From Phytohabitans rumicis (GTDB lineage Bacteria > Actinomycetota > Actinomycetes > Mycobacteriales > Micromonosporaceae): a DNA stretch of 64,000 nt. Where the stretch lies: contig NZ_BLPG01000001.1 in NCBI RefSeq assembly GCF_011764445.1, positions 2,976,001 to 3,040,000 of the forward strand. Direction: 5' to 3'. A model generated the notes under the pieces. That model made no database searches and was not told the DNA's origin. It saw only the letters and a list, made by a program, of their open reading frames with translations. The first letter of the stretch is position 1. Each line of letters starts with the position of its first letter. The translations under genes were made by a program, and so were the position numbers. This document shows positions 1-64,000 of the stretch, in pieces.

Positions 1-454
1 CGGCCGGCTGCTCGGCTGCGATCTCGGCGGCCAGGTTGGGCCCGGACACCACCGCCACCCGGTCGGCGGGCACGCCGGCGGTCTCCACGACCACCTCGCT
101 CATCCGCTTGGTGGTGCCCAGCTCGATGCCCTTCATCAGGGAGACCAGCGTGGCGTCGGGCTCCAGGAACGCGGCCCAGTTGGCCAGGTTTCCCCGCAGG
201 GTCTGCGACGGTACGGCCAGCACGACCAGATCGGCGCCGGCGATCGCCTTCCCGGCGTCGGAGGTGGCGGTGACCCGCTCGGGCAGCCGCACCGCCGGCA
301 GGTAGTCCGGGTTGGTGCCGTACTCCCGGATGGCCGCGGCGACCTGCTCCCGCCGGGCCCAGATGGTGACGTCGGCGCCGGCGTCGGCCAGCACCTTGGC
401 GAACGCCGTACCCCATGAGCCGGCCCCGAGCACGGCGGCGGTGGTGGTAGTCAT
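1..454 (-). CDS. gpsA: glycerol-3-phosphate dehydrogenase [NAD(P)+], C-terminus cut by window edge
   Basis: Reduces dihydroxyacetone phosphate to sn-glycerol 3-phosphate in the cytoplasm, the first step of phospholipid synthesis. The N-terminal 151 codons are visible. Directly after the ATG the protein shows a Rossmann dinucleotide motif ([17 protein letters not shown]), then a typical early GpsA region (VTIWARR, TNPDYLP). The rest lies beyond position 1. The ATG overlaps the plsC stop in an ATGA, so the two lipid genes are translationally coupled: PlsC uses the acylated product of the GpsA pathway. Family assignment is firm; only completeness is unknown. Confidence 0.93.
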
Positions 455-1155
455 GCCTTTTCTCCCTTGGCTGGCGCCCACAGCGGCGGCGGAGTCTCGC
501 CGCGGATGCCGGCGAGCAGGTCCCGGACCCGCAGCATGATCTCGTCGGTCATCTCGTCGAGGGTGGCCTTGGTGGGCTCGGCGCCGGCCCACCGGGAGAG
601 GTCGACCGGCGGCCCGGCGGCGACGGAGATCGGCGTACGGGGCTTGACCCGGACCTTCTTGGTGCGGGTGTCGAAGAAGCTCTGCGGGCCCCACATGGCC
701 ACCGGGATCACCGGGGCACCGGTGGCCAGCGCCAGGCGGGCCGCCCCGGTCTTGCCGCGCATCGGCCACAGGTCGGGCTCGCGGGTCGTCGTGCCCTCCG
801 GGTAGATGATCACGGCGCCGCCGTCCTTGACGGCCGCGACCAGGGTCTCCACAGACTTGGCCGCGTCGACGGTGCCCCGTTCGACCGGGATCTGCTGAAC
901 CCGGGTGATGATCCGGCCCACCACCGGCACCTTGAACACGCTCGCCTTGCCCAGGAACCGCGGCCACCGGCCGGCGTCGTATACGAAGTGCGCGCAGATC
1001 AGCGGGTCGACGTGGGACAGGTGATTGGGCGTGATGATCACGCCGCCGGTCTGCGGCATGTGCTCGAAGCCGGTCCACGTCCGCTTGGTCATCGGGGTGA
1101 CGACCGACTTGATGAGGATCACCACGAACCGCCGCAATGGCCCCAGCCGTTTCAC
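451..1155 (-). CDS. plsC: 1-acyl-sn-glycerol-3-phosphate acyltransferase (PlsC/LPLAT family)
   Basis: Membrane-associated acyltransferase of 234 aa that would convert lysophosphatidic acid to phosphatidic acid. The catalytic HX4D motif is seen as NHLSHVD (His45, Asp50). The glycerophosphate-binding motif appears as YPEGTTT (EGT at residues 120-122). A hydrophobic N-terminal stretch (residues 10-20) fits membrane attachment. The start is GTG, chosen because GGAGGAG lies about six bases upstream. It is transcribed toward gpsA with a 4-bp overlap. Upstream, repeat A1 separates it from the divergent cofC gene. The exact acyl acceptor could differ in this broad family, but the gpsA neighbour supports phospholipid synthesis. 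Confidence 0.88.
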
Positions 1156-1182
1156 GGCTCTCCTCCTAGCTGGGCCCTCGCG

Positions 1183-1236
1183 GTTAGCAGGGGCCCCTTC
1201 CTATGCAGAAAGCGATAATAAGGTGCCCTTCCTTGC
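1183..1236. repeat. intergenic repeat family A, copy 1 (54 bp)
   Basis: A 54-bp element in the plsC-cofC divergent region. The same element occurs inverted at 6777-6830 and again at 19293-19346. The two ends each contain a small palindrome built on GGAAGGGCCCCTTCC-like sequence, joined by a central TATGCAGAAAGCG stretch. It ends about 25 bp before the likely cofC start, so it could affect expression of either flanking gene. Function unknown. Confidence 0.85.
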
Positions 1237-1264
1237 GTGGCACCATGGTGCGCGTGGAGTGGGG

Positions 1265-1858
1265 GTGGTGCTGCCGGTTAAGCGGCTCGGCGTGGCCAAG
1301 AGCCGGCTGCGCGGGGCGGTCGACGCGGTGCCGCACGAACGGCTGGCGCTCGCCCTCGCCCAGGACACCGTCGCAGCCGCCGTCGCCTGCCCGTACGTCG
1401 CTGAGGTGCTCGCCGTCACCGACGATCCCACCGTCGCGGACGCGCTCGCCGCCCTCGGTGCCCGGATCGCGCCCGACCTGCCCGGCGCTGGCCTCAACGC
1501 CGCCTTCGCGTACGGGGCGTCGCTCCTCCCCGGCCGGCCGGTGGCCGCGCTGGCCGCCGACCTGCCCGCGCTGCGCCCCGAGGAGCTGGCCGCCGCTCTG
1601 CGAGACGCCACCGCTCGGTCGTACGTCGCCGACGCGCCCGGCACCGGCACCGTGTTGCTGACCGCGCCCGTGGGGGTGCCGCTCGAGCCGCGGTTCGGGC
1701 CCGGGTCGGCCGCCGCCCACCGGCGTTCCGGGGCGCTCCCGCTGCCCGGCGACTGGCCGACGTTGCGCCGCGACGTGGACACGGCGGCGGACCTGGCCGC
1801 GGCGACCCGGCTCGGGCTCGGTCCACACACCGGCGCCGTCGCGTCGGTACAGTGCTAA
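1265..1858 (+). CDS. cofC: 2-phospho-L-lactate / phosphoenolpyruvate guanylyltransferase (coenzyme F420 synthesis)
   Basis: Guanylyltransferase that makes the GTP-derived intermediate of coenzyme F420 side-chain assembly. In mycobacteria the equivalent FbiD uses phosphoenolpyruvate. The protein begins LPVKRLGVAKSRL, the nucleotide-binding signature of CofC, and continues with LAVTDDPTVADAL and AALAADLPAL (metal/nucleotide site with the conserved LPAL). About 197 aa, normal for the family. The start is uncertain: GTG at 1259, 1265 or 1268 all fit. I chose 1265 because GGAG sits five bases upstream. The position between gpsA and ppk matches Rv2983 in M. tuberculosis. An F420-dependent oxidoreductase is encoded at 29135-29554. 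Confidence 0.85.
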   Translation: MVLPVKRLGVAKSRLRGAVDAVPHERLALALAQDTVAAAVACPYVAEVLAVTDDPTVADALAALGARIAPDLPGAGLNAAFAYGASLLPGRPVAALAADLPALRPEELAAALRDATARSYVADAPGTGTVLLTAPVGVPLEPRFGPGSAAAHRRSGALPLPGDWPTLRRDVDTAADLAAATRLGLGPHTGAVASVQC

Positions 1859-1860
1859 CC

Positions 1861-2058
1861 GTGCAAGGCACCGTCGCCACGTACGACCCGCAGACCCGCT
1901 CGGGCACCCTGCTGCTCGACGACGGCACCGAGGTGGCCTACCCGGCCGAGGCGTTCGCGGCGTCCGGGCTGCGGTTGCTGCGCCTAGGCCAGCGGGTACG
2001 CATCGACCGCGACGACTCGGGGCTGGTCACCCGCGTTACGTTGCCCACCTTTGACTGA
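1861..2058 (+). CDS. small cold-shock-domain-like protein
   Basis: A protein of about 65 aa with a single oligonucleotide-binding-fold pattern: QGTVATYDPQTRSGTLLLDD at the start, then VAYPAEAF and a closing LRLGQRVRIDRD strand. This resembles the KGxVxxF...G-G pattern of cold-shock proteins, but the aromatic RNP motifs are weak, so nucleic-acid binding is an inference. GTG at 1852 would overlap the cofC stop; GTG at 1861 gives a compact protein and is preferred. It sits between cofC and ppk on the same strand and is probably co-transcribed with cofC. Confidence 0.7.
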   Translation: MQGTVATYDPQTRSGTLLLDDGTEVAYPAEAFAASGLRLLRLGQRVRIDRDDSGLVTRVTLPTFD

Positions 2059-2112
2059 GTTTCGCGGGCCGAATTCATCTCGCGTTAACCGTGTTCGGGT
2101 GATGATGACGGG

Positions 2113-4359
2113 GTGAGCGAAACGCCAGCCCGACGCACCCCGCACCCGCGCCGAGCCCCCGGCGAAGTTTTGGCGACCGTTCCTCGGCGCGGCCCCGACG
2201 GCAAGTTCGTCAGCGGCGAAACGGACGCGACTGAGAAGGAGCCGACCCCGGCGACCGCCGGCGACATCATCGACGCCCCGCCGCCGGACGACGAGCCGCC
2301 TGTCGAAGAGCCGCTGCCCGAGGACCGGTTCCTCAACCGGGAGCTGTCCTGGCTCGACTTCAACGCGCGCGTGCTGGCCCTGGCCGAGGATCCGGACACG
2401 CCACTGCTGGAGCGGGCCAAGTTCCTGGCGATCTTCGCGAGCAATCTCGACGAGTTCTACATGGTGCGGGTCGCCGGCCTCAAGCGGCGCCTCCAGGCCG
2501 GCCTGCCGATGCGCGGTGGCGACCAGTTGCCGCTGCGCACCCAGTTGGAGTTGATCGCCGAGAAGACGACCATGCTGGTCGCACGGCACGCCGGCTGCTT
2601 CGGCGACGAGGTGCAGCCGAAGCTCGCCGCCGAGGGCATCCAGGTGGTCCGCTGGGACGACCTGGACGGTTCCGAGCGGGAACGGCTGCGGACGTACTTC
2701 CGGGAGGTCGTCTTCCCGGTCCTGACCCCCCTCGCGGTCGACGTGGCGCACCCGTTCCCGTACATCTCCAGCCAGTCCCTCAACCTGGCCGTCACGGTCC
2801 GCGACCCCGACGGCGGCCCGGAGCTCTTCGCCCGGGTCAAGGTGCCCAACAACGTGCCGCGCTTCGTCGTCGTCGAGAACACCGGCCGCACCAGCCGCTT
2901 CCTGCCCCTCGAAGAGCTGATCTCCACCCAGCTCGGCCAGCTCTTCTCCGGCATGCAGGTGGTCGAGTGCCACCTGTTCCGGGTCACCCGCAACGCCGAG
3001 TTGGAGGTCGACGAGGACCGCGACGAAGACCTGCTCCAGGCGCTCGAACGCGAGCTGGCGCAGCGCCGCTTCGGCCCGCCGGTGCGGCTGGAGGTCGCCT
3101 CCTCCATCTCCGACCAGATGCTCGACCGGCTCGTCCACGAGCTGGACATGGACAGCCATGACGTGCTGCGCGTGCCGGGCCTGCTCGACCTGTCGTCGCT
3201 CTGGCAGGTGTACAACGCGGTCGACCGGCCGATGCTCAAGGAGCGGCCGTTCGTGCCGGCCACCCACCCGCGCTTCGCCGAGGGCGAGGTGCCGCGGAGC
3301 GTCTTCGCCACCTTGCGCGACGGGGATGTGCTCGTGCACCACCCGTACCACTCGTTCTCCACGAGCGTGCAGCGCTTCATCGAGCAGGCCGCGGCCGACC
3401 CGAACGTGCTGGCCATCAAGCAGACGCTGTACCGCACCAGCGGCGACTCGCCGATCGTCGACGCGCTGGTCGAGGCGGCTGCCGCCGGCAAGCAGGTGGT
3501 GGTGCTGGTCGAGATCAAGGCACGCTTCGACGAGCAGGCCAACATCGGCTGGGCGCGCACGCTGGAGCGGGCCGGCTGCCACGTCGTGTACGGGCTGGTG
3601 GGCCTCAAGACGCACTGCAAGACCGCGCTGGTCGTACGGCAGGAGGGCAACCAGATCCGCCGGTACTGCCACATCGGCACCGGCAACTACCACCCCAAGA
3701 CCGCCCGGCTGTACGAGGACTACGGCATGCTCACCGCCGATCCCGAGGTGGGCGCCGACGTGACCGATCTGTTCAACGTGCTCACCGGTTACAGCCGCCA
3801 GACCGCGTTCCGCCGGCTGCTGGTCGCTCCGCACGGCGTACGCGCCGGCATCGTCGACCGCATCGACCGGGAGATCGAGCACGCCCGCCTCGGCGGCCGC
3901 GGGCTGGTACAGATCAAGGTGAACTCCCTCGTCGACGAGCAGGTCACCGACGCGCTGTACCGGGCCTCACGCGCCGGCGTACACGTGGATCTGATCATCC
4001 GCGGGATGTGCACGCTGCGGCCGGGCGTGCCCGGCCTGTCGGACAACATCCGGGTCCGGTCGATCCTCGGCCGCTTCCTGGAACACTCGCGGGTCTTCCG
4101 GTTCGGCAACAACGGCTCCACCGAGTTCTGGATCGGCTCGGCCGACCTCATGCACCGCAACCTGGATCGCCGCGTCGAGGCGCTCGTGCAGGTCACCGAT
4201 CCGGTCGCGCGCGCCGAGCTCGACCAGGTGATCGGGCTGGCGATGAGCGACGAGTGCGAGGCGTTCGAGTTGCAGCCCGACGGCAACTGGATCCGCCGCC
4301 GCCGAGACGTGCACCTCCAGGAGGCGCTATTGCGGCGCATCGTCGGCGCGCCAAGTTAA
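2113..4359 (+). CDS. ppk: polyphosphate kinase 1
   Basis: Reversibly transfers the gamma phosphate of ATP onto inorganic polyphosphate. 748 aa, slightly long because of an acidic, proline-rich N-terminal extension (about residues 1-70). The conserved region then starts at [16 protein letters not shown]. The two phospho-acceptor histidines are visible: His501 in [11 protein letters not shown] and His520 in [20 protein letters not shown]. Their 19-residue spacing equals that of His435 and His454 in the E. coli enzyme. The gene starts with GTG. It is followed 13 bp later by a CYTH-CHAD gene, and CHAD domains are known to associate with polyphosphate, so the two probably act together. Very secure. 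Confidence 0.96.
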
Positions 4360-4372
4360 GTAGGCTGATCGG

Positions 4373-5902
4373 ATGCTGGAGGAGGAACGCAAGTACGAGG
4401 TCGAGCCCCGCTTCGCGCTGCCGGATCTGACCGGCGCCCTGCCCTCCGGCGGGCGGATAGTCGAGCGGCCCGCTGTCACGCTCACCGCCACCTACTACGA
4501 CGCCCCCGACCTGCGCCTGGCTCGGGCTGGCGTGTCGCTGCGCTACCGGCGTGGCGACGCGGAGCCGTGGACGGTCAAGCTGCCCGCCGACGTGCCCGGC
4601 GTCCGGCACGAGATCTCCCGCGGCGGCGGGCCGGACATCCCGCCCGCTGACCTGGTCGCGCTGGTGACGGCGTACTCGCTCGGGGCGCCGCTCGAACCCG
4701 CCACCGTCGTGCGCACGGTCCGCCAGGCGTACGAGCTGCGCGACGGCAACGACCGGATGCTCGCCGAGCTGGCCGACGACGCGGTCTCGGTGCTCGACGG
4801 CCGGAAGGTCAAGAGCAAGTTCCGCGAGATCGAGGTGGAGCGCAAGGCCGGCGGCCGCAAGCTGCTCGACCGCGTGGAGGAGGCGCTGCGCGAGGCCGGC
4901 GCGGTCGCGGGCGGGTTCACCCCCAAGCACGTGCGCGCGCTCGGCGAGGCCGCGGCCGGCCCGCCCGACCTGGTGTCCGCGAGCGACGTGCCGCGCAAGC
5001 CGAAGGCCGGCGAGGTGGTGACCGCGGCGATCCGGCGCGGCATCGGCCGGATCCTCACCCACGACCCGCTCGTCCGGCTGCGCGCGCCGGTCGGCGACAA
5101 CGACACCGCCGTACACCAGATGCGGGTCGGCTGCCGCCGGCTGCGCAGCGACCTGCGCACGTTCGGGCCGCTGGTGGAAGCCTCCTGGGCGAAGCCGCTG
5201 CGCGACGAGCTCGGCTGGATAGCCGGGCTGCTCGGCGGCGCCCGCGACGCCGAGGTGCTGCGCGCCCGGCTGCGCCGCACCGCCGCAACCGACCCGCTGG
5301 CGCCGCCGGACGAGGCCGCGGTCGCGCGCATCGACGCCGACCTCGCCGCCCGCCACGAGGACGCGCTCGTCGCGCTCGACGAAGGGCTGCGCTCCGACCG
5401 GTACGTCAAGCTGGTCGAGGTCCTCGTCGCGGCGGCAAAGGAGCCACACCTGACCCCGCTGGCCCGCTCGCGCGCGGTCGACGTACTGCCGAAGCTGGTG
5501 TCCCGGCCGTGGCGGCAGTTCGCCCACGGCTCGCGCGGCATCGACGGCGCCGCCGAGCTCGACCCGTACGCTCCCGACGAGCAGTGGCACGCCGTACGGA
5601 TCAACGGCAAGCGCGCTCGCTACGCCGTAGAAGCCGTCGCCGGCGTGCTCGGCGGCGCGGCGCCGGAGCTGGCCAAGGCCCTCGCCGGCGTGCAGGACCT
5701 GCTCGGCGAGCACCAGGACGCGGCGACCGCCGCCGAGACCTGGCTGGCGATCGCGATGGCCGACCCCGACGACCACGCGCTCGCGGTGACCGCGGGCCGC
5801 CTCTTCGAGCGCGAGCGGGCCGCGATCCGCACGGTCCGCACCGACTTCCCCGACGCGTGGGACAAGGCGGCCAAACCGCGGATGACAGCTTGGCTGCCGT
5901 AA
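4373..5902 (+). CDS. CYTH and CHAD domain protein
   Basis: 509 aa in two parts. The N-terminal CYTH domain (about 1-200) has the ExExK signature in EEERKYEVE and further charged strands typical of triphosphate tunnel enzymes (LRYRRGD, WTVKLP, KFREIEVERK). The C-terminal CHAD domain (about 215-505) is helical and rich in His and Arg, with the family pattern HQMRVGCRRLRSDLRTF and later ARYAVEAVAGVLG. CYTH tunnels bind or hydrolyse inorganic triphosphate or related compounds; CHAD domains bind polyphosphate. Lying just after ppk, it is plausibly a polyphosphate-associated protein. The exact reaction is not shown by the sequence. Confidence 0.9.
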   Translation: MLEEERKYEVEPRFALPDLTGALPSGGRIVERPAVTLTATYYDAPDLRLARAGVSLRYRRGDAEPWTVKLPADVPGVRHEISRGGGPDIPPADLVALVTAYSLGAPLEPATVVRTVRQAYELRDGNDRMLAELADDAVSVLDGRKVKSKFREIEVERKAGGRKLLDRVEEALREAGAVAGGFTPKHVRALGEAAAGPPDLVSASDVPRKPKAGEVVTAAIRRGIGRILTHDPLVRLRAPVGDNDTAVHQMRVGCRRLRSDLRTFGPLVEASWAKPLRDELGWIAGLLGGARDAEVLRARLRRTAATDPLAPPDEAAVARIDADLAARHEDALVALDEGLRSDRYVKLVEVLVAAAKEPHLTPLARSRAVDVLPKLVSRPWRQFAHGSRGIDGAAELDPYAPDEQWHAVRINGKRARYAVEAVAGVLGGAAPELAKALAGVQDLLGEHQDAATAAETWLAIAMADPDDHALAVTAGRLFERERAAIRTVRTDFPDAWDKAAKPRMTAWLP

Positions 5903-6777
5903 CCCCGATCCGGGCCGCCGGCGGCGTCGTGTGGCGGCCGGCGGCCGGCGGCGTCGAGGTCTGCCTCGTGCACCGGCCGCGCTACGACGACTGGTCGCTG
6001 CCCAAAGGCAAGCTGATGGCCCGTGAGCACCCGCTGGCCGCCGCCGTGCGCGAGGTGGCGGAGGAGACCGGCGTACGCGGGCAGCCGCAGGTCCGCCTCC
6101 CGTCCGCCCACTATCGGCGGGATGGCATCCCGAAGGTGGTCGACTACTGGTCGATGCGGGCGCTGTCGGTGCCGCGGTTCCGGGGCAACGCCGAGGTGGA
6201 CCGGCTGCGCTGGCTCCCGCCCGAGCAGGCGGCCCGCCGGCTCACCTATCCGCACGACGCCCGGGTGCTGCGGCACTTCGTGAGCCTGCCGGCCATCACC
6301 GCCGTACAGGTCCTGGTGCGGCACGGCCAGGCCGGCAAGCGCGGCGCGTACCCGGGCCCGGACAGCGCCCGGCCGCTCGACCCGGTGGGGCGCGCCCAGG
6401 CCCGCGCGCTCGCCCCGCTGCTCGCCCTCGTGGCACCCGACCGGCTCGTGTCCGCCTCCCCGCGCCGCTGCACCCAGACCCTCGACCCGCTTGTCTCCCT
6501 GGTGGAGCTCCCGATCGAAGCCGACCCGTCCCTCAACGAGCCCAAGCCCGGCCAGGACCCGATCGACGTGACCGCCGAGGCCGCCGGCCGGCTCATCGCG
6601 CTGGCGACCGATGGCGTCACCACGGTGGTGTGCAGCCAGGGCAAGGTGATCCCGGGCGCGCTGGCCCGCATGGCCGCCCTGGGCTCCCCCAAAGCCTGGA
6701 CCACCCCCAAGGGCACCGGCTGGCTCCTCGCCTACACCGGCCCCCACCTAACCGCCGCCGACCGCCTCACCCCCTAG
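5890..6777 (+). CDS. mutT1: NUDIX hydrolase fused to histidine phosphatase domain (MutT1-like)
   Basis: About 295 aa in two domains. The N-terminal Nudix domain (about 1-135) carries the complete Nudix box: KGKLMAREHPLAAAVREV followed by AEETGV. The C-terminal half is a histidine phosphatase with the catalytic RHG motif in VLVRHGQAGKRG and a later VVCSQGKVI. This is the architecture of mycobacterial MutT1, which removes 8-oxo-dGTP and 8-oxo-GTP and also hydrolyses dinucleoside polyphosphates. No ATG or GTG precedes the Nudix core in frame, so TTG at 5890 is the likely start; it overlaps the end of the CHAD gene by 13 bp. The ppk-mutT1 order matches M. tuberculosis. Confidence 0.87.
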   Translation: MAAVTPIRAAGGVVWRPAAGGVEVCLVHRPRYDDWSLPKGKLMAREHPLAAAVREVAEETGVRGQPQVRLPSAHYRRDGIPKVVDYWSMRALSVPRFRGNAEVDRLRWLPPEQAARRLTYPHDARVLRHFVSLPAITAVQVLVRHGQAGKRGAYPGPDSARPLDPVGRAQARALAPLLALVAPDRLVSASPRRCTQTLDPLVSLVELPIEADPSLNEPKPGQDPIDVTAEAAGRLIALATDGVTTVVCSQGKVIPGALARMAALGSPKAWTTPKGTGWLLAYTGPHLTAADRLTP

Positions 6778-6830
6778 CAAGGAAGGGCACCTTGTTAACG
6801 CTTTCTGCATAGGAGGGGGCCCTTCCTAAC
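6777..6830. repeat. intergenic repeat family A, copy 2 (inverted)
   Basis: Reverse-complement copy of the 54-bp element at 1183-1236, differing from it at about six positions. It begins on the last base of the mutT1 stop codon. Its terminal palindromes could fold in RNA and act as a transcription terminator for the ppk-mutT1 run, but no U-tract is present. Confidence 0.85.
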
Positions 6831-6872
6831 CCGCTCGCTCTCTGGAGGGAGGTGCGGGGGTGCGGGAGCGGG

Positions 6873-6878
6873 GATACT
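6873..6878 (+). promoter_or_regulatory. possible -10 box for a leaderless histidine kinase transcript
   Basis: GATACT lies exactly six bases before the GTG at 6885. This is the geometry of leaderless transcripts common in actinobacteria. No Shine-Dalgarno sequence is suitably spaced before that GTG, and no convincing -35 box is seen. Suggestive only. Confidence 0.35.
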
Positions 6879-6884
6879 CCTGGC

Positions 6885-8009
6885 GTGGGGTGGGTTCGGG
6901 CGCTTCGAGAGCGGGCGGCGGCGTTGCCACCGCGCGCGGTGGACGCGGGCATCGCGTTGGCCTGCTACCTGGCCACCGTGCTGCCGGCGCACAAGGTGGT
7001 CGAGACCAGCCCGGCCACCCTGCTGCTCGCCGCGCTCGCGTCGATCCCGCTCGTCTGGCGCCGCCGGTACCCGTTTCCGGTCACGGTGGCCTGCGGGGCC
7101 GGGACGATCGGGTTGGCTCTCGTCCACGGGCTGGGCGACATGCCGCTGGGGCAACTGGTCGCCACGTACACCCTCGCCGCCGTCGCAGGTGCGCGGGCCA
7201 GGCTGGTGGGCGGCGTCGGCACGTTGGCCGGCACCGCGTTCTGCGTGCTCTACCTGAGCAACAAGCTCGGCGAGTTGGCGATCACCATGACGCTCTTCGT
7301 GGCGGCGTGGGCGCTGGGCACGAGCACCCGGGCCCGGCACGACCGCATCGCGCTGCTGGAGGAGCGGGGCCGCCGGCAGGCCGAGGAACGGGAGTCGGCC
7401 GCATCCCGCGAGCGCGAACGGATCGCCCGCGACATGCATGACATCCTGGCCCACTCGATCAGCCTCATCGCGGTGCAGGCCGAGGCGGGACCGGTTCTTG
7501 TCCGCACCAACCCGGAGCGCGCCGAACGGGTCTTCGACACCATCGGAGAGACCGCTCGCGAGACGTTGACGCAGCTCCGCCGTACCCTCGGAGTCCTGCG
7601 CGGAGAAAGCGGCCGCGCTCCCCAGCCCGACCTCGACGGGGTCGCTGAGCTGGCCGAGCGGGCGCGCGAGGCCGGCCTCGCGGTGGCGGTCGAGGAGCGC
7701 GGCGATCCGCGGACGCTGCCGCCGGAGCTGGGTTTGACCGCCTACCGGGTGGTGCAGGAGTCGCTGACGAACGTGGTCCGGCACGCCCGCGCCAGCCAGG
7801 TGTGGATCCGGTTGGAGTGGGCGGAGGATCGGTTGGGCGTGGCGGTCAGCGACGACGGGCGTGGGCCGGGCGAGCCGAACGGCGGTCACGGCCTGATCGG
7901 CATGCGCGAGCGGGTGAACGCCGTGGGCGGCACGCTGCGCACCGGCGCCGGCCCGGACGGCAAGGGCTTCCTGGTCTCCGCCACGCTCCCGGTCGGTACG
8001 CATGGGTGA
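6885..8009 (+). CDS. NarL-type sensor histidine kinase
   Basis: Membrane sensor kinase of about 374 aa. The N-terminal part (about 1-140) has several hydrophobic segments (for example IALACYLATVLP, TLLLAALASIPL, LVATYTLAAVAG). A HisKA_3 dimerisation helix follows, with the phospho-acceptor in ERIARDMHDILAHSIS. The HATPase_c domain is recognised by ELGLTAYRVVQESLTNVVRHA and DDGRGPGEPNGGHGLIGMRERV. GTG at 6885 is preferred; GTG at 6852 is also in frame but sits too close to GGAGGGA. The stop overlaps the next gene's ATG, so it forms an operon with the LuxR-type regulator and probably with the MMPL transporter beyond. The signal sensed is unknown. Confidence 0.88.
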   Translation: MGWVRALRERAAALPPRAVDAGIALACYLATVLPAHKVVETSPATLLLAALASIPLVWRRRYPFPVTVACGAGTIGLALVHGLGDMPLGQLVATYTLAAVAGARARLVGGVGTLAGTAFCVLYLSNKLGELAITMTLFVAAWALGTSTRARHDRIALLEERGRRQAEERESAASRERERIARDMHDILAHSISLIAVQAEAGPVLVRTNPERAERVFDTIGETARETLTQLRRTLGVLRGESGRAPQPDLDGVAELAERAREAGLAVAVEERGDPRTLPPELGLTAYRVVQESLTNVVRHARASQVWIRLEWAEDRLGVAVSDDGRGPGEPNGGHGLIGMRERVNAVGGTLRTGAGPDGKGFLVSATLPVGTHG

Positions 8010-8694
8010 GCCGCTGCGGGTCCTCGTCGTCGACGATCAGGCCCTGGTACGCGACGGCTTCTGCGTGATCCTGGACGCCCAACCGGACATCACGGTGGTC
8101 GGGGAGGCCGGCGACGGTGAAGAGGCCGTCACGGCGGCCCTGGCGCTGCGCCCGGACGTGGTCCTGATGGACGTCCGGATGCCGAAGCTCGACGGCATCC
8201 AGGCCACCGCCCGCATCTGCGCGCAGACGGCGGCGCGGGTGCTGGTGCTCACCACGTTCGACGTGGACGAGTACGTCTACGACGCGCTGCACGCGGGTGC
8301 GAGCGGCTTCCTGCTCAAGGACATGCGACGCGACGAGCTGGTGGCGGCGGTGCGCACGATCGCGGCCGGGGAGGCGCTGCTCGCGCCCACCGTGACGCGC
8401 CGGCTGATCGCCGAGATGGTGAGCCGCGACCGGGCCGCGCCGGCCGGGCCGCGGCCGGAGAGCCGGCTGTCCGCGTTGACCGCGCGGGAGACCGACACGC
8501 TGCGGCTGGTGGCGCGCGGCCTGTCCAACGCCGAGATCGCGAGCGCGCTCTTCGTCACCGAGCACACCGTGAAGACGCACGTCAGCAACCTGCTCACCAA
8601 GCTGGGTCTGCGCGACCGGGTGCAGGCGGTCGTTCTCGCGTACGAGTCGGGACTGGTCGTGCCCGGCGCTTCTCACTCCCTCGACGGAGGCTGA
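8002..8694 (+). CDS. NarL/FixJ-family response regulator
   Basis: 230 aa DNA-binding regulator. The receiver domain has the acidic pair at Asp11-Asp12, the phospho-acceptor Asp57 in VLMDVRMPKLDG and the conserved Lys in SGFLLKDMRRDEL. The C-terminal LuxR helix-turn-helix is clear: LTARETDTLRLVARGLSNAE and then TVKTHVSNLLTKLGLRDR. It overlaps the kinase gene by 8 bp, so kinase and regulator are cognate partners. The transporter gene about 55 bp downstream is the obvious candidate target. Confidence 0.92.
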   Translation: MGEPLRVLVVDDQALVRDGFCVILDAQPDITVVGEAGDGEEAVTAALALRPDVVLMDVRMPKLDGIQATARICAQTAARVLVLTTFDVDEYVYDALHAGASGFLLKDMRRDELVAAVRTIAAGEALLAPTVTRRLIAEMVSRDRAAPAGPRPESRLSALTARETDTLRLVARGLSNAEIASALFVTEHTVKTHVSNLLTKLGLRDRVQAVVLAYESGLVVPGASHSLDGG

Positions 8695-8749
8695 GGTTCC
8701 GCTCCTCGCGGCGATCCGGCGCGGGGGTGTGCCGGACGAGCATCAGCAC

Positions 8750-10794
8750 ATGCTTACCTCTGTCACGGGATTCGCGATCCGGCGGCCGCGTCTGGTCATC
8801 GCCGCCTGGGTGCTCGTACTGGTCGCCGGCTTCGGCATCGGCGTCGGCGTCTTCGGGCGCCTCACGGGAGATATCTCCGCGGGGTCGGGCAGCGAGTCGG
8901 CCCGCGCCGACGCGCGGCTGGGCGGTGTGGCCGAGGATCCCGCCATTACGGCGGTGGTAGAGGGCGGTTCCCGGTCTGCCGTCGACGCCGCCGTCACAGA
9001 CATTCGGGCGCTTCCGGGGGTGGCGGAGGTGAGCCCGCCGCAGCCCTCCACCGAGACCGGCGAGGCGTTCGTCCTCCGGGTCACCCTTCGGGACGACTCG
9101 GCCGCAGAGGCGGCGGCGGCGCGCCTGGCGCAGATCACCGCCGCGCGGGTCACCGTCGCCGGCGGGCCGCTCACCGAGGACGAGTACGGCACGCAGGCCG
9201 AGAAAGACGTGCAGCGCGCCGAGTTGTTGACCACCCCGGTCGTACTCGTGTTGCTGCTGCTCATCTTCGGCGGCCTGCTGGCGGCGGGGCTGCCGCTGCT
9301 GATCGCCGTGGTCGGCGTGGCCGGGGCGTTCGGCATCCTCTACGGCTTCAGCGAAGTCACCGACGTCTCGGTGTACTCCATCCAGGTCGTCACGATGATG
9401 GCCGTCGGGTTGGGCGTGGACTACGCGCTGCTGGTGGTGAACCGGTTCCGGGAGGAGCGCTCCGTCGACCCGGACGTGCCGGGCGCGGTTGCCCGTACGG
9501 CGGCCAGCGCCGGCCGTACGGTGCTCTTCGCCGGGCTCACGGTCGCGCTCGCCCTGGCCGGGCTGACCGTCTTCCCCGATCCGTTCCTGCGTTCCATGGG
9601 GCTCGCCGGCATGGCGGTCGTGGTCGTGGACCTGCTCGCCGCGCTGACCCTGCTGCCGGCGATGCTGGTGCTCTTCGGCCGCCGCATCAAGCCGGCGGCA
9701 CCGAGTAGCGGCGGCGGCTTCTTCGCCCGCGTGGCGCACGGTGTGCAGCGCCGTCCGGTCGTGACGCTGCTGGTGACCTCGGCCGCACTGGTGTTCGTCG
9801 CGCTGCCCGCGCTGGATCTGCGGCTGGGCCTCGGGGATCCGCGCATGCTGCCGTCCGACTCGGCCACCCGCCAGCTGTACGAGGCGCTGGAGACCCATTA
9901 CCCGCAGGGGAACGCGCCGGATCCGATCGAGGCGGCGGCCGCGGTGGGCGCCGACGATCCCGACCTGGCCGCGCTGCGCGACCGGATCGCCGGCGTGGAC
10001 GGCGTTTCCCGGGTCGAGGTGGTACCGGTCGGGACCGACCTGACGCTGCTGGAGGCGTACCCGGTCGAGCCGCCGACGTCCGACCGCACGAAGGAGGCTG
10101 TGGAAGAGATCCGCACGCTGCCGGCGCGGTTCGACGTGCTGGTGGGCGGGGACGCGGCCATGCTGGTCGACTACGAGGCGATGCTGGTGAGCCGCGCGCC
10201 CTGGGCCGCCGGCGTGGTGGTGCTGGGCACGATGGTGCTGTTGTTCGCGTTCACCGGGTCGGTCCTGCTGCCCCTGAAGGCCGTGCTCACCAACGCGCTC
10301 AGCATCGGCGCCGCGCTCGGGCCGTGGTGTGGGTGTTCCAGCAGGGCCATCTGGCCGGCCTGTTCGCCACCGAGGGACTGGGGTACGTCAACCTGACCGT
10401 GCCCGTGCTGGTGGCGGCGATCGCGTTCGGGCTGTCCGTGGACTACGAGGTCTTCCTGCTCTCCCGCATCCGGGAACGGTGGTTGGCCGGCGTACCGGCC
10501 GACCGTGCGGTGGCCGAAGGGATCCAGCGCACCGGACGGATCATCACGTCGGCGGCGCTGCTGCTGGTGGTCGTCTTCGCCGGCTTCATCACGGGCGGCT
10601 TCGTGCCCATCAAGGGAATCGGGCTGGGACTGGTGCTGGCGGTGGCGATCGACGCGACGGTCGTCCGGATGTTGTTGGTACCGGCCACGATGACGCTGCT
10701 GAACCGGTACAACTGGTGGGCACCCGCGCCGTTGCGCAAATTGCATGGCCGGATCGAGGTTTCAGAAGAGCGGGAACCGGCTTTGGTGGGCTGA
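8750..10794 (+). pseudogene. MMPL/RND-superfamily transporter, frameshifted near 10320
   Basis: Would encode about 681 aa of an MMPL-type inner-membrane exporter: one N-terminal membrane segment, an extracytoplasmic domain, a block of membrane helices with VGLGVDYALLVVNRFREE, a second extracytoplasmic domain, and a second helix block with FGLSVDYEVFLLSRIRERW. The two Asp-Tyr motifs are the proton-relay signature of the family. Reading frame changes at about 10319-10321: upstream reads ...NALSIGAALG, downstream continues VVWVFQQGHLAG in another frame, and one extra G would join them. Either a pseudogene or a base missed in sequencing. Start ATG 8750; GTG 8729 is an alternative. It follows the kinase-regulator pair, suggesting regulated efflux. 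Confidence 0.85.
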
Positions 10795-10816
10795 ACGACG
10801 TCGCCGGCTGAACGAC

Positions 10817-10847
10817 AAGGAGGGCACCCGAATCGGGTGCCCTCCTT
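10817..10847. terminator. bidirectional terminator between MMPL gene and hupB
   Basis: Perfect 14-bp inverted repeat (arms 10817-10830 and 10834-10847, three-base loop) rich in GC and ending in CTT on the plus strand. It lies between two convergent genes and can serve both. Confidence 0.8.
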
Positions 10848-10861
10848 TGGTATCGCCTGGG

Positions 10862-11407
10862 TCAGCGCTTCGGCGCGGCCTTGCGGGCCGGGGCCTTCTT
10901 GGCGGGGGCCTTCTTCGCCGCTGCCGTGGTGCGCGCGGTGGTGGCCTTGGTCGCCGCCGCGCGGGTCGACTTGGCCGTGGTCGCCTTCTTGGCGGGGGCG
11001 GCCTTGGTCGCGGCCGCCTTGGCGGGGGCCTTCTTCGCGGCGGTAGTGGTGGTGGCCTTGGCAGTGGTCGCCTTGGCAGTGGTCGCCTTCGCGGTACCGG
11101 TGGTCTTCTTGGCGGCGGCTACCTTCGGCACCTTGCCGCTGGCAACCATCTCCTTGAAGCCGGCGCCGGCGCGGAAGGCCGGAACCGACGTCTTCTTCAC
11201 CTTCACCGCTTCGCCGGTGCGCGGGTTGCGAGCTGTTCGCGCACCGCGCACCCGCTTCTCGAAGACACCGAAACCGGTGATCGCCACCCGGTCGCCCTTG
11301 GTGACAGCGTTCTGGACCTCTGCCAGCACCGCGTCGAGCGCCGCCGTCGCCGCCTTCTTGTCCCCCAAGCGGGCGGCGAGCGCCTCGATGAGCTCGGCCT
11401 TGTTCAC
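10862..11407 (-). CDS. hupB: HU-family nucleoid protein with long Lys/Ala tail
   Basis: 181 aa. Residues 1 to about 92 form a normal HU/IHF domain: [19 protein letters not shown], the core [20 protein letters not shown] and the DNA-contact arm region. After about residue 100 comes a low-complexity tail of repeated AAKK, PAKKA and [10 protein letters not shown] units, like the eukaryotic-H1-like tail of mycobacterial HupB (Rv2986c). Such tails bind DNA and compact the nucleoid. The GTG start is supported by GGGAGGGA a few bases upstream. An upstream ATG at 11491 is in frame but would add residues unlike the family. The position next to leuD matches M. tuberculosis. Confidence 0.93.
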
Positions 11408-11523
11408 GACTTCCCTCCCGTACCTAACATTGGACTCAACACGAGCCATTCTGCGCGCACGGTATGCCCTTTGCCCACTCGGGGCAAACATCCTGCCGAA
11501 AAAAGGCGTTGTGTCGTAACGGA

Positions 11524-11556
11524 TTCGCCCCTGTCGGATGACCCGACAGGGGCGAA
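11524..11556. terminator. terminator downstream of leuD
   Basis: Perfect 14-bp stem (11524-11537 with 11543-11556) and a five-base loop, 16 bp past the leuD stop on the minus strand. No U-tract, as is common in GC-rich actinobacteria. It separates leuCD from hupB transcription. Confidence 0.75.
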
Positions 11557-11572
11557 AACGGCTAGGTTCGCG

Positions 11573-12160
11573 CTACAAGACGGCTGGCAGGAAGGGCAGA
11601 CGGCCCTTCTCGTACGCGGTAATCGCGTCCTCGTGGCGCAACGTCAGTCCAATGTCGTCCAGGCCCTCCAGCAGGCGCCAGCGGCTGAAGTCGTCCAGCG
11701 GGAAAGACCAGGTCGCGTCGTCCGCGCGTACCTCCCGACTGGTCAGGTCGACCGTTACCTGCGCGGTCGGGTCGCTCTCGACCAGGTCCCACAGGGCTTC
11801 CACAGCCTTGAGTTCCAGCTCGACCGGCAGCAGGCCCTCCTTCAACGCGTTGCCCCGGAAGATGTCTCCGAAGCGCGGCGAGATGACGGCCTTGAATCCG
11901 AAGTCCCGCAACGCCCAGACGGCGTGCTCGCGGGAGGAACCGGTCCCGAACTCCGGCCCGGCGATGAGGATCGAGGCGCCCGCGTACACGGGATTGTTGA
12001 GCACGAAGCTTGGATCTTCCCGCCACGCGCTGAAGAGCCCGTCGGCGAAGCCCGTGCGGGTCACCCGCTTCAGGTAGACCGCCGGGATGATCTGGTCGGT
12101 ATCCACGTTGGACCGGCGCAGCGGGATCGCCGTACCGGTGTGCACGGTGAACTTGTCCAT
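11573..12160 (-). CDS. leuD: 3-isopropylmalate dehydratase small subunit
   Basis: Small (swivelling-domain) subunit of isopropylmalate isomerase, which converts 2-isopropylmalate to 3-isopropylmalate in leucine synthesis. 195 aa, the usual length. Family features: early [15 protein letters not shown], the substrate loop [17 protein letters not shown], and [18 protein letters not shown]. It follows leuC after 12 bp, so the two subunits are co-expressed. In the same complex LeuC supplies the iron-sulfur cluster. A stem-loop terminator follows. Confidence 0.97.
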
Positions 12161-12172
12161 GTCGTTGCGGCC

Positions 12173-13621
12173 TCAGTTCAGATCGGCGGGCGCGGCGAGG
12201 CGGCCCACAACGGCGGTTGCGGCGGCGACCGGCGGCGAGACCAGATGGGTACGCCCACCACGGCCCTGCCGGCCCTCGAAGTTGCGGTTGGAGGTGGACG
12301 CCGAGCGCTCGCCGGGCTTGAGCGTGTCCGGGTTCATGCCGAGGCACATGGAGCAGCCGGCGAACCGCCACTCGGCGCCGGCGTCGGTGAAGACCTTGTC
12401 CAGCCCTTCATGCTCGGCCGCCTCGCGCACCACGGCCGAGCCGGGCACCACCAGCATCCGTACGCCGTCGTGGACCTTGTGGCCGCGGAGCACTTCCGCC
12501 GCGGCCCGCAGGTCTTCCAGCCGGCCGTTGGTGCACGAGCCGACGAAGACGACGTCGACCGCGATGTCGCGCAACGGCGTACCGGGCCGCAGGTCCATGT
12601 ACTCCAGCGCGCGCCGCGCCGCCGACCGGTCGACCTCCTCGACGAACTCCTCCGGGTCCGGCACGGCGCCGTCGAGCGCGCTGCCCTGCCCCGGATTGGT
12701 GCCCCACGTGACGAACGGGCTGATCCGCGTCGCGTCGAGGATCACCTCGGTGTCGTACGTGGCGCCCTCGTCGGTCACCAGGCCGCGCCAGTGCGCCACC
12801 GCCGCGTCCCACGCCTCGCCCTGCGGCGCGTTGGGGCGCCCCTTCAGGTACGCGAAGGTGGTCTCGTCCGGCGCGATCATGCCGGCCTTGGCGCCCCACT
12901 CGATGGACATGTTGCAGATGGTCATCCGGCCCTCCATCGAGAGCGCGCGGATGGCCTCGCCGCGGTACTCCACGATGTGGCCGCGCCCGCCGCCGGTGCC
13001 CACCTGGGCAATCAGCGCCAGCACGAGATCCTTCGAGGTGACGCCCGGGCCCAACTCACCGGTGACGGTCACCGCCATCGTCTTCGGGCGGGACTGGGGC
13101 AGCGTCTGCGTGGCGAGCACGTGCTCGACCTCGCTCGTACCGATCCCGAACGCGAGCGCGCCGAACGCGCCGTGGGTCGCGGTGTGTGAGTCGCCGCACA
13201 CGATCGTCAAACCGGGCTGGGTAAGCCCCAGCTGCGGGCCGATCACGTGCACGATCCCCTGCTGTTCGTGGCCCAGCGGGTGCAGCTTCACGCCGAACTC
13301 GGCGCAGTTCTTCCGCAGGGTCTCTATCTGCGTACGCGAGGTCGGGTCAGCGATCGTCAACAGGTCACCGCGACGGGTGTTGAACGCCGGGTCGGCGTAT
13401 CCCGTGGGCGTGTTGTGATCCTCGGTCGCGAGCGTCAGATCCGTGCGCCGCACCGGGCGACCGGCCATCCGCAGGCCGTCGAACGCCTGCGGGCTGGTCA
13501 CCTCGTGCAGAAGGTGCAGGTCGATGAACAGCAGATCCGGCTCACCCTCGGCGGATCGCACCACGTGGGCGTCCCACACCTTTTCGGCAAGGGTCCTGGG
13601 TTTCTGCGTGTCTCCCACCAT
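12173..13621 (-). CDS. leuC: 3-isopropylmalate dehydratase large subunit
   Basis: 482 aa aconitase-superfamily subunit that binds the [4Fe-4S] cluster. Cluster cysteines are visible in [10 protein letters not shown] and in the [10 protein letters not shown] pair. The substrate signature [10 protein letters not shown] lies near residue 65-75. Start ATG 13621. A TAGGAT hexamer six bases upstream on the minus strand suggests a very short or absent 5' leader. The gene is divergent from the IclR-type regulator with about 50 bp between them. In Streptomyces the orthologous regulator (NdgR) controls leuCD, so the intergenic space probably holds its operator. Confidence 0.97.
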
Positions 13622-13670
13622 CTGGACATCCTAAATTCTGGGAGGTATGTTTCGGCTTGTGGGACACAGT

Positions 13671-14357
13671 ATGAGCGGTGTCGGCGTTCTCGACAAGGCG
13701 GTGGTCATCCTGGCCGCCTGCGTAGACGGCGCCAGCCTGGCCGAACTCGTTGATCGCACCAAGCTGCCGCGAGCCACCGCGCACCGGCTCGCGCAAGCGT
13801 TGGAGATCCACCGAATGCTGGTACGGGACACCCAGGGACGCTGGCGTCCCGGGCCGCGCTTGGGCGAACTCGCCAACGCAGCCCCCGACGTGCTTCTGAC
13901 CGCCGCGGAGCCGCTCCTGGCCGCGCTCCGCGACGCCACCGGCGAGAGCGCACAGCTCTATCTTCGTCGCGCCGACGAACGCATCTGCGTCGGGGCCGCC
14001 GAACGCGCCAGCGGCCTGCGCGACACCGTCCCGGTGGGCGCGGTGCTCCCCATGACCGCCGGGTCCGCCGCCCAGGTCCTGCTCGCCTGGGAACCGCCCG
14101 AGGCCGTCATGCCCCTGCTGCCCCGCTGCAAGTTCACCGGCCGCACCCTGGCCGAGGTACGTCGCCGCGGCTGGGCGCAGAGCGTCGCCGAGCGCGAGGC
14201 CGGTGTGGCGAGCGTCTCCGCCCCGATCCGCGACCGCACCGGTCGCGTGATCGCCGCGATCAGCGTGTCCGGCCCGATAGAGCGCCTCGGCCGCCGCCCG
14301 GGAGACCGCCACGCCATGGCCGTCGTCCGCGCCGGCCAACGCCTCAGCGGCTTGTAA
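13671..14357 (+). CDS. ndgR: IclR-family transcriptional regulator (NdgR-like)
   Basis: Regulator of about 228 aa, divergent from leuC. The N-terminal winged helix-turn-helix is SGVGVLDKAVVILAACVDG followed by PRATAHRLAQALEIHRML. The C-terminal IclR effector domain includes GESAQLYLRR, ASGLRDTVPVG and GVASVSAPIRD. The SGVGVLDKA opening and the leuCD neighbour are as in NdgR of Streptomyces and Rv2989 of Mycobacterium, known regulators of leucine and other amino acid genes. ATG 13671 is preferred because family members begin at SGVGVLDKA; ATG 13647 would add eight residues. Confidence 0.88.
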   Translation: MSGVGVLDKAVVILAACVDGASLAELVDRTKLPRATAHRLAQALEIHRMLVRDTQGRWRPGPRLGELANAAPDVLLTAAEPLLAALRDATGESAQLYLRRADERICVGAAERASGLRDTVPVGAVLPMTAGSAAQVLLAWEPPEAVMPLLPRCKFTGRTLAEVRRRGWAQSVAEREAGVASVSAPIRDRTGRVIAAISVSGPIERLGRRPGDRHAMAVVRAGQRLSGL

Positions 14358-14424
14358 CCCGCCCGCTCCCCGCGCTCCGCGCGCTTCCCGCGTTCCGCGT
14401 CCGCGTTCCGCGGCCCGCGGACTT

Positions 14425-14555
14425 GCGCGCCGATCAAGGACTTGCGCGCCGATCAAGGGCATATGGTCGTGCTTTGATCTCCGATCCACGACCGTATGCC
14501 CTTGATCGGCGCGGGATTCCTTGATCGGCGCGGGATTCCTTGATCGGCGACGCGC
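14425..14555. repeat. intergenic repeat family B, copy 1 (57-bp core at 14451-14507)
   Basis: Core stem-loop with 21-bp arms (one mismatch) starting GATCAAGGGC and a 15-base loop CTTTGATCTCCGATC. It is flanked by partial units (GCGCCGATCAAGGA on the left, two GGATTCCTTGATCGGCG on the right). It lies in the convergent gap between the IclR regulator and tRNA-Glu. Other cores are at 31406, 35578, 35990 and 51111. No open reading frame with family features is present here. Confidence 0.88.
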
Positions 14556-14634
14556 CGACCGCCGGCGACGGCGGACCGCCGGCGACGACCGCCGGCGCAA
14601 CGCGCGCCCGCAGCGCCATACCGGGAAGACGACG

Positions 14635-14661
14635 AAGGGCCCGCGCTCTGCGCGGGCCCTT
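14635..14661. terminator. terminator downstream of tRNA-Glu
   Basis: Perfect 11-bp GC-rich stem (14635-14645 with 14651-14661) ending in TT, five bases beyond the tRNA-Glu 3' end on the minus strand. Confidence 0.75.
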
Positions 14662-14666
14662 GCATG

Positions 14667-14739
14667 TAGCCCCGACCGGATTCGAACCGGCGCTACCGCC
14701 TTGAGAGGGCGGCGTCCTAGGCCGCTAGACGACGGGGCC
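14667..14739 (-). tRNA. tRNA-Glu (CTC anticodon)
   Basis: 73-nt cloverleaf read on the minus strand. Acceptor GGCCCCG pairs with CGGGGCT, with a G-U at position 1. The anticodon stem-loop CCGCCCTCTCAAGGCGG gives CUC. The T arm GCCGGTTCGAATCCGGT is standard. CCA is not encoded. The Glu-Gln tRNA pair beside the leuCD region is also found in M. tuberculosis. Confidence 0.95.
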
Positions 14740-14824
14740 AGGACTTTCGTTCCGCTGCCCTTGGAGGACAACGGTGCTGAACTCTACCAGAGACCAACAC
14801 CGGTGCCTTCGCAGGACATCGGCG

Positions 14825-14896
14825 CTGGGGTACCAGGACTCGAACCTAGACTAACTGAACCAGAATCAGTTGGGCTGCCAATTACCCCATACCCCA
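14825..14896 (-). tRNA. tRNA-Gln (CTG anticodon)
   Basis: 72-nt tRNA on the minus strand. Acceptor TGGGGTA pairs with TACCCCA. The anticodon arm ACTGATTCTGGTTCAGT gives CUG, and the T loop is TTCGAGT. About 85 bp upstream of tRNA-Glu and probably in the same transcript. Confidence 0.95.
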
Positions 14897-14971
14897 TTGG
14901 CGCGTGCCGCAGGCTCGCACCGGAGGGGAACTCTACCCGACCCTGGGGCGGCGCCCAAATCGACCCGTACG

Positions 14972-15748
14972 TCACTCCACGGCCACAACCGGGTTGGCCA
15001 GGTCACCTATTCCCTCGATCCGCACCGTCACGGTGTCGCCGGCGAGGATCGGGCTGACGCCGGCCGGCGTGCCGGTCAGGATCACGTCGCCGGGCAGCAG
15101 CGTCATGACGTGTGAGACGTACGACACGAGGGTGGGCACGTCGAAGACCAGGTCTTTGGTGCGGCCGAGTTGGCGTACCTCGTCGTTGACCTCGCAGCGG
15201 ACTTCCAAGTCGCTCACGTCGAGGTCGGTGACGATCCACGGGCCGAGCGGGCAGAACGAGTCGAAGCCCTTCGCCCGGGTGAACTGGACGTCCGCCTTCT
15301 GCAGGTCGCGGGCGGTCACGTCGTTCGCGCAGGTGTAGCCGAAGATGACCCGGGACGCGTCGGCCCGGCTCAGCCGGCTCACCGGGCCCACGCCGATCAC
15401 CACGGCCAGCTCGGCCTCGTGCTCGACCTGCTTGGACTGCGGCGGCAGCTTGATCGAGTCGCGCGGGCCGATCACCGACGTGGACGGCTTGAGGAACATC
15501 AGCGGTTCCTTGGGCAGCTCGTTGCCGAGCTCGGCGGCGTGGTCGGCGTAGTTGCGCCCGATCCCGATCACCTTGCTGGAGAAGATCGGTGCCAGCAGCC
15601 GCACGTCGGACAGCGCCCATCGCTGCCCGGTGAGCCGCACCTCATCGAACGGGAGACCGGTGGTCTCGGCGACGGTCAGGCCGTCCGCGTCGCCCTCGAC
15701 GACCCCGAACGACATCCCACCGGCATGAACGAAACGAGCGATACGCAC
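14972..15748 (-). CDS. fumarylacetoacetate hydrolase family protein
   Basis: 258 aa. Metal-binding acidic residues sit in HEAELAVVIG and CANDVTARDLQ, and the C-terminal LTGTPAGVSPI loop is typical of FAH-type enzymes. These hydrolyse or decarboxylate beta-diketo and acylpyruvate compounds, and in many actinobacteria the gene is named for 2-hydroxyhepta-2,4-diene-1,7-dioate isomerase. Substrate cannot be told from sequence. GTG 15748 (VRIARFVHAGG) is preferred over TTG 15757. The position beside the Glu/Gln tRNAs equals Rv2993c of M. tuberculosis, suggesting a conserved housekeeping role. Confidence 0.88.
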   Translation of the reverse strand: MRIARFVHAGGMSFGVVEGDADGLTVAETTGLPFDEVRLTGQRWALSDVRLLAPIFSSKVIGIGRNYADHAAELGNELPKEPLMFLKPSTSVIGPRDSIKLPPQSKQVEHEAELAVVIGVGPVSRLSRADASRVIFGYTCANDVTARDLQKADVQFTRAKGFDSFCPLGPWIVTDLDVSDLEVRCEVNDEVRQLGRTKDLVFDVPTLVSYVSHVMTLLPGDVILTGTPAGVSPILAGDTVTVRIEGIGDLANPVVAVE

Positions 15749-15771
15749 GACGTTCAACCTACCCTGGACGG

Positions 15772-16575
15772 ATGCTGGTCCTGGACGAGGCGGTGTGGAA
15801 GGCGCGGCGGGCGGCGCACGAGCGCCGGGTCGATGCCTGGATCGCCCCGCATCTGGAACGCCGGCGCGCCGGGATCAAGCACCCGGTCGAGGATTTTCTG
15901 TTCACCTACTACTCGTTCCGCCCGGCGCAGCTGCGGCGGTGGCACCCGGGCGCGGGCGTCATCCTCGAAAACGGCGAGGTCCTCGAAAGCAGCGAGCAGG
16001 TGACGCTCAACACCCAGTGGATCAAGACGCTCCTGGAGCAGACGGCGAAGCGACCGGCCCACTTCGGGTGCTTCGGCATGCACGAGTGGGCGATGGTCTA
16101 CCGCGCCGACGGCGTGCGCCACGGTCAGGTGCCGCTGCGCCTGTCCCCCGCCGAGACCGCCCGCGTGGTGGAGAGCAACCGGGTGCGGTGCAGCCACTTC
16201 GACGCGTTCCGCTTCTTCACGCCGCCGGCCCGCCCGCTCAACCAGCTCAGCCCGACCCGGGAGACCCAGCACGAGAACGAGCAGCCGGGCTGCCTGCACG
16301 CCAACATGGACCTCTACAAGTGGGCGTACAAGCTGTCGCCGCTCGTCGAGAGCGAGCTGGTCGCGGACGCCTTCGCGCTCGCGCGCGACATCCGCGCGCT
16401 GGACATGCGCGCCAGCCCTTACGACCTGGCCGAGCTGGGCTATCCGCCGGTCCGGGTCGAGACCCCACAAGGCAAATCTGAGTACGCGTCGGCGCAGCGC
16501 GCCTTCGCGGAGCGAGCGGCTCCCATACGGCTCCGGCTGATCGAGGCGATCAGTCGACTCGACGGTTCTTCTTGA
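15772..16575 (+). CDS. conserved actinobacterial protein, often labelled 3-methyladenine DNA glycosylase
   Basis: 267 aa. Recognisable blocks are HPVEDFLFTYYSFRP, QLRRWHPGAG, FGCFGMHEWAMVYRA and GCLHANMDLYKWAYKLSP, which recur in actinobacterial proteins labelled 3-methyladenine DNA glycosylase. I see no helix-hairpin-helix or other clear glycosylase motif, so the label is recalled, not demonstrated. His- and Trp-rich conserved blocks suggest a metal or ligand site. The gene starts 23 bp from the divergent FAH gene. Its 3' end overlaps arfB on the other strand by 26 bp. Confidence 0.6.
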   Translation: MLVLDEAVWKARRAAHERRVDAWIAPHLERRRAGIKHPVEDFLFTYYSFRPAQLRRWHPGAGVILENGEVLESSEQVTLNTQWIKTLLEQTAKRPAHFGCFGMHEWAMVYRADGVRHGQVPLRLSPAETARVVESNRVRCSHFDAFRFFTPPARPLNQLSPTRETQHENEQPGCLHANMDLYKWAYKLSPLVESELVADAFALARDIRALDMRASPYDLAELGYPPVRVETPQGKSEYASAQRAFAERAAPIRLRLIEAISRLDGSS

Positions 16576-16969
16576 TCTGGGAACGGCGGCGCTTGTCGTC
16601 GAGCCGCCGCTGTTTCGCGGCCCGGCTCGGCTTGGTGGGTCGCCGTGGGGGCGGCGGCGGGGCGACCGCCTCCCGCAGCAGCGCGGCCAGGCGTTCCCGG
16701 GCCGCCTCCCGGTTGGCGAGCTGGGCGCGGTACTCGCTCGCCGCGATCGTCAGCACCCCGTCGACCAGCCGGTTCGCGAGCCGGTCCAGGGCGCGGTCCT
16801 TCAGTGGTGGCGGGAGCGCCGCCGACCCGGCCACGTCGTACGACAGCTCGACCCGGCTGTCCGCGGTGTTCACCCCTTGGCCGCCGGGCCCGGAGGAGCG
16901 CGAGAAGCGCTCGCTCAGCTCCGCGCCGGGGATCACCAGGCGGTCGGTCACGCGAAGGTCGTCGGGCAC
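16550..16969 (-). CDS. arfB: peptidyl-tRNA hydrolase ArfB (ribosome rescue)
   Basis: 139 aa stand-alone class I release-factor domain. The catalytic GGQ is seen in SSGPGGQGVNTADSRVEL near residues 25-40. A basic C-terminal tail (AAKQRRLDDKRRRSQIKKNRR) is expected to enter the empty mRNA channel of stalled ribosomes. ArfB then hydrolyses the peptidyl-tRNA. Length and architecture match the family. It is convergent with, and overlaps by 26 bp, the preceding gene. The membrane-protein gene follows immediately upstream on the same strand. Confidence 0.92.
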   Translation of the reverse strand: MPDDLRVTDRLVIPGAELSERFSRSSGPGGQGVNTADSRVELSYDVAGSAALPPPLKDRALDRLANRLVDGVLTIAASEYRAQLANREAARERLAALLREAVAPPPPPRRPTKPSRAAKQRRLDDKRRRSQIKKNRRVD

Positions 16970-16974
16970 GCCTA

Positions 16975-17655
16975 CTAGTTAAGCGCGTTCACCGCGCGGG
17001 CGATCACCAGGACCACGATGAGGAACGACACGCACGACTGCACCGTCATCGCCATCTTCCCCCAGCGGGCCAGCGGCATCGTGTCGGTCGGGCTGAACGC
17101 GGTCGAGTTCGTGAACGCCAGGTACAGGTAGTCGACGAAGACCGGCCGCCACTTCTCGTGCGCCAGGTCCGGCAGCGTCATCTGCGGGAAGAGGAAGTCG
17201 GGCTGCAGGCGGGTGGCGCTGGCCCGCACGGCCGGGCCGCCCCGGTCGAGCAGCCAGTACCAGAGCGCGAAGACGATCACGTTGGTCAGCCAGATGACCG
17301 CCCCGCTCACCAGCACGTCGCCGGGCTGCTCGGTCTCGCCCCGGACCAGCACGAGCACCAGCCGCCCGGTCGACCAGATCACGGCCACGGTCGCCGCCGC
17401 GTTCAGCGCGAGGCTCGCGGCCCGCACGGCCTTCGTTTCCTCGTTGATCCGGAACGGGTTGACGGCGAGCACCCCGAGCAGGAGGGCGATCTCGACGGAG
17501 GGCAGCAGCCACCTCGGGTCGAATGCGAGCTGTTGCGGGGTCACCCACTGCAGCGCGATCGCCACGGCGATGGCGAGCGCGACCGGCGACCGGTGCTCGC
17601 CCGGGTGCGGTCGCCGCCACAGGGGTTCAGTCACTCGTCCATTGTGGTTTGACAT
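16975..17655 (-). CDS. DUF1345-like multi-pass membrane protein
   Basis: 226 aa with about five membrane segments (VALAIAVAIALQWV, SVEIALLLGVLAV, LNAAATVAVIW, VLVSGAVIWLTNVIVFALWYW, VSFLIVVLVIARAV). The block FVDYLYLAFTNSTAFSPTDTM before the last helix resembles the region in DUF1345 proteins that recalls a potassium-channel pore, so an ion-conducting role is conceivable but unproven. ATG 17655 would overlap the -35 box of the divergent pectate lyase promoter; GTG 17634 avoids this and is a fair alternative. It lies 5 bp upstream of arfB on the same strand. Confidence 0.65.
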   Translation of the reverse strand: MSNHNGRVTEPLWRRPHPGEHRSPVALAIAVAIALQWVTPQQLAFDPRWLLPSVEIALLLGVLAVNPFRINEETKAVRAASLALNAAATVAVIWSTGRLVLVLVRGETEQPGDVLVSGAVIWLTNVIVFALWYWLLDRGGPAVRASATRLQPDFLFPQMTLPDLAHEKWRPVFVDYLYLAFTNSTAFSPTDTMPLARWGKMAMTVQSCVSFLIVVLVIARAVNALN

Positions 17656-17677
17656 CTGCCAATCTGGTTCCTAAAGT
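17649..17677 (+). promoter_or_regulatory. promoter of the pectate lyase gene
   Basis: TTGACA (17649-17654), a 17-bp spacer, then TAAAGT (17672-17677). This is a near-consensus housekeeping-sigma promoter, unusually good for a GC-rich genome. It points at the pectate lyase gene and is followed at once by a 16-bp palindrome. Confidence 0.75.
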
Positions 17678-17680
17678 GCT

Positions 17681-17696
17681 TGGAAAGCGCTTTCCA
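17681..17696. promoter_or_regulatory. LacI-family operator
   Basis: Perfect 16-bp palindrome TGGAAAGCGCTTTCCA with the central CG typical of LacI-family sites. It begins three bases past the -10 box and so covers the expected transcription start. A bound repressor would block the pectate lyase promoter. The regulator is not encoded in this window. Confidence 0.8.
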
Positions 17697-17742
17697 CATT
17701 CGAGGGTCTGCCACCTCACCCGCTCCGAGAGGCAGACCCCGC

Positions 17743-19290
17743 ATGCGCCGATCCACCCTCGCCGCCGCCCTGGTCGCGGCCACACTGCTCGCTGTCACCG
17801 CCGTCGGCTTCGCCGGGGGCGCCCAGGCGGCCACCCTCTTCTCGGACGACTTCGAGGACGGCAACAGCACCGGCTGGACCACCAGCGGCGGCACCTGGGC
17901 GGTCGCCGCCGACGGCTCGCAGGTGCTGCGCCAATCCGGTACGAGCAGCGACGCCCGGGCGCGGGCCGGCTCGGCCTCGTGGACGGACTACACCGTCACC
18001 GCCCGGGTCAAGCCCACCGCGTTCAGCGGCACCAACCGCTTCGCCGCGGTGCTGGCGCGTGCGCAGTCGGCCACCAGTTACTACTACGTCGCGCTGCGCT
18101 CCAACAACACGGTGGAGCTCAAGCGGCTGGTGAACGGCACGGCCACCACGCTCGCCTCCGCGTCGCTGACGGTCGCGGCCGGTACGACGTACACGGTGAG
18201 CCTGCAGGTGTCCGGCTCGACGCTGCGCAGCACGGTGAACGGGGGCACGGCGCTGACCGCGACGGACACCACGTACACGGCCGGCGGAGTCGGAGTGGCC
18301 ACGTACTACGCGGCGGCGAACTTCGACGACGTGGTGGTGGAGACCACGGCGGCGCCTCCCACCACTTCCCCCGTGACGACTCCCCCGGTGACGACGCCTC
18401 CGCCGGCCCCCACCGGCGGCCCGATCGGCTTCGCCGCGCTCAACACGTTGGGGCAGAACGGCACCACGGGCGGTGCCGGCGGGCGCACGGTCACCGCGAC
18501 CAACGCCACCGAGTTCCTGGAGTACATCGACAGCACCGAGACGCTCGTCATCCGCGTCTCCGGCCAGATCGACATCACCAGCAAGCAGGGCGTACGCCCC
18601 AACAAGACGATCATCGGCGTAGGCACTTCGGGCCACATCAACGGCGGCGGGCTGGACTTCTACCGGTCGTACAACGTGATCGTGCGGAACCTGCTCTTCA
18701 CCAACGCGGAGGACGACGCGGTCAACGTCGGCCAGGAGTCGCACCACATCTGGGTCGACCACAACACGTTCCGCGGGGCGGTCGACGGCTCGGTCGACAT
18801 CGTGCGCGGGGCCGACTTCGTGACGGTGTCGTGGAACCACTTCGACCACTCCGACAAGAGCATGCTGATCAGCCACTCGGACGGGGCGGCCTCGACGGAC
18901 ACCGGACACCTGAAGGTGACCATCCACAACAACTTCTTCGACAACAGCCGGCAGCGGCACCCGCGCATCCGCTTCGGCGAGCCGGTGCACATCTTCAACA
19001 ACTACTTCTTGAGCAACGAGCTGTACGGCGTCGCCTCGGTGCAGAGCGCGGGCGCGGTCGTCGAGGGCAACTACTTCGAGAACGTGCCGTACCCGTGCTT
19101 CTCCGCGAGCGGGTACGCGGACAGCGGGCCGGGCCGCCTGGTCCAGCGCAACAACGTGTTCGTCGGCTCGGGCCCGTGCGAGGTCGCCGGCTCGGTGGTC
19201 GAGCCGCGCACCTACTACTCCTACTCCGTCGACAGCCCCTCGAACGTGCCCAGCACCGTCCGCGCGGGCGCCGGCTACGGCAAGGTTTAG
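17743..19290 (+). CDS. secreted pectate lyase (PL1) with N-terminal carbohydrate-binding-like domain
   Basis: 515 aa. A signal peptide (residues 1-29, cleaved after GGAQA) is followed by a jelly-roll-like domain (about 30-200: SDDFEDGNSTGW, YYYVALRSNNTVELKR, YYAAANFDDVVV) that probably binds sugar. A Thr/Pro linker (about 205-225) leads to the catalytic right-handed beta-helix. PL1 motifs are HHIWVDHNTF, VTVSWNHFDHSDKSMLI and HNNFFDNSRQRHPRIRFGE; the last includes the catalytic Arg region. It cleaves polygalacturonate by beta-elimination outside the cell. Expression is probably controlled by the LacI-type operator upstream. ATG 17743 is chosen because it starts the signal peptide. It suits a plant-associated or litter-degrading life. 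Confidence 0.92.
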   Translation: MRRSTLAAALVAATLLAVTAVGFAGGAQAATLFSDDFEDGNSTGWTTSGGTWAVAADGSQVLRQSGTSSDARARAGSASWTDYTVTARVKPTAFSGTNRFAAVLARAQSATSYYYVALRSNNTVELKRLVNGTATTLASASLTVAAGTTYTVSLQVSGSTLRSTVNGGTALTATDTTYTAGGVGVATYYAAANFDDVVVETTAAPPTTSPVTTPPVTTPPPAPTGGPIGFAALNTLGQNGTTGGAGGRTVTATNATEFLEYIDSTETLVIRVSGQIDITSKQGVRPNKTIIGVGTSGHINGGGLDFYRSYNVIVRNLLFTNAEDDAVNVGQESHHIWVDHNTFRGAVDGSVDIVRGADFVTVSWNHFDHSDKSMLISHSDGAASTDTGHLKVTIHNNFFDNSRQRHPRIRFGEPVHIFNNYFLSNELYGVASVQSAGAVVEGNYFENVPYPCFSASGYADSGPGRLVQRNNVFVGSGPCEVAGSVVEPRTYYSYSVDSPSNVPSTVRAGAGYGKV

Positions 19291-19292
19291 AT

Positions 19293-19346
19293 GTTAGGAA
19301 GGGCCCCTTCCTATGCAAAAAACGTTAGGAAGGGGCCCTTCCTTGC
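19293..19346. repeat. intergenic repeat family A, copy 3
   Basis: Third 54-bp copy, same orientation as copy 1 but with a divergent centre (CAAAAAACG). It lies 2 bp past the pectate lyase stop and overlaps the 3' end of the convergent histidine kinase gene. The last seven codons and stop of that kinase are read from the repeat. Confidence 0.85.
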
Positions 19347-20545
19347 ACAGCGAGCGGGGAGGTTGACGGCGCGGGGGTGTCGTCGGCGCGGTCGCGGGCC
19401 GGCAGCCACAGCACGAACGTGCTGCCGGCCCCGAGCGACGAGAACACGCCCACGTGACCGCCGTGCGACTCGGTGATCTGCCGGACGATGGCGAGCCCGA
19501 GCCCCGTACGGCGGTCGCGGGACGGGTGCGAGCCGCGCCAGAAGCGGTCGAACACCCGGGGCTGGTCGTCGACGGCGATGCCCGGCCCCGCGTCGGCGAC
19601 CGCCAGCCACAGCCACCCGCCGGTGCGCCCGGTCGCGATGGTGACCGTGCCGCCCTCGGGCGAGAGCCGGACGGCGTTCGACAGCAGGTTCCCGGCGGCC
19701 CGGCGCACCGCGTCGTGGTCGCCGATGAACTCCAGTTCCGTGCTCACGTCGTACCGGAGCGTGACCGTGCGCCCGGCGGCGATAGCGGCGAATTCCTCGC
19801 CGGCCTCGCGCGCGACGGCGCCAAGGTCCACATCGGAGTCGGCGAGCGCGACGGCGTTGCGGCGCGCGGTGGCCAGCAGATCCTCGACGAGTCGCGACAT
19901 CCGCGTGGTGGCCCGGTCGATGACCCGGATGGCCCGCTCCCGTTCGGGATCGGTGCTGTCCGGCGCGTCCATAAGGGACGCGTCGAGGTTGGCCCGGATG
20001 ATCGCGAGCGGGCTGCGCAGCTCGTGCGAGGCGTCGTCGATGAGCTGTCGCTGCGCGCGGAACGCCTCGTCCAGCCGGTCGAGCATCGAGTCGATGGTGT
20101 CGCCGAGGTCGCGCAGCTCGTCGTGCGCGCCCTCCAGCCGGATCCGCCGGGACAGGTCGGTCGCCTGGATCTCCCGGGCGGTGCGCGCGATCCTGCCCAC
20201 CGGCCGCAGTGCCCGCCCGGACAGCACCCACCCGATGCCGAGGCTGGCGACGAAGAGCCCGCCGAGCGCGATCAGCGAGTAGTTGCGCAGCGTCTGCAGG
20301 GTGTTGAAGTTGACCGCCGACTCGATCTCGTCGACCTGCGCCACGTCCATCGTGCCGGTGAACCGGTTGCCGTCGTAGACCTTGGCCCGGATCGACTTGG
20401 TGATCGGCTTGGGGTCGGTGGCGCGCTCGACCGCGACGTACGTCACGGCGAGCCCCGCCCCGGCGAGCGCGAAGAGCAGCGTGGAGTAGAGCACCGTCAG
20501 CCGAAACCGGATCGACTGCGCGAACCGCGGCAGCTTCAGCCTCAT
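19325..20545 (-). CDS. sensor histidine kinase (HAMP, HisKA)
   Basis: 406 aa. Two membrane segments (about 14-36 and 88-108) bracket a short extracytoplasmic region. HAMP linker about 108-160; HisKA with His174 in DDASHELRSPLAIIRANLD; HATPase_c with NLLSNAVRLSP, DAGPGIAVDDQPRVFDRFWR and RTGLGLAIVRQI. The ATG overlaps the stop of the response regulator in an ATGA. The tight gene chain back to the MoxR and HtrA genes suggests that it senses envelope or protein-folding stress. The C-terminal residues VQGRAPS are encoded by repeat A3, so the natural end of the protein may have been altered by the repeat. Confidence 0.9.
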   Translation of the reverse strand: MRLKLPRFAQSIRFRLTVLYSTLLFALAGAGLAVTYVAVERATDPKPITKSIRAKVYDGNRFTGTMDVAQVDEIESAVNFNTLQTLRNYSLIALGGLFVASLGIGWVLSGRALRPVGRIARTAREIQATDLSRRIRLEGAHDELRDLGDTIDSMLDRLDEAFRAQRQLIDDASHELRSPLAIIRANLDASLMDAPDSTDPERERAIRVIDRATTRMSRLVEDLLATARRNAVALADSDVDLGAVAREAGEEFAAIAAGRTVTLRYDVSTELEFIGDHDAVRRAAGNLLSNAVRLSPEGGTVTIATGRTGGWLWLAVADAGPGIAVDDQPRVFDRFWRGSHPSRDRRTGLGLAIVRQITESHGGHVGVFSSLGAGSTFVLWLPARDRADDTPAPSTSPLAVQGRAPS

Positions 20546-21222
20546 GGCGCCTCCTTCAGCCGGTACCCCCTGCCCACCACCGTCTCGATCGCCTCGCCGC
20601 CCAGCTTGCGCCGCAGCGTGCCCACGGTCACCCGCACGGTCTGCGTGAACGGGTCGGCGTTCTCGTCCCAGACGTGTTCGAGCAGTTCCTCGGCGGAGAC
20701 GACGTGTCCGGGACGGGTCATGAGGTATTCCAGCACGCCGAACTCCTTCGGCGTCAGGCGCACCTCGTCGCCGTTGCGGTGCACCTCGTGCCGGGCCACG
20801 TCCAGCCGCAGCTCGCCCACCTCCAGCACGGCCGTCCCGCCGCCGGTGTCGCGACGCAGCAGCGCGCGCACCCGGGCCAGCAGCTCGGCCAGCGCGAACG
20901 GCTTGACGAGGTAGTCGTCGGCGCCCTCGTCCAGCCCGCGCACCCGGTCGTGCAGCGAGCCGCGCGCGGTCAGCATGAGGATCCGTAGGTCGGTGCCGCC
21001 CACCACGGGCATCTCGGCGCGCCGGATCGCGCGGCAGACCTCGAAGCCGTCGGCGTCCGGCAGATTGATGTCCAGCAGCATCAGGTCGTACGCGTTGACG
21101 CCCAGCCGGTCGTACGCCTGCGCGGCGTCGCCGGCCACGTCGACCGCGTGGCCGGCGCGGACCAGACCGAGGCGGATGGCCTCGGCCAGGTCCTCCTCGT
21201 CCTCGACTACCAGCAACCGCAT
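20542..21222 (-). CDS. OmpR/PhoB-family response regulator
   Basis: 226 aa. Receiver domain with acidic Glu7/Asp8 and phospho-acceptor Asp51 in LMLLDINLPDADGFEV, and the conserved Lys in DDYLVKPFALAELLARV. The winged-helix effector shows LTPKEFGVLEYLM, ENADPFTQTVRVTVGTLRRK and the closing VVGRGYRL. It overlaps the kinase gene by 4 bp and lies 10 bp after the HtrA-like protease gene. It probably autoregulates the envelope operon. Confidence 0.93.
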   Translation of the reverse strand: MRLLVVEDEEDLAEAIRLGLVRAGHAVDVAGDAAQAYDRLGVNAYDLMLLDINLPDADGFEVCRAIRRAEMPVVGGTDLRILMLTARGSLHDRVRGLDEGADDYLVKPFALAELLARVRALLRRDTGGGTAVLEVGELRLDVARHEVHRNGDEVRLTPKEFGVLEYLMTRPGHVVSAEELLEHVWDENADPFTQTVRVTVGTLRRKLGGEAIETVVGRGYRLKEAP

Positions 21223-21232
21223 GTCAGAAACG

Positions 21233-22102
21233 CTATCCGCCGCTGCCGATGATCCGCTCAGCCGCCTGCTGGGCCTGCTCGATCGGGATGGCGAAGCCGA
21301 TGCCGATGTTGCCGCTGCCGTCCAGCGTGGCTATTGCGGTGTTCACGCCGATCACCTCGCCGCGGGCGTTCACCAGCGGGCCGCCGGAGTTGCCCGGGTT
21401 GATTGAGGCGTCAGTCTGGATCGCGTCGCGCCGGGCGCCGGTGTCGCCGAGCCGCACCTGCCGGTCCAGTGCGCTCACGATACCCGCCGTGACGGTGCCG
21501 GACAGCCCGAGCGGCGAGCCGACCGCCAGCACCGGCTCGCCGACCTTGGTGGTGCCGGGCTGGGCGAGCGCGAGCGGGCGCAGCGCGGACGACGGCGTCA
21601 CCTGGAGCACCGCGATGTCGCTGCTCGGGTCGCGCCCGACCACCTGGGCCGGCAACCGGCGCCCGTCCTGCCCGACCACGCTCACGTCGCCGCCGCCCGC
21701 GACGACGTGGTTGTTGGTGATGATGTGGCCCTGGTTGTCGATGACGAAGCCCGAACCGCCCGAGTTGCCGACCCGCACCGAGACCACGCCCGGCAGCGCG
21801 GTCGCCGCGGCGGCGACGAGGTCGCTCGGCACGTTCCCTGTGGCCGGGGGCGGTGTGGTCTGCACCGGCCCCTCCGGCGTTGGCGTAGGCGCGGCCTCGT
21901 CGTCCGCGACCCAGCCTCCGGCCAACGCCCCGGAGGTGGCCGAAACAGCTACCACCGCCAGGCCCGCGAGCAGCAGGCGCGGCCAACGCACGGGGCCAGC
22001 CACCGCGACATCTCCGGGTACGCCGGGCCGGGGCGTCGCCCAGGGGTCCAGCTCGGGTGAGATGAACCCTGGCCCGCGTGGTTCTCCGAGTCCTTTGTGC
22101 AC
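21233..22102 (-). CDS. HtrA-like membrane-anchored serine protease lacking a PDZ domain
   Basis: 289 aa. A cytoplasmic N-terminus, one membrane segment (about 41-62) and a Pro/Thr linker lead to a trypsin-like S1C protease domain outside the membrane. The catalytic triad is complete: His132 (IITNNHVVA), Asp162 (DPSSDIAVLQV), Ser239 (INPGNSGGPLV). HtrA proteins usually carry one or two PDZ domains after this; here the protein stops about 15 residues after the last protease strand, so substrate recognition must differ. GTG start with AGGAGA about four bases upstream. Eight bases after the VWA gene and 10 before the regulator gene, hence co-transcribed. Confidence 0.9.
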   Translation of the reverse strand: MHKGLGEPRGPGFISPELDPWATPRPGVPGDVAVAGPVRWPRLLLAGLAVVAVSATSGALAGGWVADDEAAPTPTPEGPVQTTPPPATGNVPSDLVAAAATALPGVVSVRVGNSGGSGFVIDNQGHIITNNHVVAGGGDVSVVGQDGRRLPAQVVGRDPSSDIAVLQVTPSSALRPLALAQPGTTKVGEPVLAVGSPLGLSGTVTAGIVSALDRQVRLGDTGARRDAIQTDASINPGNSGGPLVNARGEVIGVNTAIATLDGSGNIGIGFAIPIEQAQQAAERIIGSGG

Positions 22103-22110
22103 AGTGTCTC

Positions 22111-23073
22111 CTAGGGGATGCGGGCGAACCAGAACATGGATGCGGCCGCCGCCAGCAACGCCAGGATCAGGCCGAGGCCGATGAAGCGGGCCGACACGTC
22201 CTGCCGCTCGGTGGTGTAGCCGACCGAGCTGCCGATGTCGTCGTACACCGCGCGCAGCTCCTCGGAACTGCCCGCCTCGTGGTATCCGCCACCGGTCTGC
22301 TCGGCCACCGCCTGCAGCGTCTCGCCGTCCACGGGCACGGTCATGGTGCGGCCCGCGCCACCCTCGATGACGCCCGACTCGGTGCCGAACGCGATCGTGT
22401 CCACCGGTACGCCGGCCGCCGTCGCCGCCTGCGACGCCTCGCCCGGGTCGCGCCCGGCCGTGTTGGCGCCGTCCGACAGCACCACCACGCGGGCCGGCGG
22501 CGGCTCCTCAGCGGCCTGCGCGTCAAGCGTCTGGATCGACTCCAGCGCCGCGTAGATCGCCTCGCCGATCGCCGTACCCTGCTGGCCGGTGCGCCCCTCG
22601 GCGAGCCGGTCGATGCCGGCGTACATCGCCTGCCGGTCGGTCACCGGCGCGACGAACACCGAGGCGTTGCCGGCAAAGCCGACCAGCCCGACGTTGAACT
22701 CCTCGGGCAGCCCTTCGACGAACTCGCGCGCCGCCGCCTTGGCCGACGTCAGCCGGTCCGGGTCCACGTCGGTGGCCATCATGGACAGTGAGACGTCGAC
22801 GGCCACGATGACGGTGGCCCGCTCCCGCGGCACCCGCACCTCGTCGCTGGGCCGGGCGAAGCCGACGATCAGCAGCCCCAGCATGGCCAGGAAGAGGCTC
22901 GCCGGCACGTGCCTGCGCCAGCCGGGGCGCTTCGGCGCGACCCGGTCCAGCAGGCGCAGGTTCGTGAAGCGCACCGCGTACCGGCTGCGCCGCCGCTGCA
23001 TGAACACGTACGCCACGGCCAAAACCGCAACGCCGAGCAGCAGCCACAGGCGTACCGGGCTCTCCCAGCTCAT
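22111..23073 (-). CDS. BatA-like VWA-domain membrane protein
   Basis: 320 aa. Two N-terminal membrane segments (about 8-24 and 56-73), a von Willebrand A domain with a complete MIDAS motif (Asp93, Ser95, Ser97 in VAVDVSLSMMATD; later VVVLSDGANTAG), and a C-terminal membrane helix (about 295-315). This is the architecture of aerotolerance-type BatA proteins, thought to work with MoxR ATPases as a metal-dependent adhesion or chaperone platform. Start ATG 23073 with GGAGGA upstream. It overlaps the DUF58 gene by 4 bp. Confidence 0.9.
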   Translation of the reverse strand: MSWESPVRLWLLLGVAVLAVAYVFMQRRRSRYAVRFTNLRLLDRVAPKRPGWRRHVPASLFLAMLGLLIVGFARPSDEVRVPRERATVIVAVDVSLSMMATDVDPDRLTSAKAAAREFVEGLPEEFNVGLVGFAGNASVFVAPVTDRQAMYAGIDRLAEGRTGQQGTAIGEAIYAALESIQTLDAQAAEEPPPARVVVLSDGANTAGRDPGEASQAATAAGVPVDTIAFGTESGVIEGGAGRTMTVPVDGETLQAVAEQTGGGYHEAGSSEELRAVYDDIGSSVGYTTERQDVSARFIGLGLILALLAAAASMFWFARIP

Positions 23074-24041
23074 GCCGGATTCCTCCTGGTCGCGGCCGCC
23101 ATGGCGAGCCGGCGCTGGGCGAACACGTGCCGCACGATGTCGGCCACCCAGTCCCGGTCGGTCCGAAGTGGAAGGTGCGCCGCCCCGGCCCGGCGCAGCG
23201 CCCGGCGTACCGTCTCGCGCTGGGCGGACGCGGCCGCCGCGTACCGCTCGCGGAGCCGGCGGCTGCCGGTCGACACCTCGCGCCGCTGCCCGCTCTCCGG
23301 GTCGACCAGCGTGATGAGCCCGACGTCCGGCAGTTCCAGCTCGCGCGGATCGGCCACCTCCACGGCCAGCACCTGATGCCGCACCGCCAGCCGGCGCAGC
23401 TCCGCCTCCCAGTCCGGCCGGCTCGCCGCACCGTCGTCGTCCGGCAGTCCGTCCAGGAAGTCGGAGACCACGACCACCAGGCCCCGCCTGGGCGCCGACC
23501 GCCGCAGCCCGGCGATCGCCTCCGCGAGCGCGGGCGGCCGCACGCCTTCGGCACCCCCGGGCACGGCCAGCAGCGCGCGCAGCATCCCCAGCAGGTGGGT
23601 ACGCCCGGTGCGGGCCGGGAAGCGACGCACCGATTCCGTGCCGAGCACGTGCGCGCCCAGCCGATTGCCTGAGCCGGCGGTCAGGAAGCCGACCGCCGCC
23701 GTGGCGGCCACCGCCAGTTCCCGCTTCTCCAGCTCGGCCGTGCCGAAGTCCATGCTGGGCGTCGCGTCGGCCAGCACCCAGGTGGTCAGCTCCCGGTCGG
23801 CGTCGACCTCGCGGACGTGCGGCACGGCCGTCCGCGCCGTCACCGCCCAGTCCATCCGGCGCACCTCGTCCTCGCCCGGCCGGTACTCCCGGCTGCCGCT
23901 CATCTCGCTCCCGGCGCCGGGCAGCAGCCCGAGGTACTGGCCGTGCAGGAGCCCGTCCAGCCGGCGCGTGATGGTCAGCTCCAGCCGCCGCAGCCGCCGT
24001 TCCGGAGCAAGCTCGTGGATGGTCGCGTACCCGTCGTTCAT
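23070..24041 (-). CDS. DUF58 domain protein
   Basis: 323 aa cytosolic protein with the DUF58 signature SREYRPGEDEVRRMDWAVTAR (about 49-69) and a VWA-like fold region (VLADATPSMDFG, GLVVVVSDFLDGLPDD). DUF58 proteins almost always lie between a moxR and a VWA gene, as here, and are thought to be adaptors of the MoxR ATPase. It overlaps both neighbours by 4 bp. Confidence 0.9.
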   Translation of the reverse strand: MNDGYATIHELAPERRLRRLELTITRRLDGLLHGQYLGLLPGAGSEMSGSREYRPGEDEVRRMDWAVTARTAVPHVREVDADRELTTWVLADATPSMDFGTAELEKRELAVAATAAVGFLTAGSGNRLGAHVLGTESVRRFPARTGRTHLLGMLRALLAVPGGAEGVRPPALAEAIAGLRRSAPRRGLVVVVSDFLDGLPDDDGAASRPDWEAELRRLAVRHQVLAVEVADPRELELPDVGLITLVDPESGQRREVSTGSRRLRERYAAAASAQRETVRRALRRAGAAHLPLRTDRDWVADIVRHVFAQRRLAMAAATRRNPA

Positions 24042-25051
24042 GCTGCTTTCTCCGCTTGTTGCGGGGCGATCTTCGGCGGTGGCACCGCCTCGACCAGCCG
24101 GCGCACGACGGACTCGGCGGCCACCCCGTCGGCGACCGCGTCGAACGACAGCACCAGCCGGTGCGACAGCACGTCGACCGCGAGATCGGTAACGTCGGAC
24201 GGCAGCACGTAGTCCCGGCCACGCAGGAGCGCCAACGCCCGGGCGGCGGCCACCAGACCGAGGGTGGCCCGCGGGCTCGCCCCGTACGCCAACTGCGCCT
24301 TGACGTCGCCCGCACCGAACCGTTCCGGCTGCCGGGTCGCCACCACCAGGCGGACCACGTACTCGGCCAACGCGTGGTGCACGAAGACCCCACGCGCCAG
24401 CTCCTGCAGGGCCCGCAGCCGCCCCGGATCCAGCACCGTGCGCGGCTCCGGCCGCGTGGTGCCCATCCGGTACAGGATGCCCAGCTCCTCCTCGTCGGTC
24501 GGGTAGTCCACCACGACCTTCATCAGGAACCGGTCGCGCTGCGCCTCCGGCAGCTGGTAGACCCCTTCGGACTCGATCGGGTTCTGGGTGGCCAGCACCA
24601 GGAACGGGTCGGGCACCTTGAAGCTCTTGCCGCCGATCGACACCTGCCGCTCGGCCATCGCCTCAAGCAACGCCGACTGCACCTTCGCGGGCGCCCGGTT
24701 AATCTCGTCGGCGAGCACCAGGTTCGCCATGATCGGGCCCAGCTCGACGTCGAACGTCTCCTTCGACGACCGGTAGATCCGCGTGCCGACAATGTCGGAC
24801 GGCACCAGGTCCGGCGTGAACTGGATCCGGCTGAACGTCCCGCCGACCGCCGTAGCCAGGGTCTGCGCGGCCAGCGTCTTGGCCACGCCCGGCACGCCCT
24901 CCAGCAGCGTGTGCCCGTCCGCCAGCAGGGCCGTGAGCAGCCGCTCGACCAGCTTGTCCTGCCCGACGATGACCCGCTTCACCTCGAAAAGGGCCTGCTC
25001 CAGCTGCACGTGCGGCGCGGCGGCCTCGGTGTCTGCCATGGTGGCCGTCAT
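24038..25051 (-). CDS. MoxR-family AAA+ ATPase
   Basis: 337 aa. Walker A GVPGVAKT (residues 52-59), Walker B LVLADE (111-116), sensor-1 region ATQNPIESEGVYQLPEAQRDRF, and the C-terminal lid with YGASPRATLGL. MoxR ATPases act as chaperones that load or activate VWA-domain partners; DUF58 and VWA proteins are encoded directly downstream. ATG 25051 overlaps the stop of the small secreted peptide in an ATGA, which supports this start and coupling. Confidence 0.95.
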   Translation of the reverse strand: MTATMADTEAAAPHVQLEQALFEVKRVIVGQDKLVERLLTALLADGHTLLEGVPGVAKTLAAQTLATAVGGTFSRIQFTPDLVPSDIVGTRIYRSSKETFDVELGPIMANLVLADEINRAPAKVQSALLEAMAERQVSIGGKSFKVPDPFLVLATQNPIESEGVYQLPEAQRDRFLMKVVVDYPTDEEELGILYRMGTTRPEPRTVLDPGRLRALQELARGVFVHHALAEYVVRLVVATRQPERFGAGDVKAQLAYGASPRATLGLVAAARALALLRGRDYVLPSDVTDLAVDVLSHRLVLSFDAVADGVAAESVVRRLVEAVPPPKIAPQQAEKAA

Positions 25052-25224
25052 AGACCGGCCTCGCTCGACTCACCGGACTTCTCGGGACAGTCCTCTTGCT
25101 GGTTCGTGATCCGCACGTCGCGGTCGGAACCCGTCTCGTCGGCGGCGTACGCCGCACCCCCGGCGACGACGACCGCCGCGGCCGTTCCGGCGAAGGCGAG
25201 TCCGACGATGGTTTTGATCCGCAT
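25048..25224 (-). CDS. small secreted peptide heading the MoxR operon
   Basis: 58 aa. Residues 1-27 form a clear signal peptide (MRIKTIVGLAFAGTAAAVVV then AGGAAYA). The mature part is about 31 acidic residues (ADETGSDRDVRITNQQEDCP...) with one cysteine. I do not recognise a family. ATG 25224 has GGAGGGA upstream. The stop overlaps the moxR start, so it is the first gene of a seven-gene operon. It could be a secreted signal or substrate for the envelope machinery that follows; this is speculation from position. Confidence 0.65.
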   Translation of the reverse strand: MRIKTIVGLAFAGTAAAVVVAGGAAYAADETGSDRDVRITNQQEDCPEKSGESSEAGL

Positions 25225-25356
25225 GATGTCGCGTCCCTCCGTCTGCACCTGAGACGGGCGCCCGGGTCCAATCGCTGGGGCAGCAACCTGGGCGCCCGCA
25301 TGGGTACATGTCACCAGGAGGCACCGAAAGACAGCCGAAGGCGGCTGAGGAAGGGC

Positions 25357-28300
25357 TCAGGAACCCAACAGGTCGCGCAGCCCGGCTGCGGCGGCGCGCT
25401 GCGGCGGGATCTGGTACAGGCTGAGGATCAGGTCAAAGACCCGGACGAAGTACGCCTCGGGCTCGCGGAAGTCGGCGTAGACGCGCCCCTGCAGCAGCGG
25501 CGGGAGGGACGACTCGGGCGTGCCTTCCAAGAGGACCGGTAGCACGGTCTCCTTGCATGCCTTGCTCCCGATCATGCGTACGCCGATCAGATCCCCCTCG
25601 GCGTCGACGACGTAGCCGCGCATCGGCTCGTCGTTGTCGTACTTGGCGCGGTAGCGCGGGGTTCCCACCACGATCACGCGGTCGGCCTTCTGCACCCGCT
25701 CCACGAAGCGCGGCACGCTGGAACCGATCCGGGCGTTCTCCCACCGGTCGAGGACGACGGTGATTCCCGCCTTCACGAGGTCGGTGGCCAACTCGTGCTC
25801 CACCCACCGCTCCTGGTCCGCGTCGCCCCAGGCATAGCTCACGAAGCACTCAGGCACGCTGATCTGCTCCTGCGTCACATACGCCTTCAGCCGGAACAAT
25901 GCCTCCTCGAACCGGGACCGTTGGGCCGCGACGCGGCGCTGCGTGTCCAGGTCCTCCGCCTGGACGCGGGATAGCTCGATCGGCGCGTTCGCCCTCGGCA
26001 ACGAGACCGGCTCACCGCACCGGGTACAGAAGATCCGCTCGTCGCCATCGGCCAGGTGCTCCCGGACGACCGCCCGGTTGAGCCGGTGCCCGTTCGGGCA
26101 GGTGACCTGCTCGTAGCGATCAACGGCCAGGTCGCGCCGGGCGAGGAAGCTCTCGAAGAGCCCTTGGAACAGACCCCGGACCGTCGCGCCCACGCTCGAG
26201 CTGAAGTAGAGCACGAAGTCCAGCTCGCCCTCCCGTTCGTCCTCCAGCCGAAAGCCACAGATGAGGCCGTCGCCCACGACGTACCGGGCCTGGTTGTGCC
26301 ACTGGTTGGCGCGGTTGAACGTGCTCGTGTAGCCCAGCAGCACCACAAGCGAGGCGTAGACGTTCTCCACAGCGCCGCAGACCGTGTACGCCACGGTCTC
26401 CTCCACCTTCTGTCCATCGTCGACGGTGGGCTTCCTCAAGTTGATCAGCTCGGGAAAGACCAGGTACACCTGAGAGTTGAGCGGATCGGTCTCCCGGAAG
26501 CAGACCTTGTGGTCGATGAACCTGGCGACCGCGGAGTCGAGCAGCACCTCCCGCTCGTCCAGCGACAGGCCATCCAGCTCCGGAAAGTGGCAGTCGCCCG
26601 CGAGTAGGCGCCGCTCCTCAATGGACCCCAGGCCCTTCGGGTTACGGCGTGCCTCCAGCACCATCGAGGACGCCAGATTGTTCAGCAACTCCGGCGCCAG
26701 GAGGATCCGTTCCTCACCCTGCGAGGTACGCAGCCGCGATACGTAACCATGGTTGGAGAGGTGGCCCACCGCGGTGAGCATCTCCGCATCGGTGAACTCC
26801 GTGACGGCCCGGTCCGCGACCAGCCGGTGGCGCAACTCGGCCGGGGTCAGGATGACCTGATCCGGCCGGCCCTGCTCCTTGAGGCCGAGCACGTAGTCCT
26901 TGATCCGCTTGAACGTCTCGGTCGTGACCGTCGTCGGCCGCCGGTCCCACGCGATAGCGTCGCGCATCCGCTCGACGAGCCCAGGTAGCCCTTCACCGGT
27001 GAACGCGCTAGTCGTGACGCAGCCCTGGACACCGGTCTGGGCGCAGAACAGCTCGACCTCCTCCGGGGCCAGCCGCGAGGTGCCCCGGTCGCTCCTAGCC
27101 GCGACAAGGATCACCGGACGCCGCAATCGTCCATTGTGGAGACCAAGCTGTCGCAGCCAGTACTCGACGCCGCGCAGCGGGGCGTCGTCGCGGGTGGGGT
27201 CGAAGAGCACCAGGGCGAGATCGGCATCGTCGAGGAAGAGCGCGTGGATGAGCCGGTAGTCCGGCTGACCGGCCAGGTCCCAGAGGATCGCCTCGCACTG
27301 CGCGCCGTCCGTACGGGTCGCACCGAGCTCGTCGACCAGCCAGAACTGCTGGCCGTGGGTGGACGGGTGCTCCTTGAAGGCGCCATGGGCGAGCCGCCAG
27401 CCCAGCCCGGTCTTGCCCACGCCGGACTCGCCCACCAAGACGATCTTCGCAGTGGTGTACGTGTGGCCCGTCGGCTGTTCCCGTCCCAGCAGGACATCGG
27501 CGTCGTACTCCCAAACGCCAACCGTCGCGTTGGCGCCGTCGATATCCGGATACGTGACGACCGCCAGCCGGGGCAGGCTGGGGTGGAAGGCGGCCGCCTG
27601 CACCGAGTCCGTGCTGGGTGGCACCGGTAGCACGCCCACGCAAGCCCACGTCTCCACGTTCCAAAAACGCACTGTGTCGTCGCTGGCGTGGGTTGCCAGC
27701 AGCCGTCCGCCGCCCACGAACGCGCCGCGGAAGACACCGTTAGTGTGCCCTTCAAGCGTCGTCACGAGGTTACCGTCGTCGGCGGTCCACACCTTGATGC
27801 TTCGGTATCCGTCGTCCGCCGCCACGAACCGGCCGCTGGGGTGGAACGCGACGGTGTCCACGCGGTCCTCTTCTTCCCCGAGCGTCCTCGTCAAGGCGCC
27901 ACCGTTGGCCACGTCCCAGAGGTGGATAACGCTGTCCGTGGCCGTCACCAGCGCGGTCCCCCCGGGGCTGAAGGCAAGGTCCCTCGCGAACTGCGCGTCA
28001 GTAATGTCGGCACGAAGGTGGATCCTGTCGCGATCGACGTCCCACAGTTGCACGCCCTCGCCCCCGCTGGCCAAGGCTCGGCCATCGGGTGCGAACGCGA
28101 TGCACTCGACCAGCGACGTGACGTGGCTGGCCAGGAGGCGGCCACTGCGCGAGTCCCAGAACCTGATGACACCGCCCTGTGCGAACTCCGGCTGGTACCC
28201 GGCGCTGGCGAGAGCCTCCCCGTCCGGCGCGAAGGACATGCGGCGGATATCGTCATCGGTCTCGATGGCCAGGGTCTGTGTTCCCGACCCGTGGTCCCAC

Positions 28301-28440
28301 AGCCGGATGACCCTGTCTGTCGACACCGCGAGCAGGCTCCCGTCCGGCGACCACGCCACCCGGACCTCCCTGCCGGACGCCGGGATTTGGCGGACGTGGG
28401 TAAAGGCGTTGTCCCGATCGGCGGCGGTCACGGCTCGCAT
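25357..28440 (-). CDS. WD40 propeller - Ras-like GTPase - zinc ribbon - SEFIR/TIR protein (NLR-like)
   Basis: 1027 aa, no signal or membrane segment. Residues 1 to about 320: seven WD-type repeats ending RLWD, RFWD, QLWD, HLWD, KVWT, RFWN and GVWE, enough for one complete seven-bladed propeller. Residues about 330-500: small GTPase with P-loop GESGVGKTG (337-345) and switch-2 DLAGQPDYR (388-396); the base-recognition NKxD is replaced by ARSD (448-451). About 500-770: a helical region that may correspond to a COR/winged-helix segment. Zinc-ribbon cysteines at 781, 805 and 808 plus His785. Residues 864 to about 1010: a SEFIR/TIR-type domain (CFVSYAWGDADQERWVEHEL, TVVLDRWENARIGSSVP, RVIVVGTPRYRAKY). 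Sensor, switch and effector in one chain suggest a defence or cell-suicide protein. Function is inferred. Confidence 0.85.
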   Translation of the reverse strand: MRAVTAADRDNAFTHVRQIPASGREVRVAWSPDGSLLAVSTDRVIRLWDHGSGTQTLAIETDDDIRRMSFAPDGEALASAGYQPEFAQGGVIRFWDSRSGRLLASHVTSLVECIAFAPDGRALASGGEGVQLWDVDRDRIHLRADITDAQFARDLAFSPGGTALVTATDSVIHLWDVANGGALTRTLGEEEDRVDTVAFHPSGRFVAADDGYRSIKVWTADDGNLVTTLEGHTNGVFRGAFVGGGRLLATHASDDTVRFWNVETWACVGVLPVPPSTDSVQAAAFHPSLPRLAVVTYPDIDGANATVGVWEYDADVLLGREQPTGHTYTTAKIVLVGESGVGKTGLGWRLAHGAFKEHPSTHGQQFWLVDELGATRTDGAQCEAILWDLAGQPDYRLIHALFLDDADLALVLFDPTRDDAPLRGVEYWLRQLGLHNGRLRRPVILVAARSDRGTSRLAPEEVELFCAQTGVQGCVTTSAFTGEGLPGLVERMRDAIAWDRRPTTVTTETFKRIKDYVLGLKEQGRPDQVILTPAELRHRLVADRAVTEFTDAEMLTAVGHLSNHGYVSRLRTSQGEERILLAPELLNNLASSMVLEARRNPKGLGSIEERRLLAGDCHFPELDGLSLDEREVLLDSAVARFIDHKVCFRETDPLNSQVYLVFPELINLRKPTVDDGQKVEETVAYTVCGAVENVYASLVVLLGYTSTFNRANQWHNQARYVVGDGLICGFRLEDEREGELDFVLYFSSSVGATVRGLFQGLFESFLARRDLAVDRYEQVTCPNGHRLNRAVVREHLADGDERIFCTRCGEPVSLPRANAPIELSRVQAEDLDTQRRVAAQRSRFEEALFRLKAYVTQEQISVPECFVSYAWGDADQERWVEHELATDLVKAGITVVLDRWENARIGSSVPRFVERVQKADRVIVVGTPRYRAKYDNDEPMRGYVVDAEGDLIGVRMIGSKACKETVLPVLLEGTPESSLPPLLQGRVYADFREPEAYFVRVFDLILSLYQIPPQRAAAAGLRDLLGS

Positions 28441-28511
28441 CCAAGCGTATCAGCGAGATCACTTGAAGTACACGAAGCGTCGGGTATCCGGCACCGGGAT
28501 AGGGTCGGAGT

Positions 28512-29138
28512 ATGCGCTTGACCAAATACACGCACGCGTGCGTCCGGCTCGACAACGGTCCGCGGACGGTGGTGATCGATCCCGGCGTGTGGAGCGAAGG
28601 CGCCGCTCTCGAAGGCGCCTCCGCCGTGCTGATCACCCACGAGCACTTCGACCACGTCGACGCCGATCGCCTCGCCGCCGCACAGCAGGCCAACCCCGCC
28701 CTGAAGGTGTACGCGCCCGCAGCGGTCGTCCAGCAGTTGGAAAAGCTCGGCGACGCAGTCGTCACCGTTTCGGCCGGCGACGAGTTCGAGGCCGGTGGCT
28801 TTCCGGTACGCGCGGTCGGCGGCCAGCACGCCGAGATCTACGAAGGGCTGCCGGGCTGCGCCAACGTCGGGTACGTCATCGAGGGCGTCTACCACCCGGG
28901 CGACTCGCTCTTCGTACCGGACGCGACGGTGACCACGCTCCTCGTGCCGACGTCCGCACCGTGGCTCAAGCTCGCCGAGGGCATCGACTTCATACGCGCC
29001 GTCGCGCCGCAGCGGGCGTACTCGATCCACGACGCGATGCTCAGCCCGACCGGCGAGCAGATCATCGACCGCTGGCACGCGATGAAGGGCAACACCGAGT
29101 ACGCCCGCATCCCCGTCGGCGACTCGGTAGAGGTCTAG
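28512..29138 (+). CDS. MBL-fold metal-dependent hydrolase
   Basis: 208 aa metallo-beta-lactamase-fold enzyme. The zinc motif is HEHFDHVDAD (about residues 43-52); further ligands are likely in GGQHAEI and the C-terminal SIHDA. Short members of this UlaG/YtnP-like group hydrolyse lactones or phosphate esters, but the substrate is not evident. It is divergent from the WD40-GTPase gene, 71 bp apart, so regulation might be shared. Its stop overlaps the convergent F420-dependent oxidoreductase gene by 4 bp. Confidence 0.85.
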   Translation: MRLTKYTHACVRLDNGPRTVVIDPGVWSEGAALEGASAVLITHEHFDHVDADRLAAAQQANPALKVYAPAAVVQQLEKLGDAVVTVSAGDEFEAGGFPVRAVGGQHAEIYEGLPGCANVGYVIEGVYHPGDSLFVPDATVTTLLVPTSAPWLKLAEGIDFIRAVAPQRAYSIHDAMLSPTGEQIIDRWHAMKGNTEYARIPVGDSVEV

Positions 29139-29554
29139 CCTTCGGCCGCGCTCCAGGCACGCCACCGCTGTACCGCGACCTCGATGATCGGACCGTGGAC
29201 GTCGACGTCGCGGTACTGGGCGTACTTTTCGCGGAGCAGGCGCACCGCACGGTCGACAACCGACCGCGCGTCGCTCACCACGGCGAGGCCGTCGGCGCGT
29301 ACCCACCACAGCCGGGACCAGTCCTCGTCCCAGTGCTGCACCAGCAGCGTCACCCGCGACTCGGCGCGGATGTTGGTGTGGCGGCGCAACTCCGTACCCC
29401 GCTTGGGTTTCGCGTCCACCGCCGACCACACCATGTCACCGTCCACAACGAACGTCACGGGCACCTGATGCGCAGCGCCCGTGCCGTCCACTGTGGCCAG
29501 TGTCGCGACCCGCGCCGCCGCGAACCGGCGCCGGGCCTCCTCCGCCTTCACCAC
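29135..29554 (-). CDS. PPOX-class F420-dependent oxidoreductase (TIGR03668-like)
   Basis: 139 aa split-barrel flavin/F420-binding protein. Opening VKAEEARRRFAAARVATLATV, the barrel strand HQVPVTFVVDGDMVW, and LVQHWDEDWSRLWWVRADG are typical of the F420-binding PPOX group of actinobacteria. It would use coenzyme F420H2, whose synthesis involves cofC at 1265-1858. Reaction and substrate are unknown for most members. Confidence 0.82.
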   Translation of the reverse strand: MVKAEEARRRFAAARVATLATVDGTGAAHQVPVTFVVDGDMVWSAVDAKPKRGTELRRHTNIRAESRVTLLVQHWDEDWSRLWWVRADGLAVVSDARSVVDRAVRLLREKYAQYRDVDVHGPIIEVAVQRWRAWSAAEG

Positions 29555-29571
29555 ACCAACCTATCGTGGGA

Positions 29572-30111
29572 TCAGCACATCCCGGCCAGTTTGTAGAGGA
29601 CGAGCGACCCGGCGACCGCCACGTTGAGGCTCGCGCCCACGCCGACCATGGGGATCTCGACCACGTCGTCCAGCAGGTCCAACGCGTCCGGCGGAATGCC
29701 GGTCTGTTCGTGGCCGAGCACCGCCACCGTACGCCGTCGCGCCGCCGGCAGGTCCGCCAACCGGACCGCGTCCTCCGCCAACTCCACGCCGAGGACGCGC
29801 GTCCCGCCGGCCCGCTGCTTGGCCAGCCAACCCAGCGGGTTGCCCACCCAGTGCACACAGGCCGGCCGGCGCAGCGTGTTTCCCTTGTCGAGCGCGTCCG
29901 GCACCCACGGAAACGGCGGCACCGCAAGGCATGCGCCCACGGCATCGCACGTTCGCAGCAGAGTCCCGAGGTTCGCCCCGTGCAGCGGCCACAGCGGAGC
30001 GGCGATCAGATGGTCCCAACACGAGTGCTCGCGACGGCGCCGGGCGGCGCGCAAGTCGCGGTTGGAACGGAGCCGGATCGACCGGCCGGTGCTCATCGGT
30101 GGCGGGCGCAC
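29572..30111 (-). CDS. TrmH/SpoU-family RNA 2'-O-methyltransferase
   Basis: 179 aa. The three SpoU motifs are present: GANLGTLLRTCDAVG (motif 1), VLGHEQTGIP (motif 2) and EIPMVGVGASLNVAVAGSLVLYK (motif 3, the trefoil-knot SAM site). It probably methylates a ribose in tRNA or rRNA. It is shorter than TrmH proper and lacks a substrate-binding extension, so the target is unknown. The start may be GTG 30111 or ATG 30096. Confidence 0.85.
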   Translation of the reverse strand: MRPPPMSTGRSIRLRSNRDLRAARRRREHSCWDHLIAAPLWPLHGANLGTLLRTCDAVGACLAVPPFPWVPDALDKGNTLRRPACVHWVGNPLGWLAKQRAGGTRVLGVELAEDAVRLADLPAARRRTVAVLGHEQTGIPPDALDLLDDVVEIPMVGVGASLNVAVAGSLVLYKLAGMC

Positions 30112-30133
30112 GCGCCCTTCGTCGAGCAGTTAG

Positions 30134-31075
30134 TCATTCGCCCAGTTTACCGTCCCAGACCATGTTGATCGCTCGCTCGAAGTTGACATAGCCAGCCCGT
30201 TCGAACGCCCGCGCCATCGGCACGTTGCCCAGATCGGTGGCGGCTCGGATCCGCGGCACGCCCTGCGCCGCAAGGATGCGCGTACCCTCGGCGAGGATGT
30301 CGTCGATGTAGCCGTGCCCGCGGTGTGCGGGCAGCACGGCGAGATATCCAATGATCGGGTTGTAGTCGTTGCGCGCCGGCGTGACGAAGCCGACCGGCTC
30401 GCCGTCCGGCAGCGTGGCCACCCGCCACCACTCGCGCGGGCTGCGATACAGCGCCAGTTCTTCCTCGTAGTGCTCGGTCGCCGCCTCCACCAAGGACAGC
30501 CGGTTCATCGCCTCGCGACTGTGCGCGTCCAGCGTGCCGTCCAGCACCAGCGTCATCAGCTCGATCACTTCCTCGCGGTCGCGCACCGGCCGAAACGCCA
30601 ACCGCCCACTCGGCTCCCGAATCGGCGTACCCGGCAACCACTCCAGCCGCAGCCGCTCCACGAACAGCCGCGCTCCGGCCCCTTCGAGAAGCGCCATACG
30701 CTCCTCAACCGCGCTACGGCTCGCCGGGGTGTCCCGCCAGTCCGGCGGCACGAACCGCCCGTACTCCGGCGGCTTGGCCTCGGCGGGCACCACCGCCGCC
30801 AGCGCGGCGCTCAGCAGTTGCGCACCGTCGTCCGCGCGCCCTGCCTCGAAGTCAAAAACGTCAAAATACCGGGGTACGGCGTCTCCGCCCCGGCCCCACC
30901 ACGCCGCGCGCGCGACGAGGCGGTCGCCCCGCAGGGCCACCCACATCCACTCGCGCCGCCGGCGGCCGGCGGCAAGGTCGTCCGCCAGCTCGTCATCGAG
31001 TACGTAGGGCAGCCGGTTAAACAGCTCGATCTCGTCCGGCCCACTGATCGGCCGGATGGTCAGTCCTGAATTCAA
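30134..31075 (-). CDS. GNAT-family N-acetyltransferase
   Basis: 313 aa, about twice a single GNAT domain, so probably a tandem or two-lobed form. The acetyl-CoA-binding motif is in the C-terminal half: GYLAVLPAHRGHGYIDDILAEG, followed by ATDLGNVPMARAFERAGY. The N-terminal lobe (about 1-150) is degenerate. The acceptor is unknown. The only sensible start is TTG at 31075 (TTG AAT TCA), with GGAGAG four bases upstream; this rare start may limit expression. A 16-bp perfect palindrome sits 69 bp upstream. Confidence 0.78.
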   Translation of the reverse strand: MNSGLTIRPISGPDEIELFNRLPYVLDDELADDLAAGRRRREWMWVALRGDRLVARAAWWGRGGDAVPRYFDVFDFEAGRADDGAQLLSAALAAVVPAEAKPPEYGRFVPPDWRDTPASRSAVEERMALLEGAGARLFVERLRLEWLPGTPIREPSGRLAFRPVRDREEVIELMTLVLDGTLDAHSREAMNRLSLVEAATEHYEEELALYRSPREWWRVATLPDGEPVGFVTPARNDYNPIIGYLAVLPAHRGHGYIDDILAEGTRILAAQGVPRIRAATDLGNVPMARAFERAGYVNFERAINMVWDGKLGE

Positions 31076-31143
31076 AGCACTCTCCGGGATAGAAGCGACT
31101 CACAGCAAACATCGGCCTTATCCCTCCCCTCTCGATCTCCGTC

Positions 31144-31159
31144 AACCTGGACCCAGGTT
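31144..31159. promoter_or_regulatory. palindrome upstream of the GNAT gene, possible operator
   Basis: AACCTGGACCCAGGTT, perfect 7-bp arms around AC, in the leader region of the acetyltransferase gene. It has the size and symmetry of a dimeric repressor site. No cognate regulator is adjacent. Confidence 0.4.
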
Positions 31160-31240
31160 CTATCCCATCCCTCTCCCCCAACCACCCATTTCCCACAGTC
31201 CCTTTTGCCGTCCTACCTGGGCCCGGCAAGGCGCGCCCTC

Positions 31241-31301
31241 CGTGACTGGAACGTCAGTGCTGCTATCCGGGCCCTATTACGGCACTGGTGTTCCAGTCAC
31301 G
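31241..31301. repeat. long inverted repeat, 20-bp arms
   Basis: Arms 31241-31260 and 31282-31301 pair over all 20 bases in RNA (two G-U pairs), with a 21-base loop. The left arm starts CGTGACTGGAAC. Single copy in this window and unlike families A to C. Lies in the 527-bp gap between the GNAT gene and the endonuclease-family gene, where I see no protein gene. Confidence 0.8.
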
Positions 31302-31384
31302 GGCACGCCGTCCGCCCACGCTCGTCCGCGCTGCCGCCGCGGCCAGCCCAGCGCGGCACGCGGCCCCAGGGCGGCCGGCCCGCG

Positions 31385-31469
31385 CCGATCAAGGAATTCC
31401 GCGTCGATCAAGGGCGAACGGTCGTGGATCGGAGATCAAAGCACGGCCGTTTGCCCTTGATCGACGCCG
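31385..31469. repeat. intergenic repeat family B, copy 2 (57-bp core at 31406-31462)
   Basis: 21-bp arms around the loop GATCGGAGATCAAAG, which is the exact reverse complement of the copy 1 loop, so the element is inverted relative to copy 1. A partial unit (CCGATCAAGGA) flanks it on the left. This is the only B copy that lies between divergent genes. Confidence 0.88.
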
Positions 31470-31602
31470 AGAGGCGCTGAGGGACGCCGAGAGGCGCCGG
31501 GAGGCGCCGGGACGGCGTGAGGCGCGAGAGGTGGCAGGGGGGCGGGAGGATCTTCACGGGATCTCCGCCAATGGGGTCACCGGGCGGGCTAGCGTGCCAG
31601 GC

Positions 31603-32574
31603 ATGACGCCGGGGATCACTCGGGCGCTGACGGTGCTCTGCTGGGCGCTGGCCGTGCCGGGACTGTTGTGGGCGGCGGTCCGGCTCCTGGGGGTGGAGCG
31701 TGGGCCGCTGGTGCAGTTGCTGGCGTTCACGCCGTACGTGGCGGGCTGGAGCCTGGTACCGGTGGCGCTGGCCCTCGGGCTGCGGCGCTGGTGGCCGGCG
31801 GGCGTCGCGGCCGTGGCGGCTGTGGCGCTGATCGGCGTAGTGGCGCCCCGGGCGGTCGGCGCCACGCAGCCTGTCGACGGCCCACGGCTGCGGGTGCTCA
31901 CCGCCAACATCCTCGGCGGCGGCGCGGACATGGCGGTCCTCGCCCAGTTGGTACGGGAGCACGACGTCGACGTACTGGCCGTGCAGGAGTTCACGCCGGG
32001 CTCGGCCGCGCTGCTCGACGCGTACGGGCTGGCCGAGTTGATGCCTTACCGGCAGTTGAACCCGGTGGACAGCGCCGCCGGCTCGGGGCTCTACTCGCGG
32101 CTGCCGATCACCGACGGGGGCGTACGTCGCAACGACGGTGGTTTCACGCAGGCGTACGCGACTGTGCACGCTCCGGATGCGGCACCGGTCACTGTGGAGT
32201 CTGTGCATCCGGCGGCGCCGTACTCCGTGGCGATGGTCCCCAGTTGGCGTACCGACCTCAATGGACAGCCGAGAGCCACCCCGGAAGGGCCGATCCGGGT
32301 CCTGGCCGGCGACTTCAACGCCACATTGGACCACGCGCCGCTGCGCCGCCTGCTGGACTCCGGATACCGGGACGCCGCGGATGCCGCCGGCGCGGGGCTC
32401 ACCGGCACGTGGGGGCCATATGACGGGGACCGGATCCCGCCGGTCGCCATCGACCACGTGCTGGTGGACCGCCGCGTCGGCGTGCGTGACGTGTCCGTGT
32501 TGCGGCTGCCGGGCAGCGACCACCGCCCGGTGCTGGCGGAACTGGCGCTACCGGACGGAAGCGGCGGAGTATGA
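31603..32574 (+). CDS. membrane-anchored endonuclease/exonuclease/phosphatase family protein
   Basis: 323 aa. Three N-terminal membrane helices (about 8-27, 35-55, 65-85) precede an EEP-fold catalytic domain outside the membrane. Active-site blocks: LTANILGG (metal Asn), VQEFTP (metal Glu), AGDFNATLDH, AIDHVLVD and GSDHRPVLAEL. Members cut DNA, RNA or phosphoesters; the membrane-anchored actinobacterial group is uncharacterised. ATG 31603 begins at the first helix. The 3' end overlaps the end of convergent cimA by 27 bp. Confidence 0.83.
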   Translation: MTPGITRALTVLCWALAVPGLLWAAVRLLGVERGPLVQLLAFTPYVAGWSLVPVALALGLRRWWPAGVAAVAAVALIGVVAPRAVGATQPVDGPRLRVLTANILGGGADMAVLAQLVREHDVDVLAVQEFTPGSAALLDAYGLAELMPYRQLNPVDSAAGSGLYSRLPITDGGVRRNDGGFTQAYATVHAPDAAPVTVESVHPAAPYSVAMVPSWRTDLNGQPRATPEGPIRVLAGDFNATLDHAPLRRLLDSGYRDAADAAGAGLTGTWGPYDGDRIPPVAIDHVLVDRRVGVRDVSVLRLPGSDHRPVLAELALPDGSGGV

Positions 32575-34140
32575 CAGGCCGTAGGTGAGGGCGTCGACGA
32601 GCGCGTGCCAGCTCGCCTCGACCACGTTCTCGTGTACGCCTACCGTCGTCCAGTCGCGACCGCCACCGTCCACTGTCTCCACGAGCACCCGGGTGATGGC
32701 CCCGGTGCCGTGGCTGCCTTCCAGGATGCGCACCTTGTAATCGGCCAGCTCGAAGTGGGCCAGCTCCGGGTAGTGCCGCTTCAGCGCCACCCGCAGCGCC
32801 TCGTCGAGAGCGTTCACCGGGCCGTTTCCCTCGGCGGTAGCGATGACGCGCTCTCCGCGTACCCGGACTTTAACGGTCGCCTCGGAGACGACCGCGCCGT
32901 CTTCGCGGTGCTCGACCTGGACGCGGTAGGACTCAAGGCCGAACGGCCGCGCGGCGTTCTCGCCCGGGAGTTCCGAGCGGACGAGCAGTTCGAACGACGC
33001 GTCAGCGGCCTCGAACGACCAGCCACCGGCCTCCAACTCCTTGACCCGCTTGGTGACGCGGGACAGCGCCTCGGGATGGCCGGCCAGGTCCAGACCGAGC
33101 TCGCGGCTCTTGAGCTCGATGCTCGCCCGGCCGGCCATCTCCGTTACCAGGATCCGCATGTCGTTGCCCACAATGGACGGATCCACGTGGTTGTAGAGCA
33201 CCGGATCCACTTTGATCGCGCTCGCGTGCAGCCCCGCCTTGTGGGCGAATGCGGCGGCCCCGACGTATGCCTGGTGGGTGTCGGGGGCGATGTTGGCGAT
33301 CTCGGCGATGGCGTGCGATACGCGCACCATCTGTTCCAGGCAGCCGTCCGGTAGGACGGGCAGCCCGAGCTTGAGTTGCAGGTTGGCGACGACGGCGAAG
33401 AGGTCCGCGTTGCCGGGGCGCTCGCCGTATCCGTTGGCCGTGCACTGGAAGTGCTTCACGCCCGCCTCGACCGCGGCGACGGTGTTGGCGACGGCGCAGG
33501 AGGTGTCGTTCTGGCAGTGGATGCCGAGGCGCTCGGGGCCGACGCCGAGCCGCTCGACCAGTTCGCCGATGGCCGCGGTGACGCGGGAGGGCAGCATGCC
33601 GCCGTTCGTGTCGCACATCACCACGACCTCCGCGCCCGCCTCCAGCGCCGCGGAGACGACAGAGGAGGTGTACGACGGGTCGAAGCGGTAGCCGTCGAAG
33701 AAGTGCTCGCAGTCGAGGAAGACGCGGCGGCCCTCGGCGACGAAGTGGGCGACGCTGTCGCGTACCATCGCGAGATTTTCCGCCCCGGTGGTGCGGAGTG
33801 CCCGCTCGACGTGGCGGATGTCGGACTTGGCGACGAGACAGACGGCCTGCGTCTCCGCGTCGAGGAGAGCGCGCACCTGGGGGTCGTCGGCGACCGCGAC
33901 GCCGGCCTTGCGGGTCGCCCCGAAGGCCACCAGCACGGCATGCTTCAGGTCCAGTTCGGTCCGGGCTCTACGGAAGAACTCGGTGTCCTTGGGCATCGCT
34001 CCCGGCCAGCCGCCCTCGATGAAGCCGACGCCGAACTCATCCAGCAGGCGTGCCACCGCGAGCTTGTCCACGACCGAGTAGCTGATCCCCTCACGCTGGG
34101 CCCCATCGCGCAGCGTGGTGTCGAACACCTGGAAGGTCAT
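32548..34140 (-). CDS. cimA: citramalate synthase
   Basis: 530 aa. Condenses pyruvate and acetyl-CoA to (R)-citramalate, a threonine-independent route to 2-ketobutyrate and isoleucine. The HMGL-like TIM barrel starts FDTTLRDGAQREG (Asp7, Arg11, Asp12), with the metal-binding histidine region GIHCQNDTSCAVANT. The C-terminal LeuA-type allosteric domain (about 395-520) includes YRVQVEHREDGAV and YKVRILEGSHGTGA. LeuCD and LeuB, also encoded here, carry out the next steps. ATG 34140 has GGGAG upstream. It is preceded by a terminator and a nine-residue leader peptide, which implies attenuation. Confidence 0.93.
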   Translation of the reverse strand: MTFQVFDTTLRDGAQREGISYSVVDKLAVARLLDEFGVGFIEGGWPGAMPKDTEFFRRARTELDLKHAVLVAFGATRKAGVAVADDPQVRALLDAETQAVCLVAKSDIRHVERALRTTGAENLAMVRDSVAHFVAEGRRVFLDCEHFFDGYRFDPSYTSSVVSAALEAGAEVVVMCDTNGGMLPSRVTAAIGELVERLGVGPERLGIHCQNDTSCAVANTVAAVEAGVKHFQCTANGYGERPGNADLFAVVANLQLKLGLPVLPDGCLEQMVRVSHAIAEIANIAPDTHQAYVGAAAFAHKAGLHASAIKVDPVLYNHVDPSIVGNDMRILVTEMAGRASIELKSRELGLDLAGHPEALSRVTKRVKELEAGGWSFEAADASFELLVRSELPGENAARPFGLESYRVQVEHREDGAVVSEATVKVRVRGERVIATAEGNGPVNALDEALRVALKRHYPELAHFELADYKVRILEGSHGTGAITRVLVETVDGGGRDWTTVGVHENVVEASWHALVDALTYGLSYSAASVR

Positions 34141-34167
34141 CTGGGGGCTCCCTTCTTTCTGAACCAA

Positions 34168-34197
34168 CAAAAAGACCCCCGCGGTCGCGGGAGGTCT
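34168..34197 (-). terminator. attenuator terminator in the cimA leader
   Basis: On the minus strand an 11-bp stem (AGACC plus CCCGCG, one bulged T) with a tight loop is followed by TTTTTGTTGG. A GC-rich stem with a U-tract is unusual in this genome and lies 27 bp before the cimA start codon and 30 bp after the leader-peptide stop. Premature termination here would switch cimA off. Confidence 0.8.
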
Positions 34198-34226
34198 GCG
34201 CGCTCGGCGTGAGGGGTGCCGGCGCG

Positions 34227-34256
34227 CTAGGTGCCAATAATGAGTGCGAGAGTCAC
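34227..34256 (-). CDS. cimA leader peptide (9 aa, Leu-Ala-Leu-Ile-Ile)
   Basis: GTG-started reading frame encoding V/M-T-L-A-L-I-I-G-T followed by TAG. It holds two Leu codons (CTC) and two consecutive Ile codons (ATT), the latter rare in this GC-rich genome. Stalling at ATT when charged tRNA-Ile is scarce could change RNA folding and prevent the downstream terminator, as in classical attenuation. A CAGAGT hexamer lies seven bases before the GTG and could be the -10 of a leaderless transcript. No Shine-Dalgarno sequence is near. Function is inferred from position and codons. Confidence 0.65.
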   Translation of the reverse strand: MTLALIIGT

Positions 34257-34363
34257 GGAACGTACTCTGCCACTTCCTGCGCGCGTTTGGGTAGCTAAGT
34301 CCACATCCCGGGAACGGTTAGGGCTCCCTCGATACCGGGTACGGAGACTATCGAAAGGAGTTG

Positions 34364-34732
34364 ATGATTGTGGAAAGCCTGGACCCCCGGAGCCCATTCA
34401 ACCCGTGGACGTATCGGGACGATGCCGGTCTAACCGGCGCGGACCTGGTCGGCTACAAGGTGGAGGCGATCGACGGCGGCATCGGCAAGGTCGACCGGTG
34501 CAGCTATGAGGTCAACTCCAGCTACCTGGTGGTCGACACCGGTCCGTGGATCTTCGGCAAGAAGGTCATGCTGCCGGCGGGCGTCGTCAACAACGTCGAC
34601 CACGACGACCGCAAGGTGTACGTCGGCCGGAGCAAGGACGAGATCAAGTCCGCACCGGAGTTCGACGAGACGACGTACGCCGAACCCGCGTACCGCGACA
34701 AGCTCGGGTCGTACTACGGCGGGATGTATTAA
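34364..34732 (+). CDS. PRC-barrel domain protein
   Basis: 122 aa. A PRC-barrel-like core (about residues 22-85): DLVGYKVEAIDGGIGKVDR, then SSYLVVDTGPWIFGKKVMLPAG and the closing NNVDHDDRKVYVGRSKDEI. The C-terminus is acidic and Tyr-rich. PRC barrels bind RNA or act in photosystem and division proteins; small actinobacterial ones are of unknown role. AAAGGAG at 34354-34360 is close to ATG 34364, so GTG 34370 (nine bases away) may be the true start. Divergent from cimA. Confidence 0.8.
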   Translation: MIVESLDPRSPFNPWTYRDDAGLTGADLVGYKVEAIDGGIGKVDRCSYEVNSSYLVVDTGPWIFGKKVMLPAGVVNNVDHDDRKVYVGRSKDEIKSAPEFDETTYAEPAYRDKLGSYYGGMY

Positions 34733-34737
34733 AGATC

Positions 34738-34770
34738 ATGAAGCGCCCTCGCATCGCGGGGGCGCTTCAT
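34738..34770. terminator. terminator after the PRC-barrel gene
   Basis: Stem of about 14 bp (34738-34751 with 34757-34770, perfect apart from one G-U) and a short loop, five bases past the stop. It overlaps an ATG at 34769, which argues that the next gene starts later. Confidence 0.75.
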
Positions 34771-34792
34771 GCTGTGCGCTACCGTGGCGGTC

Positions 34793-35518
34793 GTGGATCG
34801 CACGCTGTCCTTCGCCACCACGTTCAACTTCCGGGATGTCGGCGGGTACGCCGGCCACGAGGGCCGCAAGGTGCGCTGGCGGCGGCTGTTCCGCTCCGAC
34901 TCCCTGCACCGCCTGAACGGGGCGGACGACGAGGTGTTCGCCGCGCTCGGCGTCCGCACCGTGATCGACCTGCGCCGGCCGCACGAGGTGAGCCGGGACG
35001 GACGGGTCCCCGCGTACGACGGACTCGGCTACCGCCACATCCACCCCGAGCACCAGGACTGGGACGAGGTCCCGTACGAGGAACGGCTCGGCGTCGCCCG
35101 CTACCTCGCGAACCGGTACGCCGACCTCGCGGAGCAGGGTCGCGCCGGGATCGCGTCCGCGGTGGGAGTCATCGCGGACGCGGAGAGCGCGCCGGTCGTC
35201 GTGCACTGCGTCGCGGGCAAGGACCGCACCGGCGTGGTGTGCGCGCTGACCCTGTCGGTCCTGGGCGTGAGCGACGCGGACATCGCCGCCGACTACGCCC
35301 TGAGCACCGCCGCCTCGGAGCGCTTCACGGCGTGGCTGCGCGCGCAGGACCGGCTCAAGCGCGAGGTGCCGCAGCCGTACTTCTCCTCGCCCGCCGAGGC
35401 GATGCTCCTCTTCCTGGCCGAGCTGCGCGAGCGACACGGCTCGGCGGAGGGCTACCTCCTGGCCGCCGGCCTCCCGAAGAACCAGATCGAGGCCCTACGC
35501 ACCCACCTGCTCGCCTGA
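34793..35518 (+). CDS. tyrosine-protein phosphatase (PtpB/Y_phosphatase3-like)
   Basis: 241 aa cytosolic dual-specificity-type phosphatase. Opening TFNFRDVGGYAGHEG and LFRSDSLHRL are typical of the MptpB-like group. The catalytic P-loop CX5R is HCVAGKDRTG. GTG 34793 is chosen because ATG 34769 lies in the preceding terminator hairpin. Substrate may be phosphotyrosine, phosphoserine or phosphoinositide; not decided by sequence. Confidence 0.85.
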   Translation: MDRTLSFATTFNFRDVGGYAGHEGRKVRWRRLFRSDSLHRLNGADDEVFAALGVRTVIDLRRPHEVSRDGRVPAYDGLGYRHIHPEHQDWDEVPYEERLGVARYLANRYADLAEQGRAGIASAVGVIADAESAPVVVHCVAGKDRTGVVCALTLSVLGVSDADIAADYALSTAASERFTAWLRAQDRLKREVPQPYFSSPAEAMLLFLAELRERHGSAEGYLLAAGLPKNQIEALRTHLLA

Positions 35519-35572
35519 GCCCAGCCGCCCCGCCCCCTCTTGGCCCCGCCCTTTTGGCGCCGCCCCCTCTTT

Positions 35573-35660
35573 GCGTCGATCAAGGGCAAACGGCCGTGCT
35601 TTGATCTCCGATCCACGACCCTTTCCCCTTGATCGGCGCAGAAGTCCTTGATCGACGGAG
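35573..35660. repeat. intergenic repeat family B, copy 3 (57-bp core at 35578-35634)
   Basis: Loop CTTTGATCTCCGATC, identical to copy 1 in the same orientation; the arms pair less well here (mismatches in the CAAACGG / CCCTTTC section). A partial CCTTGATCGACG unit follows. Copies 3 and 4 fill most of the structured part of the 593-bp gap 35519-36111, which otherwise shows no convincing gene. Confidence 0.88.
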
Positions 35661-35962
35661 GGCCGGCGCCCTCCCTCGTGGTTCGGGCACGGACGGGACT
35701 GTGGCGACTAGCTGCCCCTGGAGGGGCAATAGCTCGCCACGATCGCTCGGCGCCGGCCCCTGCGGGGCGCGCAGGCGGCGGGCCCAGCGCGAGGCCGGAT
35801 AGCGGAGGCGCCAGCACGCCGGACGCGCCGCAAGCCCCTGGCGCGCAGACCGCTAGGCGCCCACCGCGGCCTCGCGAGGTTATGCACCGCGCAGCGGCCG
35901 CGCCGCACCCATGGGACGCACCCCGCCCGCTCTCCCGAAGGCCCGGTTACCCGCCACTGCGC

Positions 35963-36052
35963 GGCGCGCCGATCAAGGACTTCTTCGCCGATCAAGGGCA
36001 AACGGTCGTGGTTCGGAGATCAAAGCACGACCGTTTGCCCTTGATCGACGCC
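35963..36052. repeat. intergenic repeat family B, copy 4 (57-bp core at 35990-36046)
   Basis: Perfect 21-bp arms and loop GTTCGGAGATCAAAG, inverted relative to copies 1 and 3. A left partial unit GCGCCGATCAAGGACTTC precedes it. Lies 65 bp before the ilvE stop and with copy 3 forms an inverted pair about 400 bp apart. Confidence 0.9.
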
Positions 36053-36111
36053 AAGAGAAGGCGCCTAGCAGAAGGCGCCAGCGGAAGGCGCTAAGAGAAG
36101 GGCGGAGTGGG

Positions 36112-37209
36112 CTAGAGGACGCGGTGGACCCAGCCGTAGGGGTCGGTGGCGCGGCCGCGTTGGATGTCTACCAGCCGCTGGCGGAGCGACATCGTCACCT
36201 CACCCGGGCCGGCGTCACCCATCACGAACTCGCCGTCCGGCGTGCGCACGGTGCCGATCGGGGTGATCACGGCCGCGGTGCCGCAGGCGAAGACCTCGCG
36301 CAGCCGGCCGCTCTCGGCGTCCGCGCGCCACTCCTCGATGCTGACCGGCCGCTCCTCCACGGTCTGCCCGGCCGCGCGCGCCAGCGTGATCACCGACTCG
36401 CGGGTGATGCCGGGCAGGATCGTGCCGGACAGCGGCGGCGTGGCGAGCGTGCCGTCGTCGTACACGAAGAAGACGTTCATGCCGCCGAGTTCGTCGACGT
36501 ACTTGCGCTGCACCGCGTCGAGGAAGATGACCTGGTCGCAGCCGTGCTCGATGGCCTCCGCCTGGGCGGCCAGGGATGCGGCGTAGTTGCCGCCGCACTT
36601 GGCCGCGCCGGTGCCGCCGGGCGCCGCCCGGGTGTACTCCTGCGAGACCCACAGCGCGACCGGCTTGATCCCGCCCGAGAAGTACGACCCCACGGGCGAG
36701 GCGATCAGCACGTACAGGTACTCCTGGGCCGGACGGACGCCGAGGAACACCTCGCTGGCGAACATGAACGGGCGCAGGTAGAGGCTGCTGTCGTCGCTGG
36801 TCGGGACCCACTCCCGGTCGATCTCGATGATCTGGTGCAGCGTGTCCAGGAAGACCTGCTCGGGCAGGGGCGCCATGGACATGCGCTCGGCGGACGCGTT
36901 GAACCGGCGCGCGTTGGCGTCCGGCCGGAACATGGTCACGCCACCGTCTGCCGCGTGGTACGCCTTCAGCCCCTCGAAGATCTCCTGGGCGTAGTGCAGG
37001 ACCGCGCTCGCCGGGTCCATCGGGATGGGTGCCCGGGCCTCGACGCGGGCGTCGTACCAGCCCTTGCCGTCGGCGTACCGGATCGTGACCATGTGGTCGG
37101 TGAAGATGCGGCCGAATCCCGGGTTGGCCATCAGCGCGGCGCGCTCGGCGGCCGATACCGGCTGAGGATTCGGACGGATCTCGAAGTCGAGCTTGTCACC
37201 ACCGCTCAT
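36112..37209 (-). CDS. ilvE: branched-chain amino acid aminotransferase
   Basis: 365 aa PLP enzyme of fold type IV that makes the final transamination to Val, Leu and Ile. Features: YADGKGWYDARVEARAPIP, the ALHYAQ-like VLHYAQEIFEGLKAYHA, the PLP lysine region in QVIFLDAVQRKYVDELGGMN and the phosphate-binding GTAAVITPIG. ATG 37209 has GGAGG about ten bases upstream. It lies 85 bp after leuB on the same strand and is probably co-transcribed. Confidence 0.95.
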   Translation of the reverse strand: MSGGDKLDFEIRPNPQPVSAAERAALMANPGFGRIFTDHMVTIRYADGKGWYDARVEARAPIPMDPASAVLHYAQEIFEGLKAYHAADGGVTMFRPDANARRFNASAERMSMAPLPEQVFLDTLHQIIEIDREWVPTSDDSSLYLRPFMFASEVFLGVRPAQEYLYVLIASPVGSYFSGGIKPVALWVSQEYTRAAPGGTGAAKCGGNYAASLAAQAEAIEHGCDQVIFLDAVQRKYVDELGGMNVFFVYDDGTLATPPLSGTILPGITRESVITLARAAGQTVEERPVSIEEWRADAESGRLREVFACGTAAVITPIGTVRTPDGEFVMGDAGPGEVTMSLRQRLVDIQRGRATDPYGWVHRVL

Positions 37210-37294
37210 GGCGTTGGACCTCCAAAGGGTACGGGAATGCAGGATACCCCGAACGCTCGTTCAAAGCGCGGGGTGGAACGACGTCCAGCGGGCG

Positions 37295-38323
37295 TCAGGC
37301 GGCCTGCGCGGCCAACCGGTCGCCGACCTCGGCGGTACGCACCGGCACGCCCGGGGTACGGGACGCGAGCTCGGTCGCGACCGCCTCGAATACTCGGCGG
37401 GCCTCGTCGGCGTGCCCGAGGTGGTCGAGCAGCAGCGAAGCGGACAGCACGGCCGCGACCGGGTCGGCCACGCCCTTGCCGGCGATGTCCGGGGCGGAGC
37501 CGTGCACCGGCTCGAACATCGAGGGGAACTGCCGCGTCGGGTTGATGGACCCGCTCGCGGCCAGCCCGATGCCGCCGGTCACGGCGGCGGCGATGTCGGT
37601 GAGGATGTCGCCGAAGAGGTTGTCGGTGACCACCACGTCGTACCGCTGGGGCTGGGTCACCATGAACATGGCGGCCGCGTCGACGTGCTGGTACTCGGTC
37701 TCCACGTCGGGAAACTCGGCCTTCACCGCGTCGAACGCGCGCGACCACAGCGAGCCGGCGTGGGTCAGCACGTTGGTCTTGTGCACCAGGGTGACCTTGC
37801 GGCGCTCGCGGCGCTGTGCCCGCGCGAACGCGTCGCGGATGACCCGCTCGACGCCGTGCCGGGTGTTGAGGCTCTCCTCGGTCGCCACCTCGGCGGGCGT
37901 GTCGCGGTGCATCGTGCCGCCGGCGCCGGCGTACAGCCCTTCGGTGCCCTCCCGCACGACCACGAAGTCGATCTCGCCGGCCTTCACGTGGGCCAGCGGG
38001 CTGGAGGTGCCGGGCCAGAGCCGGGCGGGGCGCAGGTTGACGTACTGGTCGAAGTCGAAGCGGAGCTTGAGCAGCAGGCCGCGCTCAAGGACTCCCGGCG
38101 GGACGGTCGGGTCGCCGACCGCGCCCAGCAGGATCGCGTCGTGGCCGGCCAGCTCGTCGCGGACCGAGTCGGGCAGCACCTCACCCGTGCGGTGGTAGCG
38201 CGCCGCGCCCAGGTCGTACTCGGTGGCGGTCACCCCGGGCAGTACGGCGTCGATGACCTTGCGGGCCTCCGCGACTACCTCGGTCCCGATGCCATCCCCG
38301 GCCACCACCGCGATCCGTGCCAC
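37295..38323 (-). CDS. leuB: 3-isopropylmalate dehydrogenase
   Basis: 342 aa. Oxidises and decarboxylates 3-isopropylmalate, and in the citramalate route beta-methylmalate. Early [15 protein letters not shown]; substrate region [20 protein letters not shown] site including [16 protein letters not shown] (with the catalytic Asp triad region [13 protein letters not shown]). Normal length. Upstream on the minus strand GAAGGGG precedes the ATG. It serves both leucine and CimA-derived isoleucine synthesis. Confidence 0.95.
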
Positions 38324-38468
38324 GTCAAACCCCTTCGTCGGAAGTGTGCTGAAGGAACGTTAATCGCCCGTCCCGATTTTCGGTACGAGCCTCCCGCCAT
38401 TTGGTACACAGGAGGTTCTCAGAAAATACCCATGATCCAGTCACCTTTACCCCCTACCTTCTAACACC

Positions 38469-39347
38469 ATGGCGATCCAGCAGGCATCGGGGCCGAGCAC
38501 GAGCATCGCACGGGCCCCGAGGAGCACCATCAGGGACGGCCGGGGCCGCGCCGACCTGTGGCTCGGTTACCAGGGTCCGGCCAACCGTCCGTTCGGCGCC
38601 TCGACCGCGGCCGCCGCCGGGCGCGTGGTGGCCCGGCACGCCGTACACACCTCCGCGGCCGACTTCTCGCTCATGCTGGTGGCGCCCGAGTGGATGAGCC
38701 GCCGCGCGATCAGCGAGGCCATCGCCGACGCGGTCGCCGAGCTGCGCGCGATCGACGTCACCTACAGCCCGCTGCGCCGCAACAGCCTGGTCTCGCTGCT
38801 GCGCCGCGGCGAGGTGTCCGCCGAGGCGTACCCGCCGCTGGCCGACATCGTGGCCCGGTGCGACGCGATGCGCGCCGCCACCGACGGATGGTTCGACGCC
38901 TGGGCGGTGCCCGGCGGCTTCGACCCGGGCGGCCTGCTGAAGGGCTGGGCCGTCGACCGCGCCGCGGCGCGGTTGCGCGCCGCCGGCATCGAGGACTACG
39001 CCGTCGTCAGCGAGGCGGATCTCACGGTACGCGGGCACGCGCCCCATGGCGGCCCATGGCGCGTCGCCGTCCACCATCCGCGCGAGCCCCGCCGGATCGC
39101 CATGGTCCTGGAGATGACCGAGGGCGCGGTGGGCGCCTCCGGACTGACCGGCCACCGCGGTCACGTGGTCGACCCGCACGTCGCCGAGATCGTCCGTCAC
39201 GAGGGCGCCGCCGTCGTCACCGGGCCCGACCTGGCCGTGGCCGACGCGTACGCGACCGCCCTCTTCGCCGCCGGTCCGGCCGGCCTGGGCTGGTTTCCCA
39301 CAGTGGACGGTTACCGGATGTTGATCGCCGAGTGCCGCCCCACCTGA
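38469..39347 (+). CDS. apbE: FAD:protein FMN transferase (ApbE family)
   Basis: 292 aa. ApbE transfers FMN onto a Thr or Ser of partner flavoproteins. Diagnostic blocks are GWFDAWAVPGGFDPGGLLKGWAVDRA-like sequence (the GGxxKGxAxD pattern), HRGHVVDPH and the metal-binding ADAYATALFAAGPAG. Unlike the usual periplasmic forms it shows no signal peptide or lipobox, so it may act in the cytoplasm or be exported another way. Divergent from leuB. No flavoprotein target is encoded nearby. Confidence 0.87.
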   Translation: MAIQQASGPSTSIARAPRSTIRDGRGRADLWLGYQGPANRPFGASTAAAAGRVVARHAVHTSAADFSLMLVAPEWMSRRAISEAIADAVAELRAIDVTYSPLRRNSLVSLLRRGEVSAEAYPPLADIVARCDAMRAATDGWFDAWAVPGGFDPGGLLKGWAVDRAAARLRAAGIEDYAVVSEADLTVRGHAPHGGPWRVAVHHPREPRRIAMVLEMTEGAVGASGLTGHRGHVVDPHVAEIVRHEGAAVVTGPDLAVADAYATALFAAGPAGLGWFPTVDGYRMLIAECRPT

Positions 39348-39364
39348 AAGAGCCACCTAAAGAC

Positions 39365-39401
39365 CAGCCCCCGCGGTCTCGGCAAGGAACCGCGAGGGCT
39401 G
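39365..39401. terminator. terminator after apbE
   Basis: 13-bp stem with one mismatch (39365-39377 with 39389-39401), 17 bp past the stop codon. Confidence 0.7.
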
Positions 39402-39607
39402 ATCAAAGATCGAGTACGCGTGGCTCGCGCACACGGGAGGTGCGATCAACACCCGTGGACCACGTCACCCGAAGACGCGCCCACGCGGTGTGTAACCGGA
39501 TGAACACGGTATCGATTCGGCCGCGGGCGACGCAAGACAAGCGCCCGCACCGCGTGTCGTATGGGGCGGGTCCCCTTGACGTTCACCGGATGGCAATATC
39601 TGTGCCC

Positions 39608-39970
39608 GTGAGTTTTGACCTCGTCGTGTGGGCCCTGGACGATGGCGCCACGCCAGCGGACGTACGGGCGGCGCATGAGCTGTGCCGCGAAGGTGAGCAC
39701 GCGGAGGGCCAGGTCGACCGCCGGATCGGCGCCTTCTACGCCGAGCTCACCGCCCAGTACTCCGACAAGGAGCCGGTCGCGGACAGCCCATGGACCGACG
39801 CTCCCCTGCACGTCGCGCCCGACCACGTCATGATGTGCCTGTCCGAGTCGTGCGCCGACGCGGTCCTGGAGGCCATCGAGCGCCTGGCCGGCGAAAACAA
39901 CCTCATGCTCCTCGACCTGCAGGACGGCTCCGTCTACCCGCCGCCGAGCCGCGTCGCGTCCTCCCAGTGA
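39608..39970 (+). CDS. conserved hypothetical protein
   Basis: About 120 aa, acidic, no signal peptide or membrane segment. It opens SFDLVVWALDDGATPADVRA and has LHVAPDHVMMCLSESCADAV and a closing LLDLQDGSVYPPPS. Alternating strand-helix pattern suggests a small alpha/beta fold. I do not recognise the family. Frames from ATG 39590 or GTG 39602 are also possible; GTG 39608 is preceded by ATATCT, so a leaderless transcript is conceivable. Its stop lies within repeat C1, which probably serves as its terminator. Confidence 0.6.
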   Translation: MSFDLVVWALDDGATPADVRAAHELCREGEHAEGQVDRRIGAFYAELTAQYSDKEPVADSPWTDAPLHVAPDHVMMCLSESCADAVLEAIERLAGENNLMLLDLQDGSVYPPPSRVASSQ

Positions 39971-40020
39971 TCAGGGCGTCCTTCACGTCGTTATAGCGAC
40001 TTGAAGGACGCCCTGATCAC
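39967..40020. repeat. intergenic repeat family C, copy 1 (54 bp)
   Basis: Perfect 19-bp arms (39967-39985 and 40002-40020, GTGATCAGGGCGTCCTTCA) and a 16-base loop CGTCGTTATAGCGACT. It sits between a convergent gene pair (hypothetical protein and serA) and probably terminates both. A second copy is at 43161. Confidence 0.9.
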
Positions 40021-40031
40021 GGAAGAGGGTG

Positions 40032-41630
40032 CTATTCGTCGCGGAGGTCGGCCGCGCTGGCCGCAGTCGCGCCGATCACATCCGCGGCCTCCGTGAGCAG
40101 CTCGGCGCCCACCGCCCCGTCGACGGTCAACGTCATCAGCGCCTCGCCGCCGGCCTCGCGCCGGGCCACCTGCATCGCCGCGATGTTGACGCCGTGCTCG
40201 CCGAGCAGCGAACCGATTGCGCCGACCACGCCGGGCCGGTCGGCGTACCGGAAGAAGAGCAGGATGCCGTCGGCGGTCAGCTCCAGGTCGAACCCGTCGA
40301 CCTCGGTGAGCTTGATGGTCTCCCGGCTGCCGCTGATGACGACCGTGCCGGAGACGCTGACCGTACGGCCGTCGGGCAGCGCGCCCCGCACGGACACCAG
40401 GGTCGGCTCCTCGGCCGAGTCGGCGTGCGTGTGCAGGTCGACCTCGACGCCCCGGTCGGCGGCGAACAGCGGCGCGTTCACGTACGTCACCTGCTCCTCG
40501 ACCACCGAGGTGAACAGGCCCTTGGTGGCGGCCAGCTTGAGCACCGAGACGTCGTTGCCGGCGGCCTCGCCGCGCACCTCGACCGTGACGCTGGAGGCCA
40601 CCCCGCCGGCGACCGCGGTGAAGACCTTGCCGAGCTTTTCGGCGAGCGGCAGCAGCGGACGCACGTCTTCGGCCACCACGCCGCCGGCCTGCACGTTGAC
40701 CGCGTCCGGCACGAACTCGCCCTGCAGCGCCAGCTTGACGCTCTTGGCCACGGACAGGCCGGCCTTGTCCTGCGCCTCGGCCGTGGACGCGCCGAGGTGC
40801 GGGGTCGCCACCACGTTGTCGAACGCGAACAGCGGCGACGAGGTGCACGGCTCCTTGACGTACACGTCGATGCCGGCACCGCCGACGCGGCCCTCGGCGA
40901 TCGCGTCAGCCAGGGCCTGCTCGTCGATCAGGCCGCCGCGCGCGGCGTTGACGATGCGGACGCCGGGCTTGACGGTGGCCAGCTCCTTCTCCCCGATGAG
41001 GCCGACCGTCTCCGGGGTCTTGGGCAGGTGGATCGAGATGAAGTCGCTCTCCCGCAGCAGCTCCTCCAGGCCCACCAGGCGCACGCCGAGCTGGGCCGCG
41101 CGGGCCGGCTGGACGTACGGGTCGTACGCGATCAGGCGGGTGCCGAACGCGGCGATCCGCTGCGCGAAGAGCACGCCGATGCGACCCAGGCCGACGACGC
41201 CGACGGTCTTGCCCTGGATCTCCACGCCGGTGTACTTGGACCGCTTCCACTCGCCGGCCTTGAGCGCGGAGCTGGCGCTGGCCGTGTTGCGGGCCACCGC
41301 GAGCAGCAGCGCGACGGCCTGCTCAGCGGCCGAGACGATGTTGGACGTCGGGGCGTTGACAACCATGACGCCGCGGGCGGTCGCGGCCGCGACCTCGACG
41401 TTGTCGAGGCCCACGCCGGCGCGGGCGACCACCTTCAGCTTGGGCGCCGCGGCGATGGCCTCGGCGTTGATCTGGGTAGCGCTCCGCACGATGACCGCGT
41501 GGGCCTCGGCCAGCGCGGCGAGGAGGGCCGCGCGGTCGGTGCCATCCACATGGCGTACGTCGAAGTCGTGCGCGAGCACGTCAATGGCGGCGGGAGCGAG
41601 CTCTTCAGCGATGAGTACGACGGGAGTCAT
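40032..41630 (-). CDS. serA: D-3-phosphoglycerate dehydrogenase
   Basis: 532 aa. First step of serine synthesis from 3-phosphoglycerate. NAD domain GKTVGVVGLGRIGVLFAQR; catalytic Arg in NAARGGLIDE, Glu in VKEPCTSSPLF, His in TPHLGASTAEAQ. The long actinobacterial type continues with an intervening domain (about 320-450) and a C-terminal ACT domain (about 458-530: GILLFFRYADRPGVVGAIG) that senses serine. ATG 41630 begins the conserved TPVVLIAEELAP. Its place between leuB and ilvC matches M. tuberculosis. Confidence 0.95.
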   Translation of the reverse strand: MTPVVLIAEELAPAAIDVLAHDFDVRHVDGTDRAALLAALAEAHAVIVRSATQINAEAIAAAPKLKVVARAGVGLDNVEVAAATARGVMVVNAPTSNIVSAAEQAVALLLAVARNTASASSALKAGEWKRSKYTGVEIQGKTVGVVGLGRIGVLFAQRIAAFGTRLIAYDPYVQPARAAQLGVRLVGLEELLRESDFISIHLPKTPETVGLIGEKELATVKPGVRIVNAARGGLIDEQALADAIAEGRVGGAGIDVYVKEPCTSSPLFAFDNVVATPHLGASTAEAQDKAGLSVAKSVKLALQGEFVPDAVNVQAGGVVAEDVRPLLPLAEKLGKVFTAVAGGVASSVTVEVRGEAAGNDVSVLKLAATKGLFTSVVEEQVTYVNAPLFAADRGVEVDLHTHADSAEEPTLVSVRGALPDGRTVSVSGTVVISGSRETIKLTEVDGFDLELTADGILLFFRYADRPGVVGAIGSLLGEHGVNIAAMQVARREAGGEALMTLTVDGAVGAELLTEAADVIGATAASAADLRDE

Positions 41631-41826
41631 CTGTCCTCGTAGAGTCGTTTGGGCGGGTCGGCGCACACCTTGAGACAGCGCGCCGCTCTGCGCCCTGCGC
41701 CTCCCCCAAGCGAGCGGACGGATCTCGATGGAGGTGCGCCCTCACCGCGATCGTAGGCGCACGAGAACCCTCCGTCGCTCCCGCCTCAGCGTGAGCGCCC
41801 TCACAAAACCGACACAACCGGCGCCA

Positions 41827-43056
41827 TTACCCCACGGGGTGACGATCGACACGCGCCAACCGGCGCCCGATCTGCCGGAACGACTCGGCCTCCGTCGACA
41901 GCGCGTCGAGGAACGTGTCGAACGCGAGCGATCCCACCGGCGGGTAGATCCGCTCGCGGGGCGGCTCCTGGCCCGGCGTGAGCGCCCCCTCGGCGACCAT
42001 GAACTCCAGGATGGCCTCGCGGACCGCGGGCAGCGCCACGGGCGAGTGGTAGAGCACGTTGAGGGCCTGCATCCGCATGCCCTTGACGTGGTCTTCGCCC
42101 TTGTTGTCGTGGAAGTGCGGGTTGCGGGTCTCGATCTGCAGCACCGGCACCGAGTGCGGCAGCACCTGCGGCGAGATGACGGGCAGCACCCCGCCGAACT
42201 GCTCGAACAGCTCGACGTACTCGAACGGCTCGACCGCGAACCCGCCGGCCAGCCGCATGCGCAGGCCGAGGTCGAGGCTGAGCGCGTGCTCGCCGGCGTT
42301 GCCGGTGGCGATCACCTCGGTGCCGAAGCCCGAGTACTCCGCCACCAGGCGGTTCAGGAACATGTTGGTCACCTCGGAACTGCGGCCGCGCCGGCTGAAG
42401 AACAGGCGCCCGTCGCGCAGCTTGGGCTTGGAGTGCCACGAGATCCGGACCATCGAGTACGGGCTGTCGGCCGAGGCCAGGTGCAGCCCGGCGGCGTACG
42501 CCTTGCAGTACTCGTTGACCGCCCCGGGGACGTAGTTGTCGGCGTCGACGTAGCCGACGTACCGGCGGCCGGTCATGGCCGCCATCGCCATGCCGATCAG
42601 CATGGCCTCGCCCTTGCCGGTGCGGACCAGCCCTTCGTCGTCGATCATCTCCGGCATGCCGGCCGCCTTGATCGCCGCGGCCAGGCCGGGGTCGCGCTGG
42701 TGTATGGCCATCGCCGGACGCTCCGCGACCCGGCAGAACTGCTCGACGCTCTGCACCTCAATCTCGTACCGATCGATCGGCTGTCGAGCACTGTTACTGA
42801 CGAGAATGATGAGACAGTCGTGCGGAATTCCGGAGAGCACGCCCTCAATTACTCTGCGTGTCTCATTCATGCACGGAATAACGACGACCAATTCCGATTC
42901 GATCGCGCGGATGTTATCCGGCGCAACGATCTGGCTATGGCTTCCGCCCTGGTCAGCGCCGCGCTGCGCGCCCGAGTCGAGCTCGATGACGCGCTGAAGC
43001 TCGTGGATCCGGACGGCGCCGAAGCGCTCGGTTCGGTGCGGTTGCTCCAGACGCAT
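41827..43056 (-). CDS. mpgS: mannosyl-3-phosphoglycerate synthase (GT55)
   Basis: 409 aa. Transfers mannose from GDP-mannose to 3-phosphoglycerate, making the precursor of the compatible solute mannosylglycerate. The N-terminus RTERFGAVRIHELQRVIELD and later blocks match archaeal and bacterial MpgS: VVIPCMNE, HQRDPGLA, TGKGEAMLIGMAMAA, the metal-binding VDADNYVPGAVNEYCKAYAAG (Asp171, Asp173), RISWHSKPKL and IETRNPHFHDNKGEDHVKGM. ATG 43056 aligns with the family start; an in-frame ATG at 43131 adds unrelated residues. No mpgP phosphatase is adjacent. It shares the substrate 3-phosphoglycerate with SerA next door. Confidence 0.88.
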   Translation of the reverse strand: MRLEQPHRTERFGAVRIHELQRVIELDSGAQRGADQGGSHSQIVAPDNIRAIESELVVVIPCMNETRRVIEGVLSGIPHDCLIILVSNSARQPIDRYEIEVQSVEQFCRVAERPAMAIHQRDPGLAAAIKAAGMPEMIDDEGLVRTGKGEAMLIGMAMAAMTGRRYVGYVDADNYVPGAVNEYCKAYAAGLHLASADSPYSMVRISWHSKPKLRDGRLFFSRRGRSSEVTNMFLNRLVAEYSGFGTEVIATGNAGEHALSLDLGLRMRLAGGFAVEPFEYVELFEQFGGVLPVISPQVLPHSVPVLQIETRNPHFHDNKGEDHVKGMRMQALNVLYHSPVALPAVREAILEFMVAEGALTPGQEPPRERIYPPVGSLAFDTFLDALSTEAESFRQIGRRLARVDRHPVG

Positions 43057-43160
43057 GAATCGACGGTACCTGAGCCATCGATTAAGCGCGCGTAAGCGAT
43101 AGGGTCCCTCGCTGAATTGACGCCCGCGCAATCTGCCGGCAACACGCTCTCACCCCACCC

Positions 43161-43214
43161 GTGATCAGGGCGTCCCTCAAGTCGCTCTAGCAACGTGAGG
43201 GACGCCCTGATCAA
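43161..43214. repeat. intergenic repeat family C, copy 2 (54 bp, inverted)
   Basis: 18-bp perfect arms with a paired change from copy 1 (TTCA/TGAA there, CTCA/TGAG here). The 16-base loop matches the reverse complement of the copy 1 loop at 13 positions, so the element is inverted. It lies just after the ilvC stop and probably terminates ilvBNC transcription. Confidence 0.9.
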
Positions 43215-43219
43215 GCGGT

Positions 43220-44773
<1,554 letters not shown>

Positions 44774-44774
<1 letters not shown>

Positions 44775-46618
44775 CAGAGGTCATCCTCGTCGAAGCTCGG
44801 GCGCATGTCGCGGGCGAACATGATCTCGTCATTGCTGGTGCCGGCGGCCACCATCGGCCACACCATCGCATCCTTGCCGACGACGAAGTCGATCACGACA
44901 GGGGCGTCGTTGATCGCCATCGCCGCCTCGATGGTCTTGTCGACGTCGTCCGCGCTCTCGCAGCGCAGGCCGATGCAGCCCAGCGCCTCGGCCAGCTTGA
45001 CGAAGTCGGGGATGCGGTGCTTGTGCGTACCCAGGTCGGTGTTGGAGTAGCGCTCGCCGTAGAAGAGCGTCTGCCACTGCCGCACCATGCCGAGGTTGCC
45101 GTTGTTGATGATGGCGATCTTGACCGGGATGCCCTCCAGGGCGCAGGTGGCCAACTCCTGGTTGGTCATCTGGAAGCAGCCGTCGCCGTCGACCGCCCAC
45201 ACGACGGTGTCGGGCTTGCCCACCTTCGCGCCCATGGCCGCCGGGACGGCGTACCCCATCGTGCCGGCGCCGCCGGAGTTGAGCCAGGTGTGCGGCTTCT
45301 CGTACGAGATGAACTGCGAGGCCCACATCTGGTGCTGGCCCACGCCGGCCACGTAGATCGCGTCCGGGCCGGCGATCTCGCCGAGCCGCTTGATGACGTA
45401 CTGCGGCGAGAGCGTGCCGTCGGTCGGCTCGTCCCAGCCCAGCGGGTAGCGGGTGCGCAGGTCGTTCAGCTGCGCCCACCACTCGGTGTGGTCGCCGCGG
45501 TGCCCGGCCGCGTGCTCGGCCGTCACCGCCTGGATCAGCTCGTCGATGACGTGCCGGGCGTCGCCCACGATCGGGACGTCCGCGGTGCGGTTCTTGCCGA
45601 TCTCGGCCGGGTCGATGTCCGCGTGCACGATCGCCGCGTTCGGCGCGAACGAGTCGAGCTTGCCGGTGACCCGGTCGTCGAACCTGGCCCCCAGCGCGAC
45701 GATGAGGTCGGACTTCTGCAGGGCGTACACGGCGGAGACGGTGCCGTGCATGCCGGGCATGCCCAGGTGCTGCTGGTGCGAGTCGGGGAACGCCCCGCGC
45801 GCCATCAGCGTGGTCAGGACCGGGATGTTGGTCAGCTCGGCCAGCTTGAGCAGGCTGTCGGTGGCGCCGGCCTTGAGGACGCCGCCGCCGACGTACAGCA
45901 CCGGGCGGCGGGCCGTGGTCATCAGCCGGGCCGCCTCTCGGATCTGCTTGCCGTGCGGGTGCAGCGTCGGGCGGTAGCCGGGCAGTTCCATGGTCGGCGG
46001 CCAGGAGAACGTCGTCTGCGCCTGGAGCACGTCCTTCGGGATGTCCACCAGCACCGGCCCGGGCCGGCCCGTCGCCGCCAGGTGGAACGCCTCCGCCAGG
46101 ATCCGCGGGATCTCTTCCGGCGTGGTGACGAGGTAGTTGTGCTTGGTGATCGGCAGCGTGATGCCCTGGATGTCGGCTTCCTGGAAGGCGTCCGTGCCGA
46201 TCGCGGGCCGCGGGACCTGACCGGTGATCGCGACGATCGGCACCGAGTCCATGTACGCGTCGGCGATCGGGGTCACCAGGTTGGTCGCGCCCGGCCCGGA
46301 GGTGGCGACGCACACGCCGACCTTGCCGGTGGCCTGGGCGTACCCGGTGGCGGCGTGACCGGCCCCCTGCTCGTGCCGGACCAGGATGTGCCGGACCGTC
46401 GAGTCGTAGATCGGGTCGTACGCCGGCAGGATCGCCCCGCCCGGAATGCCGAACATGACCTCGACCCCGAGCGCCTCCAACGACTTGACGAGGGAGACGG
46501 CCCCGGTGACCTTGGCCGGGGCGGCCGGCGCTACCGATGCGGAGGAGGCAGCCGCCGCGGCGAGCGTGGCCGGCGAGGGGGCGCGGTTGGCGAGGGTCTC
46601 TGGCGTGGGTCTCGTCAT
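44774..46618 (-). CDS. ilvB: acetolactate synthase large (catalytic) subunit
   Basis: 614 aa thiamine diphosphate enzyme that joins two pyruvates, or pyruvate and 2-ketobutyrate. An Ala-rich N-terminal extension (about 1-40) precedes [14 protein letters not shown] (with the catalytic Glu in the following [15 protein letters not shown]). The ThDP-binding GDG motif is in [19 protein letters not shown] and further [13 protein letters not shown] leader peptide, pause hairpin and terminator lie upstream. Confidence 0.96.
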
Positions 46619-46670
46619 GGCAATTCAGCCTTCGGGCTCGTGGTTGGCGGTCTCGGGAGGTCTAGACATG

Positions 46671-46701
46671 AAAAAGGCCCGCGTGCGAACGCACGAGGGC
46701 C
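46671..46701 (-). terminator. attenuator terminator in the ilvB leader
   Basis: On the minus strand GGCCC, one unpaired base, CGTGCG, loop TT, CGCACG, one unpaired base, GGGCC, followed by TTTTT: an 11-bp stem with one mismatch and a U-tract, 53 bp before the ilvB start. Confidence 0.85.
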
Positions 46702-46729
46702 AGCGCACTCTCCAGTGGGAGAGTGCGCT
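46702..46729 (-). promoter_or_regulatory. pause hairpin of the ilvB attenuator
   Basis: Perfect 12-bp stem (46702-46713 with 46718-46729) and a four-base loop, directly abutting the terminator stem. Its outer base overlaps the leader-peptide stop codon, so a ribosome on the leader would disrupt it. Confidence 0.75.
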
Positions 46730-46761
46730 CAGGTAAGTACTCGAGACGACCAAGTCGACAT
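46729..46761 (-). CDS. ilvB leader peptide (10 aa, ending Val-Leu-Thr)
   Basis: ATG-started frame M-S-T-W-S-S-R-V-L-T then TGA. The Val (GTA) and Leu (CTT) codons are rare ones here and lie just before the stop, where stalling would free the pause hairpin region. The ATG lies seven bases beyond the putative -10 box, so the transcript may begin at the start codon itself. Attenuation of ilvB has been proposed for other actinobacteria; this peptide is assigned by position and codon content. Confidence 0.65.
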   Translation of the reverse strand: MSTWSSRVLT

Positions 46762-46765
46762 GGGG

Positions 46766-49084
46766 CTAAGCCTGACGCATCTCATGCGATGAGTCAACTG
46801 ATCTCACATTTTGAGCGTTTCGCGTTACGTGATCCACCTGACCAGGCCCCGCTTGTCCGGGCCCTGCCTGCACAGGAACTGCGACGGCCCGGGCACCGGG
46901 CGAGGTCGCGGTGTCCAGCCGCGCCTCGAAGTGCTCGGCCGGCACCGGCCAGCCGGACAGGTAGCCCTGGCCGAGGCGGCAGCCGGCCGCGACGACCATC
47001 GCCATCTCCTCCTGCTCGCCCAGCCCTTCGGCGATGACCTCCAGGCCGAACTGGTGACCCAACTCGACGATCACCCGCACCATCGGCTTGACCACGAGCG
47101 AGCGGTCGATCTTGAGGATGTCGACCGGGAGCCGGCGCAGCTGGCCCAGCGACGAGTAGCCCGAGCCGAAGTCGTCGAGCGCGATGCGCACGCCGGTCGC
47201 GCGCAGGTCACCCAGCCGCCGGATCAGCTCTTCGACGTCGGCGGCCATCGCGTGCTCGGTCACCTCCAGGACGAGCCGCTGGGGCGGCACCCGGTGCGCC
47301 CGCAGCGCCTCCTTGACCTGGTCGACGTAGCAGGTCGCGTGCAGCTCACGCGGCGAGACGTTGACCGACACCCACACGTCGTGGCCCTCGGCCAGCCAGC
47401 GGGACAGCTGGTGACACGCCTGGTGCAGCACCCAGGCGCCGAGCTTGTTGATCATCCCGCACTCCTCGGCGACCGGGATGAACTCGTCCGGCCCGACGCT
47501 GCCCAGCACCGGATGGTTCCACCGCAGCAGGGCCTCGGCGCCGACCGGGCGCACCGACGGCAGCATCACCACGGGCTGGTACTGCAGGTGCAGCTCGTCC
47601 CGGTCGATCGCGCCGCGCAGCTCGTGCTCCAGCGTCGTACGCCGGCGCAGCTTCGCGTCGTACCCGACGTCGTAGAGCTCGACCCTGTTCTTGCCGCGCT
47701 GTTTCGCCCAGCGCAACGCCAGATCGGCGTTGCGCAGCAACGCCTTCACGTCCGGGACGGTCGCGCAGCTCGCGAGCCCGATGCTGACCGACAGGAAGAC
47801 CGTGCCGAGCTCCTGCTCGTACGGGCCGCCGAGGACGCCCAGCAGGCGCGTCGCCGCTCGCTTGGCCTCGGCCGGGCGCGCCCACATGAGCACCGCGAAC
47901 TCGTCGCCGCCCAGCCGGGCCGCCACGTCGCCGGGGCGCAGGTTCATCCGGAGGCGCTGGCCCACCTCGACCAGCACCGCGTCGCCGACGTCGTGGCCGC
48001 GCAGATCGTTGACGTTCTTGAAGCCGTCGAGGTCGAGCGCGAGCAGGACGGCGGAAGCCCCGGCCACGTGCTCGTCCTCGAGCGCGGAGAGCAGGCCGCG
48101 CCGGTTGGCCAGCCCGGTCAGCGGGTCGGTGTGCGCCAACTCGCGGAAGTACGCCTCCCGGTCCTGCAGCCGCTCGGCGTACGCCTTGACGTCACGCAGC
48201 GCCAGCCACTGCCGCGCGACCAGGGCGAACCCTTCCAGGCTGCCGGTCACGATGCCCACCAGGTCGAAGTCGCCGCCGCGCACCAGGTGGTAGAGGGCGG
48301 AGGTGGCCATCGCGGCCATCGGGAGGAAGGCGTACGCGCTGCCGCGCTGGGTCACGTCGCCATCGACGGCCGCCTCCTCGTCGTCGACCTCGGGCCGGTC
48401 GGCGCGGCGGGCCGCGTACACCACCAGGCCCAAGGCTGCCGGCAGCGCGATCGCGCTCAGGTCAGCCAGCAGCGTCATGCCCTGGCAGACGCCGCCGGCC
48501 AGGCCGATCCCGGCCGCCGCCGCGGCCGTGACGCCGACCCCGACCGCCACGAGCGGCCGGCGCGGCCGTGGCGCGCGCATAGCCGTAATCGCGCTCACGC
48601 CGAGCGCCAGCGCCGCGACGGCCGCCGGCATGAGCAGCGGCTTGCACCAGTACGGCGTGTGGTCGCCCAGCAGGTGGGTCGGCTTGGACACCAGCACCCA
48701 GCCGACGAACCAGAGCGCCGCCGCGATCACCAGCCCGTCGAGGGTGTGCCGGAGCGCCCCGGCCGGCTTGGGCGCGGCCCCCGGCAGCGTGAGCAGGCCG
48801 AGGAGCAGCAGACCGCAGCTCAGCGCGACCCCGACGGCCAGCAGGCTGCCGAGCGACGTCTTGTCATGCTGGGTGTGCACGACGTGCTGCTGCACGGCCA
48901 GGCTGGCCGCGATCCCGCCGGCGACGGTCACCGCGCCGACGGCGGCCCCGCCGGCGAGCAGCCGGTGGGCACGCCGGGTCGCGCCCGTGCGTCGACGCGC
49001 GGATGCGACCAGCGAACCGGCACAAACCAGTGCGAAAAGCGCGCTGGCCGCCGCAGCGGTCGCCACCACCGAGGGGAGGTGCAC
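46766..49084 (-). CDS. membrane GGDEF-EAL protein (cyclic di-GMP turnover)
   Basis: 772 aa. About eight hydrophobic segments (residues 1-300) form a membrane sensor. A GGDEF domain follows (about 325-480) with TDPLTGLANRRGL and an intact RLGGDEFAV, so diguanylate cyclase activity is possible. The EAL domain (about 495-730) has AEALLRWNHP, LEVTEHAM, ALDDFGSGYSSL and VIAEGLGEQEE, so phosphodiesterase activity is possible. Between LKIDRSLVV and VRVIVELGHQ it seems about a dozen residues shorter than usual EAL domains, which may affect catalysis. GTG start. Divergent from ilvD. An exopolysaccharide locus lies 3 kb away, a common target of cyclic di-GMP. Confidence 0.9.
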   Translation of the reverse strand: MHLPSVVATAAAASALFALVCAGSLVASARRRTGATRRAHRLLAGGAAVGAVTVAGGIAASLAVQQHVVHTQHDKTSLGSLLAVGVALSCGLLLLGLLTLPGAAPKPAGALRHTLDGLVIAAALWFVGWVLVSKPTHLLGDHTPYWCKPLLMPAAVAALALGVSAITAMRAPRPRRPLVAVGVGVTAAAAAGIGLAGGVCQGMTLLADLSAIALPAALGLVVYAARRADRPEVDDEEAAVDGDVTQRGSAYAFLPMAAMATSALYHLVRGGDFDLVGIVTGSLEGFALVARQWLALRDVKAYAERLQDREAYFRELAHTDPLTGLANRRGLLSALEDEHVAGASAVLLALDLDGFKNVNDLRGHDVGDAVLVEVGQRLRMNLRPGDVAARLGGDEFAVLMWARPAEAKRAATRLLGVLGGPYEQELGTVFLSVSIGLASCATVPDVKALLRNADLALRWAKQRGKNRVELYDVGYDAKLRRRTTLEHELRGAIDRDELHLQYQPVVMLPSVRPVGAEALLRWNHPVLGSVGPDEFIPVAEECGMINKLGAWVLHQACHQLSRWLAEGHDVWVSVNVSPRELHATCYVDQVKEALRAHRVPPQRLVLEVTEHAMAADVEELIRRLGDLRATGVRIALDDFGSGYSSLGQLRRLPVDILKIDRSLVVKPMVRVIVELGHQFGLEVIAEGLGEQEEMAMVVAAGCRLGQGYLSGWPVPAEHFEARLDTATSPGARAVAVPVQAGPGQAGPGQVDHVTRNAQNVRSVDSSHEMRQA
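46769..46797 (-). promoter_or_regulatory. ilvBNC promoter inside the 3' end of the GGDEF-EAL gene
   Basis: TTGACT (46792-46797), a 17-bp spacer, CAGGCT (46769-46774), read on the minus strand. Both boxes fall within the last codons of the upstream gene, whose stop is at 46766. Confidence 0.6.
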
Positions 49085-49209
49085 GAACCCATGCTGCCGG
49101 ATATCAAGCGCCCATGGGGGACGGCGTGTGCGACCTGTCCCGGATTGGCACGAAGCGCCTAATCGGACGCGGGTCTATCCCGGCACGTGGACCGTGACAG
49201 ACTGGTTTC

Positions 49210-51057
49210 ATGCCTGAGCTGCGGAGCAGGACCTCCACGCATGGTCGCACGATGGCCGGCGCGCGCGCCTTGTGGCGGGCCACCGGCATGACCGACGACG
49301 ACTTCGGCAAGCCGATCGTCGCCATCGCCAACAGCTTCACGCAGTTCGTACCCGGGCATGTGCACCTCAAAGACCTCGGCGGCCTGGTCGCCGACTCCGT
49401 GGCCGCGGCCGGCGGCGTCGGGCGCGAGTTCAACACGATCGCCGTCGACGACGGCATCGCGATGGGCCACGGCGGCATGCTCTACTCGCTGCCCAGCCGG
49501 GAGCTGATCGCCGACGCGGTCGAGTACATGGTCAACGCGCACTGCGCCGACGCTCTCGTCTGCATCTCCAACTGCGACAAGATCACGCCGGGCATGCTGA
49601 TCGCCGCGCTGCGGCTGAACATCCCGACGGTCTTCGTCTCCGGCGGCCCCATGGAGGCCGGCAAGACGATCGCCATCGAGGGGATCGTGCACGACAAGAT
49701 CGACCTGATCGACGCGATGATCGCCTCGTCCAACGACGCGGTCACCGACGAGCAGCTCGACGGCATCGAGCGCTCCGCGTGCCCCACCTGCGGCTCCTGC
49801 TCCGGCATGTTCACCGCCAACTCGATGAACTGCCTGACCGAGGCCATCGGCCTCGCGCTGCCCGGCAACGGTTCGACGCTGGCAACCCACGCCGCGCGGC
49901 GCGCGCTCTTCGAGCGGGCCGGCGAGCTGGTCGTCCAGATCGCCAAGCAGTGGTACGAGAACGACGACGCCTCGGTGTTGCCGCGCTCCATCGCGTCGCG
50001 GGACGCCTTCGAGAACGCGGTCGCCCTCGACGTCGCCATGGGCGGCTCCACCAACACGGTCCTGCACCTGCTGGCGGCGGCCCGCGAGGCGGAGCTCGAC
50101 TTCGGCGTGGCCGACATCGACGCGATCTCCCGCCGGGTGCCCTGCCTGTCCAAGGTCGCGCCGAACTCGCCGAAGTACCACATGGAGGACGTGCACCGGG
50201 CCGGCGGCATCCCCGCCATCCTCGGCGAGCTCGACCGGGCCGGGCTGCTGCGCCGCGACGTTCGCGCGGTGCACGCGCCCAACCTCGACGAGTGGCTCGC
50301 GGACTGGGACATCCGCAGCGGTAAGGCCACGCCGGAGGCGATCGAGCTCTTCCACGCGGCGCCCGGCGGCGTGCGCACCACCCAGCCGTTCTCCACCGAA
50401 AACCGGTGGGACCGGCTCGACGTCGACGCCGCGAACGGCTGCATCCGCGACCGGGAGCACGCGTACACCGCCGACGGTGGCCTCGCCATCCTGCACGGCA
50501 ACCTCGCGCCGGACGGCTGCGTGGTCAAGACCGCCGGCGTGCCCGAGGAGGTCTGGCGCTTCGCCGGCCCGGCCCGCGTGTACGAGTCGCAGGAAGACGC
50601 GGTCAGCGGCATCCTCGCCAAGGAGGTGCGGGCCGGCGACGTGCTGGTGATCCGCTACGAGGGCCCCAAGGGCGGGCCGGGCATGCAGGAGATGCTCTAC
50701 CCGACCTCGTTCCTCAAGGGACGCGGGCTCGGGCGCGCCTGCGCGCTGATCACGGACGGCCGGTTCTCCGGTGGCACGTCCGGCCTGTCGATCGGCCACG
50801 TCTCGCCCGAGGCGGCCGGCGGCGGGCTGATCGCCCTGGTCGAAGACGGCGACGAGATCGCCATCGACATCCCGGCCCGGACCCTGTCGCTGAACGTCGC
50901 GCAAGACGTCCTGGACGCGCGCCGGATCGCCCAGGACAAGCGCGACCGCCCGTACACGCCGGTCAACCGCGAGCGCTCCGTGTCGGCGGCGCTCCGCGCG
51001 TACGCCTCCATGGCCACCTCCGCCAGCGACGGCGCCTACCGCCGCGTCCCCGACTAG
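49210..51057 (+). CDS. ilvD: dihydroxy-acid dehydratase
   Basis: 615 aa. Dehydrates 2,3-dihydroxy acids to 2-keto acids in Val and Ile synthesis. Iron-sulfur cysteines lie in [10 protein letters not shown] and [19 protein letters not shown]. Further blocks [27 protein letters not shown] and the C-terminal [14 protein letters not shown] and [21 protein letters not shown] are diagnostic. No attenuator is visible upstream. It is separate from the ilvBNC operon. Confidence 0.96.
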
Positions 51058-51104
51058 GGCCGCCGCGCCTTGCGCCCCGCCCCGCTGTGCGCCCCGCCCG
51101 CTTG

Positions 51105-51193
51105 TGCGTCGATCAAGGGCGAACGGTCGTGGTTGGATCTCCAATCCACGACCGTTCGCCCTTGATCGGCGCGGAAATCCTTGATCGGCGCGG
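51105..51193. repeat. intergenic repeat family B, copy 5 (57-bp core at 51111-51167)
   Basis: Perfect 21-bp arms with paired changes from other copies (CGAACGG / CCGTTCG) and loop GTTGGATCTCCAATC. A partial CCTTGATCGGCG unit follows. Lies about 50 bp past ilvD. Confidence 0.9.
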
Positions 51194-51348
51194 CTGGGTG
51201 AGCAGGGCCCGCGCTGGGCTGTACAGGGGCGCCCCCAAGGCCGGGTAGTTAAGGAAACTGGGCCCTTGTCAAGCGGTGTCGGCACTGTCGTGATCATGGA
51301 GTTGGCGGCACCGACTTTGGTCAGGAAGCCGCCACGATTGACGCGAAA

Positions 51349-51407
51349 CAAGTAGATCTAGACGAGAAATGGTTCAATCTCAGCCATTTCTCGTCTAGAT
51401 CCACTTG
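51349..51407. repeat. AT-richer long inverted repeat, 24-bp arms
   Basis: Arms 51349-51372 and 51384-51407 pair with a single mismatch; the loop is 11 bases. The inner part (ATCTAGACGAGAAATGG) is much richer in A and T than the surroundings. It occurs once in the window and resembles no A, B or C element. It could be the scar of a mobile element, a recombination site or a structured RNA. Confidence 0.85.
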
Positions 51408-51976
51408 CAGCTTCGACGTGGCCGGGGCGATCGGGCCGGCCGCTCGGACGTATCCGGCATACCCGACCGCGAGACCCCAGGCCATCCACGACCGTGGCGA
51501 GTAGTTGCCCCGTGGACGGCGTTAAGGGTTCCTGGGTGCTGGCAGTGGACTTGGTGGGGCAGGGCGGGATCTTGCGTACGGACGTGTCCGACATAACCAG
51601 GCCCAAGATCCCGGTACGCCCCGGGTATAAATCAGACCGATACCCACGATATGTGTTGGGGGCGCCCTACTCACCAAACGAGCACAAGCGGGCGCGCTCC
51701 CAGGCGCAGCGGGCGGACGGAGCACGCGCGGCCTGGGGATGACGAAGGGATTAGGTGTTCGTCAGCCGATTGGGGGGCGTCTCCCGGAGGTCGTGCCGTG
51801 CGGCCTCACTTGTCCGGACGGATTACCACCGCCAAAGGGCGTCGAACGCCCACCGGGCCTTGCCGTAACGCGAGGGTGACGCCGGTAACACGCGCCCGGT
51901 GCTAGCCAGTACGGATGCCGAGCAGTCGCAGACCCGCTACTGGCCGCATCGCGACAGTCCGCGAAGGACCGTCGCG
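51408..51976. other. gap upstream of the exopolysaccharide locus
   Basis: About 570 bp without a convincing protein gene. It holds a 9-bp inverted pair (GGGATCTTG near 51569 and CAAGATCCC near 51604), a close GGGTAT/ATACCC pair near 51630-51650 and an AT-rich TATAAAT in between. These could be the promoter and regulator sites of the galE operon. I looked for cyclic di-GMP and cyclic di-AMP riboswitch cores and did not find them. Confidence 0.5.
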
Positions 51977-53005
51977 ATGAAGGTTCTGATCGCCGGCGGT
52001 GCCGGGTTCATCGGCAGCACCGTGGCGTCGGCCTGTCTGGACGAGGCCGGTGCGAGCACGGGCCAACCGATAACGCCCATCGTCCTCGACAACCTCAGTG
52101 CGGGCCGTACGGAGTTCGTCCGTGGCCGGATCTTCTACGAGGGTGACATCGCGGACGCCCGGTTGGTCGACAAGATCTTCGCCGAGCATCCGGAGATCGA
52201 AGCCGTCGTCCACTGCGCCGCGCTCATCGTGGTGCCTCATTCGGTGGCCCAGCCGCTGCTCTACTACCGCGAGAACGTCGCGAAGTCGGTGGCCTTCCTG
52301 GACAGCGTCATCGAGAACGGCTGTGGCCGCGTCCTTTTCAGCTCCTCGGCGTCGGTCTACCAGGCCGGTAGCGACCTCGCCGTAGACGAGACATCACCGA
52401 TCGCACCGACGAGCCCGTACGCCCACGGCAAGGCCATGGTGGAGCAGATCCTCCAGGACTGCGTGCGGGCCTATCCCGTCCGGGTCATCGCGTTGCGCTA
52501 TTTCAACCCGATCGGGGCCGATCCGAAGCTCCGTACGGGTCCGCAGTCCGCCGAGTCCTCCCACGTACTCGGCAGGATGGTGGCTGCGGCGCGCGGCGGC
52601 GAGCCGTTCGCCGTGACGGGCGTGGACTGGCCTACCCGCGACGGGTCGGGAGTTCGGGATTACGTCCACGTCTGGGACCTGGCGCGGGCGCACGTCCAGG
52701 CGCTGCGCCGGTTCGACGATGTCGTGCCGCCCGCCGGGCCGAACCGCTATGCGGCGATCAACCTCGGGACCGGCCGGGGCACCACCGTACGCGAGTTGCT
52801 CGGCGCGTTCGAGGCGGTCATCGGGCGGTCTATCGGCGCCCGGGAAGTGCCCCGGCGTTTCGGGGACTGCGCGGGTGGTTTCAACGACAGTGTGCGCTCG
52901 GGCGAGCTGCTCGGCTGGCGCCCGACCCTGTCGTTGACGGAAGCCATAAGACACGAACTCCAGTGGTCGGCCGTACGGGACGGCCATCAGCTGATACCTC
53001 AATGA
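51977..53005 (+). CDS. galE: UDP-glucose 4-epimerase-like SDR enzyme
   Basis: 342 aa extended short-chain dehydrogenase. NAD motif VLIAGGAGFIGSTVASA; catalytic SSSASVYQ and YAHGK; sugar-binding LRYFNPIGADP and VRDYVHVWDLARAH, as in GalE. It interconverts UDP-glucose and UDP-galactose, or the N-acetyl forms. ATG 51977 is chosen for the Rossmann start, with GAAGGA about eight bases upstream. As the first gene of the locus it probably supplies UDP-Gal or UDP-GalNAc. Confidence 0.88.
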   Translation: MKVLIAGGAGFIGSTVASACLDEAGASTGQPITPIVLDNLSAGRTEFVRGRIFYEGDIADARLVDKIFAEHPEIEAVVHCAALIVVPHSVAQPLLYYRENVAKSVAFLDSVIENGCGRVLFSSSASVYQAGSDLAVDETSPIAPTSPYAHGKAMVEQILQDCVRAYPVRVIALRYFNPIGADPKLRTGPQSAESSHVLGRMVAAARGGEPFAVTGVDWPTRDGSGVRDYVHVWDLARAHVQALRRFDDVVPPAGPNRYAAINLGTGRGTTVRELLGAFEAVIGRSIGAREVPRRFGDCAGGFNDSVRSGELLGWRPTLSLTEAIRHELQWSAVRDGHQLIPQ

Positions 53006-53039
53006 CGGGGCCGCCATGGCCTGGGAGGCGGAAATACTC

Positions 53040-55232
53040 ATGAAGACTCGCGTTTTGGCCGGACGCTTTGCCGCACGCATCGCCGCCGTACTGGTGATGC
53101 TGCTGGTGTGTGTGATGGCGAGCGCCGGAAACCAAGCGGTCGCGAAAAAGGCCCCGCCCGACCCCGGCGGCCTGGTTGCCGCGGGCCAGGGCGGTGTGCT
53201 CGGCGGAGGCAAGCTGAGGCCGACCAAGCCGACGATCCCGAAGGCACTACCGAAGACGAATCTAACCAAGATCCCGATCAAGGATCCGAAGAAGCCTTCG
53301 ACGTCCACTTCCCGCCTGTCCACGAGCGCGGCGGCCGCGGCCGCGGTCGCGGTGGCACCGGAGAAGGTGGGACTGCGCCAACTCATAGTCGCGTTGGATA
53401 GCACCGACTTCGGGCTGGCCACCTGGAAGTCGACGCTGGACCGGATGGGTACGCCGTACGACGTGCTGCTCGCCGCGAGCGAGCCGCTCACGTGGGAGCG
53501 GTTGACCCGCGCCGACGGCGGCGGGCGTTACACCTCGATCCTGCTGTCGAACAACTCGCTGTTGATGTCGGACGGGGCCGGCGGGTTCGTCAGCGCGTTC
53601 GACGCCGACGAGTGGAACCTGCTGTGGCAGTACGAGCGGGACTACAAGGTGCGCCAGGTCTCGCTCTACACCGCCTACGGCACCTTCCCGGAGGACTACT
53701 GCCTGCGGGCCGGCACCGAGGGCGGCGTCGGCGACACACCGATCAACGCCACCTTGAGCACCACCGGACGGCAGCAGTTCGACTACCTGATCCCGACCGT
53801 CCGGGTGCCGATCTCGCTGTCGTATGTCTACTACTCGACGCTGGCGGCCGGCTGCACCGCAACGGCCACCATGAACAGCGGTACGAACACACTCGGCGTG
53901 ATCAGCACGTCCACCGACGGCCGGGAGCGGGCCGCGTTGACGTTCACCTCGAACCAGTACCTGGTGCAGACGTTCCTGCTGGCGTACGGCCTCGTCCGCT
54001 GGGCGACCAAGGGTGTGTTCGTCGGTGAGCGGCGGCACTACCTCGAGGTCGACGTCGACGACTGGTTCAACTACACCGACCACCTCTTCCCCGACGGGCA
54101 CCTGGAGACGGACCCCGGCTTCCGGATGTCGGGCACCGACGCGAACTCGACCAACCAGCAGCAGAACGCGATGCGCTCCCGCTACCCGCGGGCCAACCAG
54201 TTCCAACTGAACGTCCCGTACAACGGCGAGGGCATCCACCGGACCGCGCACGGGTCGTGCACGTCGCTGCTGAGCCCGGATCCGCTGACCAGCTACTCGC
54301 GCTGCCTGCGCAACAACTTCCGGTGGATCAACCACACGTACAGCCATCCGAAGATGAACTTCACGCCGTACGCGGAGAACCTCACCGAGATCCAGCAGAA
54401 TCTCACGGTGGCCCGCCAGCGCGGCTTCACGGTGCCGACCGAGGTGCTGAAGACCGGCGAGTACTCCGGGCTTGGCGTCTACCACCCGGATCCGAACAAC
54501 GACATCGACCCGCCGACCGACCACGGGCTGATGGCGTCCAACGCCGACCTGCTACGGGCGGCCAAGGACGCGGGCGTGAAGTATCTGCACGGCAACATGT
54601 CGTTCCCGTCGCACGTGCCGTCCTGCTTCAACTGCGGCATTTACCACCCGATGGAGCCCAGCCTGCTGCTCGTGCCGGACTGGCCGACGAACATCGCGTA
54701 CCACGTGACGGCGCCGGCCGAGGAAACGCTGTTCTACAACTCGTTCTACGGGCCGAACGGCAAGTTCCCGTTCTGGCCGCGCGACCTCACATACAACGAG
54801 ATCGTCGGCTTCGAATCCGACATCGCGTTGCAGCACGTCATGAGCGGCTCGGTCTACGCGCACACGCTGCACCAGGGCAACCTGCGGCAGTACGCGTCGG
54901 GCAAGAGCCTGACGTTCGACTGGGTCAACGAGATCGCCCGCAAGTACAGCCTCTACTACCAGGTGCCGCTGCAGACTCCGACCTGGCCGAACCTCGCCGC
55001 GTACGTGGCGAACCGGACCAGTCACTTCGCGACCGGCAGCGGCGGCGCGGACGTGGTGTGGGACCGCACCGCGAACACGCTCACGGCCACCTCGCCGGTG
55101 ACCGGCGGGCTGTTCCTCACGGGTGTCCGGGCGACGGGCTTCGCCACGTACGGCACCGACTCGATCTCGTGGGTGACGCTCAGCGCGAACACGCCGCGCA
55201 CCTTCACGCCGGTACCGCGTACCACGGCGTGA
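53040..55232 (+). CDS. secreted polysaccharide deacetylase, Agd3/CE18-like
   Basis: 730 aa. A hydrophobic N-terminal signal or anchor (about 8-35) and a basic Pro-rich linker (to about 100) precede two domains. About 110-330: an alpha/beta region (LRQLIVALDSTDFGLATWKS, TSILLSNNSLLMSD). About 330-640: a deacetylase-type barrel with metal-binding Asp340/Asp341 in EVDVDDWFNYTDHLFPDGH and His432/His436 in INHTYSHPKMN. A C-terminal beta domain closes it (about 650-730). This order resembles fungal Agd3, which removes acetyl groups from galactosaminogalactan; the resemblance is from memory and needs checking. It lies between galE and a PelF-like transferase, so it probably deacetylates the polymer outside the membrane. 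GGAGG about 11 bases before ATG. Confidence 0.72.
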   Translation: MKTRVLAGRFAARIAAVLVMLLVCVMASAGNQAVAKKAPPDPGGLVAAGQGGVLGGGKLRPTKPTIPKALPKTNLTKIPIKDPKKPSTSTSRLSTSAAAAAAVAVAPEKVGLRQLIVALDSTDFGLATWKSTLDRMGTPYDVLLAASEPLTWERLTRADGGGRYTSILLSNNSLLMSDGAGGFVSAFDADEWNLLWQYERDYKVRQVSLYTAYGTFPEDYCLRAGTEGGVGDTPINATLSTTGRQQFDYLIPTVRVPISLSYVYYSTLAAGCTATATMNSGTNTLGVISTSTDGRERAALTFTSNQYLVQTFLLAYGLVRWATKGVFVGERRHYLEVDVDDWFNYTDHLFPDGHLETDPGFRMSGTDANSTNQQQNAMRSRYPRANQFQLNVPYNGEGIHRTAHGSCTSLLSPDPLTSYSRCLRNNFRWINHTYSHPKMNFTPYAENLTEIQQNLTVARQRGFTVPTEVLKTGEYSGLGVYHPDPNNDIDPPTDHGLMASNADLLRAAKDAGVKYLHGNMSFPSHVPSCFNCGIYHPMEPSLLLVPDWPTNIAYHVTAPAEETLFYNSFYGPNGKFPFWPRDLTYNEIVGFESDIALQHVMSGSVYAHTLHQGNLRQYASGKSLTFDWVNEIARKYSLYYQVPLQTPTWPNLAAYVANRTSHFATGSGGADVVWDRTANTLTATSPVTGGLFLTGVRATGFATYGTDSISWVTLSANTPRTFTPVPRTTA

Positions 55233-55260
55233 GTCGGGTTCTGGTCTGAAGGAGGCGGCA

Positions 55261-56841
55261 ATGGCGGTCGGAACCGGCGACGAGGTCGCCACGCGACAGC
55301 TACTCGATGGCGCCGCCGCGGCGGTGGCCACCGGCCGGGAGCTGTCCCAACCAGGGATAGTCATTCCGGCCGGCGGCCACGGCGGGGAAAGGCTCCGCAT
55401 CGCGCTGGTCTCCGAAGGCACGTACCCGTTTCATCTGGGCGGTGTGAGTGTCTGGTGCGATCAGCTCATCCGTGGCATCGAGGAGCACCGGTTCACGGCG
55501 GTGGCGCTCACGGTGACCGGCCAGGAGCTGAGCCTGTGGGAGCAGCCGGAAAACCTCGACGAAGTCATCAACGTGCCGCTGTGGGGGCGGGCGCCCAAGG
55601 CGCCGCGCGGAGCGCGGCAGGGCGTCCCCGGCTGGCGGTTCGGCCAGGCGTACCAGGCGTTCGCGCAGGCGCTGGTCGCGCCGCCGGCGACCGGCCCGGC
55701 GGCCACCCGCCACACGGGTGAGACGTTCGCGCTGGCGCTGCGAGGTCTTTTCGAGTACGCCCAGCGCGCGGACCTGGGAGCGGCGCTGCTCTCGGACCGG
55801 GCACTGACGCAGTTGATGGACGCGTGGCAGGCGGCCGGCGTGGACCGCGCCGCGCACTCCGGCGGCGCCGGCTCGCTTACACTCGCCGAGGCGCTCATGG
55901 CGTCCGACCTCATCGAGCACACGCTCCGGCCGCTGTCCCGGCCACCGCTGGACGTGGACATCTGCCACCTCGCGATGAACGGTCTCTCGGCGCTCGTGGG
56001 ACTGACCAGCAAATGGGCCTGTGGGGCGCGGATCGTGATGTCCGAGCACGGTGTGTACCTGCGCGAGCGGTACCTGAGCATGGTGGACGAGGACGTGCCG
56101 CACGCCGTGAAGGTGTTGCTGCTCAACTTCTTCCGCGCGCTGGCGGTCGCCGCGTACATCTCCGCGGACGTGCTCGCCCCGCACTCCAGCTACAACCGGC
56201 GGTGGGCGCTGTACCACGGCGCCGACGAGGACCGGATGTGGACGATGTACAACGGGATCGACCCGGCCGAGTTTCCGGTGGCCGAGACCGAGCCGGACGT
56301 GCCCACCGTCGTGTTCATGGGCCGGGTCGACCCGATCAAGGATCTGCACACGCTCATCAAGGCGTTCGCGCTCGTCCGGGCCGAGGTACCCAACGCCCGG
56401 CTGCGCATGTTCGGGCCCGTGGCGACCGGCCAGTGGGGCTACTACGACAGCTGCCGCGCGCTGATCGACGAGTTGGGTCTGGCGCACGCCGCCACGTTCG
56501 AGGGCCGGGTCACCCGCCCGACCGAGGCGTACCACGCCGGCCATCTCGTCGTGCTCAGCAGCATCTCCGAGGGCTTCCCGTACACGGTGGTGGAGGCGAT
56601 GGCCACCGGCCGCCCGGTGGTCTGCACGAACGTGGGCGGGGTGGCCGAGGCGGTCGGCGACGCCGGGTTCGTGGTGCCGCCGCGCGACCACCGCGCCATC
56701 GCGGACGGCTGCCTGTCCCTGCTCCTCGACGGCGAGCTGCGCCGCTGGCTCGGCACCGCCGCGCGCGGGCGGGTGCTGAACAGGTTCACCCTCGATCAGT
56801 CGCTCAACGACTACCGCCGGGTCTACCAGGAGCTCTCATGA
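55261..56841 (+). CDS. pelF: PelF-like GT4 glycosyltransferase
   Basis: 526 aa cytosolic transferase. The N-terminal half (DUF3492-like) has SEGTYPFHLGGVSVWCDQLI and, later, MSEHGVYLRERYLSM, hallmarks of PelF. The C-terminal GT-B lobe has VVFMGRVDPIKDLHTLIKAF, SSISEGFPYTVVEAMATGRPVV (the EX7E pair) and TNVGGVAEAV. PelF polymerises amino sugars of the Pel polysaccharide from UDP-sugars. GAAGGAGG lies just upstream of the ATG. Its stop overlaps the next gene by ATGA. Confidence 0.86.
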   Translation: MAVGTGDEVATRQLLDGAAAAVATGRELSQPGIVIPAGGHGGERLRIALVSEGTYPFHLGGVSVWCDQLIRGIEEHRFTAVALTVTGQELSLWEQPENLDEVINVPLWGRAPKAPRGARQGVPGWRFGQAYQAFAQALVAPPATGPAATRHTGETFALALRGLFEYAQRADLGAALLSDRALTQLMDAWQAAGVDRAAHSGGAGSLTLAEALMASDLIEHTLRPLSRPPLDVDICHLAMNGLSALVGLTSKWACGARIVMSEHGVYLRERYLSMVDEDVPHAVKVLLLNFFRALAVAAYISADVLAPHSSYNRRWALYHGADEDRMWTMYNGIDPAEFPVAETEPDVPTVVFMGRVDPIKDLHTLIKAFALVRAEVPNARLRMFGPVATGQWGYYDSCRALIDELGLAHAATFEGRVTRPTEAYHAGHLVVLSSISEGFPYTVVEAMATGRPVVCTNVGGVAEAVGDAGFVVPPRDHRAIADGCLSLLLDGELRRWLGTAARGRVLNRFTLDQSLNDYRRVYQELS

Positions 56842-58241
56842 TCAGCGACCACCCCGTCCACGGCGTGGACCCGGTCGAGGATCTGGCCTCGCGGGTACGC
56901 CCGCTGTGCGGCACCGCGGTGGACGCGTTGCAGGTGGCCGCCGTGCTGGAGAGCGACGGCATGACCGACCGGATCGCCCGGGACGTCTACGGGTACAGCG
57001 ACGTCTTCGTGCTGGCGAGCGAGGTGCACCGCCGTGTACCGCCGGCCGTCGAGGTGCGGAGCGCGGCGCGGCCGCGTACCCGGTGGCAGACCGCCCGCGA
57101 ACTGTCGCACGGCCTGCTGTACGCGCTGCCGAGTGCGGCGTACCCCGCGGTGCTCGGCCTGTTGGGCGTACCCGCTCTCGTGGCCGGCATGGTCTTCGCC
57201 ACCGCGACCGGGTGGGTGTGGGGCATGGGCCTGAGCAGCGTCGCGTACCGGATGCTCGGCAAGGGCCGGCCGGACGCGTCGGTGCTGGTGCTGCGCTGGG
57301 GCGTGGCGCTCGGCGTGGTCGTCGCCGGCGCCGGCGCGGCGCTCCTGGTCCGGGTCGAGCACCTGCCTGCGGGCGTCATCGCGCTCGTGGTCGCGCAGAT
57401 CGGCTTCCAGCTGTCGGTGGGCGTGCTGGTGATGCGGCGGCTGGAGGTCGTGGTGTTCGCGACCATGCTGCCGACGGTCGTGCTGGGCGTGCTGTACATC
57501 GTGCGCGGCCGTCCGTCCACACTGGACGCCGAGGTGGTGTCGGTCGGGATCGTGTCGGTGGGGCTGACCGTGGTCGCCGCCTACGTCACCATGCGGCGGC
57601 CCTCGGGCCGGGTCACCACCGACCTCCCGCCCGCCGTGGCCCGGGAGGTGCTCAGCTCGCTGCCGGTGGCGCTCTACGCCTCGCTGTCCGCCGCCTACCT
57701 GCTCTTCATCGACGTCCGGTTCCTGGAGGCACCGACGGAGCTGGCGATCAGCGCGGCGCCGCTGGTGCTCGCGATGGGCGCGGTGGAATGGCGGTCCCGC
57801 CGGTTCCAGGAGACGGGCGTGAAGCTGCTCCGGCAGATCCGCTACCCCTGGCAGTTCCGCTCCCCGATCTGGGCGGCGTTCGCCCGCGGGGTCGCGGTCA
57901 GCCTGCTGATACCGGGCATGTTCGCCGCCGCGCTGCTGATCGGCTTGGCGGAGCACGATCTGCTGACCCAGCGCGGCGTGCAGGTGACAACCGCGCACGT
58001 CCTGCTCGCCGGGGCGTACTTCACCGGCTTTGTCTTGATCAACCACGGTCGGCTGCCCTGGGTGCTCGGCGTGCTGGGGATGGTGTTCGCCGGGCTCGTG
58101 GCGGCCGTCGCGACCCTCAGCCAGCGCCTCGCGCCGTACGGCGAGGTCCCGATCTTCCTGGCCAGCAACGCGGTGCTACTGGCCCTGCTCGTGGTCGTGC
58201 TGGGCACAAGCGTCAGCACCGTACGGCTCTACCGGTGGTAG
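56838..58241 (+). CDS. polytopic membrane protein, probable polymer transporter (PelG-like position)
   Basis: 467 aa. A soluble N-terminal stretch (about 1-75: DRIARDVYGYSDVFVLASEVHRR) precedes about 11 membrane helices (for example [82 protein letters not shown]). Size and helix count suit a PelG- or flippase-type exporter, and the coupled start after pelF parallels pelF-pelG order. No sequence motif proves this, so the role is inferred from context. Confidence 0.65.
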   Translation: MISDHPVHGVDPVEDLASRVRPLCGTAVDALQVAAVLESDGMTDRIARDVYGYSDVFVLASEVHRRVPPAVEVRSAARPRTRWQTARELSHGLLYALPSAAYPAVLGLLGVPALVAGMVFATATGWVWGMGLSSVAYRMLGKGRPDASVLVLRWGVALGVVVAGAGAALLVRVEHLPAGVIALVVAQIGFQLSVGVLVMRRLEVVVFATMLPTVVLGVLYIVRGRPSTLDAEVVSVGIVSVGLTVVAAYVTMRRPSGRVTTDLPPAVAREVLSSLPVALYASLSAAYLLFIDVRFLEAPTELAISAAPLVLAMGAVEWRSRRFQETGVKLLRQIRYPWQFRSPIWAAFARGVAVSLLIPGMFAAALLIGLAEHDLLTQRGVQVTTAHVLLAGAYFTGFVLINHGRLPWVLGVLGMVFAGLVAAVATLSQRLAPYGEVPIFLASNAVLLALLVVVLGTSVSTVRLYRW

Positions 58242-58262
58242 CGACACGAAGGGGGACAACTC

Positions 58263-58997
58263 ATGCACGTAGTGATTCTTGCCGGAGGTCGGGGCGTACG
58301 GCTGCGCCCGTACACGACGTGCCTGCCGAAGCCACTCGTACCGATCGGCAACGAGTACGCGATCCTCGACATCATCCTGCAACAGCTGCGCGCGTACGGG
58401 TTCCGCTCCGCGACGCTCGCCATCGGGCACCTTGGTTCGCTGATCCAGGCGTTCGTCGGCGACGGCTCCCGCTGGGGCATGACCGTCGACTACGCGGACG
58501 AGGACCAGCCGCTCTCCACGATCGGCCCGCTGTTCAACATCATCGACCAGCTCCCGGAGCACTTCCTGGTCATGAACGGCGACGTACTCACCGATCTCAA
58601 CTATGGCGAGCTGCTCGACACGCACATCGCCTCGGAAGCGCCATTGACCGTGGCGACCTACCGGCGCAGCGTGAAAATCGACTTCGGCTGCCTGGAAACC
58701 AACAACGTCCACGAGATCGTCAGCTTCACCGAGAAGCCGACCCAGTCGTACGCGGTGAGCATGGGTGTCTACGGGCTGTCCGCCAAGACGCTGGCGCCGT
58801 ACCCGAAGGGCATCCCGTTCGGCTTCGACGACCTGGTGCTGGACCTGCTGGCCCGGGGCAGCCACCCGGCCGCCTTCGAGTTCGACGGGTTCTGGCTGGA
58901 CATCGGCCGGCCCGACGACTACGACGAGGCGAACCAGCGGTTCGAGGAGCTGCGTCCCCTGCTGCTGCCCAAGGTCCTCGAAGGCGCTCGCCCATGA
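58263..58997 (+). CDS. sugar nucleotidyltransferase
   Basis: 244 aa. The N-terminal nucleotide motif [26 protein letters not shown] is that of NDP-sugar pyrophosphorylases; Mg-binding [14 protein letters not shown]; later [12 protein letters not shown] and [15 protein letters not shown] as in mannose-1-phosphate guanylyltransferases and related enzymes. It lacks the C-terminal left-handed helix of GlmU. The nucleotide and sugar are not decided. It probably supplies an activated sugar to the locus. Its end overlaps the next ATG by ATGA. Confidence 0.85.
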
Positions 58998-59937
58998 CCA
59001 GGCTGCTCGTGTTCGGCGCGTCCGGCTTCCTGGGCGAGCAGGTCTGCCGGGCGCTGACCGCCGACGAACGGGTCACCCAGGTCATCGCGGCCGGCCGCCG
59101 GTCACCGGCCGTGGGCGTTCCCCGCGTGCAGCACGACCTGGTGACCGGCTCGGCTGGGCAGCTCGCGGACCTGCTCGCCAGCACCCGGGTCGACGCGGTC
59201 GTCAACTGCGCCGGTCGGCTGGCCGGCACGCCCGCCGAGCTGCTCGCCACGAACACCGCCGCGGTCGCGACGCTGATCGAGGCGGTGCAGACGATCGACG
59301 CGCGGCGACCGCCGGAGCGTCCGCTCCGGCTGGTGAGCTTCGGCTCGGCCGCCGAGTACGGCGTGGTCGAGCGCGGCCGGCCGGTGCGCGAGACCGACTG
59401 CGCCCGCCCGGTCAGCGCGTACGGCGTGACGAAGCTTGCCGCCACCCGACTCGTCGAGGTCGCGGCCGCCGGCGGCCGGCTGGACGGGATCGTGCTGCGC
59501 GTGTTCAACCCGGTCGGGCCCGGACTCCCGGCGGAGAACGTGGCCGGCCGGGCGGTGCGGGAGATCCGCGACGCGCTGGCCGAGGGCACCAGCCGGATCC
59601 GGCTGGGCCCGCTGGGCGCCTACCGCGACTTCGTGGACGTCCGGGACGTGGCGGCGGCCGTGGTCGCGGCGGTGTTCGCCGCCCGGCCGGCCGAGGTGGT
59701 GTGCAACATGGGCTCCGGGACGCGGTGCCCACCCGGACGCTGATCCGCCTGCTCGCCGACGCCGCGGGCTACGCCGGCGAGGTGCTGGAGGCGGACCCGC
59801 CATCCGCCAAGTCGCCCGGTGTCGACTGGATCGCCGCCGACCTCACCCACACCACCGAGGTGCTGGGCTGGGCCCCCAGATACGACCTGGCCGCCTCCGC
59901 CGAGGCGACCTGGGTGCACGCGCTCACAACCGTGTGA
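58994..59937 (+). pseudogene. NAD-dependent epimerase/dehydratase, frameshifted near 59722
   Basis: Would encode 314 aa. Rossmann motif LLVFGASGFLGEQVCRAL; catalytic VSFGSAAEYG and SAYGVTKLA; LRVFNPVGPGL and YRDFVDVRDVAAA. Reading frame is lost after VVCNMGSGT: the next bases give a stop at 59743, while VPTRTLIRLLADAAGYAGEV continues in another frame. One G added at about 59722 restores the expected GSGTAVPTRTL. So either a recent frameshift or a missed base. The repaired 3' end overlaps the convergent GH114-like gene by 14 bp. Confidence 0.82.
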
Positions 59938-60619
59938 GCTCCCGGTTGCTGACGAAGCACGGCATGTGGAACTGGCGGGCCCGGCGAACGGCGAACTCGG
60001 TGAGCTCCGCCGTATCCGCGTAGTCCAGGGCGTACAGGTCCACGTCCAGCTCCCGCAGCCGTTCGGCGTACTGCGCGTGCACGGTCAGCGTGTCCGGCGG
60101 CCACGGCGAATACCCGCCATCGTCGGTCCAGCGCACCGAGAACGACTCGAAGAGCACGCCGTCCACCAGTTCGCCCAGGCCGGGCAGCAGCCCGAAGCCC
60201 CGGTTGGCCAGCAGATAGGCGGGGTACGTCTCGGCCCGCAGGCGAGTCATCAGGTCGAGCAGGTGCGGGACCTCATCGGGAAACGTGAGCTCGATGTTGA
60301 GGGTGTCCAGGAACAGGCCGGCGAAGTCGCGACGCAGCATGGTCATGGCCTGGTCGAGGACGTGCGTCACCCAGCCGGGGTCGTCGACGTACACGAAGGC
60401 GCCGCCCCAGTCGGGGTTGTGTTCGGTGCGCTGCCATGGCATCGACGGGCCGGGATCCTCGGTGAGGCTGAGATAGCCCAGCGGCTGCACGTCTCGGTCG
60501 AGCAGCCAGCGCACCTCGTCGGTGGTGTACAGGTCGCCCTGCAGCACGACCCGCCGGTATCCGGCCAGCTTGGCCGCCTGGTCCGCGCCGTAGTAGAAGG
60601 CTATTTCCCCGCCCGCCAT
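59924..60619 (-). CDS. GH114-like TIM-barrel protein without signal peptide
   Basis: 231 aa. It has the look of the endo-alpha-1,4-polygalactosaminidase/TM1410 group: EIAFYYGADQAAKLAGYRRVVLQ at the start, DFAGLFLDTLNIELTFPDE (candidate catalytic Asp105), YLLANRGFGLLPG, and GVLFESFSVRW (candidate Glu158). No signal peptide or membrane segment is seen, so it may act in the cytoplasm or lack its exported part. ATG 60619 has AAGGAG eight bases upstream. It shares the fold with the lipoprotein at 62911-63807 but is shorter and divergent. Confidence 0.68.
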   Translation of the reverse strand: MAGGEIAFYYGADQAAKLAGYRRVVLQGDLYTTDEVRWLLDRDVQPLGYLSLTEDPGPSMPWQRTEHNPDWGGAFVYVDDPGWVTHVLDQAMTMLRRDFAGLFLDTLNIELTFPDEVPHLLDLMTRLRAETYPAYLLANRGFGLLPGLGELVDGVLFESFSVRWTDDGGYSPWPPDTLTVHAQYAERLRELDVDLYALDYADTAELTEFAVRRARQFHMPCFVSNRELTRL

Positions 60620-60630
60620 CGTGGATCTCC

Positions 60631-61587
60631 TTAAGACGTGTTGTCCCGGTACCACTCGAACGTGTGCCGCACGCCCTCTTCCAGCGAGACCTTGGGCTCG
60701 AACCCGGTCAGGGAGCGCAGCTTCGTGATGTCCGGGCAGCGTTTGACCACCGAGCCCGGTGGCGCCGGAAGCAGCTCCGGCGCGGGGGCGAAGGCCGCGG
60801 TGCGGAGCACCAACTGGGCCAGGTCGCCGATCCTCGTCTGTTCGGTGTCGTTGCCGATGTGCACGGTCTGGTCGGCCGCGTGCTCGCTGGCCATCAACCG
60901 GACCATCGCCTCGGTCGCGTCGTCGACGTGGCAGAACGCGCGGTACTGGTCGGAGCCGTACACCCGGAACGGGTTCTCCCGCCGGATGGCCCGCATCGAC
61001 AGTTCGGGGATCACGTGGTCGGTGCCCATCCGCGGCCCGTACACGTTGTGGAACCTGCCCACGACGCACCGCAGGTCCTTGGCGCGGGACGTGTGCAGGA
61101 CGGCGGCCTCGCCCCAGAGCTTGCTCACCGCGTACGCGAACCGCGGCGCGGCCGCGTCCGCCACCAGCAGCGGCACGTCCTCACCGGTCGGCACCGGGGC
61201 CAGCCCCGCGCTCACCGTGCCGGCGTACGTCTCGCTGGTGGACGCGAAGAAGAGGCGCTCGCCCGGGTGCAGCCAGTCCAGCAGGTGTTGCAGCGCAAGC
61301 GTGTTGACCCGCAGCACGCGCGCCGGGTCGCGCTCGACGTTCCGCACGCCGACCACGGCGGCCAGCATGTAGACCTGGTCCCAGCCGTGCGGCAGGCCGG
61401 TGTACGCCTCCGCCGTGGTCAGGTCGGCCGCGTACACGCCCACCAGCGGGCGGATCGCGGCGAACTCGAGGTCGTCCCGCCCGCGCGAGAAGTCGTCCAC
61501 GACGGTCACCGCGTGACCGTCCGCGAGCAGCCGCCGGGTCAGGTGCAGCCCGATGAAGCCGGCTCCGCCGAGTATCAGGATTCTCAT
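60631..61587 (-). CDS. NAD-dependent epimerase/dehydratase
   Basis: 318 aa extended SDR. Rossmann motif ILILGGAGFIGLHLTRRLL; VVDDFSRGRDDLEF; catalytic ASTSETYAG and YAVSKLWGE; FHNVYGPRMGTDHVIPEL and the substrate loop DQYRAFCHVDDATEAMVRL. It resembles UDP-glucuronate decarboxylases and 4-epimerases. After a UDP-sugar dehydrogenase gene a uronate epimerase or decarboxylase would be logical, but this is inference. It lies 11 bp before the GH114-like gene. Confidence 0.85.
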   Translation of the reverse strand: MRILILGGAGFIGLHLTRRLLADGHAVTVVDDFSRGRDDLEFAAIRPLVGVYAADLTTAEAYTGLPHGWDQVYMLAAVVGVRNVERDPARVLRVNTLALQHLLDWLHPGERLFFASTSETYAGTVSAGLAPVPTGEDVPLLVADAAAPRFAYAVSKLWGEAAVLHTSRAKDLRCVVGRFHNVYGPRMGTDHVIPELSMRAIRRENPFRVYGSDQYRAFCHVDDATEAMVRLMASEHAADQTVHIGNDTEQTRIGDLAQLVLRTAAFAPAPELLPAPPGSVVKRCPDITKLRSLTGFEPKVSLEEGVRHTFEWYRDNTS

Positions 61588-61592
61588 CTTCG

Positions 61593-62899
61593 TCACCTCG
61601 CTCCCACGGGTTCGTAGCCGATGCCGGCGTACCGGGCGCCGTGCCGTAGCACCGTCGGCTCGTCGAGGATGCGCCAGGAGTCGTACACCAGGCGGGTGCG
61701 GCCGCCGGCCATCAGGTGGCCCAGGTCGAGCCGCCGGTAGTCGGGGTGGTCGGTGATGACGAGCACCGCGTCCGCGCCGGCGAACCCGGCGTCCACCGGC
61801 ACCGGTTCGCCGCCGTACGCCCGGATCACCTCGTCGCCGACGAGCGGGTCGTGGCCGGTGACCCGCATGCCGGCCGCGCGGAACACCGGCATCATGCCGG
61901 CGATCGGCGTGCCGCGCATGTCGTCGGTGGGCGGCCAGCCCTTGTACGCCCAGCCCAGCACGCACAGCGTCGCCCCGGCGGTGTCGCCCATCAGCTCGAC
62001 CACCCGCTGTGCGACGTGCGCGGGCAGGTCCTCGTTGAGCTCGCGGACCTTGCCGAGCAGGTACGGCTCGTGGCCCCGCTGGCGGGCGCTGTCGATCAGC
62101 AGGTAGGGGTCCTTGGACAGGCAGCCGCCGCCGACGTACCCCGGCTTGGCGATGTCCGGCCGCGGGTAGTCGAGGTTGGTCGCCCGGATCACCTCGAGCG
62201 GGTCCAGGCCGAGCCGCTCGGTGAGCATGGCGATCTCGTTGCCGAACGAGTAGATCAGGTCGGTGTGGCAGTTGTTGGTGAGCTTGACCAGCTCGGCGAC
62301 CTCCATGCTGGACACCGGCACCAGCTCGCGCGCCAACCCGCCGAAGAGGTCCAACCCCAGGCGCAGGCTCTCGTCATCGAGGCCGCCGACGACCTGCGGC
62401 AGCTCGACCAGTTCGCGCAGTGCCTGGCCCTGGATGGTGCGTTCGGGCGCCATCACCAGGTGCGGCTCGACCCCCAGCGGTCCCGCAGCACCGGCAACAC
62501 GATCGCCCGGCTGGTGCCGACCGGCACCGTGCTGCGCACCACGACGAGAACGTCGGGGTCGCAGCGCTCGGCGATGTATTCGGCCGCGGCGGCCAGATTC
62601 TTCAGATTGGGCCGCCGAGTGGCCTCGTCCGTGGGCGTGGACACGCACACGATCGCGGCGTCGACCGGCTCGTCCGGCAGGTCCGGACCGACCAGGATGT
62701 TGCGTCCGACGTGTTCGGCGAACACTTCCGCCACACCCGGCTCGTAGATGTGCGGTTGCCCCTTGGCCAGCGAGTCCAGCACGGCGGTTTGGGTGTCGAC
62801 TCCGTACACGGTGAAGCCCTTGCGGGCCAGGGCCGCGGTCAGGGTGAGGCCGACATAGCCCATCCCGACCACGCCGATACGGTGAAATTCATGGGTCAT
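61593..62899 (-). pseudogene. UDP-glucose/GDP-mannose dehydrogenase family, frameshifted near 62473
   Basis: Would encode 435 aa. N-terminal part: HRIGVVGMGYVGLTLTAAL, VDTQTAVLDSL, CVSTPTDEATRRPNL, VRSTVPVGTS. The frame then breaks after LPVLRDRWG in a run of five G on the minus strand (62471-62475). The continuing frame reads VEPHLVMAPERTIQGQALREL, then ELVKLTNNCHTDLIYSFGNE and the catalytic cysteine loop GGGCLSKDPYLL. Six G would rejoin both parts. It oxidises a UDP-sugar to the uronate. ATG 62899 has GGAGG six bases upstream. Confidence 0.85.
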
Positions 62900-62910
62900 T
62901 CTGGGCCTCC

Positions 62911-63807
62911 CTAGGGTTGTGGACAGGGCGGGTCGACCCGGTCCAGAGCGCGCGTGGTGACATAGCCGGTGAACCGCTCCTCGCGGTAGCGCCGGCACGC
63001 CTCCGCCACGTACGCGGGACGGGTTGCGTAGTCGACGGCGAGCACCACCTTGCCGGCGTCGCGCAGCCGCCGGGTGGCGGTCAGGTTCTCCGCGCAGAAG
63101 TCCTGGGTGCACGGCTCGTCGGTGGCCAGGAAGAACAGCTCCTCCATGCCGATGCCGTCGATCGCCGCGGTGTAGCCGGCGTGGTCCTGCAACTCCGGCG
63201 AGTTCTGCGGGAAGATCCAGAAGTCCGGCTGGGCCTGCTTGGCGTATCGGCTGATGCGGACAATCAGGTCGACCATCTTGGCGCCCAGGCTCTCCCGCGT
63301 CTCGCCCGGGACCAGCGCGAGGTCGATCTCCTCGTACGCCAGCGGCGTGTCCAGGTAGACGCCGTCGAAGCCGGCGGCCAGGGCCTGGTCGACCCGCGGC
63401 CGGACGACGCCGTCCCACCAGCGCTGCTCCCAGTACCGGACGAAGTGCTCCTCCGGCCAGTCCGCCCACCGGTTGAGCATGAGGCCGTCCGACCGCACGC
63501 GTGCCGCCTCGGGCCGGAAGTCCTCGATCGCACCGATCTCGAAGTAGGCCAGCACCCGCTTGCCCGCCCCCCGCACGTCGGCGATCTCCTCGCGGGTGAA
63601 GTATCCGGACCCGGCGTCCTTGGCGAGGTCGATGACGGCGAGGTTCTGCGGTGCGCGGGCGATCGCGTCCAGCCGGCCGTCCGCGTAGCCCTGTAGTTGG
63701 TACACCCAGCTGGTGACCTTGTCGTCGGCCGCCTGCCCGGGATCCGTACAGCCCGGCAGCAGACCCAACATCAGCAGGAGAACGCAGACGATCGGCATCC
63801 GTATCAC
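62911..63807 (-). CDS. GH114-like lipoprotein (endo-alpha-1,4-polygalactosaminidase family)
   Basis: 298 aa. A lipoprotein signal (residues 1-20) ends in the lipobox LLPGC, so Cys20 would be lipidated and the enzyme anchored outside the membrane. The rest is a TIM barrel of the PF03537/GH114 type: VLAYFEIGAIEDFRPE, AAGFDGVYLDTPLAYEEID (candidate catalytic Asp153), WIFPQNSPELQ and DGIGMEELFFLATDEP (candidate Glu222/Glu223). Family enzymes such as fungal Ega3 cut galactosaminoglycan chains. In this locus it could trim or release the polymer. Overlaps the next gene upstream by ATGA. Confidence 0.82.
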   Translation of the reverse strand: MIRMPIVCVLLLMLGLLPGCTDPGQAADDKVTSWVYQLQGYADGRLDAIARAPQNLAVIDLAKDAGSGYFTREEIADVRGAGKRVLAYFEIGAIEDFRPEAARVRSDGLMLNRWADWPEEHFVRYWEQRWWDGVVRPRVDQALAAGFDGVYLDTPLAYEEIDLALVPGETRESLGAKMVDLIVRISRYAKQAQPDFWIFPQNSPELQDHAGYTAAIDGIGMEELFFLATDEPCTQDFCAENLTATRRLRDAGKVVLAVDYATRPAYVAEACRRYREERFTGYVTTRALDRVDPPCPQP

Positions 63808-64000
63808 CCGATCATCCTCGCGATCTCGTCCACCGGCGACAGCAGGACGGTCTCGACGGGCAGATCGGCCAGCACCGACGGGTCGAAGGGCGCGTCGGTC
63901 TCCGTGACGGCGGCCCTGATCTCTTCCAGCCGGCCCCCGCCGAGGACCTCGGTGAGGTGTACGGCGTCGGCCCGCTCGCGCAACGCCACGTGCAGCAGGG
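63804..64000 (-). CDS. C-terminal fragment of an unrecognised protein, cut by window edge
   Basis: The last 65 codons are visible, beginning LLHVALRERADAVHLTEVL and ending VLLSPVDEIARMIG. No motif identifies it. The stop overlaps the GH114 lipoprotein start in an ATGA, so it belongs to the same minus-strand operon of the exopolysaccharide locus. Confidence 0.6.
   Translation of the reverse strand, partial: LLHVALRERADAVHLTEVLGGGRLEEIRAAVTETDAPFDPSVLADLPVETVLLSPVDEIARMIG

Follow-up and report, generated by a model that had tools for sequence, protein, structure and literature searches.

Does the locus between positions 51977 and 64000 of the window, the 64,000-nucleotide stretch of DNA analyzed here, encode a machinery for an exopolysaccharide of the Pel or galactosaminogalactan (GAG) type, and do its enzymes retain the residues on which their better-known relatives depend? 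As for the first part, a Pel/galactosaminogalactan-like product is the favored answer, with a probability of roughly two chances in three; as for the second, some of these residues are conserved and others are not. Gene calls and profile searches found the named genes where the sequence-only reading had placed them, in two converging operons: the last gene of the plus-strand operon ends at 59937 and that of the minus-strand operon at 59924. The locus was also said to run past 64000, and it does, with a gene for a GlmS-like protein of 1103 aa followed, outside the window, by a BTAD regulator. On the opposite flank are ilvD (49210-51057) and, beyond it, a GGDEF-EAL gene (46769-49084), neither of which was found in the related loci L005-L022; control by c-di-GMP through the latter gene was dropped for this reason.

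The arrangement is not confined to this strain. In 16 of 18 related loci taken from genome contigs, one of them from Meiothermus (Deinococcota), the genes for the deacetylase, PelF, a polytopic protein, a nucleotidyltransferase and an SDR enzyme are contiguous and constitute a five-gene core; of the other two, L007 retains none of these genes but that of the deacetylase, and L019 is devoid of PelF and of the polytopic gene. The recurrence of this order across phyla is hardly due to chance. An all-against-all comparison of the neighboring genes revealed nothing else in common beyond sets of close relatives, SDR/GalE-type matches apart.

Regarding the deacetylase (53040..55232, plus strand), this predicted secreted protein has a hydrophobic N-terminus and combines a CBM87 with a CE18-type domain. 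Its assignment as Agd3-like was confirmed by scores of 54.5 bits for PF25115 and 49.1 bits for PF25116, against curated cut-offs of 27.6, with Agd3_CE and CBM87_Agd3 as the Pfam domain names; in addition, it matched the solved Agd3 structure 6nwz with an E value of 6.4e-15. According to the motif table, it keeps the Asp pair of CM1 (D340/D341), the HxxxH motif of CM2 (H432/H436) and the His of CM4 (H611). Two other residues are not kept: Asp547 occupies the position of R613, the base-coordinating Arg in CM3 of Agd3, and Thr609 that of M666 in CM4; here, the chain numbers of 6nwz were converted into the published ones with an offset of 122, which fits D377, D378, H510, H514 and H668.

In the first alignment, the CM3 position was Asp in 25, Cys in one and Arg in eight of 34 readable rows, to which one fragment without the CM3 region does not belong. 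In a larger set of 65 loci, the window included, the Arg is absent in 54 (49 Asp, three Cys, one Ala and one Gly) and kept in 11; this count omits L131, L152 and L170, taken for duplicates of earlier loci, it treats as separate entries the Rhodococcus rhodnii/Kibdelosporangium loci, which are nearly identical, and three that come from one genome, G456, and for eight loci (L030-L033, L086, L087, L090 and L093) the residue was taken by hand from the first alignment. The term charge swap was discarded because the replacement is mostly Asp, yet also Cys, Ala and Gly, and missing Arg is the safer wording. Since Agd3 needs this arginine, its absence weakens the claim of an alpha-1,4 amino-sugar substrate: removal of acetyl groups from alpha-1,4 GalNAc is a plausible but weakened prediction. 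The sequence-only reading is supported in part: the CE18/CBM87 and PelF matches and the Pel/GAG type of the hydrolases agree with it, and its substrate claim stands in this weakened form. In genome searches that scored only some of the first-look candidates (up to four per genome for the polytopic family), so that the counts are lower bounds, PF25115 was matched in 6 of 396 genomes of the phylum and in 41 of 240 of the family, 35 of the latter being over the cut-off; genomes of the Streptomyces type, not reported by this model, have weaker deacetylase homologues next to PelF.

The next gene (55261..56841, plus strand) encodes a PelF-type GT4 glycosyltransferase, the putative polymerase, with 151 bits for the NF038011 equivalog (cut-off 100) and 132.6 bits for DUF3492, in agreement with its first annotation; the galactosaminogalactan synthase of Aspergillus is GT4-type as well. 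In a quick tree, with SH-aLRT support only and long-branch warnings, the PelF of the window falls into a clade of 18 rows (SH-aLRT 99), all from non-Arg loci, and the PelFs accompanied by PelG form a separate branch. As anticipated, a PelD-like gene was not seen, GAF and GGDEF domains being absent among the scanned genes of the locus; similarly, the PelG model PF16933 had no match in the window's own genome.

The place of PelG would be taken by a polytopic protein (56838..58241, plus strand), a putative exporter with a MOP/MATE-type fold and a conserved N-terminal helical domain. It had no match in Pfam or NCBIfam, and a PDB search with a profile of 16 sequences of its family returned none. 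Its AF2 model (pLDDT 85.3) was related by Foldseek to MATE, WzxE and MurJ structures, the best with an E value of 4.2e-5 and a TM of 0.54, which is moderate; the model points to a MOP-type fold with about 12 membrane helices. The comparison with four PelG sequences by hhalign gave a probability of 0.06%, and the possibility of a diverged PelG was rejected, the sequence tests being negative and the fold supporting the superfamily only. The profile of the family found at least 27 places in at least 18 of the 396 phylum genomes; 26 of the 27 are on the same contig as PelF (PF11997) and within about 4 kb of it (paired by eye), and the sole exception, in G135, concerns separate contigs of a fragmented genome. 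PF11997 was matched in all 18 genomes that bear the family; among the 28 genomes with PF11997, 10 had no match to the polytopic family, and five of these have PelG. A PelG match that passes the cut-off was seen in at least 7 of the 396 genomes. Six of them reach 50 bits or more and show no match to the polytopic family; the seventh, G369, does have this family, and its PelG match is partial and, with 30.9 bits, barely passes. Most likely, the polytopic protein does the job of PelG without detectable sequence homology to it. Its N-terminal segment is well conserved and is what the profile matches in distant relatives of the Streptomyces type; possibly, this domain docks PelF.

The resemblance to the flippases WzxE and MurJ would also suit a Wzx-like route to a glycopolymer of the cell wall or spore coat, with the MOP-fold protein flipping a lipid-linked chain instead of threading a growing polymer, and clusters of the Wzx/Wzy type do serve the sporangium polysaccharides of Actinoplanes missouriensis, as stated in the available part of PMC13390465. 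This route is improbable here, given that no priming glycosyltransferase, Wzy or Wzz occurs among the scanned genes of the locus, where PelF is the sole transferase. Identity with the known Actinoplanes sporangium clusters was discarded because the gsf and imp clusters, compared by their descriptions in the available parts of PMC13390465 and PMC12691653, do not match in gene content.

As for the hydrolases, both are of the Pel/GAG type, as proposed at the outset; their description as two GH114-like proteins needs revision, because scores, profile and fold identify one as GH191-type and the other as GH166-like. The former (62911..63807, minus strand) is a putative endo-galactosaminidase and, given its lipobox-like hydrophobic N-terminus, a putative lipoprotein; it scored 273.3 bits with 9ep5 against 24.9 bits with Ega3 and 13.8 bits with FsGH114, and 115.4 bits with Glyco_hydro_114 (PF03537), a broader Pfam model. 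In the alignment (numbering by counting), it has Asp and Glu in the columns of Asp156 and Glu225 of TmGH191. From the order of the columns in Table 1 of PMC12054363 and the PDB title, 9ep5 corresponds to Env-GH191; in the available part of the same paper, Env-GH191 acts on isolated Pel with a preference for GalN-rich oligosaccharides, and the T. maritima GH191 enzyme has neither activity nor binding on GAG.

The second hydrolase (59924..60619, minus strand) is a PelA-hydrolase-like TIM-barrel protein in which no signal peptide was seen. It had no Pfam match at E 5, and its relative in L011 reached 19 bits with GH114, below the cut-off of 27. Its AF2 model (pLDDT 88.8) was closest to the PelA hydrolase 5tcb in Foldseek (E 4.5e-18, TM 0.80), a profile of 13 sequences scored 90.7 bits against PelA, and the Glu conserved in its family aligns with the Glu mutated in 5tsy (E218A). 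Standard pelA had been reported as not seen; profile and fold indicate that its hydrolase half is present as a separate protein. This protein has no hydrophobic N-terminus in the window, and no signal-like stretch was visible by eye just ahead of the match in 11 relatives; four of them (L005, L016, L020 and L022) have fewer than 30 residues upstream of it, and the other seven could have a longer N-terminus.

Two genes may be connected with the supply of the hexosamine. The UDP-hexose 4-epimerase GalE (51977..53005, plus strand; TIGR01179, 281.9 bits, cut-off 262.3) has Gly where its best solved relative, 3enk, has Cys in the alignment; a small residue at this position admits N-acetylated sugars. 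The GlmS-like glutamine amidotransferase/SIS protein has its 3' end in the window (63804..64000, minus strand, continuing to the window-equivalent position 67115), and scored 55.1 bits for SIS and 34.4 bits for GATase_6. It does not reach the cut-off of the glmS model, which two copies of glmS elsewhere in the genome do pass. GalE and the GlmS-like gene (at least 60% identity) are near only two of the 65 loci, the window and Micromonospora L005.

Four further genes belong to sugar-nucleotide metabolism: a sugar-1-phosphate nucleotidyltransferase (58263..58997, plus strand; PF00483, 123 bits, and PDB relatives); an SDR-family NDP-sugar enzyme (58994..59937, plus strand; PF01370, 124.3 bits on its first part), whose homologue in L017 has its best PDB match in 2pk3 (83.8 bits), a GDP-6-deoxy-hexulose reductase; another SDR NDP-sugar enzyme (60631..61587, minus strand; 4lk3, 126.7 bits), with UDP-glucuronate decarboxylases as best solved relatives; and an NDP-sugar 6-dehydrogenase of the UDP-Glc/UDP-HexNAc type (61593..62899, minus strand; PF03721, 103.9 bits), whose homologue in L011 has 4r16 as best match (189.7 bits), a UDP-ManNAcA dehydrogenase and CalS8 being closest. 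These PDB relatives do not fix the sugar made by the dehydrogenase and the SDRs. In this assembly, two of the four genes contain one frame break each, the first SDR around 59.7 kb and the dehydrogenase around 62.5 kb, the PF03721 and PF00984/PF03720 domains of the latter being spread over two frames; the L005 copies of both are intact. That these breaks denote a cluster decaying in this strain, with its product absent, is very improbable: galE, the genes of the deacetylase, PelF, the polytopic protein, the nucleotidyltransferase and both hydrolases, and the SDR gene at 60631 are all open, relatives retain the same gene set, and the breaks may be assembly errors.

The partner genes vary with the residue at CM3. 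Counting as near what is inside the fetched stretch, limited by contig ends or flanks, and as present what passes a tblastn identity threshold, a dehydrogenase homologue (at least 50% identity) is near 47 of 54 non-Arg loci, a PelA-hydrolase-like gene near 43 and a GH191 homologue (at least 50% identity) near 38, compared with none of the 11 Arg loci in all three cases. The contrast is not clean: the Arg-type loci L031, L093 and L164 carry more distant genes of the GH114/GH191 family, with 23-28% identity, that of L093 reaching 281.6 bits with PF03537, and the Arg-type L087 and L093 have the nucleotidyltransferase and an SDR in common with the non-Arg set. PelF is absent from the fetched stretch in four of the 54 non-Arg loci, and three of these four (L007, L135 and L154) lack every partner gene. 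In a tree of 33 deacetylases, as quick as that of PelF, with the same SH-aLRT-only support and long-branch warnings and built without the loci of the later family survey, a single branch (SH-aLRT 100) parts 25 non-Arg from eight Arg rows; since one branch divides them, the association of the missing Arg with the dehydrogenase may be one event.

These counts bear on a different polymer. Its building block, a deoxy sugar, an amino-pentose or a uronic-acid sugar, would be the joint product of the nucleotidyltransferase, the dehydrogenase and both SDRs, the decarboxylase-like one included; it would be polymerized by PelF or alternate with a hexosamine, and the deacetylase would have adapted to it. 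The distribution of the dehydrogenase between non-Arg and Arg loci, its PDB relatives and those of the SDR, and the presence of one glycosyltransferase among the scanned genes are in its favor; indeed, a single glycosyltransferase does not account for the retention of four further sugar-nucleotide genes. However, both hydrolase families have known activity on Pel/GalN, and the possible single event lessens the weight of the distribution, so that this alternative is considered unlikely, though it deserves more credit than the Wzx-like route.

The best reading is still a partly deacetylated alpha-1,4 hexosamine polymer, which may or may not be plain GalNAc/GalN and which would be synthesized and exported by the products of this locus. 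Support for this Pel/GAG-like polymer comes from the CE18/CBM87 and PelF matches, the proximity of the GH191 protein to Env-GH191, the PelA-like hydrolase, the pairing of the polytopic protein with PelF, and synteny. Against it are the missing CM3 Arg and M666, the lack of a PelD-like gene and the two frame-broken genes; the inactivity of T. maritima GH191 on GAG and the non-Arg loci without PelF; and, for the polytopic protein, the absence of PelG profile similarity, the moderate TM and the co-occurrence with a partial PelG match in G369. In the proposed mechanism, the GlmS-like protein and GalE would help to supply UDP-HexNAc (UDP-GalNAc), which the PelF-type GT4 enzyme would polymerize in the cytoplasm; the MOP-fold protein, possibly docked to PelF by its N-terminal domain, would export the chain in the role of PelG, and the secreted CBM87/CE18-type enzyme would then take off some of the acetyl groups. 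At the cell surface, the GH191 lipoprotein would cleave deacetylated stretches, and the cytoplasmic PelA-hydrolase-like protein would remove or shorten chains left inside; the nucleotidyltransferase, the two SDRs and the dehydrogenase would supply one more NDP-sugar. The analysis itself establishes which genes are present, their families, folds and synteny, and which residues are absent; the substrate, the export and all activities are inferred from these.

A further-reaching proposal, offered tentatively, is that the actinobacterial non-Arg loci are a distinct PelF-driven class: an NDP-sugar branch of their own, made up of the nucleotidyltransferase, the dehydrogenase, the decarboxylase-like SDR and the other SDR, would add an unusual sugar to the chain; PelG/PelD/PelE would give way to a new exporter of the MOP fold, one of whose domains docks PelF; the deacetylase would work without the Arg; and the cytoplasmic PelA-type hydrolase would police internal chains. 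For cationic matrix polymers built of amino sugars, actinomycetes now have a defined candidate that can be tested, the loci offer a natural experiment on deacetylase function once the arginine that tunes the catalytic base is gone, and the MOP-fold protein is a candidate for a minimal export partner of PelF without a c-di-GMP receptor.

The layout, described at the outset as different from known Pel clusters, is not without precedent: comparable bacterial operons with agd3 were reported by Bamford and coworkers in 2020 (PMC7229062). In the available part of that work, 30 of 35 species have their agd3 homologue within a carbohydrate operon or close to one; every such operon also includes a cytoplasmic glycosyltransferase and a multi-spanning protein, and GH114 genes are frequent. 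The core idea of such CE18 operons in bacteria, Actinobacteria included, has been in print since 2020. The window shares with them the CE18 homologue, the cytoplasmic glycosyltransferase, the multi-spanning protein and the GH114-type gene(s); in contrast, the bacterial homologues described there mostly keep CM3, and the available text of the section on bacterial operons says nothing of a missing CM3 Arg linked to a dehydrogenase, of a MOP fold or of any protein resembling the PelA hydrolase. A literature search, with supplements and most subscription journals outside its scope, found no mention, for loci of this kind, of the missing Arg, of the MOP-fold partner or of the cytoplasmic hydrolase. 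With respect to the published outline, the new elements are the GH191-type and GH166-like hydrolases, the MOP-fold partner, and the missing Arg with its dehydrogenase link: the locus is conserved, real and Pel/GAG-like, its outline was already known, and the coherent subtype is new.

Compared with the Gram-positive pelDEADAFG operons, as far as the available parts of PMC7112168 and PMC13254593 describe them, the locus has in common PelF, a membrane exporter and a separate deacetylase, and PelA-hydrolase-like and galE accessory genes occur in both; it differs in that no PelD-like gene was seen, the exporter has no homology to PelG, the deacetylase is of the CE18 and not of the CE26 type, and additional NDP-sugar genes are present. 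With the galactosaminogalactan cluster of Aspergillus, as presented in the available part of PMC7229062, it shares the 4-epimerase, the synthase, Agd3 and a GH114-type hydrolase, but Sph3 (Spherulin4/GH135) is absent among the scanned window genes and the catalytic Arg is missing; Spherulin4/GH135-type genes are near PelF in the relatives L086, L087 and L090. Finally, PelF, PelG and an Agd3-type gene are in a row in genomes G011 and G041, and this adjacency ties CE18 to Pel, linking the fungal-type deacetylase with PelF-PelG pairs; in the G011 locus (L032), the GAF domains of a neighboring gene pass their cut-off, and its GGDEF match narrowly fails to do so.

As for the Agd3-type deacetylases, they are paired in tandem at the related loci L009, L013, L014, L015, L020 and L021; in the deacetylase tree, a single clade unites the second tandem copies with the single copies of L016-L018. 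At three other loci (L086, L087 and L090), Spherulin4 (GH135-type) genes lie close to PelF, and the deacetylase there is of the Arg-type, retaining the CM3 arginine (Agd3 R613).

Regarding provenance, L013 and L016 are two loci of the same record, Rhodococcus rhodnii NRRL B-16535, and their core proteins are ~90-99% identical to those of the Kibdelosporangium aridum loci L021 and L017; judging from these sequences, the Rhodococcus record looks mislabelled or mixed.

In this assembly, the sugar-nucleotide genes at 58994-59937 (+, SDR family) and 61593-62899 (-, 6-dehydrogenase) each carry one frame change, which may reflect assembly error or decay; both genes are intact in the Micromonospora relative L005.

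The same genome has a second PelF-like gene (fetched stretch L004, 7137-8459; 36% identical), with no Agd3-like match nearby in the 16 kb fetched, and downstream of it lies a second match to the N-terminus of the polytopic family, the putative exporters. Two genes upstream of galE, a GGDEF-EAL c-di-GMP enzyme is encoded at 46769-49084, for which no counterpart was found in L005-L022. Beyond the locus, L003:8854-16768 holds genes whose translations, judged by eye, resemble hydrolases of the mannan type along with a sugar ABC transporter; these genes probably form a distinct cluster for sugar use.
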